Shown here piece after piece: positions 1-58,489 of a stretch of 58,489 nt of DNA. The stretch spans positions 1 to 58,489 of IMG/VR virus record IMGVR_UViG_3300032087_004351. One strand, given 5' to 3'. The notes beneath the pieces are model-generated. The model did no database searches. It had not been told where the DNA came from and saw only the letters and a program-made list of their open reading frames with translations. The stretch comes from a virus. Both the position numbers and the translations under genes were made by a program. Each line of letters starts with the position of its first letter. Within the stretch, counting starts at the first letter, position 1.

Positions 1-91
1 CCGTCAGATATAGGTTTTAACGAGTCGGTCAGGTTGGCCGACGATCTTTATAAATTATATTCAAAATAATTCATCATGTCAGAAACGACAA
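1..91. repeat. Terminal direct repeat, left copy (circular overlap)
   Basis: Bases 1-91 are identical to bases 58399-58489. The repeat covers the end of the lectin-like structural gene that finishes at 58467 and the first codons of the gene starting at 76. Because it runs through coding sequence and has a k-mer-like length, it is best read as an assembly overlap of a circular or circularly permuted genome of 58,398 bp. Confidence 0.95.
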
Positions 92-894
92 TTAAAAAGT
101 CTCCAGGGAGACCGAAGGCTGCGGCCCCAAAGCCAGCAGCCGCTAAGAAGCGCACTATTAAGCGCAAAGAAATTATCAACGCTGGAAATAGCGAATATGA
201 GATTATTCGTGGAGGCGGAGTAGTATTTATGCTACCCCAAAAGGGAGTAACTGTATTCGACAAGGAATCAGAGTCCGTAAGAGAAATGAGATATTGTCCA
301 AATGAGCCAAGCATTTGGAGGGACGAGCAAAGCGAAAACGCTGTTAGAAAGTCTGTAGTATTTGAAAACGGCAGACTTTTTGTTCCGTTTGACAAGCCTA
401 ATTTGAAAGAGTTTTTGGAAAAGCATCCAGGAAATTCTCAAAATGGAGGCAGCACATTTAAGCTTGTCAACAAAAAGAGAGACGCCGAAAAGGAACTTGA
501 AAAGGAGTTTAAGCTTACTGAAGCCGTTGCGTTGGTTCGAGATACAGACATCAACGATCTTCTGCCTATTGCTATTTATTTCAAGATCGGAATTGACTCT
601 CCAGTGTCTGAAATCAGATACAACCTTTTAAATATCGCTAAAAAGAAGCCTAACGAGTTTATTGAAGCGTTTGACTCTCCAAGCGTTCAAACTAGAGCTA
701 CGATTCAACAAGCAGGAAGCTATCAAATTATCAAGCTGTCAAAAGATGCAGTAAGGTGGTTTGATTCTAACTCAATGATTGTATCCGTTCCAGCGGGCAT
801 GGACCCAACGGACGTGATGGTTAGATACTGTCTTACAGAGAAGGGAGCTCCTGTTCTCTCAGACATTGAAGAACGGCTAGACAAGCTGGCCTAA
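76..894 (+). CDS. Virion-associated protein of unknown function, Lys/Pro/Ala-rich N-terminus
   Basis: 272 residues. About the first 35 are a disordered basic tail rich in Lys, Pro and Ala; the rest is mixed alpha/beta with charged helices (roughly 140-210) and no motif I recognise. It lies eight bases after the lectin-like structural gene once the genome is circularised, and is followed by a strong terminator, so it closes the capsid operon. Position suggests a head or head-completion protein; a DNA-binding role for the basic tail is only inference. Confidence 0.75.
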   Translation: MSETTIKKSPGRPKAAAPKPAAAKKRTIKRKEIINAGNSEYEIIRGGGVVFMLPQKGVTVFDKESESVREMRYCPNEPSIWRDEQSENAVRKSVVFENGRLFVPFDKPNLKEFLEKHPGNSQNGGSTFKLVNKKRDAEKELEKEFKLTEAVALVRDTDINDLLPIAIYFKIGIDSPVSEIRYNLLNIAKKKPNEFIEAFDSPSVQTRATIQQAGSYQIIKLSKDAVRWFDSNSMIVSVPAGMDPTDVMVRYCLTEKGAPVLSDIEERLDKLA

Positions 895-912
895 TGCAGA
901 GCTGACAACGCA

Positions 913-940
913 AGAGCCACCTTCGGGTGGCTTTTGTTTT
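913..940 (+). terminator. Rho-independent terminator closing the capsid operon
   Basis: A seven-base-pair stem (915-921 with 926-932) around a TTCG tetraloop is followed by a T-rich run. It lies just downstream of the stop at 894 and just upstream of a promoter, so it separates the capsid and tail transcription units. Confidence 0.9.
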
Positions 941-943
941 TTG

Positions 944-951
944 TATATTTG
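944..951 (+). promoter_or_regulatory. Bacteroidota-type promoter -7 box (TATATTTG)
   Basis: TATATTTG matches the TAnnTTTG consensus of the Bacteroidota primary sigma factor. It lies directly behind the terminator and five bases before the ATG at 957, so the transcript would be almost leaderless. No clear -33 TTTG box is present. Confidence 0.7.
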
Positions 952-956
952 TGTCC

Positions 957-1616
957 ATGGTAAGTGTAATAGAAGTATATACCATACTCAAGCATCTAGC
1001 AAATAAAGAGCAAAAGGGGTTTATTACTCCTGATGTTTTTAATTCATTTGCTAGTGTTGCACAGAGAAACATCATTAACGAGATGTTTGATGAGCTTGAG
1101 GGTAATAAGAGAAAGGCTCAGGTCGGTCAAGATCTTCCGAGAAGGAGGTCTTCTTATCAATCTGTTAAAGAAGACTTGGCTGGCTACATAAAGACACATC
1201 CGTCTACTTCAGACGATGGAAACCACGACATTCCAGATGATTGCAGAAAAATCATCAACATCAAAAGAGGGTCTACGGTTTTAGACTTGGTGTACGATGT
1301 AGAGATCATGGATCACATCAACTCAAGCGTGTTGTCTTCACCTACGTCTGCCTTCCCTGCAGCTCTGATCACTGGATCAATCGAGACCTCTCCAGCGGCA
1401 TCTAGTATCAGCATTACTTATTATAAAAACCCCGCCGTAAACCCACAGCTGGTTACTGGGCCTAACAATACCTTTGACACCGCAAATAGCGTAGATTTTG
1501 ATCTTCCAGAGGATTATACGCCAGAGGTTGTATACGAGATTGCCAAGCTTCTTGGAGTAAGGCTTAGAGATCAGAACGTTCAGTTCTTTGGCGCACAAGA
1601 AGCACAACAGCAATGA
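957..1616 (+). CDS. Head-tail connector-like structural protein
   Basis: 219 residues from the ATG at 957. An in-frame ATG at 927 lies inside the terminator hairpin and upstream of the promoter, so it is rejected. The N-terminal 90 residues are helical; a beta-rich middle and an acidic segment follow, ending in a short helix and a Gln-rich tail. It precedes the adaptor-like gene with a four-base overlap (ATGA). Order and size fit the small connector protein that precedes the adaptor in crAss-like and P22-like podoviruses; no catalytic motif is seen. Confidence 0.6.
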   Translation: MVSVIEVYTILKHLANKEQKGFITPDVFNSFASVAQRNIINEMFDELEGNKRKAQVGQDLPRRRSSYQSVKEDLAGYIKTHPSTSDDGNHDIPDDCRKIINIKRGSTVLDLVYDVEIMDHINSSVLSSPTSAFPAALITGSIETSPAASSISITYYKNPAVNPQLVTGPNNTFDTANSVDFDLPEDYTPEVVYEIAKLLGVRLRDQNVQFFGAQEAQQQ

Positions 1617-2347
1617 GTCAGAATACAGTACCACTCGATCAAGTAATCAGCGACTTTAAGATTACTATGGACGACTCTGATCATGTCGCCAATGTCACAG
1701 ACAGAGCCATTCATAACATAGCAAAAAGAGGGCTGAGAGAAATTGGTTTTGACATTAGCAAAAAGGTCAAGACTGTAAAGCTTAGCGTTGAAGACAACGA
1801 CACTGTGACTCTTCCAGAAGACTTTGTGGACGTCTGCAAGGTTGGAATAATCACAGAGGACGGAGTCATTGTGGCTTTGATATCTAACGAAAATATTACC
1901 ACGCTTTCAGCTACGGCAAACACGGTCGGCGAGGACGACGAGTTTGATACGCTGATCTTTGAGAACTACCTGCATAACGGCTCGCTTGGAAGGCTGTATG
2001 GAATCGGTGGTGGACACGCCCCAGGTCATTACAAGGTGAATTTGGAGGACAACAGAATAGAGATTGGGCAGATTTCAACGCTCTCAGAGGTCGTTCTTGA
2101 ATACATATCTGATCAGGCCCGCGCCACCAACCCAGAGGTTCATGTATATGCAGAGGAAGCCTTAAGGTGCTACCTGTATTACAAACTGATAGAGAGAAAG
2201 TCTGGTGTTCCAGCCAACGAAAAGCAGAGGGCTAGATCCGAATACTACAACGAATTGCGTAAAGCTAGAGCGAGGCTGAGCTCGTTCAATAAAGAGAACG
2301 CGCTGGCTACGATTCGCAAGAACTTTATGCTAGCACCTAAGTACTAA
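1613..2347 (+). CDS. Head-to-tail adaptor-like protein
   Basis: 244 residues. An N-terminal helical segment with RAIHNIAKRGLREIGFD is followed by a beta region with LPEDFVDVCKVG and a C-terminal helical region rich in Arg and Tyr. This pattern (helix, then a 'lp.Dfvd..kVgi' strand, then helices) is the one I associate with adaptor or tail-tube-A type proteins of short-tailed phages. It overlaps the connector-like gene by four bases and abuts the tail hub (TAATG), so the three are translationally coupled. Function is inferred from pattern and order. Confidence 0.6.
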   Translation: MSQNTVPLDQVISDFKITMDDSDHVANVTDRAIHNIAKRGLREIGFDISKKVKTVKLSVEDNDTVTLPEDFVDVCKVGIITEDGVIVALISNENITTLSATANTVGEDDEFDTLIFENYLHNGSLGRLYGIGGGHAPGHYKVNLEDNRIEIGQISTLSEVVLEYISDQARATNPEVHVYAEEALRCYLYYKLIERKSGVPANEKQRARSEYYNELRKARARLSSFNKENALATIRKNFMLAPKY

Positions 2348-5300
2348 TGATAGACAAGCTGCAGCCGCGTAAGCTGGACAAAGACTCTGATTACAAGCTT
2401 GTCCAGAAGACGTCGATGATCGACGCTCTAAATGTGCATATATCTGAAGCAACCTCTGGTGATCAGGGTAATTCAGGCGTAATAAAACCGATTCGGGGGA
2501 CTCAAGCGCTGTCATTTACAGATGGCACAGTTATGACTTCTACCGACATTAGGGTCCTAGGAAGCACGGTAGATGACCTTACAGGCGTTTTGTATTTCTA
2601 CGTGTGGGCAGACGTTCCAGAAGAGCAGGGTGTTTATGCTTACGACAAAAGATCTATTTTGTCTGAAGACGGAGGCCTTATAAAGGTTTACACGAGCGCT
2701 ACGTTTAACTTTCCTCCAGACGGATTTGTCAAGGGTGATATCGTATACAAGAGGGAGAAGAATAGACCTCAGGACAGCACAATTCCAGACGTAGATTCTA
2801 TTCTGTATTTTACAGACAATGTAAACGAGCCTCGCAAGCTTGACGTCTATAGAGCGTTGTTTGCTGGCGACATACCTAATAGCGGCAATTTTTTACCTTA
2901 TAAAATTCATGACATTATCTGTGCGTGCCCTAAGGTGCCTATGGGTAACATTGATTATGAGTTTCAGGCCGACGCAACAAAGCAGGTAAGCAACTTTGAG
3001 AAAACGCCAGGTATTCAGTTTGCAGTCCAAGGCGTCTACACCGATGGATCCGTTACTTCGATTGGTCCGTATTCTAAGATTGCATTTCCTCCTTCTATCG
3101 TGAACAGGGGTGCGGCTCCTGCCGCAAAGGTTCTTAATCATAATGTATGCAAGATTAAAATACCTACATATGAAGAGGACTTTGAGTATATAAAAATTCT
3201 TTTTAGATACGGAAACAAGGCTTCGTTCAGAGAGCTTGCCGAGGTCCCAAACCAAGGCAGCTCTACTGACGAAAACTGGAATAGCACTACTAGGGAGTAT
3301 AGCTTTTATAACGACCAAGTAGTTAAAGGTGTTTCTCCTTCAGACGTCGCAAAGACGTTTGACAACCTGCCTCGTCAGGCTAGAGCTCAGTCTGTTGTGA
3401 GCAACAGACTTGTGTTTTCAAATTTTAAGGAGGGGTTTGATCCATACAAGCCAGAGGTTACAACCACTGTACTTTTTAAGCGCAGACCGCCAGAAGGGGT
3501 GGACTTCACTGTAGACATCGTTCCAACCATAGAAGGAAATTGGTCTCCAAATGGAGATGTCATCAATAAGGTTATGGGGTTTGAGATTGATACAGAACAA
3601 ATCCCAGACGACATATCAGAAGGAACCACCATTAGCGTAGCTTTTTCTTTCTCTCCAGACAAAAACTTTCACGTCTTCGAAGCAAGGGGTGGGTATCAGC
3701 AATCCCAACACATAGGCCCAGTTTCTGGAAACTTTAGAGGATTACCTACAGCGTATCAGTACGACGAGGGGAGAGGAAGATATTTTATAGGTGGCAATGG
3801 GGAATCAGCAGAAATAGAGGACATTACAGCCTTTTCTAAGGCCGCTGCTCCGCTCGGAATAGATAACTATGTTGAGGGAATAATACCTTCTACTGGTTCG
3901 GCTGGATATCTTTTAAATGACGGAAACGGAAGTGAAGGATGGACGTCTGCCTTAAGGTCTGGACAGGGGTCCAGCAGGTGGCTTGACTACAACAACGGAG
4001 GCCATCAATATGGATTGAAGTATGATGAAAATCATCCAGAGATTCCTCAGCCGTCGGTAAACGCATTCTTTGGTAGAAACTTTGGTGTAGGATACAGATG
4101 CGACGAAGGAGTCGGTAGTTCAAACTACCCATTTAAAAATACAGATGGGACTGAAGAAGAACAATGCCCCACGTACGAATACAAATACAGTACTCTTGAG
4201 CCCTTTACTACTAGGTCTGCATATGGGACAAGCGCAGGGAACCCTCTTATATTTCAAGGAGGAGCTCTTTTATTTAATGTCTCTTTTCAGATAACTCAAG
4301 ACGTGTCAAACGGAAGGGCTATCGTGGCTCAGACCATAGAAGATGCAATGGTCCGTAGAAGCATCACGCATCAGGATAGTGTCAATCTATTGAGTGTTCA
4401 AAACGAATACACGCACAAAATTGACATCCAGCTCAAAAACGGAGACAAGATTTATCCAGGAGAGGTAAATTCAGATCTCATATGCGCTTCTGCCGACGTA
4501 GGCAACACGGAGAATCCTTCCAACATGATGAATGCTGATAATCTTATTCAGCTTGTGGAGATGGGCGGAAGAGATCGAAGAATTCCAATGCACTACTTTA
4601 TTGTAAATAAAGCAGATGTGAGGTTCTTTTTTGAACCTGCCTACAGGCCAGCCCTTCCTAGCCCTCGGAAAGCTTTTCAGCTCTCTATAGCTAGCGTAAA
4701 TCTTGACAGTGAAGACGGTCTGTTTACGTGCATAAAAAGGCCAGAGCCTACAACGCCGTGGTATTGCATTTCGAAGAGTAAAATAGACGATGTATTAGAG
4801 AATCAGACGTCTTATAGCTCAATAATGTCAAGCTATACAAACTCGATAAGTGACGACTCTATGTTCTTAGACATGGACGGCATAGATCTTTTTGTCGAAA
4901 TGCTTGAATATCAAGTAGCGCACAAAATAAATCTAAAGGCTCTCGGAAGGATAAAGTGTAAGGAAACGGATCCAGACAGCGGATTTACTTCATTCTTCCC
5001 ATGCAGCATAGACATAGATGACGAGCTTTACTCTCCGTCTACTCAGCCTAGCGAAACACAGTTTAGGTTTTCTATCCTAGACGGAGCTGGGGGTCCAGGT
5101 GGGTACGCCCCAGGATCGAGCTCTGCCTACGCAAGTCACGATAATGGTAGATTTGGGTCTGTAGCTGGTCAAATGATAGCTACATTTCATGGGGTCCATG
5201 ATTCAGGAGGCGGAGGCATAAGATCTAAGCTCAAGACAATGGTGCCATCTATAGGCAGCTCTTATAGTGAAGACACGAATCTCGAAGGTTTTGAAGATGG

Positions 5301-7968
5301 AATGAATGTAGGAGTTAGAGACATTGGTGTTATTGGCGGTGTTTATGTGCAAGACGATGAAGGCATTGGAGCGGCCGATGTGTATCTTCCAGAACAAGGA
5401 GGTGATTATAACGATCATTTTTTTGGATACCCTTCAGAGGGTGCAATTAGAACAAGAATTACTCCAGATGTAAATAATTCAGGCGTCCCATCACAAAAGG
5501 ACGTTGTAGATTGGTGCGGCGGAGAAGGGAATTCAAACACTGATATCACCCCTACAGATGACAGGACTCTTGTAACTTATTTGCTGTGTGGGCCATTTTT
5601 TACTGGCAGCATAGCCTTGAACCCAATAGCCACCAATCCGCAGACCGACGCTGGGGAGGAAAATATAAGTGGGGTCGTCAATCACGATGGTGACGACGCC
5701 ATAGGCCCGCTAAGCGGAGTGTATAACGAGAATAGCCCAACAAACGGATACGAATTTCTTAACGGAGCGACATCAAAGATAAATAAAGATCAGCAGTGGA
5801 ATCCAGCTGGCGTGTGGGATCAGACAACCACAATGCCATACATTTTTTCTGGTTCTACAAACAGAAGAGTTTACCAAAATCAATTTGCATACTCTACTGT
5901 ATTTCCGTTCCCTCTTTTGGACGGAGCGAACCTAGCTCCCCCTCCTAGCTCGGAAACAGGGTTTACAGTTTACGATCAGCCAAATTCTCCTTTGTATGAA
6001 GATCTCTACGATCAGGGGTCGTTACCGACAGATTTAGGCTGGAATGCTTCTCATCCCACGTTCGGATCTATTAGCTGGGAGGACAAGCCTGGACACGCTG
6101 AAATGGCTTCTTCGACGACGTCGGTCACTGGACCTTCAGGAAAGCCTATTATGACGTTTAAGGCAAATGCAAATCACGAATTTGGGATTATATATTATGA
6201 CGAAAGAGGAAGGCACGGAAGGGTAAATCACCTTACAAGCGTTTATGTTCCTGGGTTCTCTCCAGCAGAAAGAAATGGTATTGCTGATGGCGGACCCGCA
6301 CACATACGGATGAAGTTCAATAGCGACCCGCCAGAATGGGCGAGATACTATAAAATAGCCTACTCCAAAAATACCTCTATATCAGACTTTTTTCAGTACT
6401 CCTCTGGAGGAGCGTTTATTCCGTACGGAGAGAGTCCTATTGACTCTGGCTTGAATTCTGCTAAGTTTTACGTATCTCTAAATTACCTCCAAGGTCACCC
6501 TATTTCATATTCTGATTCGTGGGGAGCAAAATCGCAGCTCGGAAGCCCTGTGGTGTTTCAACCAGAGCAGGGAGACAAGGTTAGAGTCATTTCTTACCAG
6601 AGAGGATCTGAGAGCCAAACAGAGAAGGTGTTTCCCAGAAACATTGTGTTTGATGTAATTGGCATTGAGTCCTTAGACGAAAGCAGCTCTAATCCTCTAT
6701 GGAATGTGGACGCCGATGGTGACGTTCCAGAAAACAGAAAAGGATTGTTCTTAACTGTTAGAAACAACCCAGCAAACGAAGGGTTTTCATACGCTGACAT
6801 TGAACAAAGCGCAGACGGTTGGGGGCAGAATTGCATCATCGAGATATATAGACCAATCGACACTCTAAGTGAAGATGACCGACTCTATTACGAGATAGGT
6901 CCTACGTATCGATGTGGCAACCCTCTAGTGAACACAGGCACGCTAGGATCGGCTATTCCAGATATAACCAAGTTTAAGCACTTGAATCACAACCATGAGG
7001 ACGATTCAATAGAGATTACAGACGGAGATGTTTTCTTCAGAAACACTGCTGTAAACCTCAGGGAATTTGATGGTGACGAATTTATAGACCTTATAAGAAG
7101 CGAACAGGTTGACGTAGACGGCGATGGCACGTTAGATGACGAATGGATTGTCACTTCAGAACCAAACTTTAAGAGTATATATACCGAAGCCATGTCTGCA
7201 TCGGACCTCTTTAAGTCCGATGCAATATCAATAGGGAGACCAAACAAAATAGACAATGACGAAAAGGAGGTTAGGCGAATAGCGTCACTTGTCCACTCAG
7301 ATAAAGACATAGCAAAAAGCTCTAAAGTCGGTTACTCATCCTTTAACGGGAGCGAATCTAACGACAAGGATCTTGATATTGTTCACGGCCAAGTAGATTA
7401 CACGGCAAATACAAACGATTCTCTTCTGGTTATTCAGAGAAACAGAGTCTCTCAAATTCCTGTGGACAGGAATCTTATATCTACAGCCGACAATGAACCA
7501 AGCCTTATTTCTTCGTCTAATTTCCTTAACACACCTAGATATTACGCAGGGAAAGCTGGTTCTGACGGGAATCCAGAGAGTGTGGCTATGGAGAACGGAA
7601 ACGCTTACTTTGTTCACAAGTCTGACGGCAAGGTCTTTAGGTTTAGCCCTTCAAACGGCATTATACCTATTTCTGACAAAGGAATGAAGGCGTACTTTAG
7701 AGATCTTCTTGGATCTGTGGGAAAGAATGATAAGATTATAGGTGGGTACGACCCCGTAAAAGGGGAGTACCTTATCACTATAAAAAACATAAGTGAACTT
7801 ACGGATCAAAATGGATATGTGATTCCGCTCTTTGGTATTCCAGATCTCACGTTTAATACAGACTTTCTACCTAATTCAACTACTATACAGGCGGAAACAA
7901 CTAGCGTATCTAGCGGAGATAGCCTGTTTGAAAGCGAGGAAGCCGACACAGACCCCGCAAGCGTTTAA
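2347..7968 (+). CDS. Giant tail hub / tail stabilisation protein (beta-propeller type)
   Basis: 1,873 residues, nearly all beta-strand and loop, with many Asp/Asn/Gly turns and no signal peptide or coiled coil. The N-terminus (RKLDKDSDYKLVQ, then a segment ending in IKPIRGTQ) and the C-terminal 200 residues (VRRIASLVHSD, GNAYFVHKSDGKVFRFSP, GYDPVKGEYLITI) resemble the propeller repeats of P22 gp10-like and crAss-like tail hub proteins. The central 1,300 residues look like large inserted domains. It follows the adaptor gene directly and is the second largest virion gene. Exact fold is inference. Confidence 0.65.
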   Translation: MIDKLQPRKLDKDSDYKLVQKTSMIDALNVHISEATSGDQGNSGVIKPIRGTQALSFTDGTVMTSTDIRVLGSTVDDLTGVLYFYVWADVPEEQGVYAYDKRSILSEDGGLIKVYTSATFNFPPDGFVKGDIVYKREKNRPQDSTIPDVDSILYFTDNVNEPRKLDVYRALFAGDIPNSGNFLPYKIHDIICACPKVPMGNIDYEFQADATKQVSNFEKTPGIQFAVQGVYTDGSVTSIGPYSKIAFPPSIVNRGAAPAAKVLNHNVCKIKIPTYEEDFEYIKILFRYGNKASFRELAEVPNQGSSTDENWNSTTREYSFYNDQVVKGVSPSDVAKTFDNLPRQARAQSVVSNRLVFSNFKEGFDPYKPEVTTTVLFKRRPPEGVDFTVDIVPTIEGNWSPNGDVINKVMGFEIDTEQIPDDISEGTTISVAFSFSPDKNFHVFEARGGYQQSQHIGPVSGNFRGLPTAYQYDEGRGRYFIGGNGESAEIEDITAFSKAAAPLGIDNYVEGIIPSTGSAGYLLNDGNGSEGWTSALRSGQGSSRWLDYNNGGHQYGLKYDENHPEIPQPSVNAFFGRNFGVGYRCDEGVGSSNYPFKNTDGTEEEQCPTYEYKYSTLEPFTTRSAYGTSAGNPLIFQGGALLFNVSFQITQDVSNGRAIVAQTIEDAMVRRSITHQDSVNLLSVQNEYTHKIDIQLKNGDKIYPGEVNSDLICASADVGNTENPSNMMNADNLIQLVEMGGRDRRIPMHYFIVNKADVRFFFEPAYRPALPSPRKAFQLSIASVNLDSEDGLFTCIKRPEPTTPWYCISKSKIDDVLENQTSYSSIMSSYTNSISDDSMFLDMDGIDLFVEMLEYQVAHKINLKALGRIKCKETDPDSGFTSFFPCSIDIDDELYSPSTQPSETQFRFSILDGAGGPGGYAPGSSSAYASHDNGRFGSVAGQMIATFHGVHDSGGGGIRSKLKTMVPSIGSSYSEDTNLEGFEDGMNVGVRDIGVIGGVYVQDDEGIGAADVYLPEQGGDYNDHFFGYPSEGAIRTRITPDVNNSGVPSQKDVVDWCGGEGNSNTDITPTDDRTLVTYLLCGPFFTGSIALNPIATNPQTDAGEENISGVVNHDGDDAIGPLSGVYNENSPTNGYEFLNGATSKINKDQQWNPAGVWDQTTTMPYIFSGSTNRRVYQNQFAYSTVFPFPLLDGANLAPPPSSETGFTVYDQPNSPLYEDLYDQGSLPTDLGWNASHPTFGSISWEDKPGHAEMASSTTSVTGPSGKPIMTFKANANHEFGIIYYDERGRHGRVNHLTSVYVPGFSPAERNGIADGGPAHIRMKFNSDPPEWARYYKIAYSKNTSISDFFQYSSGGAFIPYGESPIDSGLNSAKFYVSLNYLQGHPISYSDSWGAKSQLGSPVVFQPEQGDKVRVISYQRGSESQTEKVFPRNIVFDVIGIESLDESSSNPLWNVDADGDVPENRKGLFLTVRNNPANEGFSYADIEQSADGWGQNCIIEIYRPIDTLSEDDRLYYEIGPTYRCGNPLVNTGTLGSAIPDITKFKHLNHNHEDDSIEITDGDVFFRNTAVNLREFDGDEFIDLIRSEQVDVDGDGTLDDEWIVTSEPNFKSIYTEAMSASDLFKSDAISIGRPNKIDNDEKEVRRIASLVHSDKDIAKSSKVGYSSFNGSESNDKDLDIVHGQVDYTANTNDSLLVIQRNRVSQIPVDRNLISTADNEPSLISSSNFLNTPRYYAGKAGSDGNPESVAMENGNAYFVHKSDGKVFRFSPSNGIIPISDKGMKAYFRDLLGSVGKNDKIIGGYDPVKGEYLITIKNISELTDQNGYVIPLFGIPDLTFNTDFLPNSTTIQAETTSVSSGDSLFESEEADTDPASV

Positions 7969-7992
7969 CGTCAGAAAAACAAAAGAATCAAA

Positions 7993-8967
7993 ATGACTAT
8001 AGCGTTTTCTACAAGGAGCTTAGACTGGACCACCAGATATTCTTTTTCTGCGGACGAATTTGGAGTCACGGATGAAGAAATGGTTTCGTTTGTGAACTCA
8101 AGCAGCATTGCCTGGGAGCACGACAAAACAGACTCATATAACAGCTTTCATGGAACTACCTATCCTTCTGAGATTGAGATAGTTACAAATGAAGACCCTT
8201 CTGCTGGAAAGATATACGAGGCCTTTTCTGTAGAATCTACTGCTGGAAACTGGAGTGGAGAGTTCATTACAGAGACTGGAGAAACTCAGGCTAGTAGTTT
8301 CTCTGCTGGGTCGCTCGTAGAAAAAGAAGGGAAGCACTATATAGATGTACCTAAAAGCTCCTCTAGCATTGACCCTACGATTAAATATGTGGGCAAAACA
8401 ACCATAGGCAATCTAAGAGAGGCTCAATCGACCAATAGTATAAAGATAGAGGGAAAGCTTCTTTCTGTTCCGAATACATATCTTCTGTTTGCCTTGCCGT
8501 CTGGAGAAACCCCTCCTAACGGTCTTTCAGCTACTGCCTGGACTCAGGTTCCAGTAAAATACAGAGGGAATCCATATTTTTACTACCCCAACTTTGATCC
8601 GCCAACTAGCTGGAGTCTTACAGAGGTAGACGATTTTGTTGCATTAAACGATGAGTTTATTTCTCTTTTTCAGCCAACATACGATGCGGCAGAAAACACT
8701 ATTAATTTTCCTATAACCTTTCAGTTTGAGTTTGATAACTCAATGGGCGCCCCATACGGGATGACTGGAGATGAAGACGACTTTAACAATTTGTCTGTTT
8801 CAATATACACGACGTCAGGATCTACCGACATGAACGGAGAGGACATGCGCGGAGAATACATGAGGGTGAAGATATCTAGAGAAGGTAGCGACTACTACGA
8901 GCTATACTGTGTAAATATCGATCAACACAAAACAAGACTTGACCATAGTTTGGGTCAAAATAACTAA
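7993..8967 (+). CDS. Putative tail protein
   Basis: 324 residues, beta-rich and acidic, without transmembrane or catalytic motifs. It follows the tail hub after 24 bases with an A-rich leader and no Shine-Dalgarno site. A central segment (IKIEGKLLSVPNTYLLF) and an acidic C-terminus ending in SLGQNN are the only distinctive features. Placement between hub and ejection proteins suggests a distal tail component, possibly host-contacting; the role is not shown by sequence. Confidence 0.6.
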   Translation: MTIAFSTRSLDWTTRYSFSADEFGVTDEEMVSFVNSSSIAWEHDKTDSYNSFHGTTYPSEIEIVTNEDPSAGKIYEAFSVESTAGNWSGEFITETGETQASSFSAGSLVEKEGKHYIDVPKSSSSIDPTIKYVGKTTIGNLREAQSTNSIKIEGKLLSVPNTYLLFALPSGETPPNGLSATAWTQVPVKYRGNPYFYYPNFDPPTSWSLTEVDDFVALNDEFISLFQPTYDAAENTINFPITFQFEFDNSMGAPYGMTGDEDDFNNLSVSIYTTSGSTDMNGEDMRGEYMRVKISREGSDYYELYCVNIDQHKTRLDHSLGQNN

Positions 8968-8972
8968 ATTTG
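8965..8972 (+). promoter_or_regulatory. Promoter -7 box (TAAATTTG)
   Basis: TAAATTTG fits TAnnTTTG. It overlaps the last codons of the preceding tail gene and sits four bases before the ATG at 8977, the same tight spacing as at other late promoters here. Confidence 0.6.
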
Positions 8973-8976
8973 CAAT

Positions 8977-10359
8977 ATGATTAAGTTTCAAGGAGGTGGT
9001 CTAAGCCAAGCGAATGCCTACTACATGGCCACTATGAGCCCTGAGCAGCGTGCTGCGATGGCCGAGCAATCTAGAAGAGGTCAGATGAGACAGTCTGGCA
9101 TGCGCTTAGGGGCTGGGGCTTTTGACTTTTTTAAAGGTAGGGCGGCGCAAAAAGACGCAGAAGGAAGGATCGAGGAACTAGGGGCGCAGGCTGAGGACAT
9201 TAAAGCGCAGCTTGGGGGCATGAGAGCCCCCAGCTCGATGGACCCAAATACGGTTGCCGAAGCCACAAGAAATGCTGCAATCCTAGGCTTTCAAGACCCA
9301 GTGTCTGACACCTCTGACGACTTGGCTTCACAGGCTATGGCTCTCGGGGCTGGCGCAGACCCTTCTAAGTTGTATGCAGCCGCCTCTGCACAAGATCAAG
9401 CTGCTGACGCCCGAGAAAGAGCGGAAGCTATGGCTCAATTCAACCAGGGGTTAGGTCTTGCGCAGCAAGACGCACTGAGGGACTATCAGCAAGATTACAA
9501 TCAGTTGGCTGGTGAGCTCGGCGATGTAAACCAACAACTCAATCAGGCCCAGCAAGAAAGTCTGATTGCGCAACAACAAAAAAATAGAGGTATTCAGGGA
9601 GCAATCACTGGAGGCATTGGTATTGCACAATCTCAAGTAAGACCAGGAGAAGACAGAGGGTTTAAAAACTGGTGGGGTCAAAACTTTGGGAACCAAGATC
9701 GCACAGACCAAGCGTGGACTGATCAACAAAACATGTTTGATCAACAAGCCCAGATTAGACAGCAGCAACTGCTTAATCAATATAATCAAGGTGACGGTAC
9801 AGGCGTTACCACAGGCAACGCTCCTGCAGACTCCTACGTAGGTGGGGTCGAAGGAATCCCCCTAGCTTACAATATTGATTTTAATCTTAACGACCCGAAC
9901 TACGATCCAACGGGTGGACTTGATCCAGGTGTCGACCCGTTGACTGGGGAAGAGGTCGAGGATTGGGTGCGCATAGCAAATATGAAGAACAACGCTATGC
10001 TGAGGGCTGTTAACAGGGATTATGCCCAAGGCGGTTCCGTACAGCAGACCCCAGGTGAATACGACCACGACACCAACGACATGATCTTGATGGCGCAGGG
10101 GAGAGACGGTATGCTTGTAGACACTGGTATTCGTCAGACGGGAGGAGAGTACGTTATCGATCCGTTTGACGCAGGAAACATGCGTCAGGCTCATGACAAG
10201 ATTGATCCTATGGAGCTAGAGGCCGTAAGAACTGGTCGCGCCGAGCTCAGCGAAGAGCTCTTGGCGGCCCTTATGCAGCTGTACGACGCCCTTCGTTTTG
10301 TCGACGAGCCTCAATTCCAGGACGACTACTACGAAAAGAAAATGAACGGATATGCCTAA
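8977..10359 (+). CDS. Putative internal virion / ejection protein, Ala/Gln-rich
   Basis: 460 residues. Residues 20-220 are strongly helical and rich in Ala and Gln (likely coiled coil); a Gln/Asn/Gly-rich linker follows, and the C-terminal 110 residues carry QTGGEYVIDPF and acidic helices. It is first of three consecutive large helical proteins between the tail hub and the lysis genes, a position occupied in podoviruses by proteins ejected with the DNA. It overlaps the next gene by eight bases. No homologue is recognised with certainty. Confidence 0.6.
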   Translation: MIKFQGGGLSQANAYYMATMSPEQRAAMAEQSRRGQMRQSGMRLGAGAFDFFKGRAAQKDAEGRIEELGAQAEDIKAQLGGMRAPSSMDPNTVAEATRNAAILGFQDPVSDTSDDLASQAMALGAGADPSKLYAAASAQDQAADARERAEAMAQFNQGLGLAQQDALRDYQQDYNQLAGELGDVNQQLNQAQQESLIAQQQKNRGIQGAITGGIGIAQSQVRPGEDRGFKNWWGQNFGNQDRTDQAWTDQQNMFDQQAQIRQQQLLNQYNQGDGTGVTTGNAPADSYVGGVEGIPLAYNIDFNLNDPNYDPTGGLDPGVDPLTGEEVEDWVRIANMKNNAMLRAVNRDYAQGGSVQQTPGEYDHDTNDMILMAQGRDGMLVDTGIRQTGGEYVIDPFDAGNMRQAHDKIDPMELEAVRTGRAELSEELLAALMQLYDALRFVDEPQFQDDYYEKKMNGYA

Positions 10360-11983
10360 GCAAAAGTATTACGACTATCTAAAGCCTGAGGCCCCTGCTC
10401 CGACGTTCTCGGATATGGTCGATCAGCAGATTGCGCTTATCAACGAAAGAAAGTCGCAAGAAGCTGCACAGCAGATGCAAATCGCTGCGCAGCAGCAAAA
10501 GATACAAGACTCTCAGGCCCAAGAACTATACAAGTTTAAGGTAGAAGATTTGTCAGAGCTGGATAGAGAGCTGTTCAACGCCAAGAAAGAATGGATGGGG
10601 GACCGCATCAACTCTTACTACTACAGCGGCAACAAAAGAGGCGAGTTCATGCAGGATGTAGCGGCTCTAAAGAACAGATTTGAAGAGCTAAAAGTCCATA
10701 CAGACAACACGAAAGCAGAAAGAGCAAAGCTGGAGGGGTACGTTTCTGGCACGACACCGTGGACAGATACGGCTATGGAGCTTAAGGACGACATCAACTC
10801 GTACAACCTCAAGCTTGAAAACTGGAAGAAGGGTGGAATAGATCCGTCTACGATACAGGTTGATCCAGCCACAGGCGACGCATATGCCCAATACACGGAC
10901 ATCAATGGTAACCCTCTTCTTGACGAACAGGGAAATCCTCAGTTTGGCATGGCGCACCTGTCTCCAACTAGAGGCGCAAAAGAATACTTTACGCCTACGG
11001 TTTCTCCGTACGGGAACTTGCTGCCAGGAAAATACTCCAAAGATTTTTCCGCAGCAGCAAGCAGACTCAAGAGCAACCCAAACATGACGTACGAGCAGAA
11101 GGTGGCTGAGCTTCAGGCATGGGTGACCGCAGACGCTATGCAGAACGCAGCCGTCAACGCTACGGCAATGAATGTGTTCAACGAGAACTACGGGAAGAAG
11201 GCTACTACTGTGCTAGAGAACGACGCTAAAACCGACCCAGGAGACGGTAGTTACGTGCCTATACACTTGAGAGAGTATGTAGACGAGACCATGAAGTTCC
11301 TTATAGGGAACCTTGAAGACACTTCGTCTGACGGCAGCGGAGGATCTCTAAAAGGCGGCTTCCCCTCTATTGTAACGTTTGATAAGACTTTGTACTCCCC
11401 TCCATATGTAAGGATGGATAGCGCTGATAATATGCACGACTTTTATGGGTCAGGCAATCTTATGAATGGGATTACAAACCTGATGGTTCCTAAGGCTGGA
11501 ACAGGTGGGTCAAATATTATTGTCCCAGTTAGTCATGATGCTAATTGGCACGGGGCTGATCCAAGATATGGACAAGACGACACCAACTTTAAGGTTCTGG
11601 CCCTGGCTGTAGACCAGGACAAGAACCTGGTGGTAGATATAGAGATGTATTTTAAACTTACGGAAGAAGAGGCAGCTATGGATCCAGAATTGCAGGACAG
11701 AAAAGCAAAGCTTATTTCAATGGGCCTTCCAGAAGAAGCCGAAAAAATTTCAAGGAAAAAGAAAGTAGTACACACCGTTATAGCTCCAGTGTCTTACGGA
11801 AACTCATTCCCATACAAGACTCAAAGAAACCCAGAATATATGAGTATTTTGGCTCAGCTTGCAGCGGCTAAAGGGTACAAGATTGACAATCAGCTTGACG
11901 CTGCAGCAAAGGGGCTGGACATCCTTGAAGACTTTAACGATGAGCAGGCGCAAATTGCTTACTCATTGCCTCAGGGACAATAA
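10352..11983 (+). CDS. Putative internal virion protein, coiled-coil N-terminus
   Basis: 543 residues. Residues 20-75 form a Gln-rich predicted coiled coil, residues 75-130 a charged helical segment, and the rest is mixed alpha/beta with Asn/Pro/Gly loops. No transmembrane segment or enzyme motif is seen. The start overlaps the preceding gene by eight bases. Position between two other large helical proteins suggests a core or ejection protein; this is inferred from order. Confidence 0.6.
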   Translation: MPKQKYYDYLKPEAPAPTFSDMVDQQIALINERKSQEAAQQMQIAAQQQKIQDSQAQELYKFKVEDLSELDRELFNAKKEWMGDRINSYYYSGNKRGEFMQDVAALKNRFEELKVHTDNTKAERAKLEGYVSGTTPWTDTAMELKDDINSYNLKLENWKKGGIDPSTIQVDPATGDAYAQYTDINGNPLLDEQGNPQFGMAHLSPTRGAKEYFTPTVSPYGNLLPGKYSKDFSAAASRLKSNPNMTYEQKVAELQAWVTADAMQNAAVNATAMNVFNENYGKKATTVLENDAKTDPGDGSYVPIHLREYVDETMKFLIGNLEDTSSDGSGGSLKGGFPSIVTFDKTLYSPPYVRMDSADNMHDFYGSGNLMNGITNLMVPKAGTGGSNIIVPVSHDANWHGADPRYGQDDTNFKVLALAVDQDKNLVVDIEMYFKLTEEEAAMDPELQDRKAKLISMGLPEEAEKISRKKKVVHTVIAPVSYGNSFPYKTQRNPEYMSILAQLAAAKGYKIDNQLDAAAKGLDILEDFNDEQAQIAYSLPQGQ

Positions 11984-11990
11984 AGTTCAT

Positions 11991-11998
11991 TATATTTG
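11991..11998 (+). promoter_or_regulatory. Promoter -7 box (TATATTTG) of the giant gene
   Basis: TATATTTG lies eight bases after the stop at 11983 and 14 bases before the ATG at 12013. A TTG at 11966-11968 gives an approximate -33 element. It supports 12013, not the internal TTG at 12416, as the real start of the giant gene. Confidence 0.65.
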
Positions 11999-12012
11999 TA
12001 AAAAGCATTTAA

Positions 12013-15000
12013 ATGGCTAAAACCAACAAAGAGTACTTGGAAGGCCTCGAAGGTCAGGACCAATCTTTTTTTTTTAGGAGAAGATTCAACGGAGGTTTCA
12101 AACTCGGGTTCTCCTTCAGGCGGGACTTCATCGGGATCTACCTCGAATTCCCAAAAAGAACCTATAGGTTCGGATATTCAACTTCTTGACGTTAGCACTA
12201 TACCTCCTAATGTATGGAAGTTAATTTCAAACTCTCCTCATCCGACATATTACAGTCCTGACAGACGTCCCAACGATCCAGCTAACGACGTAACCCCTCA
12301 AGAATTTACGTCGTATCAGGAAGAGGGGGATGAGCCGTTCTACTTCGATTCAAATGCCTCTAATCTTGATAAGTGGTCGCCAGACAACCCAGGAGGCGTA
12401 AGCCCTCTAAGTACCTTGGCCCCCGCTGAATATTACGCGGGAGCATGGAGCAGAACAACGATTCCAGCCTCCTTATATGTCGAAGAAGCGAAGTATTTAG
12501 ATGCAAAATTCAACATAGAGCCTCGTTCTGGTAGAAAATACCCTTACAAAGGCACCACAGGCGTTCTTAAAAATGGGACAATCATTCCAGACGCCATTGG
12601 CGACATATCTGTTCTAAACAACTTTCAATATGGAAGCCTCGAAGAATCTTTTGAGGATCACATGAAAGACGTAAAGGCCGAAATTCTACAGAAGGCAGAA
12701 GAGTTTCCTGACGACTTTAAACTTATGTCGGAAGAAGATCAGAGGGCTTGGGTTGCTAATAGGCAGGTCAAGTTAGAAAGCATGTGGAATAATGCGTATG
12801 ACGAATGGGACATTAATGTGCAGCAACCTGTACTTAAGCAAATAGAAAATGTTAACGCAAACGTCCAGCTTCAAAATACATGGAGCCCAGAAGTCATAAA
12901 TGCACTGTTCAGAGTTTCCGATCCAGAGTCCGTGGAAGAGGCTTTTGGTGGCGACACAATAGACTTTAGTAAGTTGCGACCTAGAACAGGCGTAGGAGAA
13001 TTTAAATTTTCAGAAGATGCGCCTGGGATACCTATACCTCAGGTCACTGTAAATATTCCAGGATTTGGAATAACAAACAATGTGGGCCTTTCTCTGAATG
13101 ACTTTTTTGCGGGTTCAGATCAGGAGTTACCTCAACAAATGTTTGAGCCTGTGTACGGGGACGTAAGATCGCTTCAGATCGTAGACAGAGAAGAGCGTAG
13201 AGCAAGACCTACAGACCAAATTGGAGTTATAGGGTCTAAACTAACAGAAGAAGGTAAAAAGTGGTTCGAAAAATGGGTTGACCCTAGAGCTGAAAAATAC
13301 ACTCAACAGGCATTGTCACAGGCGGATTCGATGTACAGGAATTCGTGGTATAGAGGAGGACTTCTTGGGATGCTAGAAAAAACCATTGAAAGAAATGTTC
13401 ATCCAAGAAGTATTGACCCATACGAGACTGGCGGTGGTGAAGCGGGAAATATAGTTCGGCCAGCCGACCCCCGTCTCCAGGGGGAAGGCGACCGCGCAAG
13501 GTCTAAACAAGCACGTGATATAGAAAAGGAATTTTTCAATGCGCTAGAGACTTTAGGCAAAGCTCTTCGTCCAGAAATTGAAACCAATAGAAAAGATTGG
13601 GATAATATATACTCGTCGGCTTATATAGATTACGCTAAAAAAGTTCTTCCATCCATCCGCGCCTACACAAACCAGACAAAATACGGACTCGAAAATGTTT
13701 CTAAGGAAACTGCGATGAAGTTTTTAATGGATCACGTTGTGCCTGAGACACTTCCAGCGAACTTTGAATCTATAAAAGATAGACAGGATATAAAATCTAT
13801 TTTTGGCCGAACTTCTTTAGGCAAATATGATGACTTTGTTCAGACTGAAACATATAGAAAGTTCTATGAAAAAGAGCAAAGCTCTGCCTCGTCATACAAC
13901 GCAGCCATCAACGCCAGTGTTAACAATAAGAAGGAATTCTTAGTCGATCAAAATGGCAATGTTTCCGCAGAAACTCTTTTTCAATTTGAAAGCGGGGTTT
14001 ATACTTTAGAAGAACTATTATCTTTTGACGATAGTGCTTATGGAGATAGTATCGACGTAATTCCTGTAGAATATGGGGATCATGTAAAGAAAAGTTCTAG
14101 AGAGTTTATATTCCATCAAATGCTAGAGAAGCGAGCGAAAAATAAACTGGCAGCTCAATACGGTAGAACAATGGAGTATGGGGAACATGAGGGCACTGAC
14201 GTTTACGACCAGCTTATTTTCGTCGAGGACCCATACGTATCTGGTCATTATCTCAACACTTCAGATTATTCGTACTTTAAGGACTTAGAAGAGAAGATTT
14301 ATTTTGACATGCTCAAAGATGATCAGGGATCCCTGATGTCTCTTTATTTTAATTCAGACGGAGTAAAGCTTATGCTCGACGACTCGGAGACGGTCGGAGA
14401 GAGAAATAGCAGGTGGAGCGAGATTAAAACAAACTTGAGCCAAGGGGTCGGAGACCTTCAAAGCTCTTTGGATGCTTGGAATTCAAATTCACGAATAGGC
14501 CTTGAAGAAAGTGGTTTTGCCAATGTGATCAGGAGCAACCCTCTCACGGCGCCCCTTGAGCCTTTGGCATTGATGTCGGAAGTTACGTGGAGAAGCGATG
14601 AAGAGCTAAAAGCAAGCAGGGAAAGATATTACTATCGAGAGTACTACAGAAACCTAGAAAATAGAGCTATTGACCTGAAGAAAAACAAGCTAGCCAATAC
14701 AGCTTCTATGCTTCACGCATACGGCCAAACTGCGTTAGCGAACGATGCCGATTACCTTGAAGACCTAGAGGGAATTGCATCAAGGGTCTCGTGGGATAAC
14801 GAGTGGAATGAATATATACTTCCTAGCGTTAGGTCTCTGCCTACAACTGCCGCTGCTATGGCGGCAGGTGCCGTTACAACTGTTGCAACAGGCGGAAACA
14901 CAGTAGCAGGAGCCCTTGTTGCTGGCGGATTTATGTATAACACAGTTGGGTCTAAGTGGTATTTGGACTCATACTTAGACCCCAACAAAGATTGGATGGA

Positions 15001-18000
15001 TGATGGGTTTTGGGGTAATCGAATGATGACCGCTAGAGGAATGGGGGCCGCTGAAGGCGCAGGTGAATTTGCGCAATTCCTTTTACTTGGTAGCGCAGGT
15101 ACAATCGTTAAGTATTCAGGATTAGGCTCAGTTTTACCTAAGGCTGCAACCAGGGGGGTTGCAGACAGATTTATAACTAGGGTTATAAACGGAGAGCTGC
15201 AGATTGCAGAAAGATCGGCTTTTCAGCTTTTTCAGGATGTAACTATCGGAGGGCTGACGTATCAGGGTGTAAACGCTGTTGGAGAGGCCATCGCCGAAGG
15301 CTCAACGGGTGGCTTACAGTATGTATTAGAGCAATATGCTACAAAACAACCTATAGACGCGGGAGAGTTTTGGGACCGCGTTGCTCACGATGCGAAAATA
15401 GGTGTATACTCGTCATTTATAATATCTGGTGGCAGCCTCTCGGTTCAGAACGGCACGGCGGCGATTATGAGTCAAATAGATCCAAATTCATATTTAGGTC
15501 AAAAATATCAAGCAAAACAAAGGGCAAGAGTTATTGACTCAATAATTCAAAATGGAGAGCTTTACGGAGTCAGAAACGCTCAGCAAGCAAAATCCCTAAG
15601 AGACGCGATGAAAAGTCTTAGGGAGTCTCTTGACGGCAGAGACGTTCAGGTCTCCAAAGACGAATTGGCTAAAATTCTTTCTGGCGAACCGTCAAAAGCC
15701 ATAGCTCTTACAGAGGAAGAGCAAAAATATATGATCCGAATAAAGGCCCTTCTTTCAGAAGTTACAGCGGCGAAGGGCGTTGAAGGATCTGTATATCAGC
15801 TTCTTATGGATCAGGGTAGATATGACTTAGTTGCAGAGCAAATAGCAAGAGACAACCTAAATCAATTTTATGAATTTGCTCTTTCTTTTGATGAAAGAGG
15901 CATTACTATAGATGGAAATGGTGCGGCGAGAACAGCAGACGGAAAACTAGCCACTGGATATGGCTCAAGGCTGGACTCTATTCTCGGAAAGCTTTCTGAA
16001 GAAGAAAGACAGAAGTACACAGAGGGAAAGAAGGCAAATGACTTGGCCACCAAGATATTAAAGGCGCAGGCAAGGACTAATGCCTCTAGGATTTTAGGCC
16101 TAAATGTAGTCAATCCATATAGAGGCACGCTAGAAAAACAATCCGAAAACCCTTCAAGTGGGTTTGTCTTGACTGCTGACTCTGATGGTAACGTGGCAGA
16201 AGTTGATCCAAGCCAGCTCGACGGCATGGACTCACGGCGAATTGGGCTGATTGAGGTTGCTGCTCAGTTTGTGGCTGATGCAGAAGGACGGGTTAGGGTT
16301 ATAGTTCACACAGACAGGTCAAGCTTTGTAAAAGCGACTAGAAGTGAGGTTGGTGCTGGAGCTTACTTTGAAGCCACTCAAGAGCAGCGTGAGCAAGGGA
16401 TGCAAGATGAAGTCCATATACTTATGGATGAGAAAACTTCTGAAGGGGACATCACTAGAGCTTTGGTTCACGAGCTCGGTCACTTCAAGTTTCAGGCGCT
16501 CGTAAACAATAGAAAAACAAGAAAAGAGCTGTACGGTAAGATTTTAGAAATAGCTCAAGAGACCAACAAGAAAGGAGAGTTTGTCAATCCTTTTGTTGCT
16601 TCGCTTGTAGCTACAGTTCTAGAAGAGTACGGAGAGGCTGGATACGATGAAGTAGCGCTCGAAAAAGAAGTAATTAACCACTTTGTTCAGTCTCTGGCTG
16701 CTGGACTACATACAGACGAGGGTATGCTTAACGTGTTTGTAGACCAGATAGGTCGCAAACACATCAGAAAGTCTGACGCCTTGAAAGCGGTGCTTGATTT
16801 CTCTGAATACGTAAGTAAAACAGCAGGTGAATACGTTTCATTCAGTAAGTCGGAGTTTGAGCAAGCAAAAATGCACGAGCAACAAGAGCAACAAGCTCAA
16901 GAGATGGAGTTTACAGAGGCGGATGAAGGAGTAAACGAACCCAATCCTAACAACCAAGAGGCCATGGAGTCTCGTAAGTTCAGCAAGCCGTTTACTTACC
17001 TGCAGAACACAAAGCTGCAATACTCGTTTAATGAGATGGATTATAGCGTACGAGGTGCTTTGTTCCCCGTGCAGAGAACCATGACGGTGACGGTAAAGGA
17101 TTACAACCACTTTAGAAACCTTTATGCAAAGCTTACTGGAAACGGCGCTGCTCCTGGCCGTATGACCGACATAGTATACTTCAAGGACGGTAAGGCATAC
17201 AAGGTCAATCCGCCTAAGCCCAAGTTGGACAGGGAGACGGGGGAACCGATTATTATGGAGGTTCCAAAGTACAAGGGGTGGCAAGCAAGACAGATTGAGC
17301 AGATGGAGGCTGAGGTTGCGGGTAAGCTTCACATTGTTCGAAACCTAGACGCACTGCAAAGACAATTCCATCAGTCATTTAATAACTCGATAGTAAGCAA
17401 ATACGCAAACTCAGAGGCATTTTTCCCGTACGAAACATACTCTTTAGAAACTTTCAACAAGATGTCTGCTGCAGAGAAAGCAGTTATCGTTGAAGCGGCT
17501 TTAGCAAACCTTAATGCTTTCTTTGAGATGGGACTCACCGTAGAGGAGATAGAGTCTAGGGCAGAACAGCCAGGGTCTCCTCTTCAGTCTCCTTGGCTTG
17601 ACGTAAAGAAAAACCTAGACATATTTAATGCAGCGAACAACAAGGTAGAGACTAGGGCTGAAAAGAAAGCTAAGCTTCAAGAAGGCGTTGAGCGCCACGG
17701 CGTAGCACCGTGGCAGCTCATGCCGAAAGACTCTATGGCTTATGAAAGAAGGAGGGTAAACTTTGCTCTCTTGTCAAATGAGGATCTAAATTACGCGCTT
17801 CAAGAACTTAAAAAGCTTGACAGCGGCAGATCTATGGACGGCCCACTTATGCCTCTTCAGTCTATCAAGATCGGATCCCTGGACGGATCCTCGAAGGCCG
17901 ATAAGCGGAGAGTTCCAAAAAAACATGTTGGAAAAGACGGCCTTATTAAAGGGGTTCCAGAGGTCAATCAAGCAAAGCACCTTCTTGAGGCGGTAAAGAA

Positions 18001-21000
18001 GCACGTTATGCGACTTAATCCAACGCTCTCCGAGGGAGATGCGCTTCAAGCAGCATTAGTGGCTATTGAAAAAGCTTCGTTTACTACTCACAACATTGAT
18101 TTGACTAGAGATGGGGTGATTGAATTCAAAATGTCATTTAAGGGTGTTGACGGAAAAACATACACGACGACATTTAGATCAAATCAAAGGCTTGCAGACG
18201 GAACGCTTAGAGAAGTCACTGGTCTTGCTGGAGGGCCGCGAGGCGCTATCGGCAGACCTAACGAAGTACACTCTAATACCTCGGAGCAAGCTCAAAAAGA
18301 AATTATAACAAACGCCAGAAAGGTTCAACAGTCGGACTCTACTGAACACTATGTGTTGCTTCTTAGAGCCCTTACTGCAGAAAACTCCTTTAAGAATCCG
18401 CTCACGTCTGTAATACTCATAGATTCTATGCTTCAAACTATTGAAGAGTTTGGAGATGTGAAGGTTAAAGACGGAAGCAGAACGATCACTGTGAAACAAA
18501 AGGTCGCAGAGGTGCTTCAGCAGTACATGGAAAAAGTCCACTCTACCGAAGAGTGGATTGAAATAGAGACAAAATATCTAGACGGAACGGATGAAGTTTT
18601 AGACCCGTCTAAGTTTACACTGACTGTTTGGGAGAATTCGTATCAGAACAAGATAAACACCAATGTTCCAGGTCTTTCTCAGAAGAACAACATGGTTCAG
18701 ATTACCGAGGAGGGCGTCATTAGCTTCCTGACTCAGTTAAAAGAGATTGCCCCAACGTCAGGATTCGGGTTTGGCGCTCGGGGTGATTTCATCGCACGAG
18801 TTCTTGGTCCTCAAGTAGGGCTGTCTAAGATAGGCTTTGTCTCAAAGGAGTCTTTTCTTGAGTCTATAAACGACCCACTGTTTAGTGACGCTCAGCCAGG
18901 AGACGTTGTTGCGGCTTCATTTGTAAATATGTCTACAGATGCTGACGGCAACTCTCTTGTAAAGCCTGTAAACGTAAGAGACACTGTAACAAAGGCTAAA
19001 AGCAAAAACATATCGTATGAATACGGAGTCGAGGGGTCGGCTGGGTTTTATGTTCTGGGGGCATTTTTGAGCCCAACTGAGCTGGGTGTAGAGTTTACTC
19101 CTAGAGCTAGAATGACGGCCCTAGCTAAGTTGTCAGGCGCTCAAGAAGGTTCTCTGGCCGCTGAGTCTAGAAGGCTTCGTGGTAGAATTTACGTTGAGGG
19201 AGCAACTTCTTGGGAGCAGTCAACTGCTACTCACTACGGCAACATGATTGCCACTCTTTCTAGAAAGCTCCAAGACAAGTATTCTGACTTACTTCTTCTT
19301 CAGCAGGATATCGAAACGTTTAGAAAGGAGAAGCTCCCAGAGTCTCAAGACTTTGAGATGCACATGAACCTGTACTACGGCAAACTTAGAACAGACCTTG
19401 AACTAGTTGAGAAAATCCTGGACAATGTAAACAAGCTTTCTTCCAAGCGCGGAATAAAGGCAAGCGATCTTTCAGATTTCTTGTATGCGATGCACGCTAG
19501 AGAGCGTAACGCACACATAGCTAAGCAGAGGCCAGAAATTCTTGACGGCTCTGGTATGTCAGATGAGATGGCAGAAGAGATTTTAAATGAGCTCGATTCG
19601 CCAGAAATGAGAGAAGTAGCGGCGGAGGCGATGAAGTTAGTGTCGTTAACCAGACAATACATGGTTGAGGGTGGACTAGAAAAGAGGTCAACCATAGAGG
19701 CTTGGGAGGCTATGTACGAACACTACGTGCCTCTCAATGGACTGGCAGAAGACGAGTTTGACGGCGAGACGAACTCATACCCAAGCGGAGGAGCAGGCAT
19801 GGCTATTTATGGTCCGTCTTCAAAGAAAGCTAGGGGAAGATCTTCAAAGACTGGGGTAAACATCTTGGGTAGCATGGCCATGCAGACTGCTGCGGTGATG
19901 CAACGCGCAAGAAAAGACCAAGCAATGCTTTCTCTCTACAGGATGGCCGAAAACAATCCTAACGAAAATGTTTGGTCTGTACACGGACCAGGCAACAGAC
20001 TCACCGTTATGGGTCAGGAGCTTAGCGATGAGGCTATGAGAAACAGGAATGACGTTGTTCCGCTTAGGATCAACGGAAGGCAGCACTTTATCAGGTTTAA
20101 AAACGAAAACCACGCGAAGGCTCTCAAGGGTATGACCACTGAGCAGCTTAACTTCGTGACAAGGTTGTACAGCAAATATTCTACGTTCCTAAGAAATTCA
20201 TTTACGGTATGGAACCCATCGTTCTTCTTGCCTAACTTCATTCGAGATGTGCAGTCAGCATTGTTCAACGCTGCCGCTGAAATAGATAGAGAAGGGGGTA
20301 TTCTTGAAGGTATGGGTCTTACTGCAACAGAGTTCAATAAAAAACTCATGGGCACGACACTGTCCGCCTTGATGTCTCTGTTGGGCAAGGCATCTCTTGG
20401 GCTCAATATGAATGCAGAAATGCAGGGCTATGTAGATGAGTGGATGGCTGCTGGTGGAAGAACGGGCTGGTCTTATTCTGACACGCTGAATAAAGTTGTT
20501 TCAGATCTTAACGACAAATCAAGAGGTAGAACTAAAGCTGGAGCACGACTTGGTAAGGCTTGGGGATGGACTGTCGGCGGTGTCGCTTCTTACGTAGAGG
20601 GTATCAACGAAGCGTTTGAAAACTCGATAAGACTTGCCGCGTATATCGAAGCTAGAAAGGCTGGTGCTACAAAAAACAGAGCGGCAGAGCTGTCAAAGAA
20701 CATCACCGTAAACTTCAACAAGTCTGGAGAAGTCAGCCCGTCGATAAACGCCATGTACTTGTTCTTTAACGCAGCAATGCAAGGTGTTGACAGGTTTGGA
20801 CAGACGTTCATGACGCAGAAAAGAAAGGTTCCTAAGACTGAAAACAACCCAGACGGAGGAGGAAGAAGGGGTATTACAGCCGCTCAGAAGATGGGGGTTG
20901 GGATGGTTGGGATTTCATTTGCGCAGACAGTCTTTAATATTCTTATGTCAGGAAGAGATGACGACGACGAACTGTATTACAAGAAGGACATACCAGACTA

Positions 21001-22057
21001 CAGAAAGCAGAGAAACTTTGTCATCTTTACTGGACAAAGAGACAACGTCCAAGTACCTCTTCCTTATGGAATAAACATTTTCTCAAACGTAGGGATGACG
21101 CTGGCAGAACTTTGTTTTGGCATTACCGATGTAGACGATGCGGCCTTGTTCTTGGCGATATCTGCCAACTCATCGTTCAACCCTATTGCGTTTGGGCATG
21201 GAGATAATGTTGGCTCTTATGCTGCAACTACACTTTCGCCTACATTCCTAAAGCCATTCGTAGAAGTTGCAATGAATGAGACGTATTTCGGAACCCCAGT
21301 ATACAGAGAGCAGTACGATTTTGGAACTGAAGTGCCAGAATACACGCTCTCTTATAGAGCTCCAGAGTGGATGGTTGAGATAAACAAGGCGCTAAACGAA
21401 GCTAGCGGAGGCAAAGAGTATATAAGCGGGGATATGGACTTTAATCCAGATCCTATATACTACCTCATACAATCGATGCTTGGAGGCTCTGGTAAGTTCT
21501 TCTCAGAAACATTTGATCTTGGCTACACTGGATACAAGGTCATAGAAAATGCCATTAACGAAACGGATGAAAACACTGGATTCCTTGAGGCCCTTGAGAA
21601 AACAGAGAAGCCAAAGCTGAGAAGAAGCGATATACCTATCCTCAAACTTATATACGCAGATCCCAACCGATTCTATGACTTTGACTTGTTTGAGAAAAAC
21701 AGCAAAGAAGTCAGGCAGTATAGAAATCAGGCGGACAAATATCTTGAGCAAAAAACAGATGATGTCGAAGGATTGGACTTCACTGGAATTGGAAACAAAG
21801 AAGAGGGACTCATTAAAGAACTCAACGATACAGAGGCAATACTACAAGACATTAGAAATCTTCGCGTTGCTGTAAGAAATTCAGACCTTAACTACATCGA
21901 AAAAAATAACGTACTATATGACCTTGACGTAGAGGAGTCAAAGACAGTCGTGTACTTTAACGCCAAGTACTATGAACTTAGAGGGCAGTACATTGATCCA
22001 CGCCCAACAGGACTTATCTCCGAAAAGGAACTTAGAAAAGCATTTGGAGTAGAATGA
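12013..22057 (+). CDS. Giant polyvalent ejection protein with zincin-type HExxH motif; reading frame broken at a T10 run
   Basis: From ATG 12013 the frame ends at a TGA (12187-12189) after 58 codons, but skipping one T in the ten-T run at 12066-12075 joins it to an open frame running to 22057, giving about 3,347 residues. Without the shift the long frame has only an internal TTG (12416) and 3,213 residues. In full-length numbering, about 944-984 is a Gly/Ala-rich hydrophobic stretch (possible membrane segment) and 1486-1490 is HELGH, a zinc metallopeptidase signature. Residues 2730-2915 contain VWNPSFFLPNFIRD and NITVNFNKSG, typical of large polyvalent protein domain LPD38. It is followed by the holin with a four-base overlap. 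Likely ejected into the host at infection; the protease substrate is unknown. Confidence 0.75.
12066..12075 (+). other. Ten-T homopolymer: frameshift or slippage site
   Basis: A run of exactly ten T bases follows CAATC. Nine (or twelve) T would fuse the 12013 frame with the 3.2 kb-codon frame downstream. Either the count is wrong in this assembly or RNA polymerase slippage on the run makes a mixture of full-length and 58-residue products. Confidence 0.8.
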
Positions 22058-22485
22058 AACAGAAGATAAAAGACACAAGACTTGGTAAATGGTTGAAGGA
22101 GAAAGCCCCCACCGTTTTGGATACGGTTGGGGATCTTCTCCCTGATCAAGGCGCATTAGGGGTTGTGAAAAACCTGCTCGACAATGATGATAGTGTAGAC
22201 CCTGCAGAGGCCAAGGCTATGGTAGACGCAGAGATTGCATATCAGAATAACGTCACGGAAAGATGGAAGGCCGACATGGGTGGAGACATCAAGCTCGCTA
22301 AGTACATCAGACCTGTGACTTTGATCGCATTGATGGCCATGTTTGTACTTACAATGGTGCTCGACTCTATGGATGACTTACCCTTCAACGTCAAGGATAG
22401 TTATGTATCTTTGTTGGAAATCCTAATGTTGACAGCATTCGGCGCATATTTCGCTGGAAGAACCATTGAAAAGGCTAAGAAATGA
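22054..22485 (+). CDS. Putative holin (3TM-type)
   Basis: 143 residues. An amphipathic N-terminal half with KWLKEKAPTVLDTVGDLLP precedes two clear hydrophobic segments (about 87-107 and 117-135), the second ending in FGAYFAGRTIEKAKK. The 'YIRPVTL...FGAYFxGRxxEK' layout is that of the GTA-type/3TM phage holin family. It is the first gene of a three-gene cassette joined by four-base ATGA overlaps. Expected role: forming membrane lesions at lysis; the endolysin is encoded far away at 42942. Confidence 0.7.
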   Translation: MKQKIKDTRLGKWLKEKAPTVLDTVGDLLPDQGALGVVKNLLDNDDSVDPAEAKAMVDAEIAYQNNVTERWKADMGGDIKLAKYIRPVTLIALMAMFVLTMVLDSMDDLPFNVKDSYVSLLEILMLTAFGAYFAGRTIEKAKK

Positions 22486-22760
22486 ACGTAAGTGAGAAGA
22501 CTCAGCTAACGCTTGATTTAAAAACTATAGCAATTATTGTCTCATTTGCGATCTCGCTTACTACTATGTGGTATGCTGTTCAGGCTGATATCGAGCTTGC
22601 CAAGCAGCTCCCAGAGCCAGAGGTATCAAGGACCGAATACGACCTCAAGGATCAGCTCATCAGAGAAACCATCATGAATACTCAGGCTCAGGTCGAGGAG
22701 AACGGAAAGAAACTCGACCTCATAGAGGCTAGATTGTACGAGTTAAGCACTCAGCCATGA
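22482..22760 (+). CDS. Small membrane-anchored coiled-coil protein, spanin-like
   Basis: 92 residues. One N-terminal transmembrane helix (about 13-33) is followed by a periplasmic region with a short coiled coil (about 60-90). That topology, and the position right behind the holin with ATGA overlaps on both sides, match an inner-membrane spanin (Rz-like). No nested lipoprotein partner was found, so the spanin assignment is tentative. Confidence 0.55.
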   Translation: MNVSEKTQLTLDLKTIAIIVSFAISLTTMWYAVQADIELAKQLPEPEVSRTEYDLKDQLIRETIMNTQAQVEENGKKLDLIEARLYELSTQP

Positions 22761-23110
22761 ACAAGACGATAGCTGCAATAGCAATCACGTCTGGCCTCGT
22801 GGGTACTGGGGCGGTCATGAATCTGTCTGAAAAAGAAGCAGCGCCAGAGGTCACTGTAGTTCAGATCAACGCAAAATGGAACCGATACAACACACGGGAG
22901 GACCTTGAATACCTTGAAGACTGTGAGTATAGGTTCGGGTGGCTTGAAGACCAGCCATACGAGCTTAGAAGCACAATCAAGTCCGTACCCGTCGTAGTCA
23001 TCTACGACGAAGGACACCCAGCCTATCAATACGTAGCTGGAATTAGCTTAGAACTAGACACACCATTCGATACTATCCAGAATCAAGTCTGGAAAGAGCT
23101 GGATGATTAA
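22757..23110 (+). CDS. Thioredoxin-fold-like protein without the CxxC motif
   Basis: 117 residues with a hydrophobic N-terminal signal anchor (about 4-22). The body reads like a thioredoxin fold: VTVVQINAKWN where the active-site strand would be, then KSVPVVVIYDEG with a Ser-Val-Pro at the cis-proline position, then YVAG. The usual CxxC is absent; Cys appears only once, far from the expected site. Last gene of the rightward late block; its stop overlaps the stop of the convergent moron (23107-23110). A redox role is unlikely; binding or scaffolding is possible. Confidence 0.55.
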   Translation: MNKTIAAIAITSGLVGTGAVMNLSEKEAAPEVTVVQINAKWNRYNTREDLEYLEDCEYRFGWLEDQPYELRSTIKSVPVVVIYDEGHPAYQYVAGISLELDTPFDTIQNQVWKELDD

Positions 23111-23778
23111 CGGATCAGCATTACGTGGCCTGAAGCCACGAGCTGATCTTCGGAAGACCCCATGATCGTCCAGATGTAAACGCCCTGAGGGGCGCCAGAT
23201 CCGTCCCAGCACGATCCTTTTAGTAGATCTCCGACAAATACGATTCGGCCCCTCCTGTCGTATACCTTAAGCTCAAGGTCGTCCCAGCAATACTCGTCTA
23301 CTACAGGGCAGAAGGTTTCGTTTAACCCGTCTCCATCTGGGGTAAATGAATTGGGTACGTAGATGTCATAGTCGCATCCCACGCAAGAAGCCCCAGTAAA
23401 GCAATCAACGCTGGTTACGCTGTAAACTGTGTCTGGATCAAGCGTGATGTAGTTGACGATCTCGACGGTGTCTGCGGGTAGTTGCACGTATACCGTGTCG
23501 CATGACTCTACTGGCGGCTCAAGAACTCCGCACTTCCACGCCACCCAAGCAGCCCATATGCCATCGACACCGTGGTAGTAATCACACAAGAGCTCCCCGA
23601 CTTCGTATGGGGTCGTGCAATCAAGACAGGAGCCGTCGTCCACGGTAGCTTCGTCATTGTAGTTGCATGAGTTTGGCCACATGCACCCATAAATAACTGG
23701 CGTTTCTACATAGACCGTATCACATTGACTAACAGCGATTAACGGAACAAAGAACAGGGACAGAAGAGCTTTTTTCAT
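23107..23778 (-). CDS. Secreted Cys-rich protein with type IX secretion (CHU_C / type B) sorting domain: moron
   Basis: 223 residues. Residues 1-17 are a Sec signal peptide, probably cut before Gln18. CDTVYV occurs twice (19-24, 93-98), and 31-51 contain the GCxxPxxCNYNxxATVDDGSC pattern seen in flavobacterial surface proteins. Residues 139-223 match the gliding-motility-associated type B C-terminal domain: VPNSFTPDGDGLNETF, a central LKVYDRRGRIVF, WDGSGAPQGVY and a final GHVMLIR. Fourteen cysteines suggest disulfides. Such domains direct export across the outer membrane by the host T9SS. It has its own promoter and is insulated from the RNR operon by a terminator. Likely role: changing the surface of the infected cell, for example superinfection exclusion (inference). 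Confidence 0.85.
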   Translation of the reverse strand: MKKALLSLFFVPLIAVSQCDTVYVETPVIYGCMWPNSCNYNDEATVDDGSCLDCTTPYEVGELLCDYYHGVDGIWAAWVAWKCGVLEPPVESCDTVYVQLPADTVEIVNYITLDPDTVYSVTSVDCFTGASCVGCDYDIYVPNSFTPDGDGLNETFCPVVDEYCWDDLELKVYDRRGRIVFVGDLLKGSCWDGSGAPQGVYIWTIMGSSEDQLVASGHVMLIR

Positions 23779-23782
23779 TACG

Positions 23783-23790
23783 CAAAAATA
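23783..23790 (-). promoter_or_regulatory. Promoter -7 box (TATTTTTG, - strand) of the moron
   Basis: Read on the - strand, TATTTTTG fits TAnnTTTG and sits four bases before the moron's ATG (first base 23778). It lies inside the T-rich tail of the terminator that ends the upstream operon, so the moron is transcribed on its own. Confidence 0.65.
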
Positions 23791-23817
23791 AGAAAAAAAG
23801 AAGGGGCCGAAGCCCCC
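23791..23817 (-). terminator. Terminator of the early/RNR operon (- strand)
   Basis: On the - strand a GGGGC(TTCG)GCCCC hairpin (803-807 with 812-816 of 23xxx) is followed by a T-rich tract. It lies 90 bases past the end of the RNR gene. On the + strand no T-run follows, so it acts leftward only. Confidence 0.85.
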
Positions 23818-23907
23818 TCTCTAAGATTGCGAAGTTCCACAGTCAACTAACCCGTGTAACGGACCCAAGATAATACATCTGGGATATCCAGCATCTATCG
23901 ATCCTTT

Positions 23908-25800
23908 TCATCGTACTGGACATGCTCCGCCTTCGCAGTCGGCTATTTCTATATCCTCCATGTTGAGCTGAGTAAGGCTCGTGATTGGAGTACAGGCCTT
24001 CGACATCTCAAGCCACTGATCGTGAGTGATCTCCTCCATTGGAGCCTGATCGAATCCATGCTCGTTGTGTAGCAGAAAAGAAACCGACTTCACATTGATG
24101 TAGTTTTCATCAAGCCACGTCCTGATAGCGTCTAGCTCCTCTTTTCTGTAGTAAATTGTTACAGATACAGAATTGTCCGACCATTCAGCCTGTAGCCGCT
24201 TGATCACTTCAAGCTGATCAACGGCGCTCATGTCTTCGGCGAACGTTGTGCCAGCAGGGAACGAGCAAGGGAAGCTTACGACCACTGTGGAGTGGTCTTC
24301 CGTTCCGTCAAAGTTTCGGACATATTCTACGTGATACCCGTTGTCTCGGCACACGCCGACCAGCTCGCTATCTGCAGCCATTCTGATTCGTCGTATGTAG
24401 TACTGTGAATATCCTGGGTGTGCTCCTGGTGTAACGCCAGCAAGTAGAGACAGCGTTCCACTGGGCTTGACCGTCGTAAGTTTAATAGATGTTGGAAATC
24501 CGCAAATTCTAGAGTACTCTTGATCATATGCTCTCAGGTGATTGTAAACGGATGGGAGCCAGCTGCGTTGCTCTTCAGTAGCCTGAAGGTATCCAGTCAC
24601 ACCAATCCCCATACGCATGTTTTTATGAACGATATCCTCAGTTTCGGGAACCGCGCACTTGATCGCCAAGCTATGCTTATTGATACGGTATAGCAGTGTA
24701 GCAACATCTTTGAGCTCTCTCTCCGTCTCAATATTCGGTAGATAGATCTCAGCGAGACAACAGGTCTCAAATGGAGCAAGACTCTGTTCCGCACACGGGT
24801 TGTACCCCATGACGTCGGGGTCAGGGTACTTAACATCACCCGTCCTTCCCATACGACGCGAGGCTTCAAGATTGATGAGTCCGTATGGCTCTCCATTTCC
24901 TTTGTATCCTTCCCAGAATTCTTCAGGAAGTAAGGAGATGTCGTCGCATGCAACTGAGTTGTTGGACATGGCTCTCCAGTTAGGTATTCCTCCCAAGTCC
25001 CATCGCTTGGCTCGTAGGTATTCGATGTCATCATGATCTCCGATTGCAATTTGGGCAGACCGACGGACGTTACCTGCCACTACGATCTTGCCGATTATAT
25101 TCATAATGTCTAAGCAGTCAATGGGGCGCAAGCGCTTTCCGCTGCGCTCATTGAGGATGCGGTTGATCTCGTTCATTCCCCAGATAAGATCTCCAGGACC
25201 TGAAGCCGTGCCGCCGAATCCCTTGATAGGGGATCCTGCTGGCCGAACAAGAGAGGTATCGTACGTGAATCCATTGCCTGTAAAGAATGAGGCCTCTAAT
25301 ACGCGCTCAAGAAGCTCCGTCCAACCCTCACGAGAATCTGGCACGATGAAGTCCGCTCCATGATCCTCTACGTGTTGAACCTTAACCTTCTTCTTCACCT
25401 TAGGTAGTTGGTATACGTGCTCTCTCTGGATGTTAAATCCTACACCGCTCCCGAGCATGAGCATCTCAAATGCCCATGTGAAGGGGCGTACAGGTTCATC
25501 CACTACGGTGAATGCACAATTCTGCAGCGAAGGAAGACCGAGTCGGTCTACTGTCTTGGTGCCGAGTTGCCATAGGAATCGTCCAGCTACCGTGCCTTTC
25601 AGCTGCATCATCATCCGCTTGATGTCCTCTTGATCCTTCTCGTTGAAGTCACACTTGAGTTGCTTGTTGCACGCTTCGATCACGCGGTCTACTGTCTCCT
25701 CCCATTCCTCGGTTCGGTCTTTGATCGGGCGAGCATAGGTACGCTTATATGTGGCGTAGCCGACCTCACCCCAGGGGATTAGCTCTGGGTTATAAGTCAT
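23908..25800 (-). CDS. nrdJ: Adenosylcobalamin-dependent ribonucleoside-triphosphate reductase (class II)
   Basis: 630 residues, monomeric RTPR type as in Lactobacillus leichmannii. Visible catalytic parts: QNCAF (C95) and C347 as the reducible pair, NPCAE (N334, C336, E338) holding the thiyl cysteine and the glutamate, a KPSGT loop, and a C-terminal shuttle pair C622/C627 in CEGGACPVR. The 11-residue spacing from C336 to C347 and 5-residue spacing from C622 to C627 match the leichmannii enzyme (408/419, 731/736). It converts NTPs to dNTPs using vitamin B12 coenzyme, without oxygen. Last gene of the early operon, 43 bases after a nuclease gene. Confidence 0.92.
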   Translation of the reverse strand: MTYNPELIPWGEVGYATYKRTYARPIKDRTEEWEETVDRVIEACNKQLKCDFNEKDQEDIKRMMMQLKGTVAGRFLWQLGTKTVDRLGLPSLQNCAFTVVDEPVRPFTWAFEMLMLGSGVGFNIQREHVYQLPKVKKKVKVQHVEDHGADFIVPDSREGWTELLERVLEASFFTGNGFTYDTSLVRPAGSPIKGFGGTASGPGDLIWGMNEINRILNERSGKRLRPIDCLDIMNIIGKIVVAGNVRRSAQIAIGDHDDIEYLRAKRWDLGGIPNWRAMSNNSVACDDISLLPEEFWEGYKGNGEPYGLINLEASRRMGRTGDVKYPDPDVMGYNPCAEQSLAPFETCCLAEIYLPNIETERELKDVATLLYRINKHSLAIKCAVPETEDIVHKNMRMGIGVTGYLQATEEQRSWLPSVYNHLRAYDQEYSRICGFPTSIKLTTVKPSGTLSLLAGVTPGAHPGYSQYYIRRIRMAADSELVGVCRDNGYHVEYVRNFDGTEDHSTVVVSFPCSFPAGTTFAEDMSAVDQLEVIKRLQAEWSDNSVSVTIYYRKEELDAIRTWLDENYINVKSVSFLLHNEHGFDQAPMEEITHDQWLEMSKACTPITSLTQLNMEDIEIADCEGGACPVR

Positions 25801-25843
25801 GTTTTAAGGTTTGTTTTTTAAAAAAGCGGACAGCTAATGTACG

Positions 25844-26347
25844 TCAATATCTCTTATCATACTCCCATACTCGGTACGAAAGTAAACTCTTGATATCGTG
25901 CAATTTGAGGATCGTAATTACATCCTGCCTGTCCTTACGGGTGTACTTTTTAAGGTACGCTTCGCGTTTGTCAGTGACTACTTCGTCTCTGACGTGTTTC
26001 TCGCAGAAGAAAGCTAACTCTTCTCGATCAACGATGGAAAACCCACCTTCCTCTGGCATATCGAAAGCGATGATCGTTGCACCGCCGTATAACCAGCCTG
26101 GGTTTCCCTTTACGTTCTTGAATTCACACCAGATTTCGTCTGGCAGATTGTTTCCCTTTACGTCAACACCCCACTTCTTGTCTCCGCTAAGCGCTAGCCA
26201 ATAGTCGATGTGTTGGTGTATGTCTTCGGTGTGTGACGACTTGGTCACAAGCAGGCCTTTGTTTCTTGCAGCACGCACAAACCTGACCTCCGCTACCCTT
26301 CCTGTACTTCCAGAATAAGCCCTCCGTTTAGAGCTTATATTGGCCAC
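25844..26347 (-). CDS. Putative PD-(D/E)XK nuclease
   Basis: 167 residues. E20 in a helical N-terminus, D48 in HIDYW, and D62-V-K64 in WGVDVKGN form the spaced acidic residues and DxK of the PD-(D/E)XK fold; a second CEFKNVKGNPGWLYG segment follows. The C-terminal third is basic and helical. Lies between the RNR and a small gene it overlaps by 20 bases. Could be a resolvase or repair-type endonuclease; substrate unknown. Confidence 0.6.
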   Translation of the reverse strand: MANISSKRRAYSGSTGRVAEVRFVRAARNKGLLVTKSSHTEDIHQHIDYWLALSGDKKWGVDVKGNNLPDEIWCEFKNVKGNPGWLYGGATIIAFDMPEEGGFSIVDREELAFFCEKHVRDEVVTDKREAYLKKYTRKDRQDVITILKLHDIKSLLSYRVWEYDKRY

Positions 26348-26546
26348 TATACTCTCCGATAAGTTCTCGAATAAGGTCTATCTCGTTGTTGACCCATTCT
26401 CGAAAGTCTCGAATGTTTTGCTCGGTCTCCAATATATCGGCGTGAGGCTCCCCGTCGGGGTGCATAGCCTCATACATATCTGTGGTCGCTTGGTGTATGC
26501 GGTCACATGCTGTATGTATCCTTTGACTTAGTTCAAATATCTCCAC
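26328..26546 (-). CDS. Small helical protein, unknown
   Basis: 72 residues, acidic, predicted almost entirely helical with heptad-like spacing in both halves. It overlaps both neighbours (14 and 20 bases), which supports real translational coupling. No motif is recognised. Confidence 0.6.
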   Translation of the reverse strand: MEIFELSQRIHTACDRIHQATTDMYEAMHPDGEPHADILETEQNIRDFREWVNNEIDLIRELIGEYSGQYKL

Positions 26547-26994
26547 TTTTAATTGATTTTAGTATTTCTTGGATAGCATGGTCTACCTGACCGCTATTCT
26601 TGGCTAAAAATACAATCGTATTGGAGTCATTTCCAACTAAATGCCTAAGAAAAAGCTTCCACCTCATGGGAAAATCGTGATGAGAGGGTAAATACCCTTT
26701 CGTTTCGATGATCCAATCGTGATCCCGCCCCACAAAATCAGGCTTGTATGTAATAGGAAGAATGAGGGACCCTGATCGGTCCCTCATCTCCTTCCCTTTG
26801 GAAGTCATCTTAAAGTACTTGTTTGGGAATCGGAACTTTTCCATCAACTCAAAGGTGTGTTCCTCATAGTCAAAAGCTAGCCCGTATTCTTTCAGTTGAT
26901 CAGCACAGTACTTCTCTAGAGAACTTGCGTAACGACCCAGGTGCTTTTTGCGAGCACTGGATCGCTTCCGCGTTGTCTTCTTCTGTCTCTTCAT
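26533..26994 (-). CDS. PD-(D/E)XK endonuclease, T7 endonuclease I-like
   Basis: 153 residues. A very basic N-terminus (1-20) precedes SSLEKYC (E27), PDFVG (D86) and IIETKGY (E97, K99). The E...D-(x10)-E-x-K spacing parallels T7 endonuclease I (E20, D55, E65, K67), a Holliday-junction resolvase. Located beside the primase-helicase gene, a natural place for a branch-resolving enzyme. The specific junction activity is inference. Confidence 0.65.
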   Translation of the reverse strand: MKRQKKTTRKRSSARKKHLGRYASSLEKYCADQLKEYGLAFDYEEHTFELMEKFRFPNKYFKMTSKGKEMRDRSGSLILPITYKPDFVGRDHDWIIETKGYLPSHHDFPMRWKLFLRHLVGNDSNTIVFLAKNSGQVDHAIQEILKSIKSGDI

Positions 26995-27025
26995 ATACCG
27001 AAGGTACCAAAGAAAAAATGCAAAG

Positions 27026-28843
27026 TCAATTTTTCTGTTTGAAGAACTCTAGATTGATGGGCATTATGGATTCTTTTGAAAAGTCAATCGGCTCATACAG
27101 AGAACGTTTGCCAATTCTGTTTGTGAATCCAGTGTGAGAAAGGTTCATGCAGAACACGTACGGATCCTCCAGTGGAGTAGGCTGACCGCCTGTCTCTACC
27201 TCACGCACCTTCCTGACATGTAACTCGCTCATTTTGCGTATGTCATGGTCTGGCGCTTGAACCTTTCGGTGAATTGTCATGAAGCAATCAGCTCTGTTTA
27301 CGAACTTTCCACCACCTTCTGTGTCTTCAGCGTACGGAGCAACAGGCAATCCATCAGGACCCTTGCGTCTCTGCGCCTCAGTTACAGCGTGCATGTTAAG
27401 CCACACAGCCAAGTCATTAGCCTTGCTGAACGTCAGGAACTCGCTCGCTGCTTCGTAGTGGTAGTCGTGTACCCCTATGCTCGCATTCCGCATATCCAGT
27501 TTTAGACTGTTGTACGGATCCACGAAGATCGCGTCCAGTGGCTGCTGACGTAAAATCTTTTCCATGAAAAGAATGATGTCTGCGTACGTGTAGATTTGAT
27601 TGTTGTTGATGATAGTGAAGTGCTCTCCTACCCATTTGTATGCTTGTTTACGTTCTAAATAAGTCATGTCGACGACCTTTTTGTCAAGAGCAAACTGCAT
27701 GAGAGTCATCTTGACAGAGGCTGTCTTGTTTTCTGAAGAATAAATAGCCCATTTCCAGCCGTGTCTGATTGCTGAGTTAGCAATCATGTACAGCATGGTC
27801 GTAGTCTTACCTACATTCGAGTGGCCGTTGACGATAACGAACTCTTTCTTGTATCGGAAGAACTCGTCAAGCTTAGGATCGCCAGTGTCAAGACCGACTT
27901 GAATCTTTCCTTGAGAGTAGTCGTCAATCCAACGGAAGTCTTCGTCATCCGACGAGATGAATGACATGTCCCCGTCATTGAGGAGCATCTCACGCTGAAT
28001 TGATTTCTCTTCTTCGATGACATCTCGGATGGGCATGTTCTTGCCTATCTCGATCCCGTCAAGGATCGTGTTAAGCGCATGCTCTTCGCTGTCAATGTCA
28101 CGCTTGCATATCTCTCTGTGCAGGATCCGTACGACCTCGTCTTGTTCCATCTTGCCTGCGGCTATGTAACCACCACACAATCTAGAAGCATTGACCAACA
28201 CGCGATGCTTGTCCCCGTCTTCCGCATTTCTGATCATGCGGGCAGCTAGGTTGAGCTTCATGTAGTCGGTATAGTCGTACGCTTCGTTCACTGGGATTTG
28301 CGCCTCAGCAAACTCAGTACTAAAGTGACCGAATCTTCGGAAGTCGTCCTTGATAATGATGTCTGGGTCGTGCGATTCAAAGCACGCCCGAGACTCATTG
28401 ATGCCTGACTCGTCGAGCTCTAATCCGTGCGTCCTTTCGAAGTACTTGATAAGCGCTCTAAAGTGGTCTCGATGTCGTTCAGGGTGCGTAATCTTGACCA
28501 GAGCCTTGACTCCTTGGCCGCTAGGCGACGTCCAGCATGAATGAATAAAATCATCCGTTGCAAGAGACCTTTTGGTCGCGTCAACATCAACGTGATCAAA
28601 GTCGAGTACAATAAAACCCGAATGTTCGAAGAGCGCGTCATCCGCCCTTGACGAAAACTCCCCGCTGAAGCAAACAACGGGGAGCTCTTTCTTTTTGTCT
28701 TTATCACCTTGCCTAACTTCAGATACCAGAGTACTCGATTTCCCATTCTGTATCCTCTCCAAAGCTTGTTGAAGTGGTATGTAGTGTGGGTTTGTTTTGT
28801 CGAACACGTTCTTGAATATCGTTACTTGCATCTTCGTTGGCAA
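27026..28843 (-). CDS. Primase-helicase: VirE_N/BT4734-type N-terminus fused to RecA-fold ATPase
   Basis: 605 residues. Residues 6-170 match the VirE_N/BT4734-like primase-associated domain common in Bacteroidota (FKNVFDK, LPVVCFSGEFSSR, FIVLDFDHVD, TSPSGQGVKALVKI). Residues 320-560 are a DnaB-like helicase core with Walker A GHSNVGKTT (340-348) and Walker B AIFVDPYNSL (438-447). The two modules suggest one protein that primes and unwinds at the fork. The start overlaps the upstream gene by up to 125 bases; an in-frame ATG at 28831 is an alternative, but homology-like sequence begins at about residue 6, so the overlap is real. Confidence 0.8.
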   Translation of the reverse strand: MPTKMQVTIFKNVFDKTNPHYIPLQQALERIQNGKSSTLVSEVRQGDKDKKKELPVVCFSGEFSSRADDALFEHSGFIVLDFDHVDVDATKRSLATDDFIHSCWTSPSGQGVKALVKITHPERHRDHFRALIKYFERTHGLELDESGINESRACFESHDPDIIIKDDFRRFGHFSTEFAEAQIPVNEAYDYTDYMKLNLAARMIRNAEDGDKHRVLVNASRLCGGYIAAGKMEQDEVVRILHREICKRDIDSEEHALNTILDGIEIGKNMPIRDVIEEEKSIQREMLLNDGDMSFISSDDEDFRWIDDYSQGKIQVGLDTGDPKLDEFFRYKKEFVIVNGHSNVGKTTTMLYMIANSAIRHGWKWAIYSSENKTASVKMTLMQFALDKKVVDMTYLERKQAYKWVGEHFTIINNNQIYTYADIILFMEKILRQQPLDAIFVDPYNSLKLDMRNASIGVHDYHYEAASEFLTFSKANDLAVWLNMHAVTEAQRRKGPDGLPVAPYAEDTEGGGKFVNRADCFMTIHRKVQAPDHDIRKMSELHVRKVREVETGGQPTPLEDPYVFCMNLSHTGFTNRIGKRSLYEPIDFSKESIMPINLEFFKQKN

Positions 28844-29084
28844 TCATGAGGAGGATAAGGTATCCAGCGAGGTCTTGCAACGTATCCTCCGTTGCGTCTA
28901 CGAGACCTGCATTTTTAATTCTCTTAAGCTTGTCGTCTATTCTCATTTTGATACCAGCGACAGCATTCGCCTCAGAGAAGATGTTTAAGGGATCTAGAGC
29001 TGAGTTTCCGTACTTAGAGTTCTTCATTAGAAGAAGTTCTTCCAAGGCCTTACACTTGCTCTTGATTTTGTTTCTTGTGCTCAT
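28719..29084 (-). CDS. DUF1599 / MazG-like nucleotide-associated protein
   Basis: 121 residues, mostly helical. NSKYGNSALDPLNIFS, AGIKMRIDDKLKRIKN and EDTLQDLAGYLILL follow the pattern I associate with DUF1599 (nucleotide-modification-associated domain 1), an all-alpha NTP-pyrophosphohydrolase-like family in phages. A role in nucleotide pool control fits the neighbouring replication genes and the RNR. Its last 40 codons overlap the primase-helicase start in another frame, and it overlaps the upstream gene by 35 bases. Confidence 0.65.
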   Translation of the reverse strand: MSTRNKIKSKCKALEELLLMKNSKYGNSALDPLNIFSEANAVAGIKMRIDDKLKRIKNAGLVDATEDTLQDLAGYLILLMIANEDASNDIQERVRQNKPTLHTTSTSFGEDTEWEIEYSGI

Positions 29085-29343
29085 CTAGCGAGAGGTTTGA
29101 GTGTGAAATAAATTTCTTGTCGATGATTTTCCGAATGATGATATGCTTCTCCGACTTTGCGTTCTTGCCGTATAGCTCTACTTCGAGTCTGTGCATGGTG
29201 TGGTAGTCGTATTTGCGTATGTCATTCGGGTCATCGAAGACGGATACTATCCACACAACACGCTCGTGTACAACCTTCCGTTTCTTGAAGGCGACACGAG
29301 CGGTCATGTAGTAGATAGGCGCCCCCTTAGAAGGGGAGGTCAT
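29050..29343 (-). CDS. Small basic protein, unknown
   Basis: 97 residues from ATG 29343, whose codons overlap the last five codons of the SSB-like gene; an in-frame ATG at 29307 would give 85 residues. Mixed beta/alpha and basic, with RKVVHERVVWIVSV and KHIIIRKIIDKKFI strands. No family is recognised. Tight overlap with both neighbours suggests a replication-linked function. Confidence 0.6.
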   Translation of the reverse strand: MTSPSKGAPIYYMTARVAFKKRKVVHERVVWIVSVFDDPNDIRKYDYHTMHRLEVELYGKNAKSEKHIIIRKIIDKKFISHSNLSLDEHKKQNQEQV

Positions 29344-29644
29344 CAGTCTCAGCTACTGGCTGAGGAGCTTGCGCTGCCTGAGCCTTAGCCTCACGCTTGG
29401 CCTGAGCCGCTGCGCTGTTCGGATCGAACACGGAGCAGCATGGTTTACCATTCTTACTGAAGAACAGTTTGAGGTATACATTGCCACCCTGACCCTGTTC
29501 ATTCACGGATGTCGTGTACTTGTCGATCATCTCTTGAAGCTCAGAGGCTTTGAGTTTGACGGACCAGCTTGACAGGTTGTCCTCGTAATAACGAGGTTCT
29601 TCGGTGTACCCTACGAGTACTGAATCATATTGCTTATCGCTCAT
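29327..29644 (-). CDS. SSB-like protein with C-terminal DDLPF tip
   Basis: 105 residues from ATG 29644 (an earlier in-frame ATG at 29716 would add 24 residues that look non-coding). A small beta-rich domain with WSVKLKASELQEMIDKY and VYLKLFFSKNGK is followed by an Ala/Gln-rich linker and the terminal TDDLPF. A disordered linker ending in an acidic tip with a final Pro-Phe is the hallmark by which bacterial SSBs recruit partners. Its place between primase-helicase and exonuclease fits single-strand DNA binding; the OB fold itself is not provable by eye. Confidence 0.65.
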   Translation of the reverse strand: MSDKQYDSVLVGYTEEPRYYEDNLSSWSVKLKASELQEMIDKYTTSVNEQGQGGNVYLKLFFSKNGKPCCSVFDPNSAAAQAKREAKAQAAQAPQPVAETDDLPF

Positions 29645-29731
29645 GATGAAAAAAATTAAATTGGTAAAAGGTTTACAATAGTGTAGTGAACGCAGAACGC
29701 TAGAAGCGCATACCACGTGTAAATAAAAGTC

Positions 29732-30502
29732 TTATACAATAAATTCCGCATAGTGTGTCTCTGTATTTTGTCCACCATCTAACCATGTTTTGATGTTTTC
29801 GATGGCTTCGTGAAACTTCATCTCCCCTTTGAATAGGGTTTCTTCTGAACACTTGACGTCTGCAGGGAAGAAAGGATATGCCTTCTCTTGCACAACCCAG
29901 TAGAAATCCTTGATGTCGAACACCTTGGTGTACACATACGCTTGGATGTCATAGCTGAAGCTATTGACGTCGTACCTAAACTTATCGATAGAGCGTGAGG
30001 ATTTAGAGTCGATGATGGAGTCATCCTGTAGGCAGTCGAGGAATCCCTTCAAGGGAATTCCGTCGACGTCCACATTGAACTCTACCTGAAACTTACCACC
30101 CTCAAATCGCTTATCATATAAGCCACATTCTTTGAGGCGCTTGATCATGTCATTGGCACGTCTCCACTCTTCGTTACTGACCAGCTCTTTGCTAGTCGTG
30201 TCCATAGAGTCGAGAGTTTCTGCCTTCCATTCACGATACTTCTTTGTATTGCGTGGTGACTTGCCTCCAATCTCTTGGATGATTTTCTCATCGTCGAGAG
30301 TGTAGTATGTCTCGTGCGCCTTCTCTGGCTCAAACAAAAGCATGTCGTACAGGGTGCCGAAGTACAGAGCTTCTGACTCCTTCTTCAGTTGTCCCCGCAT
30401 GTACATCTCCCAGAGCTTCATGTCTCCGAGAGCGTACTTGAGTGAGGAGTACGAGAGGTGGGGCTTGCCCACACTCTCTGTAAGTTTCTCCCGTAGACTC
30501 AT
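29732..30502 (-). CDS. PD-(D/E)XK exonuclease (RecE/YqaJ-like)
   Basis: 256 residues. The N-terminal LSYSSLKYAL and ALYFGTLYDMLLFEP segments, then GFLDCL (D156), IIDSKSS (D165, K167) and QAYVY (Q187, Y190) follow the order of the Cas4/RecE-type exonuclease fold. Such enzymes degrade one strand of linear DNA and hand it to an annealing protein. Here the start overlaps the end of the Rad52/Erf-like gene by four bases, forming a classic exonuclease/annealase pair. Confidence 0.8.
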   Translation of the reverse strand: MSLREKLTESVGKPHLSYSSLKYALGDMKLWEMYMRGQLKKESEALYFGTLYDMLLFEPEKAHETYYTLDDEKIIQEIGGKSPRNTKKYREWKAETLDSMDTTSKELVSNEEWRRANDMIKRLKECGLYDKRFEGGKFQVEFNVDVDGIPLKGFLDCLQDDSIIDSKSSRSIDKFRYDVNSFSYDIQAYVYTKVFDIKDFYWVVQEKAYPFFPADVKCSEETLFKGEMKFHEAIENIKTWLDGGQNTETHYAEFIV

Positions 30503-31053
30503 CGCACAAACTTCTTGAGTCCAGCTACTTGCTTCTCGGTAAGTTGGTCCCCGTACTTCTTGGTGACAGAATCAAATGCTTTGCGCTTGTCTGTCTGACC
30601 CTTGATGTAGGCGACCGCCTTGTCCATGATGTTTTCTACTGGCGCGTCGAGCGCCTTACTAAGCTTTTGAACATGAGGGTTCTGAGCGATGGCCTCTTGT
30701 TTGGCGATGGCGTCCTCGACTTCATTAGCTGACGCAATTGACGTGTCGATTCCGATTCCGAGCATTGCCAACGCTCTTCCGACAGCGGATGTTTCACAAT
30801 TTTCGACATAGGATGTTTTGTTGATGTTTGATGAACCCTTCTCTTCGTGGGCATGGCCCTGAGCTACGACCTGACCCGCAGGGGTAGTGATCGTACACAA
30901 GCAAAGACATTGGGTGTCGTCGATGACTGGGAATTCCGTCAGAATACCCCAGTCCTTATATCGCTCCTCTTGTCGGAAGAACTTAATACGCTCGTTTACT
31001 TCGACGTACTGCTTGCCACGGATGTTCGTGGTCTTGAACTTGTAATTAGACAT
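30499..31053 (-). CDS. Rad52/Erf-superfamily single-strand annealing protein
   Basis: 184 residues. Residues 15-115 carry the annealase signature: KDWGILTEFPVI, GQVVAQGHAHE, and especially YVENCETSAVGRALAMLGIG followed by SIASANEVEDAI. The C-terminal 70 residues are a helical tail. It would anneal complementary strands during recombination-dependent replication with the adjacent exonuclease. A - strand promoter-like box lies upstream. Confidence 0.78.
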   Translation of the reverse strand: MSNYKFKTTNIRGKQYVEVNERIKFFRQEERYKDWGILTEFPVIDDTQCLCLCTITTPAGQVVAQGHAHEEKGSSNINKTSYVENCETSAVGRALAMLGIGIDTSIASANEVEDAIAKQEAIAQNPHVQKLSKALDAPVENIMDKAVAYIKGQTDKRKAFDSVTKKYGDQLTEKQVAGLKKFVR

Positions 31054-31073
31054 TGAATTAAATTAGATTGAAA

Positions 31074-31081
31074 CAAAGATA
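31074..31081 (-). promoter_or_regulatory. Promoter -7 box (TATCTTTG, - strand)
   Basis: Read on the - strand, TATCTTTG fits TAnnTTTG and lies 20 bases before the annealase start at 31053, in one of the few true gaps of the early block (31054-31092). It would drive the recombination and replication genes separately from the small-gene cluster. Confidence 0.5.
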
Positions 31082-31092
31082 TCACACGCTAC

Positions 31093-31539
31093 TCACACTT
31101 CCAACTGAAGCGAAAGATTTTTCATCATGTTGTCACGCCTGCTTTGCAGGGCTTCGATGGTCCTTTCGATGGATTCGATTTCAGTTTGTACACAATTAAC
31201 TGACTCGGTGTGCATAATGCGTGGTAACAAACCATACTTGGATGCGAATCGCTCAACCACACGTAGTGCAATCGAATAGTTGAATCGGTATGCTGGAGAG
31301 TACTTCATATGTGTGTCGTGCTCTCGTAGGCAGTGAACGATTGTTGTGTGGTTTATCTTGCCCGTCATTTTGGCTAACTGCATATGGGTTGCATATGGTC
31401 TTGCCGCATTGACTAGTGCAACACGCAGCTCCACCTTGTCGCGAACCCTAGACTTGGGGTCGATGGTGTCGCCTACCTCATCCTCGTAGGATATACGCAT
31501 TCGTTCCAGCAGTTGGTCAATTTTAATTTTCATATTCAT
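31093..31539 (-). CDS. DnaA domain IV-like DNA-binding protein
   Basis: 148 residues. Residues about 45-95 (ARPYATHMQLAKMTG, INHTTIVHCLREHD) resemble the DnaA C-terminal helix-turn-helix, whose signature is a basic loop followed by H-T-T/S-V-hydrophobic-H. No AAA+ ATPase domain is present. The C-terminal 45 residues form a coiled coil. It may bind the phage origin or recruit host initiator. The start could also be the ATG two codons later (31533). Confidence 0.6.
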   Translation of the reverse strand: MNMKIKIDQLLERMRISYEDEVGDTIDPKSRVRDKVELRVALVNAARPYATHMQLAKMTGKINHTTIVHCLREHDTHMKYSPAYRFNYSIALRVVERFASKYGLLPRIMHTESVNCVQTEIESIERTIEALQSRRDNMMKNLSLQLEV

Positions 31540-31900
31540 ATAGTGCTTGTGCTTGTTCGCGAACCTCTAGGTAAGCTAGGAGTGAGCGCATGATGCTCAT
31601 CATTCCTTCTCTGAACCCTTCGATGCTCTCAAGCGTTTCGATTCTCATAGATTGCTCGACTCCGAGTTCGGCTAGCTCATCCTCCTGCGACAATAGATTG
31701 CCAAGGTCGCGGACTAGTTCTTTGGAGACCTCTTCGGTCACCTCTACGTAACTAGCCACGATAACTTCTGCGGGAAGGTCTAGCCATTGCTCGAAACCGA
31801 ATTCACCTATGTCTTGCATAATCATACCGAATGCAGATTGCTTTGCGCTATCTCCGTCAAGGTATTCGCGCATCCAGTCAATCACTTCGATCTTTGTCAT
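31523..31900 (-). CDS. Acidic helical protein, unknown
   Basis: 125 residues, strongly acidic and helical (many Glu, Leu), with a likely coiled coil at 55-120. It overlaps the DnaA-like gene by 17 bases and the preceding small gene by 23. Acidic helical proteins of this kind often mimic DNA or bind host proteins, but nothing in the sequence decides this. Confidence 0.6.
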   Translation of the reverse strand: MTKIEVIDWMREYLDGDSAKQSAFGMIMQDIGEFGFEQWLDLPAEVIVASYVEVTEEVSKELVRDLGNLLSQEDELAELGVEQSMRIETLESIEGFREGMMSIMRSLLAYLEVREQAQALYEYEN

Positions 31901-32006
31901 TGGCGTTGTTTAGTTTTTTAAGTTCACGTTCCATTAGCCTGCGTCTGGCTCTTGCATTTTTAGGTTGCTTCGCTATGTTGCGGAGGAACCTCTCGAATTT
32001 ATCCAT
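31878..32006 (-). CDS. 42-residue basic protein
   Basis: Starts at ATG 32006 (MDKFERFLRNIAKQP), because the longer in-frame extension overlaps another convincing small gene. Highly basic centre (ARARRRLMERELKKL), predicted helical. Overlaps the next gene by 23 bases. Function unknown. Confidence 0.5.
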   Translation of the reverse strand: MDKFERFLRNIAKQPKNARARRRLMERELKKLNNANDKDRSD

Positions 32007-32016
32007 ATAGTTGGTA

Positions 32017-32160
32017 TTAAGTGTATTCGTCTTTGATTCTAAGTTTTTGTTTTGCGTCGTAGTCCTGAAGAAGAAGCATGACGACTTGCTTGTTCCATTT
32101 TGTTGGCTCTCGCTCTGCTCTATCCATTGCGGCTTCAATCTTTTGCCACAACATGCTCAT
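32017..32160 (-). CDS. 47-residue helical protein
   Basis: Begins ATGAGCATG at 32160, 11 bases after the stop of the gene ending at 32172, and ends with TAA at 32017. The product (MSMLWQKIEAAMDRAE...) is amphipathic and helical. It fills an otherwise empty gap with the spacing of its neighbours. Function unknown. Confidence 0.5.
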   Translation of the reverse strand: MSMLWQKIEAAMDRAEREPTKWNKQVVMLLLQDYDAKQKLRIKDEYT

Positions 32161-32171
32161 GTATTCGTCAG

Positions 32172-32579
32172 TCACGGATAGAGGTTTTCGATAATCTCAC
32201 AAAGCTCTTCATTTGACATCTTGTTTTCACGAACAAGTCGAGAGCACTTGACAATGACGTTCATTGTTGTTACGACATTTTCTGTTGGGGGACTTTCTGT
32301 TTCGACTTCTTGTTCTCGGTTGAAATCAAGCGTCAACTCTCCACGTCTGACTCTCTTGTTGATTGCAGTTTGCACATTCTTGAAGGGCATTCCTATTGTG
32401 TTGATTGAGAATTCATTGAGGGTGTTTGCTTCGCCTTTGCTCAGTTGTTTGTAAGAAAGAAACAACTCACCTTCTCTTGTGCCTGACTTTACTTTTCCGA
32501 CAGATGTTTTGTTGAACTGCGACTGAAAGAAGTTTTCAATGTCGTTGACGGTTTCTTGTGTGTATTTAACGGGTGTCAT
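32172..32579 (-). CDS. Hypothetical early protein
   Basis: 135 residues. A basic N-terminal two-thirds with GTREGELFLSYKQLSKGEAN and NKRVRRGELTLDF suggests a small alpha/beta nucleic-acid-associated fold; the last 25 residues are an acidic helix (MSNEELCEIIENLY). Overlaps the upstream zinc-ribbon gene by 14 bases. No family recognised. Confidence 0.6.
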   Translation of the reverse strand: MTPVKYTQETVNDIENFFQSQFNKTSVGKVKSGTREGELFLSYKQLSKGEANTLNEFSINTIGMPFKNVQTAINKRVRRGELTLDFNREQEVETESPPTENVVTTMNVIVKCSRLVRENKMSNEELCEIIENLYP

Positions 32580-32748
32580 CTGATATTAATTGATTGATAA
32601 AATTTGTGATTGGGTCGTTGGGGTCGTGTTCGTAGCATGAGCAATACCTTGGTGGCTTTCTATTGTAATGACGTTGGTATAGTTTGTCGTCAGTTACACC
32701 GCCACACACTGGACATCTGCCGCGCTCGATGTATTCTTCAATCTTCAT
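32566..32748 (-). CDS. Small zinc-ribbon-like protein
   Basis: 60 residues from ATG 32748 (MKIEEYIERGRCPVCGG); in-frame ATGs at 32760 and 32784 are possible but overlap the upstream gene more. Cysteines in CPVC and CSC, 23 residues apart, could bind zinc. Overlaps the upstream coiled-coil gene by 11 bases and the downstream gene by 14. Confidence 0.55.
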   Translation of the reverse strand: MKIEEYIERGRCPVCGGVTDDKLYQRHYNRKPPRYCSCYEHDPNDPITNFINQLISDDTR

Positions 32749-33400
32749 TCTGCTGGTCATCAATCCCGTGGATGCGGCACTCAAAATTCAAGTTCTCCAT
32801 TAACCCCTTGAGGTTGTTGGTAACCGATTCTGCCTCGTAGCTACCCACCTTGTCCCGAATCCAGTCGAGGTCGAGGTGTTCAGAGAGGTCGACGTACTGC
32901 GTGTACTCCACCTCGAAGTTACCCATGCACTCCCTGTCGCTGATTTCAATGTCAGAGGCATTTTCAAGTTCATAGCAAGCGTCCTCAACACCCTGCTTGA
33001 TACCCTCACGGAAGATGGCGATGGCTACGTCACGAGGGATGACTGGCATCGTGGGCGTCAACACTTGGCCCTTCAGTTGGTCTTCAAGGGACTTTGTTTG
33101 TTCGAGTTCTGCCTTGAGATTGTCTACTTCTTTCTTCCACGCTTCTGCTTGGGATGTCTTGACGGTGAGGTCGCGCTCCAGCCGTACGATGTCGTCGTAC
33201 TGACCCTGCACCTTGGATTCGAGCTCTTGTACCTGCTTGGTCAGTGACTCTTCACGTCCTGTGCGCTCTTCGTATTCTTTCTTTGCCATTTCTTGCCTGA
33301 ATTGCATTGATTCGATTGTTGATTGTGCCGCAGAGATAGCGTTCTCTGCGTAGCGGATAGCCGCTTCGAGTTCGTTCTTGGATTCTTGAAATGAGTTCAT
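32738..33400 (-). CDS. Coiled-coil early protein
   Basis: 220 residues. Residues 1-115 are a long Glu/Lys/Gln-rich coiled coil; 120-220 form a separate acidic domain (PVIPRDVAIAIFREGIKQG, YVDLSEHLDLDW). No catalytic motif is seen. Its start overlaps the upstream 62-residue gene by four bases. Probably a structural or host-interaction protein. Confidence 0.65.
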   Translation of the reverse strand: MNSFQESKNELEAAIRYAENAISAAQSTIESMQFRQEMAKKEYEERTGREESLTKQVQELESKVQGQYDDIVRLERDLTVKTSQAEAWKKEVDNLKAELEQTKSLEDQLKGQVLTPTMPVIPRDVAIAIFREGIKQGVEDACYELENASDIEISDRECMGNFEVEYTQYVDLSEHLDLDWIRDKVGSYEAESVTNNLKGLMENLNFECRIHGIDDQQNED

Positions 33401-33585
33401 TGTAATGTTGCTTGGAAGATTGAATTGACGCAGTCAATGACTACGCTTTTGAGTTGTGGTGAAGTTTGTAAATGTTTCTTGAGTTGTCGTGTAGTTTCGG
33501 GTGCTACACGTTCGATGTGCTCTACTCGGATGCGGTAGTCCCCGTCGTATGGGTTAGCACTGAGAAGGTCGTTTACTCGTATCAT
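33397..33585 (-). CDS. 62-residue hypothetical protein
   Basis: A small alpha/beta protein (MIRVNDLLSANPYDGDYRI...) whose stop overlaps the next start by four bases. In its position behind a 51-residue gene it belongs to a chain of coupled small early genes. No motif recognised. Confidence 0.6.
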   Translation of the reverse strand: MIRVNDLLSANPYDGDYRIRVEHIERVAPETTRQLKKHLQTSPQLKSVVIDCVNSIFQATLQ

Positions 33586-33587
33586 GT

Positions 33588-33743
33588 TTAAAAGTTCTTA
33601 TGGAGGTACCCCGACAACATCAGTTGTTGTTTCACGTCTGAGGTTGGCGTCTTGAGGATTTTGCGTACACCCTCGTCTTCTGAGGCGAGCACGGGATCGA
33701 TATTGTATTGTTCGCAAAGGAACATGAAGTCATTGATTTTCAT
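33588..33743 (-). CDS. 51-residue hypothetical protein
   Basis: Translation from ATG 33743 gives MKINDFMFLCEQYNID and 51 residues to TAA at 33588. It overlaps the upstream 215-residue gene by four bases and ends two bases before the next start, the normal spacing in this operon. Function unknown. Confidence 0.6.
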   Translation of the reverse strand: MKINDFMFLCEQYNIDPVLASEDEGVRKILKTPTSDVKQQLMLSGYLHKNF

Positions 33744-34387
33744 GATTCAAAGGTTACATTTTTGTCTAACCAATCTTTAAGGTCGTCGGCTACGTGGAAC
33801 GGGTTGTCGTAGCTATCAGACCCCTTGGGCTTGGGGATACGGAAAGCGTGCATCACGTAGTCGTCAACGTCGATGAAGGCGTGCTGGCGGTAGTACACAT
33901 CCGAGATGAAGTCCGTGAGCTGCTCAAGGTTGTTGATGGCATCTGTCGTGGTGTCCATGACATCACTTGATACACGAGCCACAAGTGACATACACAGAGG
34001 GGTGTAGTCCCATGCTTGGGTGGCTTCGAGTTGATTCCACGTCAACCAACATGACTCGGTAGACTCACCTCGGTTGGACATATCAAGCTCGATGACTTGG
34101 AATACCTCGACACTAACGTCGTCGCCATACTCTGCCACGTATTCGTCGTGGGTCATGTCTGACGGGACGCAAGCCTTGTAGTTGTCGTAGTCACGAGTCA
34201 TCGTGACGTACACCGCATCTTCGGTTGCGTGGTCGATGAGTACGCACATATCATCCTTGCGGTAGTCGTCAAGGATTTGAGCGATGTGTCTGTCTGCGAA
34301 ACCCCGCTTGGGGAAGAACTCGCAGGTGGTGTCGGAGTACCCTTCAAAGAGTCCTGCGACGGCGTGGATTACTGCATATTGTTTCAT
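33740..34387 (-). CDS. Hypothetical early protein
   Basis: 215 residues, acidic and rich in Asp, Tyr and Thr, mixed alpha/beta, with VIHAVAGLFEGY at the N-terminus. No motif recognised. It has the early leader motif (34398-34409) directly upstream and is preceded by the tRNA-like/hairpin segment. Confidence 0.65.
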   Translation of the reverse strand: MKQYAVIHAVAGLFEGYSDTTCEFFPKRGFADRHIAQILDDYRKDDMCVLIDHATEDAVYVTMTRDYDNYKACVPSDMTHDEYVAEYGDDVSVEVFQVIELDMSNRGESTESCWLTWNQLEATQAWDYTPLCMSLVARVSSDVMDTTTDAINNLEQLTDFISDVYYRQHAFIDVDDYVMHAFRIPKPKGSDSYDNPFHVADDLKDWLDKNVTFES

Positions 34388-34419
34388 GGTGTATTGAATT
34401 GAAGTTTGTAAAAATTAGA

Positions 34420-34479
34420 AGGGAGGTTGGGATTCGAACACAACTGCCATCCGTAGATGTACGCACCGACTGCGCTCCC
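34420..34479 (-). other. Degenerate tRNA-like sequence
   Basis: On the - strand the segment begins GGGAGCG and ends in CCTCCC, which pair as an acceptor stem over five bases. A T-arm-like TTGTG-TTCGAAT-CCCAA with one mismatch precedes the 3' end. It is only about 60 bases long and lacks a normal D arm and a seven-base anticodon loop, so it is a decayed or shortened tRNA or a tRNA mimic. It lies between two small genes, 32 bases before the start of the 215-residue gene. Confidence 0.5.
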
Positions 34480-34490
34480 TTGATTGAGGT

Positions 34491-34522
34491 GGGGGTGTAG
34501 TGACGTTTCACCAAGCACCCCC
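34491..34522. other. Long hairpin beside the tRNA-like sequence
   Basis: GGGGGTG (34491-34497) pairs with CACCCCC (34516-34522), and inside it GTGA (34500-34503) pairs with TCAC (34508-34511). No T-run follows on either strand, so it is not a typical terminator. It lies just past the stop of the 47-residue gene on the - strand. Confidence 0.65.
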
Positions 34523-34534
34523 GATGGTCAAACT

Positions 34535-34678
34535 TCAATCAACCAAATCCTCTTGTTCGTCTTGCCACTTGTCGTAGGCATCATCGACTGCGTTGTTCAA
34601 CGCCTCCGCCTCTGCTCGATCGATTGGTTGGCCGAACATCTCAAATATTTTCATCACTTCTTTTACAGGGTCTTTCAT
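34535..34678 (-). CDS. 47-residue acidic protein
   Basis: ATG 34678 to TGA 34535 gives MKDPVKEVMKIFEMFG... , an acidic helical peptide with many Asp and Glu. It overlaps the end of the upstream gene by four bases (ATGA). Function unknown. Confidence 0.55.
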   Translation of the reverse strand: MKDPVKEVMKIFEMFGQPIDRAEAEALNNAVDDAYDKWQDEQEDLVD

Positions 34679-34872
34679 GCTAATTGTTTATGTGATTCCC
34701 AATAGTTAATTTCTTCGTCGTGGATGCGGAAGCTGCACGACTCTCCCATCGTGTCGTTCCACACCCTGTCTATCCACACTCCGTAGTCGTCTGGCGCTCC
34801 CATCACAACGGATGCGCTGAATCCAGATTCTTCAAGTGCTTCGACTGCGCGTTCGCACTGCTCTTGTGTCAT
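34675..34872 (-). CDS. 65-residue hypothetical protein
   Basis: Starts at ATG 34872 (MTQEQCERAVEALEESG), which overlaps the TGA of the 40-residue gene. A helix is followed by beta-like segments (SASVVMGAP, YGVWIDRVW). No motif. The longer in-frame extension is rejected because it covers the upstream gene. Confidence 0.6.
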   Translation of the reverse strand: MTQEQCERAVEALEESGFSASVVMGAPDDYGVWIDRVWNDTMGESCSFRIHDEEINYWESHKQLA

Positions 34873-34991
34873 TGTTCTTTCGGTTTGGTGTTGGTTAACT
34901 GCTCCGCAAGGGACTTGTTGTGCTTGATTAGTTCTGACTCTTCCATCTTGGAGAGTTCGACGATGTTGTTGAAGATGTCTTTGATGTTCAT
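34869..34991 (-). CDS. 40-residue hypothetical protein
   Basis: ATG 34991 overlaps the TGA of the upstream 104-residue gene and its own TGA overlaps the next ATG, both by four bases. Product MNIKDIFNNIVELSK... is helical and charged. The double coupling is the main support. Confidence 0.55.
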   Translation of the reverse strand: MNIKDIFNNIVELSKMEESELIKHNKSLAEQLTNTKPKEQ

Positions 34992-35302
34992 AGGTCAATG
35001 ATTACGCCCTTCTCTTCGAGGGCTTCGATTATATATTCAGGGAGTTCGAAGCATCCATCGTACCCCGTAAGGCGCACATCTCCGTTGTCATCCCAATAAA
35101 CTTCGAGGATGCCGCCTGCATAGAAGCGGTCACCTGACGTGTCAAGGTCGTATGTTTCGTACCATCCGCCATACTGATGGTCAGGGTCAATCCCAATAGA
35201 GGTGTCCATCTCCACGTTCAACTCTGCGTCAAGGTCTACGTCGTAGGCTGTCCGCATTGACACGAAGGGGAGTGTGCTTTTGAAGGAGTGTGTAAATTTC
35301 AT
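34988..35302 (-). CDS. 104-residue acidic protein
   Basis: Acidic, beta-rich protein with repeated Asp-Tyr-Gly loops (GGWYETYDLD, GGILEVYWDDNGDVRL) and a C-terminal helix. Overlaps both neighbours by four bases. No family recognised; strong negative charge is the only clue. Confidence 0.6.
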   Translation of the reverse strand: MKFTHSFKSTLPFVSMRTAYDVDLDAELNVEMDTSIGIDPDHQYGGWYETYDLDTSGDRFYAGGILEVYWDDNGDVRLTGYDGCFELPEYIIEALEEKGVIIDL

Positions 35303-35529
35303 TGCTCTGAATTTTCGGCATCGTTAGCCCATTCAACAAGGGTGTCAATCACCGCATCCTTTGCGTCGTCGCTCATGAATGTGGAGTTGGAGACGAGAGA
35401 GGCCATGCCCTTCACGTCCTCGGGCACAAGCCGAGCGCACCGATTCAGGTCGTCGAGATGCTTTCCGAAGTGGAGGTCATTGAGTGCGAGCACTGCCGCA
35501 CCGACGGGGCGTTTGAAAAAGTTATCCAT
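35299..35529 (-). CDS. 76-residue hypothetical protein
   Basis: Starts at ATG 35529 (MDNFFKRPVGAAVL); the longer frame overlaps the upstream gene. Helical with an acidic C-terminus. Overlaps the upstream gene by eight bases. Unknown function. Confidence 0.6.
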   Translation of the reverse strand: MDNFFKRPVGAAVLALNDLHFGKHLDDLNRCARLVPEDVKGMASLVSNSTFMSDDAKDAVIDTLVEWANDAENSEQ

Positions 35530-35785
35530 TGTACTTGTCGTTGATTCGTTGTTGTGTTTCTTCGCAGCAGGCAATCCATGCCTCCATGTTTACGAAGGAG
35601 ATTTTGCCTTCCTCGCGGTCCTTTGCTGCCTGTTCGAGGATGACCTCTTTGTTTTCGAGGTAGTTGTCAAGGCCCTTTTGCAGGCAGTCGAGCACCACCA
35701 TCTGCACGAGTGCCCCGTGCTTGTTGTACCCAGTCATGAGGTGTTCCATGAACTCCCCGTTCGTCATTTGTTTGATGTTGTCCAT
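35522..35785 (-). CDS. 87-residue helical protein
   Basis: Starts at ATG 35785 (MDNIKQMTNGEFMEHL), because the upstream extension is the shadow of a hairpin. Mostly helical, acidic, with the pair CC late in the protein. Preceded by two tandem copies of the early leader motif (35790-35809) and a large hairpin. Confidence 0.65.
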   Translation of the reverse strand: MDNIKQMTNGEFMEHLMTGYNKHGALVQMVVLDCLQKGLDNYLENKEVILEQAAKDREEGKISFVNMEAWIACCEETQQRINDKYNG

Positions 35786-35789
35786 CGGT

Positions 35790-35809
35790 TTTGAAGTTTG
35801 AAGTTTGAC
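35790..35809 (-). promoter_or_regulatory. Early leader motif, tandem double copy
   Basis: On the - strand CAAACTTCAA occurs twice in tandem just before the ATG at 35785. Single copies occur at the same place before the genes starting at 34387, 36183, 36739, 37025 and 37876. Related, weaker versions (ATTCATTTACA) precede 37353 and 37229. Confidence 0.6.
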
Positions 35810-35818
35810 ATTTGAGAG

Positions 35819-35872
35819 GTGTTGTATATATACTCTCTTCACTACGTTCAGAGAGAGTATATATACTAACAC
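35819..35872. repeat. Long hairpin, copy A (loop TCACTACGTTCAG)
   Basis: A perfect 15-bp stem (35824-35838 with 35852-35866) around a 13-base loop is extended by GTGTT/AACAC with one bulged base. Copy B at 37072-37125 has the identical loop and inner stem but compensating base-pair changes further out. It lies in the leader of the gene starting at 35785. Confidence 0.85.
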
Positions 35873-35878
35873 TCTCTA

Positions 35879-36067
35879 TTATTTGAAGTCACGAGTGGAG
35901 ATGCCGAGTTCGGTAAGGTCAAGGTAAATGTCCTCGTCGAAGGCGTCGCACACCAATGCGACAGCCTCGACGTCATCGGTGTAGTAGTAGTACTCGTATG
36001 CCTCCGCAAGTTCCTCGTGAGATAGGTCACGGAAGGGGTTGAACATATTGCTGAACTGAAACGTCAT
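35879..36067 (-). CDS. 62-residue acidic protein
   Basis: Acidic, rich in Tyr and Asp (EAYEYYYYTDD), with a helical N-terminus. Its start overlaps the TGA of a small membrane-peptide gene by four bases and its end borders hairpin copy A. No known family. Confidence 0.6.
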   Translation of the reverse strand: MTFQFSNMFNPFRDLSHEELAEAYEYYYYTDDVEAVALVCDAFDEDIYLDLTELGISTRDFK

Positions 36068-36183
36068 GACTTGTTGTTTTTCAGGTTAATAGATTCGATG
36101 GCGTAACGGGAGAGCATGAACGCTCCTGTGATAAAGATACCGCATACAAGTGCGAGGTCAATGTAAATTACTGCTTGAAGCAT
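36064..36183 (-). CDS. 39-residue single-pass membrane peptide
   Basis: ATG 36183 to TGA 36064. Residues 4-25 (AVIYIDLALVCGIFITGAF) form one hydrophobic helix, followed by a basic tail. A leader motif copy (36186-36197) lies directly upstream, and the stop overlaps the next start. One of four tiny membrane peptides at the front of the early operon; possibly a host-membrane effector. Confidence 0.55.
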   Translation of the reverse strand: MLQAVIYIDLALVCGIFITGAFMLSRYAIESINLKNNKS

Positions 36184-36206
36184 AGATTGAAGTTTGATGG
36201 TTTAAC

Positions 36207-36377
36207 TTATTGATTATCAACAACCTTGAAGCTGGTTGTCTTCACGGTCTGACTTGTGCCCAGCCACTTGTTTCGAGCTAGGTCTTTAGCCAACGCAAGG
36301 TGTTCAGCGTAGATGAAGTGCTCGGTCCAATCGTCGCGGTCACGGCCTCTGTAGGTAATGTATCTGTATTTGTTCAT
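36207..36377 (-). CDS. 56-residue basic protein
   Basis: Starts at ATG 36377 (MNKYRYITYRGRDRDDW), overlapping the upstream stop by four bases. Beta-strand N-terminus with Arg/Tyr alternation, then a helix (HFIYAEHLALAKDLARNKW). Resembles small modulators with a PepSY- or WGR-like outline, but no family can be named. Confidence 0.6.
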   Translation of the reverse strand: MNKYRYITYRGRDRDDWTEHFIYAEHLALAKDLARNKWLGTSQTVKTTSFKVVDNQ

Positions 36378-36739
36378 TTGAGTCTGATTTCTTCGTTGTT
36401 CCAAAGGTCGTAGATGGCAATCTCGTCGCGGTCCTTGCCCAAGGCGATCGCCTCTGCGCGGTCCTGCACGATGTCAGAGAGTTCGAGGTATGCAAATCCG
36501 TCGTTGTCAACCCATCCTCCGACGAGGAGCCGAGAAGCCTTGCCTCGTGCCTGCTCACGAAGATGAGCCATGATGTCGTAGGCAAAATCGTTCCAAGACA
36601 ACCTATCTGCCTTGACCGTGTAGCACTTGGACGCTCCGCCCACTGCGAAGCCACCACCTTCGTATGTGCTCAGGTCGTGCTTGACGCTGAACCCGTCCCA
36701 TGCTTGAATCTTGAAGTATAGCTCTTGAAGTTTGTTCAT
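36374..36739 (-). CDS. 121-residue hypothetical protein
   Basis: Starts at ATG 36739 (MNKLQELYFKIQAWDGF). Mixed alpha/beta with a Gly-rich turn (YEGGGFAVGGASKCYTV) and a C-terminal acidic segment. The leader motif lies at 36749-36761, and a hairpin at 36764-36785. Overlaps the next gene by four bases. Confidence 0.6.
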   Translation of the reverse strand: MNKLQELYFKIQAWDGFSVKHDLSTYEGGGFAVGGASKCYTVKADRLSWNDFAYDIMAHLREQARGKASRLLVGGWVDNDGFAYLELSDIVQDRAEAIALGKDRDEIAIYDLWNNEEIRLK

Positions 36740-36763
36740 CGTAAATGAATTGAAGTTTGACAT

Positions 36764-36785
36764 AGACACCACCTTCGTGGTGTTT
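36764..36785. other. Hairpin upstream of an early leader motif
   Basis: ACACCAC (36766-36772) pairs with GTGGTGT (36777-36783) around a four-base loop, extendable by two pairs. On the - strand it is followed at once by the leader motif of the gene starting at 36739. No T-run follows. Confidence 0.6.
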
Positions 36786-36792
36786 CGCGCAC

Positions 36793-36879
36793 TCAGCGCT
36801 CATCAGTATGCCTGCTCTCGAAGTAGTGGAGGACTACGCAAAGGATAGCCGCCCCGTAAATGACATACAAGTATGTCAT
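36793..36879 (-). CDS. 28-residue membrane peptide
   Basis: ATG 36879 overlaps the TGA of the upstream gene by four bases and the frame ends with TGA at 36793. MTYLYVIYGAAILCVVLHYF is one hydrophobic helix, followed by a short charged tail. The coupling supports it despite the length. Confidence 0.45.
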   Translation of the reverse strand: MTYLYVIYGAAILCVVLHYFESRHTDER

Positions 36880-37025
36880 CGTGTTCCGATTAAATCGGCC
36901 AAGGTCATCTGTTCATCGCACGTCAGCTCGTCCCACTCGCTGGTGGACGTGATGGCGCTGAAGGGGAGAGAAGAGTCAAGGAGTTCAGCAATAAGCTGAC
37001 GGCGTGTATCTGCAAAGGTTTGCAT
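36876..37025 (-). CDS. 49-residue acidic protein
   Basis: Starts at ATG 37025 (MQTFADTRRQLIAELLD). The longer frame upstream runs through hairpin copy B and is rejected. Acidic, helical. Leader motif at 37036-37048. Function unknown. Confidence 0.55.
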   Translation of the reverse strand: MQTFADTRRQLIAELLDSSLPFSAITSTSEWDELTCDEQMTLADLIGTR

Positions 37026-37071
37026 GAGAATTGAATTTGAAGTTTGACAATGAGAGAACGTTTCCAAGAGT

Positions 37072-37125
37072 GTCTTAGTATGTATACTCTCTTCACTACG
37101 TTCAGAGAGAGTATACATACAAGAC
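37072..37125. repeat. Long hairpin, copy B (loop TCACTACGTTCAG)
   Basis: A perfect 15-bp stem (37078-37092 with 37106-37120) and an outer GTCTT/AAGAC helix surround the same 13-base loop as copy A. A G-C pair replaces an A-T pair in the stem, and a C-G replaces a G-C pair in the outer helix. It lies in the leader of the gene starting at 37025. Confidence 0.85.
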
Positions 37126-37136
37126 CTCTAATGGGT

Positions 37137-37229
37137 TTAGAAGTTGTGCCGTAGCTCAATCACAGCGAGGATGCAGAGCGTAGCTGCGAGCGGGAGGACC
37201 GCTCCGTAGTAAAAGATTTCAATAGTCAT
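37137..37229 (-). CDS. 30-residue membrane peptide
   Basis: ATG 37229 to TAA 37137. Residues 5-25 (IFYYGAVLPLAATLCILAVI) are one hydrophobic helix, then a short basic end. The start lies ten bases after the previous stop and has the ATTCATCTACG leader. Likely a host-membrane-acting microprotein. Confidence 0.5.
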   Translation of the reverse strand: MTIEIFYYGAVLPLAATLCILAVIELRHNF

Positions 37230-37239
37230 CGTAGATGAA

Positions 37240-37353
37240 TTAAAGGTCAAAGAAAAGTTCGATGGCTTCTCGAACAATCACGAAGGCACAGGGCACCAGC
37301 ACAAGAGCGCAGATGAACACGGGGACTGATTCAAAATAATCGTAAAAGTTCAT
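37240..37353 (-). CDS. 37-residue membrane peptide
   Basis: ATG 37353 to TAA 37240. A hydrophobic segment (VFICALVLVPCAFVIV) lies between short charged ends. The leader ATTCATTTACA overlaps the upstream stop codon. Second gene of the early operon. Confidence 0.5.
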   Translation of the reverse strand: MNFYDYFESVPVFICALVLVPCAFVIVREAIELFFDL

Positions 37354-37363
37354 TGTAAATGAA

Positions 37364-37876
37364 TTAGAGTTCAAAAGGAAGTTCGTCGATGCTGACGAAG
37401 TCAGCAGAAGAAGGAATCGTAGATTCCATCGCGACCGCTAGGCAGGCCGTGAGGGCTTCAATCTTCGCCTCAAGAGCTTCGATTCGGCTTGACTCGACTG
37501 CCTTCGCCTTGGCCTCTGCTCGCTTGGCCGCCTTGGCCGTGGCGCCAGTGTGCTCACTCACGGCCTTGGCTGAAGCGGCGGCTTTAGCTACGTTGGCCTT
37601 CTTGGCCTTCTTCGAAGGCTTCACAGGACCAACTTCGTTGGTTCGCATGGCGGCTCGGTCCATTTGGTCAGCAACCTTCTGAGCCGAAGTTCTCTTAGTC
37701 GTCTTACGACGACGGCGTGTGGTCTTCTTTGAAGACTCTTTGACCTCTTCGAGGTTGTTGATGAAGTCCAGCGCTTCTTGCAGAAGCTTCGCGGCTGCGG
37801 CCTTGCGGGCTGCGGTTGGACGGAAAGAAGCCTGATTTACTGCCTTACGGCAGTCTGAAAAATTGAAGTTGTTCAT
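37364..37876 (-). CDS. Histone H1-like Lys/Ala-rich protein
   Basis: 170 residues from ATG 37876; a longer in-frame ATG at 37954 lies inside the leader hairpin and is rejected. Residues 15-130 are rich in Lys, Ala, Arg and Ser (TTRRRRKTTKR, AKAAASAKAV), like H1-type and Hc1-type proteins. A helical coiled segment (130-150) and an acidic end, SIDELPFEL, follow. Closest gene to the divergent region on this side, so probably the first expressed. It may coat phage or host DNA, or act on host transcription; the DELPF-like end recalls SSB tips. Confidence 0.7.
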   Translation of the reverse strand: MNNFNFSDCRKAVNQASFRPTAARKAAAAKLLQEALDFINNLEEVKESSKKTTRRRRKTTKRTSAQKVADQMDRAAMRTNEVGPVKPSKKAKKANVAKAAASAKAVSEHTGATAKAAKRAEAKAKAVESSRIEALEAKIEALTACLAVAMESTIPSSADFVSIDELPFEL

Positions 37877-37933
37877 TGTAAATGAATTTGAAGTTTGACC
37901 TAAGGACCGACTCTCAAAATCCTTTAGGAGATA

Positions 37934-37979
37934 ATAGATAGAAGAGAGAGTCATAGACTCCTCTCTCTCTTCTATCTAT
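37934..37979. other. 17-bp perfect hairpin in the leader of the first early gene
   Basis: A purine-rich arm (37934-37950) pairs exactly with 37963-37979 around a 12-base loop. It stands 57 bases upstream of the early gene starting at 37876, the same relation to the leader motif (37887-37899) as hairpins A and B have to theirs. Confidence 0.85.
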
Positions 37980-38555
37980 ATCTCTATTTCGGCAACACCT
38001 TATTCCTTTATCTAAGGATAAAGTAATAGATGAAGGGAAATCTCGGTAGTCGCAGGAAGCTAACAAGTTAGCTACGTAGGCTACTGCACTGCACACCGCT
38101 CCGCCAAGTAGATTTTGCTATTGATATTTGTATTGCTAATAGCTATGGCTATTAGAATTGTCAACACAAACTAGTTGGTTAGTGAGCAGTCAAGTTGGAG
38201 TAATACTCCAAGCCGATAGGTCGAAGGGTGTGATTGTCATTGCATTATACCTAGGACAACGTACAACTTCGTCGGAATCCATCGAGATTAAAGCATAGCT
38301 TTAATGCTTCAGTCATAAATGACTGGGTCTGAGGGTTCTAGGACAAAAAGCTACTTTAAAAAAGTAGCTCGATTGAGGGGAGGGGGGTCCGAAAACTCGT
38401 TTTCGATTAGGGGATGGTCGTCCTATATATACATATTATCCCCACCATATACATTACTCACAAATTTTTTGCGATCATGCGGATTTCGCCCAAAAATCCG
38501 CTAACTATTGCAGTCTCAATGCGTTATACGGTGCTATTAAAGTAAAACTTTAGGG

Positions 38556-38586
38556 TTGACTTTTAAAAATTTCTGTTATAACTTTG
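38556..38586 (+). promoter_or_regulatory. Rightward Bacteroidota promoter with -33 and -7 boxes
   Basis: TTG at 38556-38558 and TAACTTTG at 38579-38586 are 20 bases apart, close to the TTTG-N19-TAnnTTTG consensus. It drives the gene starting at 38598 and is the only full consensus match in the divergent region. Confidence 0.7.
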
Positions 38587-38597
38587 CGATCGTGAGA

Positions 38598-38975
38598 ATG
38601 AAACGGTTGTTTAGTGGGATGCTTGATGGCATCCACACGGATACGGTTCTCATATTCACTGTTAAATACGCGATAGCTGTACTTATGCCCCACCTAGTCA
38701 AGATATCTATAGAAGGATACAAGCGGTTCTCTCCAGATCGGGGGAACGACTGCAACATTATAGAGTCAAACAGGATATCTATGCGTGATGTCGATCACCC
38801 TGTGGTGGGTGTCGACAATCACGGGAACGTAAAGGTGATGTTCCCAGAGAGGGAGTACCGATTTACAGGAAGTCGCGTCCTTGAGATACCAGTAGATAGA
38901 GTATCTGATATGAATGAGTCCGACATCAAGGAAATGGCTATTAAAACAGCCAAGGACATGGGATTTCTCAAGTAA
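38598..38975 (+). CDS. 125-residue protein with N-terminal hydrophobic segment, unknown
   Basis: Starts at ATG 38598, 11 bases after the promoter -7 box; an upstream TTG start at 38556 lies in the promoter and is rejected. Residues 15-36 are hydrophobic enough for a membrane-associated helix. The remainder is a beta-containing domain with DHPVVGVDNHGNVKVMFPEREYRF. No family recognised. First rightward gene after the divergent region. Confidence 0.65.
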   Translation: MKRLFSGMLDGIHTDTVLIFTVKYAIAVLMPHLVKISIEGYKRFSPDRGNDCNIIESNRISMRDVDHPVVGVDNHGNVKVMFPEREYRFTGSRVLEIPVDRVSDMNESDIKEMAIKTAKDMGFLK

Positions 38976-38986
38976 CTTTATAGTGT

Positions 38987-38994
38987 TATATTTG
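38987..38994 (+). promoter_or_regulatory. Promoter -7 box (TATATTTG)
   Basis: TATATTTG, four bases before the ATG at 38999, in the 23-base gap between two rightward genes. Same near-leaderless spacing as other late promoters. Confidence 0.7.
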
Positions 38995-38998
38995 CCCC

Positions 38999-39952
38999 AT
39001 GGCAAAAGCTAGAAGAAAACTACGCAGACAGTTGATGAAGAAAGCCAAGAAAGGCTATCTGACTCCTGGTGAGCGTGAAGACTTGATGCAGCTCGACAGA
39101 GAGGTAAACAAAGCGAACAGACAGGCCGCCGCTGTAGGTGTACCTGCATTGGCTACGGCACTTGCCATAGCGTCTAAAAGCAATATGTATCAAGATTGGA
39201 GGTTTCAAAAGGATCTTGAGGAGGCGATTGAGAAGGGATTTATTAGTGTAGCTGACGATGATGAAGCTACCCCTAAAGAAGCGCCTACTGATGAAGCTAC
39301 CCCTAAAGAAACTCCTGAAGGTGTCTCTGACACCACCCCAACCGAAGGAAGTATTGATGATCAATTAAGAGGTATTCAGGAAAAAAACAATAAAAAGTTT
39401 ACTAGACCAGACTTTGTTCCTAGTAAACGTGACGAAGAGGAAGAAGATTATTTTGAAAAAGAAGCACTTCAGATACGTAGGGAGATGGATCGCTATTCGA
39501 ATTGGCCATACACGCCTGGAACTGAAGAACGACTTGGCGATATGAGCGGTGAAGAGTTAGCTCAAATGATGGCAATAAGGGAAACGGGACCGTATAATCT
39601 TCGCCCAGAAGAAGAAGATAAGTATCTTGACTATCTAGGCCTTGGTCAAGATCAGAGCAAGCCCCGCCCAACAAAAATGCAAAGGAGAATGATGAGGCGC
39701 GGATTTGATCCTGTAGAAGGTGAGTTTTATTCGAAAGAGTCTAATCCTGTTATGATTGGCTCACCTCGCCCAGAATCAAGACTAAAAGAACCCGAAATGC
39801 GTACACCTCCTTTTTCTCAAATGCGACCAGGCCAAGGAGAGGATATTATGGACCCTAACTTCGGCCAAATGCCGCAGAAAACGGGTGGGTATACACCGTT
39901 TCTCTCAAGCTTGAGAAACAAATTCCAAAAAAGACTTACAGGTAAAAGATAA
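38999..39952 (+). CDS. Charged, low-complexity virion-like protein
   Basis: 317 residues. A very basic N-terminus (1-45) and a helical Ala-rich segment (43-62) are followed by a Glu/Pro/Thr-rich linker with two copies of DEATPKE, then a charged, Arg/Glu/Pro-rich remainder without a clear fold. The DNA encoding the linker has a perfect 21-base direct repeat (39260-39280, 39290-39310). It overlaps the next gene by one base. Probably a virion-linked or DNA-binding protein; unknown. Confidence 0.6.
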   Translation: MAKARRKLRRQLMKKAKKGYLTPGEREDLMQLDREVNKANRQAAAVGVPALATALAIASKSNMYQDWRFQKDLEEAIEKGFISVADDDEATPKEAPTDEATPKETPEGVSDTTPTEGSIDDQLRGIQEKNNKKFTRPDFVPSKRDEEEEDYFEKEALQIRREMDRYSNWPYTPGTEERLGDMSGEELAQMMAIRETGPYNLRPEEEDKYLDYLGLGQDQSKPRPTKMQRRMMRRGFDPVEGEFYSKESNPVMIGSPRPESRLKEPEMRTPPFSQMRPGQGEDIMDPNFGQMPQKTGGYTPFLSSLRNKFQKRLTGKR

Positions 39953-40401
39953 TGGCTACACTAACAGTTACATTAAAGGAGGATGTTCTGCTTAACGGCG
40001 CCCAAAGAGGCTCCGAGAACGTCGTAGACATCGCTTCTGTTTCAGAGATCTACTCTCGAATCTTCGATATAGGGAACGCATCAGATACAGAGGTACTGAA
40101 ATTCGATTCAGCCGACGGTGCTGGTACGATCACAAGATCTAAGCTGAAGTATTTGAGATTTACAAACCTTAGCTCAACAACCGCCGAGACCATTACACTG
40201 TCTTTGGAGAACACAGACGCATATCAATACTTTGTCAAGCTTTCAGCTGGACAATCATTTATACTAACAAACACGGACATCGAAGCAAACGACGCCAACC
40301 CGTCGATTGCGATAGGTACTCTTTCTGGATCTCTTGACCTGATTATGGCAAAAGCAGCTTCAGGAACACCTCAGCTTGAGGTTTTTGCCGCTATGTCATA
40401 A
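39952..40401 (+). CDS. Decoration-like beta protein
   Basis: 149 residues, beta-rich, no Cys. MATLTVTLKEDV at the N-terminus, KYLRFTNLSSTTAETITLSLEN and a late LSAGQSFILTN resemble the three tandem proteins at 52490-53810 (VTL start, IYIKN-S, ETL pattern). It is thus likely a distant paralogue and a capsid decoration or minor head protein. Starts at ATAATG, sharing a base with the previous stop. Confidence 0.6.
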   Translation: MATLTVTLKEDVLLNGAQRGSENVVDIASVSEIYSRIFDIGNASDTEVLKFDSADGAGTITRSKLKYLRFTNLSSTTAETITLSLENTDAYQYFVKLSAGQSFILTNTDIEANDANPSIAIGTLSGSLDLIMAKAASGTPQLEVFAAMS

Positions 40402-40413
40402 TATCTATATTTG
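40382..40413 (+). promoter_or_regulatory. Promoter with -33 (TTTTTG) and -7 (TATATTTG) boxes
   Basis: TTTTTG at about 40382-40386 and TATATTTG at 40406-40413 are 19 bases apart, the exact consensus arrangement. The ATG at 40418 follows four bases later. The -33 box lies inside the end of the upstream gene. Confidence 0.75.
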
Positions 40414-40417
40414 CAAA

Positions 40418-42307
40418 ATGCCAGGATATAATAAGTCTAGAAGATATATAGGTCCCAGAGTGTCGTACGGCTGGGGCGGCGCTGCTTTAAAGTTTGGATC
40501 AAACCTTGTTGACAACTTACAGAGTGGAAAAAAACTAGGTAGCGGCCTTTTAAAAGGAACTATGAAAGGGGTAGGTAAGGCTGCCGTTACTCCAGGTTCT
40601 GGCTTTGCAGCTGCAGGAGACCTTGTAGGGGGTCTTACTCAAAACGCAAAGAACCCCTTTATTAAAAATCTAGGACAGGCCGTAGACACAGCTACGAACT
40701 TCCTTCCAGGAGGAGGAGGGGTAAGACAAACCGTCAAGGATGTAGCTGGGTATATCGGAAACAACCAGCAAGCTCAGGGCAATGCCCCATTGACAGGAAG
40801 CGGTCAAGGTCAGCAAGGTGGCTTTATGAACAAAGTAAACAACTTTATGGATTCTCCAGTCGGTCAGAACATTATGGGTCAGGGTCAGCAAGGAGGTCTT
40901 TTAAACACAGCAATGAATTTTCTCGGAGAAGCTGGTCAAGCAGTTCCTCATAATAATCCAACTATGCAAGGAGTAACACTTATGAAAAACGGAGGCGTTT
41001 ACGCTGAAAACGGAGTAAACACTAACGGAGTCAACGGCGATCCGTCTACTATGGGGCCTGGCGATACAACCCCAGCGGAACCAGGTGCTTTCAGCATGGG
41101 CATTCAGATGGCCTCTGACAGTCTTGAAGCAGCAAAGAGAGAGCTTCTTAATGGACTGAGCCCAAGATTAATGGAAAAAGCCAGAGAGCTCGGGATTATA
41201 GACAATCAAGACAACATGTCTTTTTATGATGTTTGGAGCAGCCTTAATCTCACTGATGGTGAAGCAAAGGCAGCTATAAACAGAACCGCTGGGCGCAACA
41301 CCCAAGAGTCTGCTAGACTGCTTGGCGCCTGGCGTAATATCGATAAAGCTCACGAAATTTTTGACGACGCAGGCCTAAGCTTTGACGAAGGTCTTTCTCG
41401 TTTGGATCAACAGCTTACCAACCAAGGTTTTACTGCTGGTCAGCCTGCAGAAAATTTTGCCACTTACTTGTCTACTTCTGAAATAAATTTAGGGCAGCCT
41501 ATGTGGGGATTCTTGGCAGACCCAACAAAATCTGATCTACAGGGTAATTACGCAGGCAGAGGCGGTAATTTTGTTATGCCTTCATACGATGAATTTGAAG
41601 AGGCCAATAAGTCTACGTTCTTAGGCTTTGAAGCGGGTCAAAAAGGCATAACTAGAGGGGGTGACGTTGGCTCGAAGGCCATTGACTCTGGAATATTTGA
41701 TGTTGTTTTTAAAGGCCAAAAACTTCCAGGGGACTTTGAACCAAGTCAAAGACGAGAAACAACCCGATCTAAAAGAGATCGAGGTATTGGCGATGGACCC
41801 GAATTCCCTGATAGAGAAACCACCAAAGACCTACCTATGCAGGGTGGTAACGATGGCGGCGGAAGCCGCGTCGGTGGTGCCACTCAAATCCCTAATATGC
41901 CGCCACCCGTCGAAGAGGAAGAAATCATGCGCGAGGTCACGCTTGACCCAATAGAGATTTATGACAGGGAGGAGGAGTATCCAAATATGCAACCAACAAT
42001 AGTGGTTGAACCACAGAAGCCAAAGAAAAATCCCGAGCTCAGGTGGGATCCAAGGTGGGGTTCCCCGTTCCCAGACACGGGCTTGCAGGGCGATTACTTC
42101 CCTGGTGGCACCCCGAACTACGGAGGCACTGGCTACAATCAATTCTATTCTCGCAATCCACAATTTCATCCTGAACACATAAAATTTTTGGAGGAAAGAG
42201 CAAATCTCATGCAAAAGCAAGTTGGAGGTCAGCGACAGTTTAATGGGGGCATTGCAAGAAAACCCAGAGTAAAAGTTATGAAGAGAGGAGGGTACAACAA
42301 CTACTAA
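40418..42307 (+). CDS. Gly/Gln-rich virion-like protein
   Basis: 629 residues from ATG 40418; the longer frame from 40376 crosses the promoter and previous stop. Residues 1-60 are basic and Gly-rich, 60-200 Gly/Gln/Asn-rich, 230-340 helical, and the last 250 Pro/Gly-rich with a basic end (KPRVKVMKRGGYNNY). No enzyme motif. Low-complexity composition like the protein at 8977. Probably an internal or minor virion protein; ends before a bidirectional terminator. Confidence 0.6.
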   Translation: MPGYNKSRRYIGPRVSYGWGGAALKFGSNLVDNLQSGKKLGSGLLKGTMKGVGKAAVTPGSGFAAAGDLVGGLTQNAKNPFIKNLGQAVDTATNFLPGGGGVRQTVKDVAGYIGNNQQAQGNAPLTGSGQGQQGGFMNKVNNFMDSPVGQNIMGQGQQGGLLNTAMNFLGEAGQAVPHNNPTMQGVTLMKNGGVYAENGVNTNGVNGDPSTMGPGDTTPAEPGAFSMGIQMASDSLEAAKRELLNGLSPRLMEKARELGIIDNQDNMSFYDVWSSLNLTDGEAKAAINRTAGRNTQESARLLGAWRNIDKAHEIFDDAGLSFDEGLSRLDQQLTNQGFTAGQPAENFATYLSTSEINLGQPMWGFLADPTKSDLQGNYAGRGGNFVMPSYDEFEEANKSTFLGFEAGQKGITRGGDVGSKAIDSGIFDVVFKGQKLPGDFEPSQRRETTRSKRDRGIGDGPEFPDRETTKDLPMQGGNDGGGSRVGGATQIPNMPPPVEEEEIMREVTLDPIEIYDREEEYPNMQPTIVVEPQKPKKNPELRWDPRWGSPFPDTGLQGDYFPGGTPNYGGTGYNQFYSRNPQFHPEHIKFLEERANLMQKQVGGQRQFNGGIARKPRVKVMKRGGYNNY

Positions 42308-42320
42308 GCAAAAACATTAG

Positions 42321-42353
42321 ACAAAAAAAGAGCCCCTTGATGGGGCTCTTTTG
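42321..42353. terminator. Bidirectional terminator
   Basis: AGAGCCCC and GGGGCTCT pair around TTGAT, with an A-run on the left (42323-42329) and a T-run on the right. It separates the rightward gene ending at 42307 from the leftward gene ending at 42373 and can work both ways. Confidence 0.9.
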
Positions 42354-42372
42354 CTTTGTATAGATGTTGTTT

Positions 42373-42828
42373 TTAGTCAAGCATAGTTTCTGCAGAAACG
42401 AATGTCGCTGACTCTCGTGCAATCCTTAATGGTGACGGCTTAGAGGAAAGAATCCCGTTGCTTTCTTCTGCCCACCCTTGCTCTTTCATGACTCTGATGT
42501 AGTCTTGATCAAAGACAATACATGTCTGATTTGTAATTTCTTCTGTGGCGATGTTTCCACCCACAAAGCAGTATACACCTTCTTCTCTAATGTCAAAGAA
42601 TGTTTCCCCGATGTGAACCTTTCCTTCAATAAAGTTCAGCTTAGGTCCAGCCGTATCAAAGAACTTGTCCCAGTCTTTGACTTCGTGAACGTCTACATCG
42701 ACTTTGTAGATTGCGACAGCGTCTACGCTAGTATTATCGGTAAACACCCACTCTCTGTAATTAATGTCTTGAGCGAGGATAGAGAAGAACATCGTGCATA
42801 AGGTTGCCACCATAATTGCCTTTTTCAT
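42373..42828 (-). CDS. Secreted periplasmic or surface protein, unknown
   Basis: 151 residues. Residues 1-19 are a Sec signal peptide cut before Gln20 (ILA-QD), the usual flavobacterial style. The mature protein is acidic, beta-rich (VDAVAIYKVDVDVHEV) with two cysteines (C87, C103) that could form a disulfide. No T9SS tail, lipobox or catalytic motif. A lone - strand gene among rightward late genes with a shared terminator; no consensus promoter is seen upstream. Probably acts on the host envelope. Confidence 0.65.
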   Translation of the reverse strand: MKKAIMVATLCTMFFSILAQDINYREWVFTDNTSVDAVAIYKVDVDVHEVKDWDKFFDTAGPKLNFIEGKVHIGETFFDIREEGVYCFVGGNIATEEITNQTCIVFDQDYIRVMKEQGWAEESNGILSSKPSPLRIARESATFVSAETMLD

Positions 42829-42853
42829 TATATCAGGTTTTAAGTGTGTTTCG

Positions 42854-42861
42854 TATCTTTG
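42854..42861 (+). promoter_or_regulatory. Promoter-like -7 box (TATCTTTG) upstream of the endolysin
   Basis: TATCTTTG fits TAnnTTTG and lies 80 bases before the endolysin ATG. The spacing is longer than at other late promoters and no -33 box is seen, so support is moderate. Confidence 0.4.
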
Positions 42862-42941
42862 GCGTTAATCGCTGATCTCATTGTATGGAGAAAAACATAT
42901 TCCCTCCAAATTTTGAGCTGTGAAAATTCGTTAACAGCACT

Positions 42942-43418
42942 ATGAAGTTATCTAAGAATCTAACACTGGCCGAATGTCTAAAGAGTCAAACTGCAAGACG
43001 CCTCGGCATAAATAATGAACCACATGAAGAATGGGTTGTCGAAAATCTTAAGTCGGTTGCAGAACATATCTTCCAACCTTGTCGCGACCATTTCGGAGTT
43101 CCTATATACGTGTCGTCAGGGTATCGTTGCCCTGAGCTCAATCGTGCGATCGGCGGCGCAAAGCGTAGCCAACACATGGAGGGACGCGCACTTGATCTTG
43201 ATTGCGATGTATACGGTCGTATTACAAACGCTGACCTCTTTCACTATATTCGGGAGAACCTGGAATTTGATCAAGTTGTTTGGGAATTTGGTACGGACGA
43301 CAATCCTGATTGGGTTCACGTTTCTTACGTTCACGGGGGTGATAATCGCAAGAGGTGTCTCAAAGCTTGTCGAGACGATCAAGGCAAAACTTACTACGAA
43401 GTAATCTTCGCAAAATGA
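42942..43418 (+). CDS. Endolysin: M15 family D-Ala-D-Ala carboxypeptidase-like peptidase
   Basis: 158 residues. IYVSSGYRCPELNRAIGG, SQHMEGRALDLD (H78, D85) and WVHVSY (H126) give the zinc ligands and the usual spacing of M15_3 peptidases that cut peptidoglycan cross-links or D-Ala links. An N-terminal region (1-35) has the LTLAECLKSQTA pattern common to this family. No signal peptide, so release depends on the holin at 22054. Its stop overlaps the next start by four bases. Confidence 0.85.
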   Translation: MKLSKNLTLAECLKSQTARRLGINNEPHEEWVVENLKSVAEHIFQPCRDHFGVPIYVSSGYRCPELNRAIGGAKRSQHMEGRALDLDCDVYGRITNADLFHYIRENLEFDQVVWEFGTDDNPDWVHVSYVHGGDNRKRCLKACRDDQGKTYYEVIFAK

Positions 43419-44197
43419 TGCGCGGACTTTCCCTGGGCTTGGGCTCAGATATAACTAGGGGGTTTGGTGGTGCAGCAAAAGCTGCAGGTGGCGGAGCATA
43501 CAAGAATTCTCACGCCCTTGAGGTAGACGGGGTAGATCAGTCTATGCGCTGGAACCACGGAAACGATCCTATCGGGGCGGCGCTTGCCACAACCACAGAC
43601 GAAGGAACAATATCTTTCTGGGTGTACTTTGACGACCTCAGCGGCACAAAGTATATTATGGAGAAAGGCACTTCTTCGTCAAACTACTTTAGGGTCTTTC
43701 ATTCTGGAACAAACCTCAGCCTACTGGGGTATGCTAGCGGTACGCTTTCTGTGTTCCAAAACTATACGTCTGTAATTTCAGCTGCTACATGGCACATGAT
43801 TACGATAACTCTTGACGGCACGGGCGGGACGTTTGTAACTACGCTTCACTTAGACGGAACCAAATTAACCCCAGACTCCTCGTTTCCTACGTCAAGCTCA
43901 GCTATTGATCCAGGATCTCCAGGGAGGTTGTTTATGGGAAGAGCGTATAACACTACGTCTTACAGTCAGCAAATTACAGACGAGGTTGCTGTGTGGGACA
44001 CCGTCCTTAGTGATGCCGCCATTACAGAAATCTACACTCACCACACTCTCAATCAGGACGAAGGAGACTACGCAAGCTCATCAGATCTTGTAAGGTGGTG
44101 GAAGCTCAACGAGGACGCTACAGACTCTACAGGGAACGGAGACGACATCACGCTGTTTAACAGTCCGTCATACACCACAAACATACCATTCTTGTAA
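43415..44197 (+). CDS. LamG/concanavalin-A-like virion lectin
   Basis: 260 residues from ATG 43415, overlapping the endolysin stop (ATGATG allows 43418 too). After a Gly-rich N-terminus, residues 35-240 follow the LamG_3 outline: LEVDGVDQSM, GTISFWVYFDDL, WHMITITLDGT, TLHLDGTKLT, RLFMGRA, and TDEVAVWDTVLSDAAITEIY, with a final VRWWKLNED. Such domains bind sugars on host surfaces. Likely a fibre or attachment protein. Confidence 0.75.
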   Translation: MMRGLSLGLGSDITRGFGGAAKAAGGGAYKNSHALEVDGVDQSMRWNHGNDPIGAALATTTDEGTISFWVYFDDLSGTKYIMEKGTSSSNYFRVFHSGTNLSLLGYASGTLSVFQNYTSVISAATWHMITITLDGTGGTFVTTLHLDGTKLTPDSSFPTSSSAIDPGSPGRLFMGRAYNTTSYSQQITDEVAVWDTVLSDAAITEIYTHHTLNQDEGDYASSSDLVRWWKLNEDATDSTGNGDDITLFNSPSYTTNIPFL

Positions 44198-44451
44198 TGC
44201 AGGTATCAAGCACATATCAGATCGTATTGCTAACAGACCTGACTCAGTCCATAATAGATGCAGTCAACCAAGACTCTTCTTCTACGGTAAGGAAGTCAAA
44301 CGACGGAACCAAGTGTATCGTAAGCTGGGAGGGGGCAACCCCATCTGCGCTGTCTGCAGGCCAGAACTACACGCATGAGCAAATTCTTGCCATTATAAAT
44401 GATGAGCAGGGAGAGTGGTATGTGGCTCCTCCAGACGTCCCTAATCCATAA
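44197..44451 (+). CDS. 84-residue virion-associated protein
   Basis: Beta-rich with a short helical part (YTHEQILAIINDEQGEW), no Cys-rich motif. It shares a base with the end of the LamG gene (TAATG) and ends 11 bases inside the convergent regulator gene. Possibly an accessory of the LamG protein. Confidence 0.6.
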   Translation: MQVSSTYQIVLLTDLTQSIIDAVNQDSSSTVRKSNDGTKCIVSWEGATPSALSAGQNYTHEQILAIINDEQGEWYVAPPDVPNP

Positions 44452-44863
44452 GCTCTCTGTAGAATCTCTGTACTAGAAGTCTAGCCTTCTGCGTCAACCC
44501 GTATCTCACTCTGTAGTTAAACTTCGTCTCATCTCGGAATAGATGATCCTCGTACGTATCAGACGGGGTGAGCTTGTCGAAGTGCTTGTACAGATATCCA
44601 GCTCTTTGTAGTGGATATATGATTCTGTTGGACAGGTTTGTCTTGTTCATCTCTAGATCCTGGGCTGCATAGTCTATCGTAAAAAACTGCAGGTCATATC
44701 CCCAGAGAAGAAACTCTAGGTCTGAAAATGAGATCTCCCACTGCGACTGAACCTTTTGCCGCATTTGTTTGAGCCTCTTTAGATTGTTCCTTTTGATATA
44801 CTTCTTATCTTGTCGACTAAAGTCGCGGAACATCCGTTTTTTTGGAACTTTGCTTTTGGGCAT
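44441..44863 (-). CDS. Winged-helix transcription regulator-like protein
   Basis: 140 residues from ATG 44863. A basic N-terminus (1-40, rich in Lys/Arg) is followed by a winged-helix-like region: WEISFSDLEFLLW, FFTIDYAAQDLEMNKTNLSNRIIYPLQRAGYL, then a wing with YRVRYGLTQKARLLVQRF. It looks MarR/PadR-like. The gene is divergent from the small-gene run at 44879 with only 15 bases between starts, so it may control that unit. The longer frame to 45061 overlaps that divergent gene and is rejected. Confidence 0.6.
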   Translation of the reverse strand: MPKSKVPKKRMFRDFSRQDKKYIKRNNLKRLKQMRQKVQSQWEISFSDLEFLLWGYDLQFFTIDYAAQDLEMNKTNLSNRIIYPLQRAGYLYKHFDKLTPSDTYEDHLFRDETKFNYRVRYGLTQKARLLVQRFYRELMD

Positions 44864-44878
44864 ATTAAAAGAACTATT

Positions 44879-45184
44879 ATGAGAGAAGATGAATTTTTGA
44901 TGGAGGTTCACAGATTGGCAATAGAGCTGGAGCTTCTGATTGATAGCTACGAATTGCGCGACCGTGTTTTGTCTATGATGGTTGTTGGTGTGCTTGACTC
45001 CCTCGACATAGATGAAGAGGAAAAGTCTCGCATGAAGGCTATATACTCGCACAACATGCACAATGAAGATGAGTTAAACGTCATTGTTGACTTCGCTGTA
45101 GATACATGGAAGGATAGCAAAGATACAGACGATGGGTATGATTTCGACGGTCTATTTGACGGTTTGGACATATCTTTGAACTAA
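44879..45184 (+). CDS. 101-residue acidic helical protein
   Basis: Starts at ATG 44879. Helical N-terminal half (EVHRLAIELELLIDSY) and an Asp-rich C-terminus (DDGYDFDGLFDGLD). No motif known. First gene of a run leading to the co-chaperonin and tRNAs. Confidence 0.6.
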   Translation: MREDEFLMEVHRLAIELELLIDSYELRDRVLSMMVVGVLDSLDIDEEEKSRMKAIYSHNMHNEDELNVIVDFAVDTWKDSKDTDDGYDFDGLFDGLDISLN

Positions 45185-45192
45185 AATTCAAT

Positions 45193-45426
45193 ATGGGCCT
45201 TATTAGAAAGATAATCATTGGGAGAGATCCCAAAGATGCCATGGCGTACTTTGTAGGAATGAGAGCGGGTGGAGGAGAAGTTAGTGCGATTGTTATGGAC
45301 GAAGAACACTTAATTAGATACAGTCGTAAGAGATATCTCGTATATTTGCATCAGGACGAATCTCAAGTTCTCTGGAAATCAGTAGACGAGATGCCGTGCA
45401 TAATTGAATACGACTGTAATTTTTAA
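45193..45426 (+). CDS. 77-residue hypothetical protein
   Basis: Small alpha/beta protein (MGLIRKIIIGRDPKDAMAYFVG...). Eight bases after the previous stop and three before the co-chaperonin. A promoter-like TATATTTG lies inside its codons at 45341. Unknown function. Confidence 0.6.
   Translation: MGLIRKIIIGRDPKDAMAYFVGMRAGGGEVSAIVMDEEHLIRYSRKRYLVYLHQDESQVLWKSVDEMPCIIEYDCNF
45341..45348 (+). promoter_or_regulatory. Intragenic promoter-like -7 box
   Basis: TATATTTG occurs inside the 77-residue gene, 81 bases before the co-chaperonin start. The surrounding 15 bases are identical to those at the 57170 promoter (GTATATTTGCATCAG). It could drive the co-chaperonin, or be chance. Confidence 0.35.
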
Positions 45427-45429
45427 TTC

Positions 45430-46032
45430 ATGAAAACCTTAGACTTGTTTGTCGTTGAGCTCGAAAAGCAGCTCAAGGACAGCATCAAGACTGAAAGCGG
45501 GTTTGAGCTGTACGTAGACCCGAAGTACAAAGACTTCGAACATCGAGTTACAGACGGCCCAGTAGTATGTTCCCCGCTACGCCACAAGACAGGCGTCAAA
45601 GAAGGGGATACGCTTTACTTCCACCATCTTGTAGTTCTGAACGAAGGCCAGGTCCTTACAGGAAATGACAAGCATTTCGTTGTGAGATATGACCCAGTTC
45701 ATACGGTGAACAATCAAGCCATTGCCTACAAGTGCAAAGACACTGGCACGATACAACCGCTTGCTGGTTGGTCGCTTCTAGAGCATGTAGAGGAAATGGA
45801 GCCTGGAACTCAAAGCGATTTAATCGAGGTCGTTAAACTCGAAGAGTCGAAAGTAACCAAGGCTCGTGTAGCGTTTAATGCTCCATGGCTAGAAGAGATG
45901 GGGCTTAAGGTTGGCGATGTTGTAGGTATCAAAAGAGATATGGACTATAAGATCATTATCGATGACAAGCCGTACTACCGAGTACGGGCAGAAGACTTGC
46001 TATATGTCGAGGAAGAAGTTCACAACGATTGA
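45430..46032 (+). CDS. GroES-like co-chaperonin with two cpn10-type segments
   Basis: 200 residues. Residues 1-110 resemble a GroES domain (DLFVVELE, GPVVCSPLRHKTGVKEGDTLYFHHLVV). Residues 145-197 resemble the C-terminal half of GroES again (GLKVGDVVGIKRDMDYKIIIDDKPYYRVRAEDLLYVEEE, seen as spaced GD.V and Y.RVR.EDLLYV). GroES-like phage proteins (as T4 gp31) cap host GroEL and adapt it for folding capsid protein. It is upstream of the terminase-capsid block. Double domain and length exceed normal 95-residue GroES. Confidence 0.6.
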   Translation: MKTLDLFVVELEKQLKDSIKTESGFELYVDPKYKDFEHRVTDGPVVCSPLRHKTGVKEGDTLYFHHLVVLNEGQVLTGNDKHFVVRYDPVHTVNNQAIAYKCKDTGTIQPLAGWSLLEHVEEMEPGTQSDLIEVVKLEESKVTKARVAFNAPWLEEMGLKVGDVVGIKRDMDYKIIIDDKPYYRVRAEDLLYVEEEVHND

Positions 46033-46294
46033 AGCTGCACAGCGCTTGATGGCTAGCATGGAGGTCGCGATCAACAACATGATCGACGAGGTCAAAAAGC
46101 CTGTAGACCCAGAGGCTGGAGGCGCGGCTCGTAAAGCCGAGCTCCAGTCCATCAAGCAGACAGCCACTGACTGTAAAGAATTGCTGGTAGAGCGCCAGCG
46201 ACTAGAACAAATGATAAAAGACCTAACAACAAATGGAGGAATCGAAGAAGCCAAAGACTACAGCGGAGGTTTCGCTGAAAAATTCTCTAGATGA
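46004..46294 (+). CDS. 96-residue helical protein
   Basis: Starts at ATG 46004 (MSRKKFTTIEAAQRLMASM), overlapping the co-chaperonin by 29 bases; the longer frame from 45962 would overlap more. All-helical with coiled-coil tendency (EVAINNMIDEVKK; ELLVERQRLEQMIKDL). Overlaps the next small gene by 62 bases. Unknown. Confidence 0.55.
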   Translation: MSRKKFTTIEAAQRLMASMEVAINNMIDEVKKPVDPEAGGAARKAELQSIKQTATDCKELLVERQRLEQMIKDLTTNGGIEEAKDYSGGFAEKFSR

Positions 46295-46376
46295 TTGGAA
46301 AGCAGTTGTTTACCAAATGAATAAAACAGATTTTAAGTTCTGGGAGGAATCCTGGAACGGCGAGTTCGAAGACTAA
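46233..46376 (+). CDS. 47-residue acidic protein
   Basis: ATG 46233 to TAA 46376 (MEESKKPKTTAEVSLKNSL...). The first 62 bases lie in another frame inside the previous gene. Product ends WNGEFED, aromatic and acidic. Support is the good start context and the filled gap before the tRNA; function unknown. Confidence 0.5.
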   Translation: MEESKKPKTTAEVSLKNSLDDWKAVVYQMNKTDFKFWEESWNGEFED

Positions 46377-46422
46377 TTCCTTTTTCGTCAGGCGGCCCTC
46401 TACGCATATAGGGCAATCAAAC

Positions 46423-46496
46423 TGGGGCGTAGTTCAGTTGGTTAGAGCGTCTGTCTTATACACAGGAAGTCGCGGGTTCAAGTCCCGCCGCCCCAA
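46423..46496 (+). tRNA. tRNA-Ile(UAU)
   Basis: 74 bases folding completely: acceptor TGGGGCG/CGCCCCA, D stem GTTC/GAGC, anticodon stem TCTGT/ACAGG with loop CTTATAC, T arm GCGGG-TTCAAGT-CCCGC, discriminator A; no encoded CCA. Anticodon TAT reads AUA. Most bacteria read AUA with a CAU tRNA modified to lysidine, so a direct UAU anticodon is notable. AUA is common in this genome. Confidence 0.9.
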
Positions 46497-46502
46497 CATC
46501 AC

Positions 46503-46510
46503 TATATTTG
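46503..46510 (+). promoter_or_regulatory. Promoter -7 box (TATATTTG)
   Basis: TATATTTG six bases after the tRNA-Ile and four bases before the ATG at 46515. Probably drives the small gene, tRNA-Arg and the following genes into the terminase. Confidence 0.65.
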
Positions 46511-46514
46511 TTTC

Positions 46515-46736
46515 ATGAAGCGCGACTACAAAAAAGAATACGCTAAGTACGGTAAGAGCCGTGCCGCTAAGAAGTATCGTGCCATACTTAATAAATACAA
46601 TAGACGTAAAGGAACTTATGGGAACGGTGATGGTAAGGATGCAGCTCACTCTGGAAGCAAGATCAAAGGATTCCTCAGAGAGTCGCTTAACCGAGCCAAC
46701 AACAGACCCAAGACTAGAAACTCGACGCGCTCGTAG
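46515..46736 (+). CDS. 73-residue basic protein; vestigial HNH-like
   Basis: Very basic (Lys, Arg, Tyr, Asn) with DYKKEYAKYG, GDGKDAAHSGSKI and ESLNRANNRP. This outline recalls small marine-phage proteins with a decayed HNH pattern (GDGKDxxH ... NRxxN), but only one His is present, so nuclease activity is doubtful. Its stop codon (TAG, 46734-46736) lies inside the tRNA-Arg gene. Confidence 0.6.
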   Translation: MKRDYKKEYAKYGKSRAAKKYRAILNKYNRRKGTYGNGDGKDAAHSGSKIKGFLRESLNRANNRPKTRNSTRS

Positions 46737-46800
46737 CTCAGCTGGATAGAGCATCTGCCTTCTAAGCAGACGGTCACAGGTTCGAATCCTGTCGGGCGTA
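46727..46800 (+). tRNA. tRNA-Arg(UCU)
   Basis: 74 bases: acceptor GCGCTCG/CGGGCGT (two G-U type pairs), D stem GCTC/GAGC, anticodon stem TCTGC/GCAGA with loop CTTCTAA, T arm ACAGG-TTCGAAT-CCTGT, discriminator A; no encoded CCA. Anticodon TCT reads AGA, an arginine codon this genome uses heavily. Its first ten bases overlap the previous coding sequence. Confidence 0.92.
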
Positions 46801-46817
46801 CAATTTAATTAAAAGAC

Positions 46818-47000
46818 ATGGCTAAGTACAAATGCGAATGCGGAGGCGAAAAAGACGCCTCTGGCGTAAAGATCAAATTCGTCGACGGCAAGGCTCGTCA
46901 CGAAATCACATGCGAAGAATGTGGTGAATACATGGAGCTGGCCAACCCGAAGACGGGTGCCCCAAGCTTCAGAAGCAATAGGTATGGGCAAGTTTTCTAA
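46818..47000 (+). CDS. 60-residue zinc-ribbon protein
   Basis: Two cysteine pairs, CEC (C6, C8) and CEEC (C32, C35), around a beta hairpin, typical of a small zinc ribbon; C-terminus basic with Ser/Arg/Tyr. It shares one base with the terminase start. A terminase accessory or DNA-binding role is possible but unproven. Confidence 0.65.
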   Translation: MAKYKCECGGEKDASGVKIKFVDGKARHEITCEECGEYMELANPKTGAPSFRSNRYGQVF

Positions 47001-49114
47001 TGTCTGTCTTAGTAGACATAGATGGGTATGATGTACCTGCTATCTCAATTTGTCCCAACGGTACAAAAGGTGAGTGTATTGAACGTGGTAACCTACTCAT
47101 TTCACTTCCCGCTCAGCCTCCCGAGGAAGAAATTGAAGGATATGGAAAGCCAGAGCACTTGCAGCTGTGGAAAAGGCTTCCTATGCCAGAGGAGCTGTCT
47201 AGGATTAAGAGTATGGACGAGTGGTCCGAGACGCCAAGAGAGTTTCGACAGAAATTTTCTCCGTATATCGAGGAGGAATTTCGCCGTAGGCGTGAAGGCT
47301 TTTGGTTTTTCAATGCAGGTAGGCCTACTTATATTACGGGCAGGCACTACATGATGTTGCAGTGGACCAAGATAGATGTAGGATATCCTCACTATCTTGA
47401 GTTCCAGAGAGACATCTTTCTGCACATGGCAGCGTGTGAGGCGGATCCCCGATGCTTGGGACAGCTATACACTAAGTGTCGGCGGAGCGGGTATACCAAT
47501 ATCTGCTCTGCCGTACTGCTAGACGAGGCCACACAGGTAAAAGATAAGCTCATGGGCATACAGTCAAAGACTGGTAAGGACGCCCAAGAGAATATATTCA
47601 TGAAGAAGGTTGTGCAGATGTTTAGGCATTACCCCTTCTTCTTTAAACCCATCCAAGATGGTACAACCAACCCACGTATGGAGCTGGCTTTTCGCGAGCC
47701 GTCTAAGAGAATCACAAAGAACAATAAGACTTCGCAGAAGGGCGAGGCTCTCAATACGGTATTAAACTGGAAAAACACAACTAACAACGCATACGACGGT
47801 GAGAAGCTTCACCTGTTGTATCTAGACGAAGCAGGAAAATGGGAAAAACCTACAGACATAAGGGACGCCTGGAGGATTCAACGGACGTGTTTGATCGTCG
47901 GGCGAAAAGTAGTCGGAAAGGCAATGGTCGGAAGCACCGTAAATCCGATGGACAAAGGGGGAAAAGAATACAAGGAGCTATGGGCGGATTCAGATCCAAT
48001 GGATCGGAACGCCAATGGGAGGACGAGGAGTGGCCTATATAGGCTTTTTATACCAGCATATGAATCACTAGAAGGTTTTTTTGATGTACACGGACGACCA
48101 ATCATGGATGATCCTGATGGGCCTTTGGACGGTCTTGACGGCGATAGCGTTATTCAAGGGGCGAGGACGTACCTGAAGAATGAGCGCGACAGTATGAAAC
48201 ACAACCCGTCGGAGCTTAACGAGATAACTAGACAGTTTCCGTTCAGCGAAGACGAGGCATTCCGCGACAGTATCGATGGTAGCCTATTCAACATAGGTAA
48301 GATCTACCAGCAGATACAATACAATGATGAGCTATACCCAAATCCAGTGGTTAGGGGCAACTTCGTTTGGAAAGAAAAAGACAAAGAGGTTGTGTTTTCT
48401 CCAGACTCTAACGGCAGGTTCCGCGTGGCTTGGATGCCACCTGCGGAACAACGCAACGTTAGAAAGATGGATAGGGGTAAGCTTGTCGCTCCATTTGCAG
48501 ACAGAGGATGCGGTGGTGTTGACTCCTATGACCTCGACTCCACAGTCGACGGGAGAGGCTCTAAGGGGGCGTTACATCTCTACAACAAGTTTCATATGGA
48601 GAACCCCTCTAATATGTTCGTTGTAGAGTACGCCTCACGTCCAGATCTAGCCAAGATCTTCTACGAAGATGTCCTTATGGCTGCTTTCTTTTACGGATAT
48701 CCACTCCTCGTGGAAAACAACAAGTACGGCATCGTAAGATACTTTGAATCAAGAGGTTACGATGGGTACTTAATGAACAGACCAGAGCACCTAAAGACCC
48801 CAAACTCAAGGGTCAATGTAAAGACCAAGGGCATTCCGTCTAACTCTCAAGATGTTATTCAGTCTCACGCTCAGTCTATTGAAGCCTATATCCACGATCA
48901 CGTGGGCGAGAACTACGACACTGGTGAATATGGCAAGATGTACTTTAATCGTACATTAGAGGACTGGATAGGCTTCAAAATTAACGACAGAACTAAATAT
49001 GACTTGACAATCAGTTCTGGCTTAGCTTTGCTGGCAGCCCAGAAAGTTAAACAGAAGCCGAAGTCAGACCTTGCGGAGAAGGTATTCTTCCGTCGATATA
49101 AGACGATCGGATGA
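47000..49114 (+). CDS. terL: Terminase large subunit
   Basis: 704 residues. ATPase: a deviant Walker A KCRRSGYTN (159-167) in place of GxxxxGK, and Walker B LHLLYLDEAG with D277/E278. Nuclease: GGVDSYD (D508) begins the RNase H-like domain, with later acidic VVEYASRP and LLVENNKYG segments and a final region with YDLTISSGLALLAA. This K-x-R-R-x-G-Y/F-T form occurs in crAss-like and related podovirus terminases. It packages DNA into the prohead. No small subunit recognised nearby; the 60-residue zinc-ribbon gene is the nearest candidate. Confidence 0.85.
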   Translation: MSVLVDIDGYDVPAISICPNGTKGECIERGNLLISLPAQPPEEEIEGYGKPEHLQLWKRLPMPEELSRIKSMDEWSETPREFRQKFSPYIEEEFRRRREGFWFFNAGRPTYITGRHYMMLQWTKIDVGYPHYLEFQRDIFLHMAACEADPRCLGQLYTKCRRSGYTNICSAVLLDEATQVKDKLMGIQSKTGKDAQENIFMKKVVQMFRHYPFFFKPIQDGTTNPRMELAFREPSKRITKNNKTSQKGEALNTVLNWKNTTNNAYDGEKLHLLYLDEAGKWEKPTDIRDAWRIQRTCLIVGRKVVGKAMVGSTVNPMDKGGKEYKELWADSDPMDRNANGRTRSGLYRLFIPAYESLEGFFDVHGRPIMDDPDGPLDGLDGDSVIQGARTYLKNERDSMKHNPSELNEITRQFPFSEDEAFRDSIDGSLFNIGKIYQQIQYNDELYPNPVVRGNFVWKEKDKEVVFSPDSNGRFRVAWMPPAEQRNVRKMDRGKLVAPFADRGCGGVDSYDLDSTVDGRGSKGALHLYNKFHMENPSNMFVVEYASRPDLAKIFYEDVLMAAFFYGYPLLVENNKYGIVRYFESRGYDGYLMNRPEHLKTPNSRVNVKTKGIPSNSQDVIQSHAQSIEAYIHDHVGENYDTGEYGKMYFNRTLEDWIGFKINDRTKYDLTISSGLALLAAQKVKQKPKSDLAEKVFFRRYKTIG

Positions 49115-49119
49115 TTTAT

Positions 49120-49127
49120 TATATTTG
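49120..49127 (+). promoter_or_regulatory. Promoter -7 box (TATATTTG)
   Basis: TATATTTG, five bases before the portal ATG at 49133 and a few bases after the terminase stop. Near-leaderless spacing as elsewhere. Confidence 0.7.
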
Positions 49128-49132
49128 CAAAA

Positions 49133-51610
49133 ATGTATAGTACTGGCAACATCAATAAAAAGGGGAGCTTTCCAGACCCCCTGGCCGACAGATCTGAAAA
49201 GTCCTCCGAGGAGTACGGCCTTCAGTACGCAAGAGCCATATTTTCTCAATGGGGAAAGCAGACAGACTCGACTTCTCTGTTGGGGAAAAGAAACAAAGTC
49301 TTTGAAAGAAACAGAGATTACGCTAACGGAAACCAAGACACGTCAATCTACAAGCAGCTTCTTAACTCATTGTCTCCCAACAAAGGAGACGGTAGTTTGT
49401 TGAACCTGGACTTTACCCCAGTTCCTATCCTGCCAAAGTTTGTTCGTGTTGTTGCAAATAAAATATTATCTCGCAACCCGTATCCAAACCTGGAATCCGT
49501 AGATCCGCTTTCTTCTTCTGAGAAGAACAAGATGAAGGACAAGATTCGTGTTCAGGTGGAAAACAAGCCTGCGTTACAGCAACTTAAGGAAACAACTGGA
49601 CTGGTCCTAGATATGGATCCAGACCAGATACCAGACACTCTTGAGGAGGCTGAAATCTTTTTGGAAACAAATATCAAGACCGACGCAGAGGTAGCGGCTC
49701 AGATCGCAACCAACATGACTCTAGAGTGGTCTAACTTTAACGACACCACATACAGACGATGCGTTAACGACATTGTGGCGCTAGGTATGGCCGTCACCAA
49801 AAGAGATAACGATCCGTCCTATGGTATTGACGTCAAGTATGTAGACCCAGTGAACTTTGTCCACAGCTACACAGAGGACCATAACTTTGGTGACCTCGTG
49901 TATGCTGGGCACGTAGAGCGAATTTCTATCGGGGAGCTGAAGCGCAAAATGGCTGGCGAAAAACCTGAGGAGTACTTCAAGGAGCTGGCTAAGCAGGTGA
50001 AAAGCAACGAAGGGAACAATCCAGCGGATTTTTCGAAGACAAGGTATGATGAGCGCATGCAGCGCACCGAATACGGATATGACGGGTACATGCTTGATGT
50101 GCTGTCGTTTGAGTTTATTTCGGTAGACACCATTTACTTCGAAGAAAAAGAAAACCGATTCGGTAATGTCAACTTCTACTTGAAGGGCTTTGAATACAAG
50201 GAGCGTAAAAACTCTGTGTTCGAAAGAACCCCTCACAAGATGGAGGTTGCGTCTGTATACGGAGGCAAGTTTATTGTCGGAACGGATTGCATTTTTGACT
50301 ATGGCCCGATGAAGAATATTCCAAAGAATATTCATGACATCAGCAGAGCCAAGCTGTCTTATTCTGTGGTTGCAACAAACATCCGTAGAATGGTTCCTAA
50401 GTCTATGGTTGAGAGCTGCACTGGTTTTGCGGATATGCTTCAGCTGACGCACCTTAAAATTCAGCAAGCCGTAGCAAAGGCAAAGCCAGACGGATTGATT
50501 ATTGATATTGAAGGTCTTGAGAACGTTCAGCTCGGAAAAGGAGGTGAGCTTCAGCCGCTAGAGCTTCATGATATCTACGAACAAACTGGTGTCTTCTATT
50601 ACAGAAGTAGAACGCCAGAAGGAGGACAGCAGGCACCACCGATTCAGCAGATTCCAAACTCGATTCGGAACATCAACGAAATGATTGCTCTGTACAATCA
50701 TTATTTGCAGTTGATTCGCGACACAACGGGGATCAACGAGCAAATGGACGGCACGACGCCTAAAGCTGACGCTCTTGTAGGGGTTCAGCAAATAGCTATC
50801 CATCAGGGAAACAATGCTATTCACGACATCACAAACGCCTCATTGACCCTGTATAAGACAGTGTGTCAAGACGTGGTAAAATGCCTTCAGATTCTTCCAG
50901 AAGGTTCTGTCATCTACGATATTTATGCCAACGCTATCGGTGAGTCCAATATGGGTGTTCTAAACTCATTCAAAGATCTGCCTATGTACAACTTTGGCGT
51001 TATGGTCGTTAGAGACATGGAGGACAAAGACAAAGAGTACCTGGAGCAAAACATTCAGATGGCCATACAGCAAGGTCAGATAGACCTTGAAGACGCTATG
51101 GCAGTCAGAAGTATGAAGGATATCAACCAGGCGGAAAGACTTCTTGTTTTGCGCAGAAAGAAGCGCATGGCTCAGCAGTCAGAGCAAGCAGCTCAAAACT
51201 CTCAGATGCAGGCCCAGCAAGCTCAGCAAGCTGCGCAGGCCGCATCACAGGGAGAGCAGCAAAAGCTCCAGATGGAGGCGCAGATAAGGCAGCAAGAAAT
51301 GCAGCTTAAGGCTCAGCTTGAGATGCAACTAGAGCAAGCCAAGCATGAGATGCGCAAAGAGATTGAAATGATTAAAGCTCAAGCCACCCTTGGTTTCCGT
51401 GAAGACGACCAAAACTTCAAGGAGAAGATTGAGGTTATGAAAGAGCAGAACAAGAGCGATAGACAAGAAAGACAGCTGGCTGCGACTCAAGAAGAGCCAC
51501 AGCCTGCTCCTGAAATGACCGCAGATAATACTGAATCAAATGTGCCTGCAGATATGGAGGCACAGCTAATGTCTATGATGAATGAAGCAGCGACTAAAAG
51601 ACAAGCTTAA
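49133..51610 (+). CDS. Portal protein
   Basis: 825 residues. After an N-terminal helix-rich region with the metal- or membrane-free pattern of podovirus portals, residues 100-560 hold the core (NSLSPNKGDG, VKYVDPVNFVHSYT, ISVDTIYFEE, TGINEQMDGTTPKADALVGVQQ). The last 200 residues are a Gln/Ala-rich coiled coil (QQAQQAAQAASQ, KAQLEMQLEQAKHEM), typical of long-barrel or crown portals. Sits between terminase and capsid genes. It is the DNA gate of the capsid. Confidence 0.8.
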   Translation: MYSTGNINKKGSFPDPLADRSEKSSEEYGLQYARAIFSQWGKQTDSTSLLGKRNKVFERNRDYANGNQDTSIYKQLLNSLSPNKGDGSLLNLDFTPVPILPKFVRVVANKILSRNPYPNLESVDPLSSSEKNKMKDKIRVQVENKPALQQLKETTGLVLDMDPDQIPDTLEEAEIFLETNIKTDAEVAAQIATNMTLEWSNFNDTTYRRCVNDIVALGMAVTKRDNDPSYGIDVKYVDPVNFVHSYTEDHNFGDLVYAGHVERISIGELKRKMAGEKPEEYFKELAKQVKSNEGNNPADFSKTRYDERMQRTEYGYDGYMLDVLSFEFISVDTIYFEEKENRFGNVNFYLKGFEYKERKNSVFERTPHKMEVASVYGGKFIVGTDCIFDYGPMKNIPKNIHDISRAKLSYSVVATNIRRMVPKSMVESCTGFADMLQLTHLKIQQAVAKAKPDGLIIDIEGLENVQLGKGGELQPLELHDIYEQTGVFYYRSRTPEGGQQAPPIQQIPNSIRNINEMIALYNHYLQLIRDTTGINEQMDGTTPKADALVGVQQIAIHQGNNAIHDITNASLTLYKTVCQDVVKCLQILPEGSVIYDIYANAIGESNMGVLNSFKDLPMYNFGVMVVRDMEDKDKEYLEQNIQMAIQQGQIDLEDAMAVRSMKDINQAERLLVLRRKKRMAQQSEQAAQNSQMQAQQAQQAAQAASQGEQQKLQMEAQIRQQEMQLKAQLEMQLEQAKHEMRKEIEMIKAQATLGFREDDQNFKEKIEVMKEQNKSDRQERQLAATQEEPQPAPEMTADNTESNVPADMEAQLMSMMNEAATKRQA

Positions 51611-51872
51611 AAGGTATGGGCTCTCTGGGCTCAACAAGCCCAAGAGATCCCCTAAGGGGAAGAAGTCTCACGTTGTGGCGGTCCGCGACAACGGCAAGGT
51701 TAAAATCATACGCTTCGGCGAAAGAGGTGCAGAAACTGCAGGTAAGCCGAAGGCTGGTGAGTCTGCCCGCATGAAGGCGAAGCGGAAATCATTTAAGGCT
51801 CGCCACAGAAAGAACATTGCTAAGGGTAAGACAAGCGCAGCTTACTGGGCAGACAAAGTGAAGTGGTCATGA
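51582..51872 (+). CDS. 96-residue basic protein (DUF6321-like)
   Basis: Lys/Arg-rich with KSHVVAVRDNGKVKIIRFGE, KRKSFKARHRKNIAKG and TSAAYWADKVKW. From memory this is the DUF6321 pattern found beside portals in marine phages; its role is unknown. The first 29 bases overlap the portal gene, the last four the next gene. Very basic, so nucleic-acid contact is possible. Confidence 0.6.
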   Translation: MKQRLKDKLKRYGLSGLNKPKRSPKGKKSHVVAVRDNGKVKIIRFGERGAETAGKPKAGESARMKAKRKSFKARHRKNIAKGKTSAAYWADKVKWS

Positions 51873-52027
51873 AGGTTCTTAAGAAAAAAGTATCGGTAGA
51901 TCCCCCTAAGGGATATCACTGGATGGAAGAGGGTGGTAGATATTATCTCATGAGCGGTGAATATAAGCCACACCCAGGCGCCGTGGCCAAAGCTCAGTTT
52001 AAAACTGTAACCCATGGCAAAAAGTAA
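51869..52027 (+). CDS. 52-residue hypothetical protein
   Basis: ATG 51869 overlaps the previous stop (ATGA) and TAA 52025-52027 lies 14 bases inside the next gene. Product MKVLKKKVSVDPPKGYHWMEEGGRYY... is basic with a 'PPKGYHWME...Y.L' outline I associate with small marine-phage proteins. The coupling on both sides supports it. Confidence 0.6.
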   Translation: MKVLKKKVSVDPPKGYHWMEEGGRYYLMSGEYKPHPGAVAKAQFKTVTHGKK

Positions 52028-52196
52028 AAGCAGAGTAAACGAGGCTGGAAATTACACAAAGCCGTCGCTTAGAAAAAGATTATTTAATCGCATCAAGGCA
52101 GGCACTAAGGGTGGTAATGCTGGGCAGTGGTCTGCCCGCAAAGCTCAGATGCTAGCCAAGCAGTACAAAGCTGCAGGCGGTGGATACAAAGACTAA
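52014..52196 (+). CDS. 60-residue basic protein, conserved in marine phages
   Basis: MAKSKSRVNEAGNYTKPSLR at the start, then KRLFNRIKAG, GQWSARKAQMLAKQYKAAGGGYKD. This exact layout recurs, from memory, in many cyanophage and pelagiphage structural regions. Role unknown; probably a small virion protein that touches DNA. Ends with TAATG shared with the next start. Confidence 0.65.
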   Translation: MAKSKSRVNEAGNYTKPSLRKRLFNRIKAGTKGGNAGQWSARKAQMLAKQYKAAGGGYKD

Positions 52197-52459
52197 TGCC
52201 TAGACTTAAAAAATCACAGAAGTCTTTAAAGGACTGGACGTCACAAAAGTGGATGACGTCTGGCACTCACGCAAATAAAAAGAAAGGCAGCTCCAAGGAG
52301 GTTAAGTCTGCTGGAAAGAAGCGGTATCTGCCTAAGGCAGCATGGGACGCTTTGAGTAAAGGCGAGAAGGCGGCTACAAACAAAGCGAAGGCATCGAGCA
52401 GTAAGCAGTTTGTCAAACAACCCAAGTCTATTGCTCGTAAAACTTCACGTTACAGATAA
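52196..52459 (+). CDS. 87-residue DUF5872-like basic protein
   Basis: Starts at ATG 52196 (MPRLKKSQKSLKDWTSQKW); a longer in-frame ATG at 52127 lies inside the previous gene. LKDWTSQKW, KKRYLPKAAWDALSKGEKAATNKAK and KQFVKQPKSIARKTSRYR match the DUF5872 outline I recall. Function unknown, typical of phage capsid operons. Confidence 0.65.
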   Translation: MPRLKKSQKSLKDWTSQKWMTSGTHANKKKGSSKEVKSAGKKRYLPKAAWDALSKGEKAATNKAKASSSKQFVKQPKSIARKTSRYR

Positions 52460-52463
52460 TTAC

Positions 52464-52471
52464 TATATTTG
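52464..52471 (+). promoter_or_regulatory. Promoter -7 box (TATATTTG)
   Basis: TATATTTG, 18 bases before the ATG at 52490, in a short gap. It would drive the decoration-like genes and the capsid genes. Confidence 0.65.
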
Positions 52472-52489
52472 CAGAAATAACAAATACAA

Positions 52490-52954
52490 ATGGCTACTAC
52501 CACTGTTACCCTATCGATTGCAAGTGCAGACCTGACGACAGACGCTCTGTCGTTGAGCGCTACTAAAACGCTGTACAATGCAGGCACCTCTACGGGTATG
52601 TCTCAGGTTGAAGGTGTGGCAAAAAAGTTTTTGGCTGGGGACGCTACCAACCCTCAGAACTACGTTATTGGTAACGCAAGCGTGTCCAAGTTTACTGCTG
52701 GCGGCGCAACCAAGATCTACATTAAGAATACATCTACTGTGACCTCTGACTACCTCACGGTTATCGTCGGAGAGGACGCAGGCGCTTCAGACGGAACCTA
52801 CACTGGTCAGGAGTTGGGTAGACTTTATGGAGGTGACTTTTTGTTCATCCCGTGGTCTGCCGTGACTACCTCAACCCCAGACTCTGACATTATTGTTCAG
52901 ACTCCAGCTAACTCTCTCAACCAAGAGGTCGAATACCTTATAATTTTCGAATAA
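52490..52954 (+). CDS. Decoration-like beta protein, paralogue 1
   Basis: 154 residues, beta-rich, Thr/Ala/Ser-rich. MATTTVTLSIASADLTTDALSLSATKTL at the start, KIYIKNTS, then GRLYGGDFLFIPW and a final QEVEYLIIFE. The two following genes have the same layout. Probably a capsid decoration or head-fibre base protein; shares a base with the next start. Confidence 0.65.
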   Translation: MATTTVTLSIASADLTTDALSLSATKTLYNAGTSTGMSQVEGVAKKFLAGDATNPQNYVIGNASVSKFTAGGATKIYIKNTSTVTSDYLTVIVGEDAGASDGTYTGQELGRLYGGDFLFIPWSAVTTSTPDSDIIVQTPANSLNQEVEYLIIFE

Positions 52955-53346
52955 TGCCTACAACCACAGCTACACTCACGCTTACTAGCGCAGACCTCAC
53001 AAGCGACGCTTTGTCTCTCAGCACCACTGCTACGCTCACGCAGCACAACAGCGACACTGGTCTTGACTACACGACTGGCGTAAACAGAATTACATACGGA
53101 AGCACTCAAACCAACACCACTCTTATTGCGTCTGCTGACTACACCGCTGCAAAGGCTCACAAGATTTACATCAAGAATTTGTCAACAAGCAACTCTGATT
53201 CTTTGACCATTGAGGTTGCTGCACGAGAACTTGGAGACTTGTATGGTGGTGATTGGTCATTCTTTCCGTACGACGCATCAAGCGATATCACCATATCAAC
53301 AAGCGGTGCTCTCAGCGTTGAGTACATGGTAATCTATCAACAGTAA
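52954..53346 (+). CDS. Decoration-like beta protein, paralogue 2
   Basis: 130 residues, layout MPTTTATLTLTSADLTSDAL, HKIYIKNLS, GDLYGGDWSFFPY, VEYMVIYQQ. The first 35 and central residues align plainly with paralogue 1. No Cys. Tandem arrangement indicates duplication. Confidence 0.65.
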   Translation: MPTTTATLTLTSADLTSDALSLSTTATLTQHNSDTGLDYTTGVNRITYGSTQTNTTLIASADYTAAKAHKIYIKNLSTSNSDSLTIEVAARELGDLYGGDWSFFPYDASSDITISTSGALSVEYMVIYQQ

Positions 53347-53810
53347 TGGCATCAGTTAGCGTAACACTAGGTATTAGCAGCAGCGACGTTCTAAGCACAA
53401 GCGTTGGCTTGAGCGCCAGGATGTCTCTAGAGGCCGACTCTGGAACCATTATAAAGTCTAGAATTGCAGACACCACAGGGGCTGTAAAGGAAACCTCTGG
53501 AGGCGCTGGAGACGGAGAGCTAAACGGGGTCACTGTATATAAGGCGAATGACAAGCAGACTAGGGCTTATGTTTACGTAAGAAACCTGTCCGATGTTCTC
53601 GAAGACTACATCTACGTGTACAACTCTACCGATAGTGATTTAGGATTTACTACTTTTTCTGAAGCTTCTGTAGCAAAGATCGGAGGTGGTCAGTTTGCAT
53701 TTATCCCTGTGTCCGTAGACACTACATTTAAGGCATACGCCACAAAAGCAAATCAAGTTATTGAATACGGAGTCTTCGGAATGGACGACCCAGATTATAT
53801 ATTAGAATAA
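53346..53810 (+). CDS. Decoration-like beta protein, paralogue 3
   Basis: 154 residues: MASVSVTLGISSSDVLSTSV, AYVYVRNLS, AKIGGGQFAFIPVS, VIEYGVFGMDD. More diverged from paralogues 1 and 2 but with the same order of strands. Shares a base with the next gene (TAATG). Confidence 0.65.
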   Translation: MASVSVTLGISSSDVLSTSVGLSARMSLEADSGTIIKSRIADTTGAVKETSGGAGDGELNGVTVYKANDKQTRAYVYVRNLSDVLEDYIYVYNSTDSDLGFTTFSEASVAKIGGGQFAFIPVSVDTTFKAYATKANQVIEYGVFGMDDPDYILE

Positions 53811-54100
53811 TGGCACATCCATCAGACACACTACCTAAGGACGTCTACGTTCTCGACGCAACAAATGCTCTCGTTCCTTCAGAAGGGAAGTACATCTTCG
53901 CTCTGCTGAACCCCACTGCCGCAGCGATTAATGCCACGGTAAAAGGTAGCATTTACAACTGGGATGGCACGACATCTACATATAAGCAGATTGCATCCAC
54001 GGCCACGGACGTTATTCCCGTGCAGCCAGGAGCTGTCGTATACGGTAGATTTACCTCTTGCCTTGCCAGCGCAGCAGACCTGATCTGCTACGTAGGATAA
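53810..54100 (+). CDS. 96-residue small virion-like protein
   Basis: Beta-rich, with FALLNPTAAAINATVKGSIYNW and a final YGRFTSCLASAADLICYVG. Two cysteines near the end. Sits between the tandem proteins and scaffold; probably a minor head or decoration component. Confidence 0.6.
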   Translation: MAHPSDTLPKDVYVLDATNALVPSEGKYIFALLNPTAAAINATVKGSIYNWDGTTSTYKQIASTATDVIPVQPGAVVYGRFTSCLASAADLICYVG

Positions 54101-54123
54101 AATAGAATAAAAATTTAAATATA

Positions 54124-55236
54124 ATGGAAGAGAATACAACTCCAGAAATCCAGGTCTTCGACAACCCCGAAGACCTTGCTGCATCTATGAGTGCAGGGTC
54201 ACAATCTGTCGAACAACCACAAGAAACGATTCAAGAGACCTCTCCTGAGGCTTCTCCTGAACCTTCTTATGAGGGCAATGAGTCTACCCCATACGTAGAC
54301 CCAGAGGCATCTCCTACACAAGAGCAGTCACAATTTGATGCCGTTGTAGAAAGCAGACAGGAAACTCCTTACGAACGCCCTCAGTACACTCAAGAGGATG
54401 TAGACAACAGAATTCTTAGTTACGTGAGCCAAAGGCTCAATAGAGAAATTAACTCTTTCGAGGATTTCAATCAACCTCAGGTAAACGAAAGTGTTGAAGC
54501 CATCAACCGCTTCGTCCAAGAGACAGGACGTACGCCACAAGATTGGTTTAAATACCAGACGTTGAACCCAGAGGGGATGGATGATCTCACCGCCGTTAAG
54601 GTTGCTGCGGCTGCAGGTTACAAAAACCTGTCACCGCAGGAGATCGATATGCTCGTTAGTGACAATTATAAATTAGACGCTGAGAAGCACGGAGAAGAGA
54701 CAGCAAGACTTGCTGCTCTTCGTCTTAAAATTGATGCTGAACAGGCACGCGCAGAGATCCAGGAGATTAGAGATCAATACGCGGCACCTATTCAAAATCA
54801 GAACGAAGACGAACCTCTGTTCGATCAGCAATGGATCAACAACATGGCTAACGAGTTTAGCTCAGTCGAAGGGTTGGAGTTTGACCTCGGAGACGGAAGT
54901 AGCATGACTTTTGGCCTGAATGATCAATATCGCCGATCCATGATGGAAAGAGGCGCTAAACTAGATGAGTTCTTCGACCCTTTCTTTAGAGAGGACGGGA
55001 GCTTTGACTACGATGGGCTTGCTACACAGATGGCAGTGCTTGACAACATCGACACCATTGTGCGTGCTGCGTACAACAAGGGTCGTGGTGACGGGCAACG
55101 CGGTCTTGTAAACAAAGCCGCTAACGTAGGTATGGTTCAGCCAAACTCTGGAAGCATGAATGAATCAAACCCGCTTGGCGAGCAGGTAAGAAATTTGATG
55201 AGCAAAAGCTCTGATAAACTAACATTCAACATCTAA
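54124..55236 (+). CDS. Scaffolding protein
   Basis: 370 residues. An acidic N-terminal third (Glu/Pro/Ser/Gln-rich, 1-80), then long helices (85-230) with alternating charges, then a Gly/Asp-rich and basic C-terminus. Position directly before the major capsid protein and helical acidic character are those of capsid scaffolds. No protease motif is seen. Confidence 0.75.
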   Translation: MEENTTPEIQVFDNPEDLAASMSAGSQSVEQPQETIQETSPEASPEPSYEGNESTPYVDPEASPTQEQSQFDAVVESRQETPYERPQYTQEDVDNRILSYVSQRLNREINSFEDFNQPQVNESVEAINRFVQETGRTPQDWFKYQTLNPEGMDDLTAVKVAAAAGYKNLSPQEIDMLVSDNYKLDAEKHGEETARLAALRLKIDAEQARAEIQEIRDQYAAPIQNQNEDEPLFDQQWINNMANEFSSVEGLEFDLGDGSSMTFGLNDQYRRSMMERGAKLDEFFDPFFREDGSFDYDGLATQMAVLDNIDTIVRAAYNKGRGDGQRGLVNKAANVGMVQPNSGSMNESNPLGEQVRNLMSKSSDKLTFNI

Positions 55237-55250
55237 AAAACTAAATAATT

Positions 55251-56672
55251 ATGGCTACTATAGGAACGGGTACTAACTACTCTCTGGACCAGGCGCCAGC
55301 GAGTCTTAAGCTGACGCCCGATAAGTACACTACCCTTAACGACCTCGTTAAGACCACTAAGGACTTTGTCCTTCCTGACTTGGTTCAGTCTTACGGCGAC
55401 CAAGGCATTACTGGATTTTTGAACCTCGTTGGCGCCGTTAAGAGCGGCGGCACTTCCGACATGATCGACTGGTGGGAATCTGGTCGTCGTCACAAGGCTA
55501 TCGATGCCACTGCTGCTCAGCAGACCTTGACTACTGGTGCGACCCCCGCTACTGGTAAGTTGGTTATTGACTTCGGCTCCGCTGACGACAACCTCAACTC
55601 AGGTATCAGAAAGCAGGACGTCGTTATGGACGCCGCTACTGGTACTCGCTGGATCTGTGACGCTACTCCAGACGCTTCTGGAGTAGTATTGAGGAAGCTC
55701 GACGGAACAGACGTTGTTACTGCTGACACCGATGCAACCACGGACTCTAAGTTCATCGTCTTGGGCAACATGTACGGACAGGGTACGGCACAGCCCGATC
55801 GCTTCTGGGATTCAGACGTTAAAAAGCGTCAGAACTCATTCATGATCGTAAAGGATCGCTACCAGGTCAACGGCTCTCAGGCAACCAACATTGGCTGGGT
55901 CAACCTCGGCAACGGTGACTACAGATGGTTCATGTACGGCGAGCAAGAAGCACGCAAGCGCTTCGAAGATCGCAGAGAGATGATGTTGCTTTTCGGTGAG
56001 AAGACTACCACTACGGACGGTGATGCTGCTGCTGATATGGCTGGCGGAGTCTTCGGATCTGAGGGTTACGTCTCTGCTATCGAGGACAGAGGTATTGTCA
56101 TCTCTAATGCGAACGCAAACCCAATGGATAGCTTCTCTGAGTTCGACGACTTGATCTTGCAGCTCGATAAGCAGGGTGCTCCTTCTGAGTACGCTATGTA
56201 CTTGAACAGAAAGCAAGACCTCGCTATCGACGACATGCTGGCTTCTGGTATCGCAACTTCAGTAACTGCAGGCCTGGCTGGTCAGTTCGGTGCGTTCAAC
56301 AACGATGCTGATATGGCCGTCAAGCTCGGCTTTAAGTCGTTCACTAGAGGCGGTTACACTTTCCACAAGCACGACTGGAAACTCCTGAACGATCCTACAC
56401 TCTTGGGTGCGGGTAACTACCTGCAGGGAGCTATGATTCCATTGACTAATGTTACTGACGCTCGTTCAGGCGCTAAGGCTCCTGCACTCGCTATGTACTA
56501 CAAGGAAGCAAATGGCTACTCTCGCGAGTTGGAGCACTGGGTAACTGGCGGAGGTGTCCTTGGACATAACAACAACGGTGACTCTGGTGAGGACACGGCA
56601 ACGTTCCACTACCGCTCAGAGATCGCTCTCTGCACTCGCGCTGCTAACCAGCACGTTATCATCAAGGGATAA
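55251..56672 (+). CDS. Major capsid protein
   Basis: 473 residues. Follows the scaffold gene after 14 bases with the A/T-rich leader. Contains an N-terminal helix (LNDLVKTTKDFVLPDLVQSY), SGGTSDMIDWWESGR, a central NPMDSFSEFDDLILQLDKQGAPSEYAMYLNRKQ and a late HKHDWKLLNDPTLL. Fits an HK97-fold major capsid protein of podoviruses. Codons prefer C- and G-ending forms unlike its neighbours, as expected for a very highly expressed gene. Confidence 0.85.
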   Translation: MATIGTGTNYSLDQAPASLKLTPDKYTTLNDLVKTTKDFVLPDLVQSYGDQGITGFLNLVGAVKSGGTSDMIDWWESGRRHKAIDATAAQQTLTTGATPATGKLVIDFGSADDNLNSGIRKQDVVMDAATGTRWICDATPDASGVVLRKLDGTDVVTADTDATTDSKFIVLGNMYGQGTAQPDRFWDSDVKKRQNSFMIVKDRYQVNGSQATNIGWVNLGNGDYRWFMYGEQEARKRFEDRREMMLLFGEKTTTTDGDAAADMAGGVFGSEGYVSAIEDRGIVISNANANPMDSFSEFDDLILQLDKQGAPSEYAMYLNRKQDLAIDDMLASGIATSVTAGLAGQFGAFNNDADMAVKLGFKSFTRGGYTFHKHDWKLLNDPTLLGAGNYLQGAMIPLTNVTDARSGAKAPALAMYYKEANGYSRELEHWVTGGGVLGHNNNGDSGEDTATFHYRSEIALCTRAANQHVIIKG

Positions 56673-56687
56673 TTAATCTGAAGTGAC

Positions 56688-56709
56688 GGACGGGGCTTCG
56701 GCCCTGTCC
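56688..56709 (+). other. Hairpin behind the major capsid gene
   Basis: A nine-pair stem (56688-56696 with 56701-56709, one G-U pair) has a TTCG loop. Only a weak T-run follows, so it may reduce rather than stop read-through, or protect the capsid mRNA end. Confidence 0.6.
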
Positions 56710-56730
56710 TAACTTCATAAAATCTTACTC

Positions 56731-57120
56731 ATGAGCTTTACAGGTATTTTTATTCCAACTGGAGCGGCAGGACCTACTGCCATCTCTACTAGCGGAACAA
56801 CTCAGGAGTTGGATCCAGCGGACTCTCCAATTATCAACTTGACTTCTACGACTGCAGCAGACGTCGCAACCCTCCCAGCCCCGCAGAAAAAATCTGCAAA
56901 GGTTCAGGAAAGCGGCTCTTTTGTGATTCCAAAAGTCATTATTGGTCAGTACCTCAACCTTAAGCTGGTTGTTGACGGAGGAGAGCTTGTTGTCACAACA
57001 ACTGATGTTGCTGGCAGTGCAATGACACTTACGTTTTCAGATGCTAACGATGAAATTATTCTCGTTGCTGCTGAAAACGGATACGCCATCCTCAAGAACG
57101 AGGGTGTTGTTGTTGCTTAA
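56731..57120 (+). CDS. Small virion (decoration-like) protein
   Basis: 129 residues, beta-rich, Thr/Ala/Val-rich, no Cys: FIPTGAAGPTAIS, TSTTAADVATLPAPQ, GGELVVTTTDVAGSAM, final LKNEGVVVA. Place after the major capsid gene suggests a decoration protein. Ends before a terminator. Confidence 0.65.
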   Translation: MSFTGIFIPTGAAGPTAISTSGTTQELDPADSPIINLTSTTAADVATLPAPQKKSAKVQESGSFVIPKVIIGQYLNLKLVVDGGELVVTTTDVAGSAMTLTFSDANDEIILVAAENGYAILKNEGVVVA

Positions 57121-57139
57121 GTTTTACCACAACAATGAA

Positions 57140-57167
57140 ACAGGCCCTACGGGGCCTTTTTCTTTTT
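57140..57167 (+). terminator. Rho-independent terminator after capsid genes
   Basis: AGGCCC (57142-57147) pairs with GGGCCT (57152-57157) around TACG, followed by a TTTTTCTTTTT run. It lies 20 bases past the stop at 57120 and just before a promoter. Confidence 0.9.
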
Positions 57168-57169
57168 AG

Positions 57170-57177
57170 TATATTTG
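57170..57177 (+). promoter_or_regulatory. Promoter -7 box (TATATTTG)
   Basis: TATATTTG directly behind the terminator and 15 bases before the ATG at 57193. It overlaps an alternative TTG start (57175), which is therefore rejected. Confidence 0.7.
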
Positions 57178-57192
57178 CATCAGTTAAATCCA

Positions 57193-58467
57193 ATGAAGAA
57201 GTTTTTTCTCTTTAGACAAGAGCCTGTACAGGCCGCAAGCGTTAGATCGTCCGACACAGGGCTTGGTCTTAGCATATTTGTCATCCCCGTAGACAAGCTT
57301 TCGTTTATGACCGCCACAGACGGGGAGGTACAGCTTGTATTCGACGACGCCACGCTCTATCAAGAATCAGCTCTTTATACAGGCGAGGCCATCGAAAAGA
57401 CAGCTGTCAACGTTGCCTGCAAGAAGGGCGATGAGATGAAGCTTATAGACGACGTGATGAAATTTATATCGTCTGATAAGGCAGTAAGCCGCTTCATGAG
57501 ATTTGACGGAGCTACAGGCGGATATACATCAGAGTATGTAGACACAACCAAAGCTCAGACTGTTGTGCCTAAGATCAAGGCCAACCCGATCAACGTACAG
57601 ACTGGAGAGAGAAGCTTTGGTGATGCTACCGCGATCGCTGCAAATACGATCGCTGGCATCAACTTTAACTACACGCAGCCGTTCCTCGACTACAACCACG
57701 AAGGGTTAGCGTCCACGACCGACGCGGCACAGATCAATTCGTGGGATAATGCAGGGACAGGAGGTGCAACATACGACATCTCTACAAACGTAGGTACGCC
57801 AGAGTGTGTAGACCCAGACGTAAGGGATCTTGGCCTGGCATACAAGGGTGCTTTACTCAACGAAGGTGAGCACTTTATCGTCCCGTCTGCCACGATTAAA
57901 GACGACTATACGCTGTACTTTGTGACTAGCACGAAGTACGCCGCAGACCTCTACTCACCGTACTTTATGACACTTTACGGAGATGCGGCTGGCGAGACAC
58001 TCGGCCCAGGAGGGCAGTTCATTGAAGATGGGGCTGCAGATAAAGTTAAACTGTCTACAAGGTATTTTTCATTTAGGCACTCTGGAAAGACTGGGGCTCC
58101 CGCTGTATTGCTTGCAGACGATCAAATTGTTCAGAGGAACACAGACTCGGAATTTAATCCGTGTCATGTGTTCATTATCAGGAGAACTGCAGATCACACC
58201 ATATTTGTACACGACAGAACAGGTAAAGTGATTGCCCAAATAGACGACCTGGAGTTCAGTGCGAATACAGCGTTTCATAAGGAGTCACACGCCCCTAGAT
58301 GTACAGAAGGACCGCTTCTTATCGAAAGGCTTGGTACGGCTGCAGACATACTTACGAACCATTACCATAAGCAGGTTCTCGGTAGATTCGGGGTTATCCC
58401 GTCAGATATAGGTTTTAACGAGTCGGTCAGGTTGGCCGACGATCTTTATAAATTATATTCAAAATAA
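57193..58467 (+). CDS. Lectin-like (concanavalin-A type) virion protein
   Basis: 424 residues. Residues 15-90 form a small beta domain (IPVDKLSFMTATDGEVQLVFDD). Residues 190-420 look like a LamG/concanavalin-A-like jelly roll: CVDPDVRDLGLAYKGALL, TLYFVTS, RYFSFRHSGK, TIFVHDRTGKVIAQIDD, GPLLIERLGTAADI. It ends with GRFGVIPSDIGFNESVRLADDLYKLY, partly within the terminal repeat. Probably a head fibre or attachment protein; the second lectin-like protein in the genome. Confidence 0.7.
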   Translation: MKKFFLFRQEPVQAASVRSSDTGLGLSIFVIPVDKLSFMTATDGEVQLVFDDATLYQESALYTGEAIEKTAVNVACKKGDEMKLIDDVMKFISSDKAVSRFMRFDGATGGYTSEYVDTTKAQTVVPKIKANPINVQTGERSFGDATAIAANTIAGINFNYTQPFLDYNHEGLASTTDAAQINSWDNAGTGGATYDISTNVGTPECVDPDVRDLGLAYKGALLNEGEHFIVPSATIKDDYTLYFVTSTKYAADLYSPYFMTLYGDAAGETLGPGGQFIEDGAADKVKLSTRYFSFRHSGKTGAPAVLLADDQIVQRNTDSEFNPCHVFIIRRTADHTIFVHDRTGKVIAQIDDLEFSANTAFHKESHAPRCTEGPLLIERLGTAADILTNHYHKQVLGRFGVIPSDIGFNESVRLADDLYKLYSK

Positions 58468-58489
58468 TTCATCATGTCAGAAACGACAA
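58399..58489. repeat. Terminal direct repeat, right copy (circular overlap)
   Basis: Identical to bases 1-91; see that entry. Bases 58474-58489 repeat the start of the gene that begins at 76. Confidence 0.95.

What the first reader, a model, noticed from the sequence alone, without database searches (positions are those of the whole stretch)
23107..23778. Phage-encoded moron tagged for the host type IX secretion system
Seen: a signal peptide, a Cys-rich body, and a type B (CHU_C) C-terminal domain with VPNSFTPDGDG, WDG..PQGVY and a final VMLIR; its own promoter right before the ATG; a terminator separating it from the RNR operon. Known: such domains mark cargo for the Bacteroidota T9SS, which exports and anchors proteins on the outer surface. 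Inference: the phage uses the host gliding/secretion apparatus to put its own protein on the infected cell, possibly to block superinfection or alter adhesion.
Basis: partly seen in the sequence, partly recalled or inferred. Interest (0 to 1): 0.82.

Follow-up and report, generated by a model that had tools for sequence, protein, structure and literature searches.

The report
Phage protein carrying bacterial surface-export tag
A virus of Bacteroidota bacteria carries a gene for a small protein bearing the tag that sends bacterial proteins out to the cell surface, and dozens of related viral sequences carry one too, so these phages probably dress or disarm the surface of the cell they have infected.

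Summary
ORF 23107-23778(-), 223 aa, has a Sec-type signal peptide, a Cys-rich body and a C-terminal CHU_C domain (PF13585, E 1.3e-10, above the curated cut-off). The stricter TIGR04131 scores 24 bits against a cut-off of 35. The gene has its own Bacteroidota promoter, TATTTTTG ending 4 nt before the ATG. Six other phage loci keep exactly that spacing, which predicts a leaderless mRNA. A terminator separates the gene from the RNR gene.

It is not a one-off. At least 539 IMG/VR stretches encode such domains. Of 42 such records, 25 also carry a phage-type terminase. Related podophages hold the gene at the same locus, convergent to the lysis genes. Most phage domains share a Cys-Trp motif (38/43) absent from 61 bacterial ones.

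Between the two closest phages the head module is frozen (pN 0.013) while the export domain drifts (pN 0.28). None of 43 viral records encodes the PorP/SprF shuttle that such cargo needs, so the phage must borrow the host's.

Phage-encoded T9SS cargo was reported in 2020 (Cryophage, type A), with the same superinfection-exclusion idea. New here: the type B lineage, its locus and promoter, orphan status, and a protease partner in relatives. Surface function is untested.

The parts
23107..23778 (-). CDS, 223 aa: phage-encoded secreted protein with T9SS type B C-terminal domain
   Evidence: PF13585 E 1.3e-10; orthologue 73% identical in L001
23725..23778 (-). signal peptide, residues 1-18 (MKKALLSLFFVPLIAVSQ), Sec type; the Cys at residue 19 is replaced by Ala in L001, so it is not a lipobox Cys
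   Evidence: no signal-peptide predictor was available
23503..23700 (-). head module, residues 27-92: GC..P..CNYN..AT.DDGSC plus a helical tail with GELLCDYYH...W; near-invariant between two phages
   Evidence: pN 0.013, pS 0.63 over residues 28-90; AF2 pLDDT 81.7, no PDB fold match
23365..23502 (-). short stalk/linker, residues 93-138: DTVYVQLPADTV... and VDCFTGASC, a minimal form of the DTVYVELPPDT / DC.TG.PC stalk of other phage cargo proteins
   Evidence: alignment A5
23110..23364 (-). CHU_C / T9SS type B C-terminal domain, residues 139-223, with the phage-typical CysTrp at 164-165
   Evidence: AF2 pLDDT about 96, best PDB match T9SS substrate domain 8glk_D
23783..23790 (-). promoter -7 element TATTTTTG (Bacteroidota TAnnTTTG), 4 nt before the ATG; predicted transcription start at the A of ATG (leaderless)
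   Evidence: PMC6847099 places the G of the element at -5
23797..23822 (-). intrinsic terminator-like hairpin ending the upstream RNR transcription unit
23908..25800 (-). upstream neighbour: ribonucleotide reductase (context, absent next to the gene in L001)
   Evidence: phrog_367 E 2.7e-133
22054..23110 (+). convergent lysis-side cassette: holin (22054-22485), two small membrane-anchored or secreted-type proteins; the last gene overlaps the cargo gene's stop by 4 bp
   Evidence: holin phrog_3427 E 1.7e-19; conserved locus

Best explanation
This is a phage-encoded type B T9SS cargo protein. Shown by sequence: signal peptide, type B domain of a kind typical of phages, own conserved promoter, conserved locus. 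Inferred: it is made from a leaderless mRNA during infection, exported by Sec, extruded by the host T9SS, collected by a host PorP/SprF-type shuttle (the phage has none), and held on the outer surface, where the frozen Cys-rich head module binds or masks a surface partner. The most likely benefit is keeping other phages off the infected cell (superinfection exclusion) or freeing progeny from receptor-bearing surface.
For: PF13585 1.3e-10. Orthologue at the same locus in a related 58.5 kb phage, and the same locus in L031, L047, L062, L085, L035, L041 and L020. Promoter at identical 4-nt spacing in 7 loci. Head module under very strong purifying selection while the export domain drifts, as expected if the head does the work and the tag adapts to different host shuttles. 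Phage CTDs group together in a tree: 7 label changes against 31.6 when shuffled. Partner genes in some relatives are secreted M43 proteases, and in L049/L066/L093 protease, head module and tag are in one protein, which points to surface remodelling. Gliding/T9SS adhesins are suspected phage receptors (PMC13288928). Type B tags fix proteins on the cell surface through PorP-like proteins (PMC9143113, PMC12618676).
Against: No experiment. TIGR04131 is below its cut-off. The host is unidentified, so T9SS and a compatible shuttle in it are assumed. Shuttle-cargo pairing is specific, and motifs alone do not guarantee export. The head module has no known fold or function.
Confidence: 0.5

Rival explanations
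1. Shuttle titration: the tag, not the head, is the active part. Phage cargo made from a strong promoter soaks up the scarce, non-recycled PorP/SprF shuttles, so host gliding adhesins (SprB-like phage receptors) are no longer displayed.
For: In F. johnsoniae shuttle levels limit type B export and shuttles are not recycled (PMC12618676). No virus record encodes a shuttle, with 11 found in a positive-control genome. Own promoter.
Against: The head module is the most conserved part and the tag the least, the opposite of what pure titration predicts. Many relatives carry large elaborate heads.
Confidence: 0.15
2. Adhesion or nutrient factor: the protein alters how infected cells stick to surfaces, polymers or each other, or supports extracellular digestion, as an auxiliary gene.
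For: Known type B cargo are known or predicted adhesins. M43 proteases sit beside or fused to the cargo in several relatives. Cryophage cargo include an endoglucanase and a glycoside hydrolase.
Against: The window protein is small and has no enzyme domain; short lytic infections gain little from slow extracellular digestion.
Confidence: 0.2
3. Captured host gene of no current use to the phage (recent pick-up, drifting).
For: CHU_C genes are abundant in hosts, roughly 7-73 per genome where present.
Against: Strong purifying selection on the head, conserved locus and promoter, phage-typical CysTrp motif and phage-grouped tree.
Confidence: 0.05
4. Lysis-associated factor: it works at the outer membrane at the end of infection, being next to the holin cassette.
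For: Convergent to the holin cassette in many podophages.
Against: It is on the opposite strand with its own promoter. In other phages it lies upstream of terminase or in unrelated contexts. No lytic domain.
Confidence: 0.1

Closest known systems
Cryophage T9SS cargo genes (PMC7468147, 2020)
   Same: Phage-encoded proteins carrying T9SS sorting domains, presumed to hijack the host system; superinfection exclusion already proposed
   Different: Those are type A domains on an endoglucanase, a GH39 and a PA14 protein encoded by variable genes; here a type B domain, a small Cys-rich protein, a conserved locus and a dedicated leaderless promoter
T9SS type B cargo of F. johnsoniae (SprB, Fjoh_3952 and 'orphan' substrates; PMC12618676) and P. 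gingivalis PG1035 (PMC9143113)
   Same: Signal peptide plus C-terminal CHU_C/TIGR04131-type domain; orphan substrates use a shuttle encoded elsewhere
   Different: Bacterial, known or predicted adhesins and mostly next to a PorP/SprF gene; bacterial domains examined here lack the phage CysTrp motif
crAss-like BACON ORFs with T9SS sorting domain (PMC6949934)
   Same: A T9SS sorting domain in gut phage proteins
   Different: BACON tandem-repeat proteins, unrelated head
Database entries 'Gliding motility-associated C-terminal domain' in uncultured Caudovirales phage and Virus NIOZ-UU157
   Same: Same kind of domain in viral proteins, among the best BFVD matches
   Different: Names only; no analysis of locus, promoter or shuttle found in the papers searched

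Membership tests
T9SS type B cargo proteins (CHU_C / TIGR04131) | C-terminal CHU_C domain at the very C-terminus above the Pfam cut-off | tested here: met
   PF13585 41.7 bits against 27, residues 140-220 of 223
T9SS type B cargo proteins (CHU_C / TIGR04131) | TIGR04131 above the NCBIfam cut-off | tested here: not met
   24 bits against 35; phage relatives 30-33 bits. Membership is claimed through PF13585, not TIGR04131
T9SS type B cargo proteins (CHU_C / TIGR04131) | N-terminal Sec signal peptide | tested here: met
   KK + hydrophobic core (mean hydropathy 2.6) + AVSQ, by inspection, conserved in relatives; no predictor was run
T9SS type B cargo proteins (CHU_C / TIGR04131) | C-terminal domain folds as the T9SS substrate beta-sandwich | tested here: inconclusive
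   Best PDB match is T9SS substrate 8glk_D, Z 9.1, TMt 0.75, but unrelated Ig-like folds score nearly as high
T9SS type B cargo proteins (CHU_C / TIGR04131) | Cognate PorP/SprF shuttle encoded next door (usual, not obligatory, so not a defining feature) | tested here: not met
   PF11751 absent from the window and 42 other virus records; positive control 11 hits in G043. 'Orphan' substrates are known
T9SS type B cargo proteins (CHU_C / TIGR04131) | T9SS-dependent export to the cell surface | not testable with these tools
   needs a host and a T9SS mutant
Phage moron / superinfection-exclusion gene | Own promoter and separation from neighbouring operons | tested here: met
Phage moron / superinfection-exclusion gene | Expression protects the host from further phage adsorption | not testable with these tools
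   needs an expression strain and phages

The most novel reading that the evidence does not exclude
A distinct phage-owned lineage of orphan type B T9SS cargo, recognisable by a CysTrp motif and in some phages paired with a secreted M43 protease, takes over host PorP/SprF shuttles and re-dresses the infected cell's surface, removing or masking receptors. That would make T9SS piracy a general infection strategy of Bacteroidota podophages.
Probability: 0.25. Interest if true: 0.78.

Novelty: new variant of a known kind. Interest (0 to 1): 0.55.

Why it matters
If true, phages of a major bacterial phylum routinely use the host's dedicated protein-export and gliding machine to place viral proteins on the infected cell. 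It gives a concrete way to ask how infected Bacteroidota cells change their surface, why gliding/T9SS mutants resist phages, and which shuttle a foreign type B tag uses. The 63-residue frozen head module is a small defined target for finding its surface partner.

Tried and rejected
Cellular source of the head module: a genome-contig scan gave only the generic NYN motif in two genomes and a chance 11-residue match in L089. Cultured phages carrying relatives: tblastn against 50,697 phage records with three queries gave significant hits only in metagenomic records, among them huge phages LR745206 and LR756502, so no isolate is at hand. PHROGs has no family for the protein. Lipoprotein rejected: -1 is Gln, and the Cys is Ala in L001. 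Second T9SS-type protein in the window: TIGR04183 hits only the same ORF, below cut-off. Fold of the head module: AF2 pLDDT 81.7, but the only PDB match had E 7.9. A type A tail on the M43 partners was suspected by eye; only P0002 gives a sub-threshold hit (15 bits against 23), so it is not claimed. A -33 promoter element was not found; it is also weak in Flavobacterium.

Full report
What is there. The window is an IMG/VR virus record of 58,489 bp with podophage-type genes: terminase phrog_6681 (2.2e-201), portal (1.1e-191), helicase, virion proteins and endolysin, and holin and RNR. Its terminase is closest to phages of Flavobacterium, Cellulophaga, Tenacibaculum and Maribacter, all Bacteroidota. 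ORF 23107-23778(-) encodes 223 aa with a signal peptide, 14 Cys and a C-terminal domain matching CHU_C at 1.3e-10. TIGR04131 is hit at 3.2e-5, below its cut-off. The other known type, TIGR04183, is not met.

Expression. A TAnnTTTG element ends exactly 4 nt before the ATG in the window and in L007, L008, L031, L044, L052 and L081 (7 of 45 cargo genes examined, and all seven at the same spacing). In the window four more genes (8965, 38987, 40406, 46503) have the same layout; Markov-shuffled sequences give none. Published Flavobacterium data put the final G of this element at -5 (PMC6847099), so transcription should start at the A of the ATG; leaderless mRNAs are only about 5.5% in F. psychrophilum (PMC9723704). 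A terminator hairpin closes the RNR unit just upstream. When in infection the gene is expressed is not known.

Relatives. L001 (58,510 bp phage) has a 73% identical protein at the same place, without the RNR neighbour. Codon comparison: residues 28-90 pN 0.013 with pS 0.63; residues 139-223 pN 0.28 with pS 0.80. So the head is frozen and the tag drifts. The slightly lower pS in the head leaves room for a more recent exchange of that segment, but 25 silent codon differences show it is not a recent copy. The same extended head module occurs in L002 and in protease fusions L049, L066 and L093, all of them CHU_C proteins, and in L095, which is cut by the contig end.

Breadth. All 42 records tested exceed the Pfam cut-off, nearly always with one copy each, and 25 also hit the terminase family, 16 of them strongly. 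Nearly all intact proteins have a signal peptide, a body, often a DTVYVELPPDT-type stalk and a DC.TG.PC linker, and the domain at the extreme C-terminus. In podophages the gene sits either convergent to the holin cassette, as in the window, or just upstream of terminase. These 80 loci were chosen by similarity to the window's domain, so they are not a random sample.

A phage lineage. A CysTrp pair in the domain is present in 38 of 43 non-redundant phage proteins, and no strict match at this place was found in 61 bacterial domains, 30 of which come from the best hits of the phage profile in 295 genomes. The phage set was picked by similarity to a domain that has the motif, which inflates the 38. 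In a tree of 94 domains the label phage/cell needs 7 changes against 31.6 when shuffled, although deep forks are unresolved and the window with L007 forms its own branch.

Shuttle. Type B cargo in F. johnsoniae depends on a PorP/SprF shuttle that is limiting and usually encoded next door, though three orphans share one (PMC12618676); type B proteins may be held by these barrels at the surface (PMC9143113). PF11751 is absent from all 43 virus records, and the same search finds 11 copies in a Chryseobacterium-labelled genome. The phage cargo is therefore orphan and must use a host shuttle, if it is exported at all.

Partner protease. In L002, L033, L047, L062, L083 and L085 the gene upstream encodes a secreted-type protein of one family that matches Peptidase_M43 in the three tested; in L047, L062, L033 and L083 the two genes abut or overlap, judged from the upstream sequence. 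L049 is an M43 domain fused to the cargo domain (1.6e-18 and 3.7e-15). The window has no such protease next to the gene. This suggests surface remodelling as the wider theme.

Structure. The tag domain is predicted with pLDDT about 96; the best solved match is a T9SS substrate domain (8glk_D), but other Ig-like folds score close. The head module alone gives pLDDT 81.7 and no PDB match.

Novelty. Phage-encoded T9SS cargo was described for Cryophage in 2020 (type A; PMC7468147), and T9SS domains in BACON phages in 2019 (PMC6949934). Viral proteins with this very domain already bear its name in public databases. What I did not find described, in the open-access papers searched, is the type B lineage, its conserved locus, leaderless promoter, orphan status and protease partner. 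Hence a new variant of a known kind. Function remains inference; my first choice is masking or removal of receptors on the infected cell.

Noticed in passing
window 8965, 38987, 40406, 46503 (+) and 23790 (-): Phage-wide leaderless promoter layout: TAnnTTTG ending 4 nt before the ATG, five cases in the window, none in shuffled sequences.
   Followed up: partly
L002:1457-3463; L047:7218-9269; L062:7401-9284; L049:2070-4976: Phage-encoded secreted-type M43 (pappalysin-type) metalloproteases directly upstream of, or fused to, the T9SS cargo protein.
   Followed up: partly
L098, L104, L109, L097 (locus position 6001 on): The GC.DP.A.NYN..AT.DDGSC motif also occurs in very large ORFs of other viral contigs, some of which look by eye like phage structural proteins, so it is a general surface module not limited to T9SS cargo.
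   Followed up: no
window 22757-23110 (+): 117 aa secreted-type protein in the lysis-side cassette looks thioredoxin-like by eye (SVP before a strand, no CxxC); conserved in relatives (cluster c7) but no Pfam hit.
   Followed up: no
window 42373-42828 (-): A second small ORF with a signal peptide (151 aa), on the opposite strand just before the endolysin, no significant family match.
   Followed up: no
L004 (LR756502), L005 (LR745206): Huge phages of 0.63-0.64 Mb encode very large (832-1670 aa) secreted-type CHU_C proteins.
   Followed up: no
IMGVR_UViG_3300032087_002691 (G001), 52169-54283: The terminase match in the closest relative is reported with one in-frame TAA, perhaps an assembly error, a boundary effect or an interrupted gene.
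   Followed up: no
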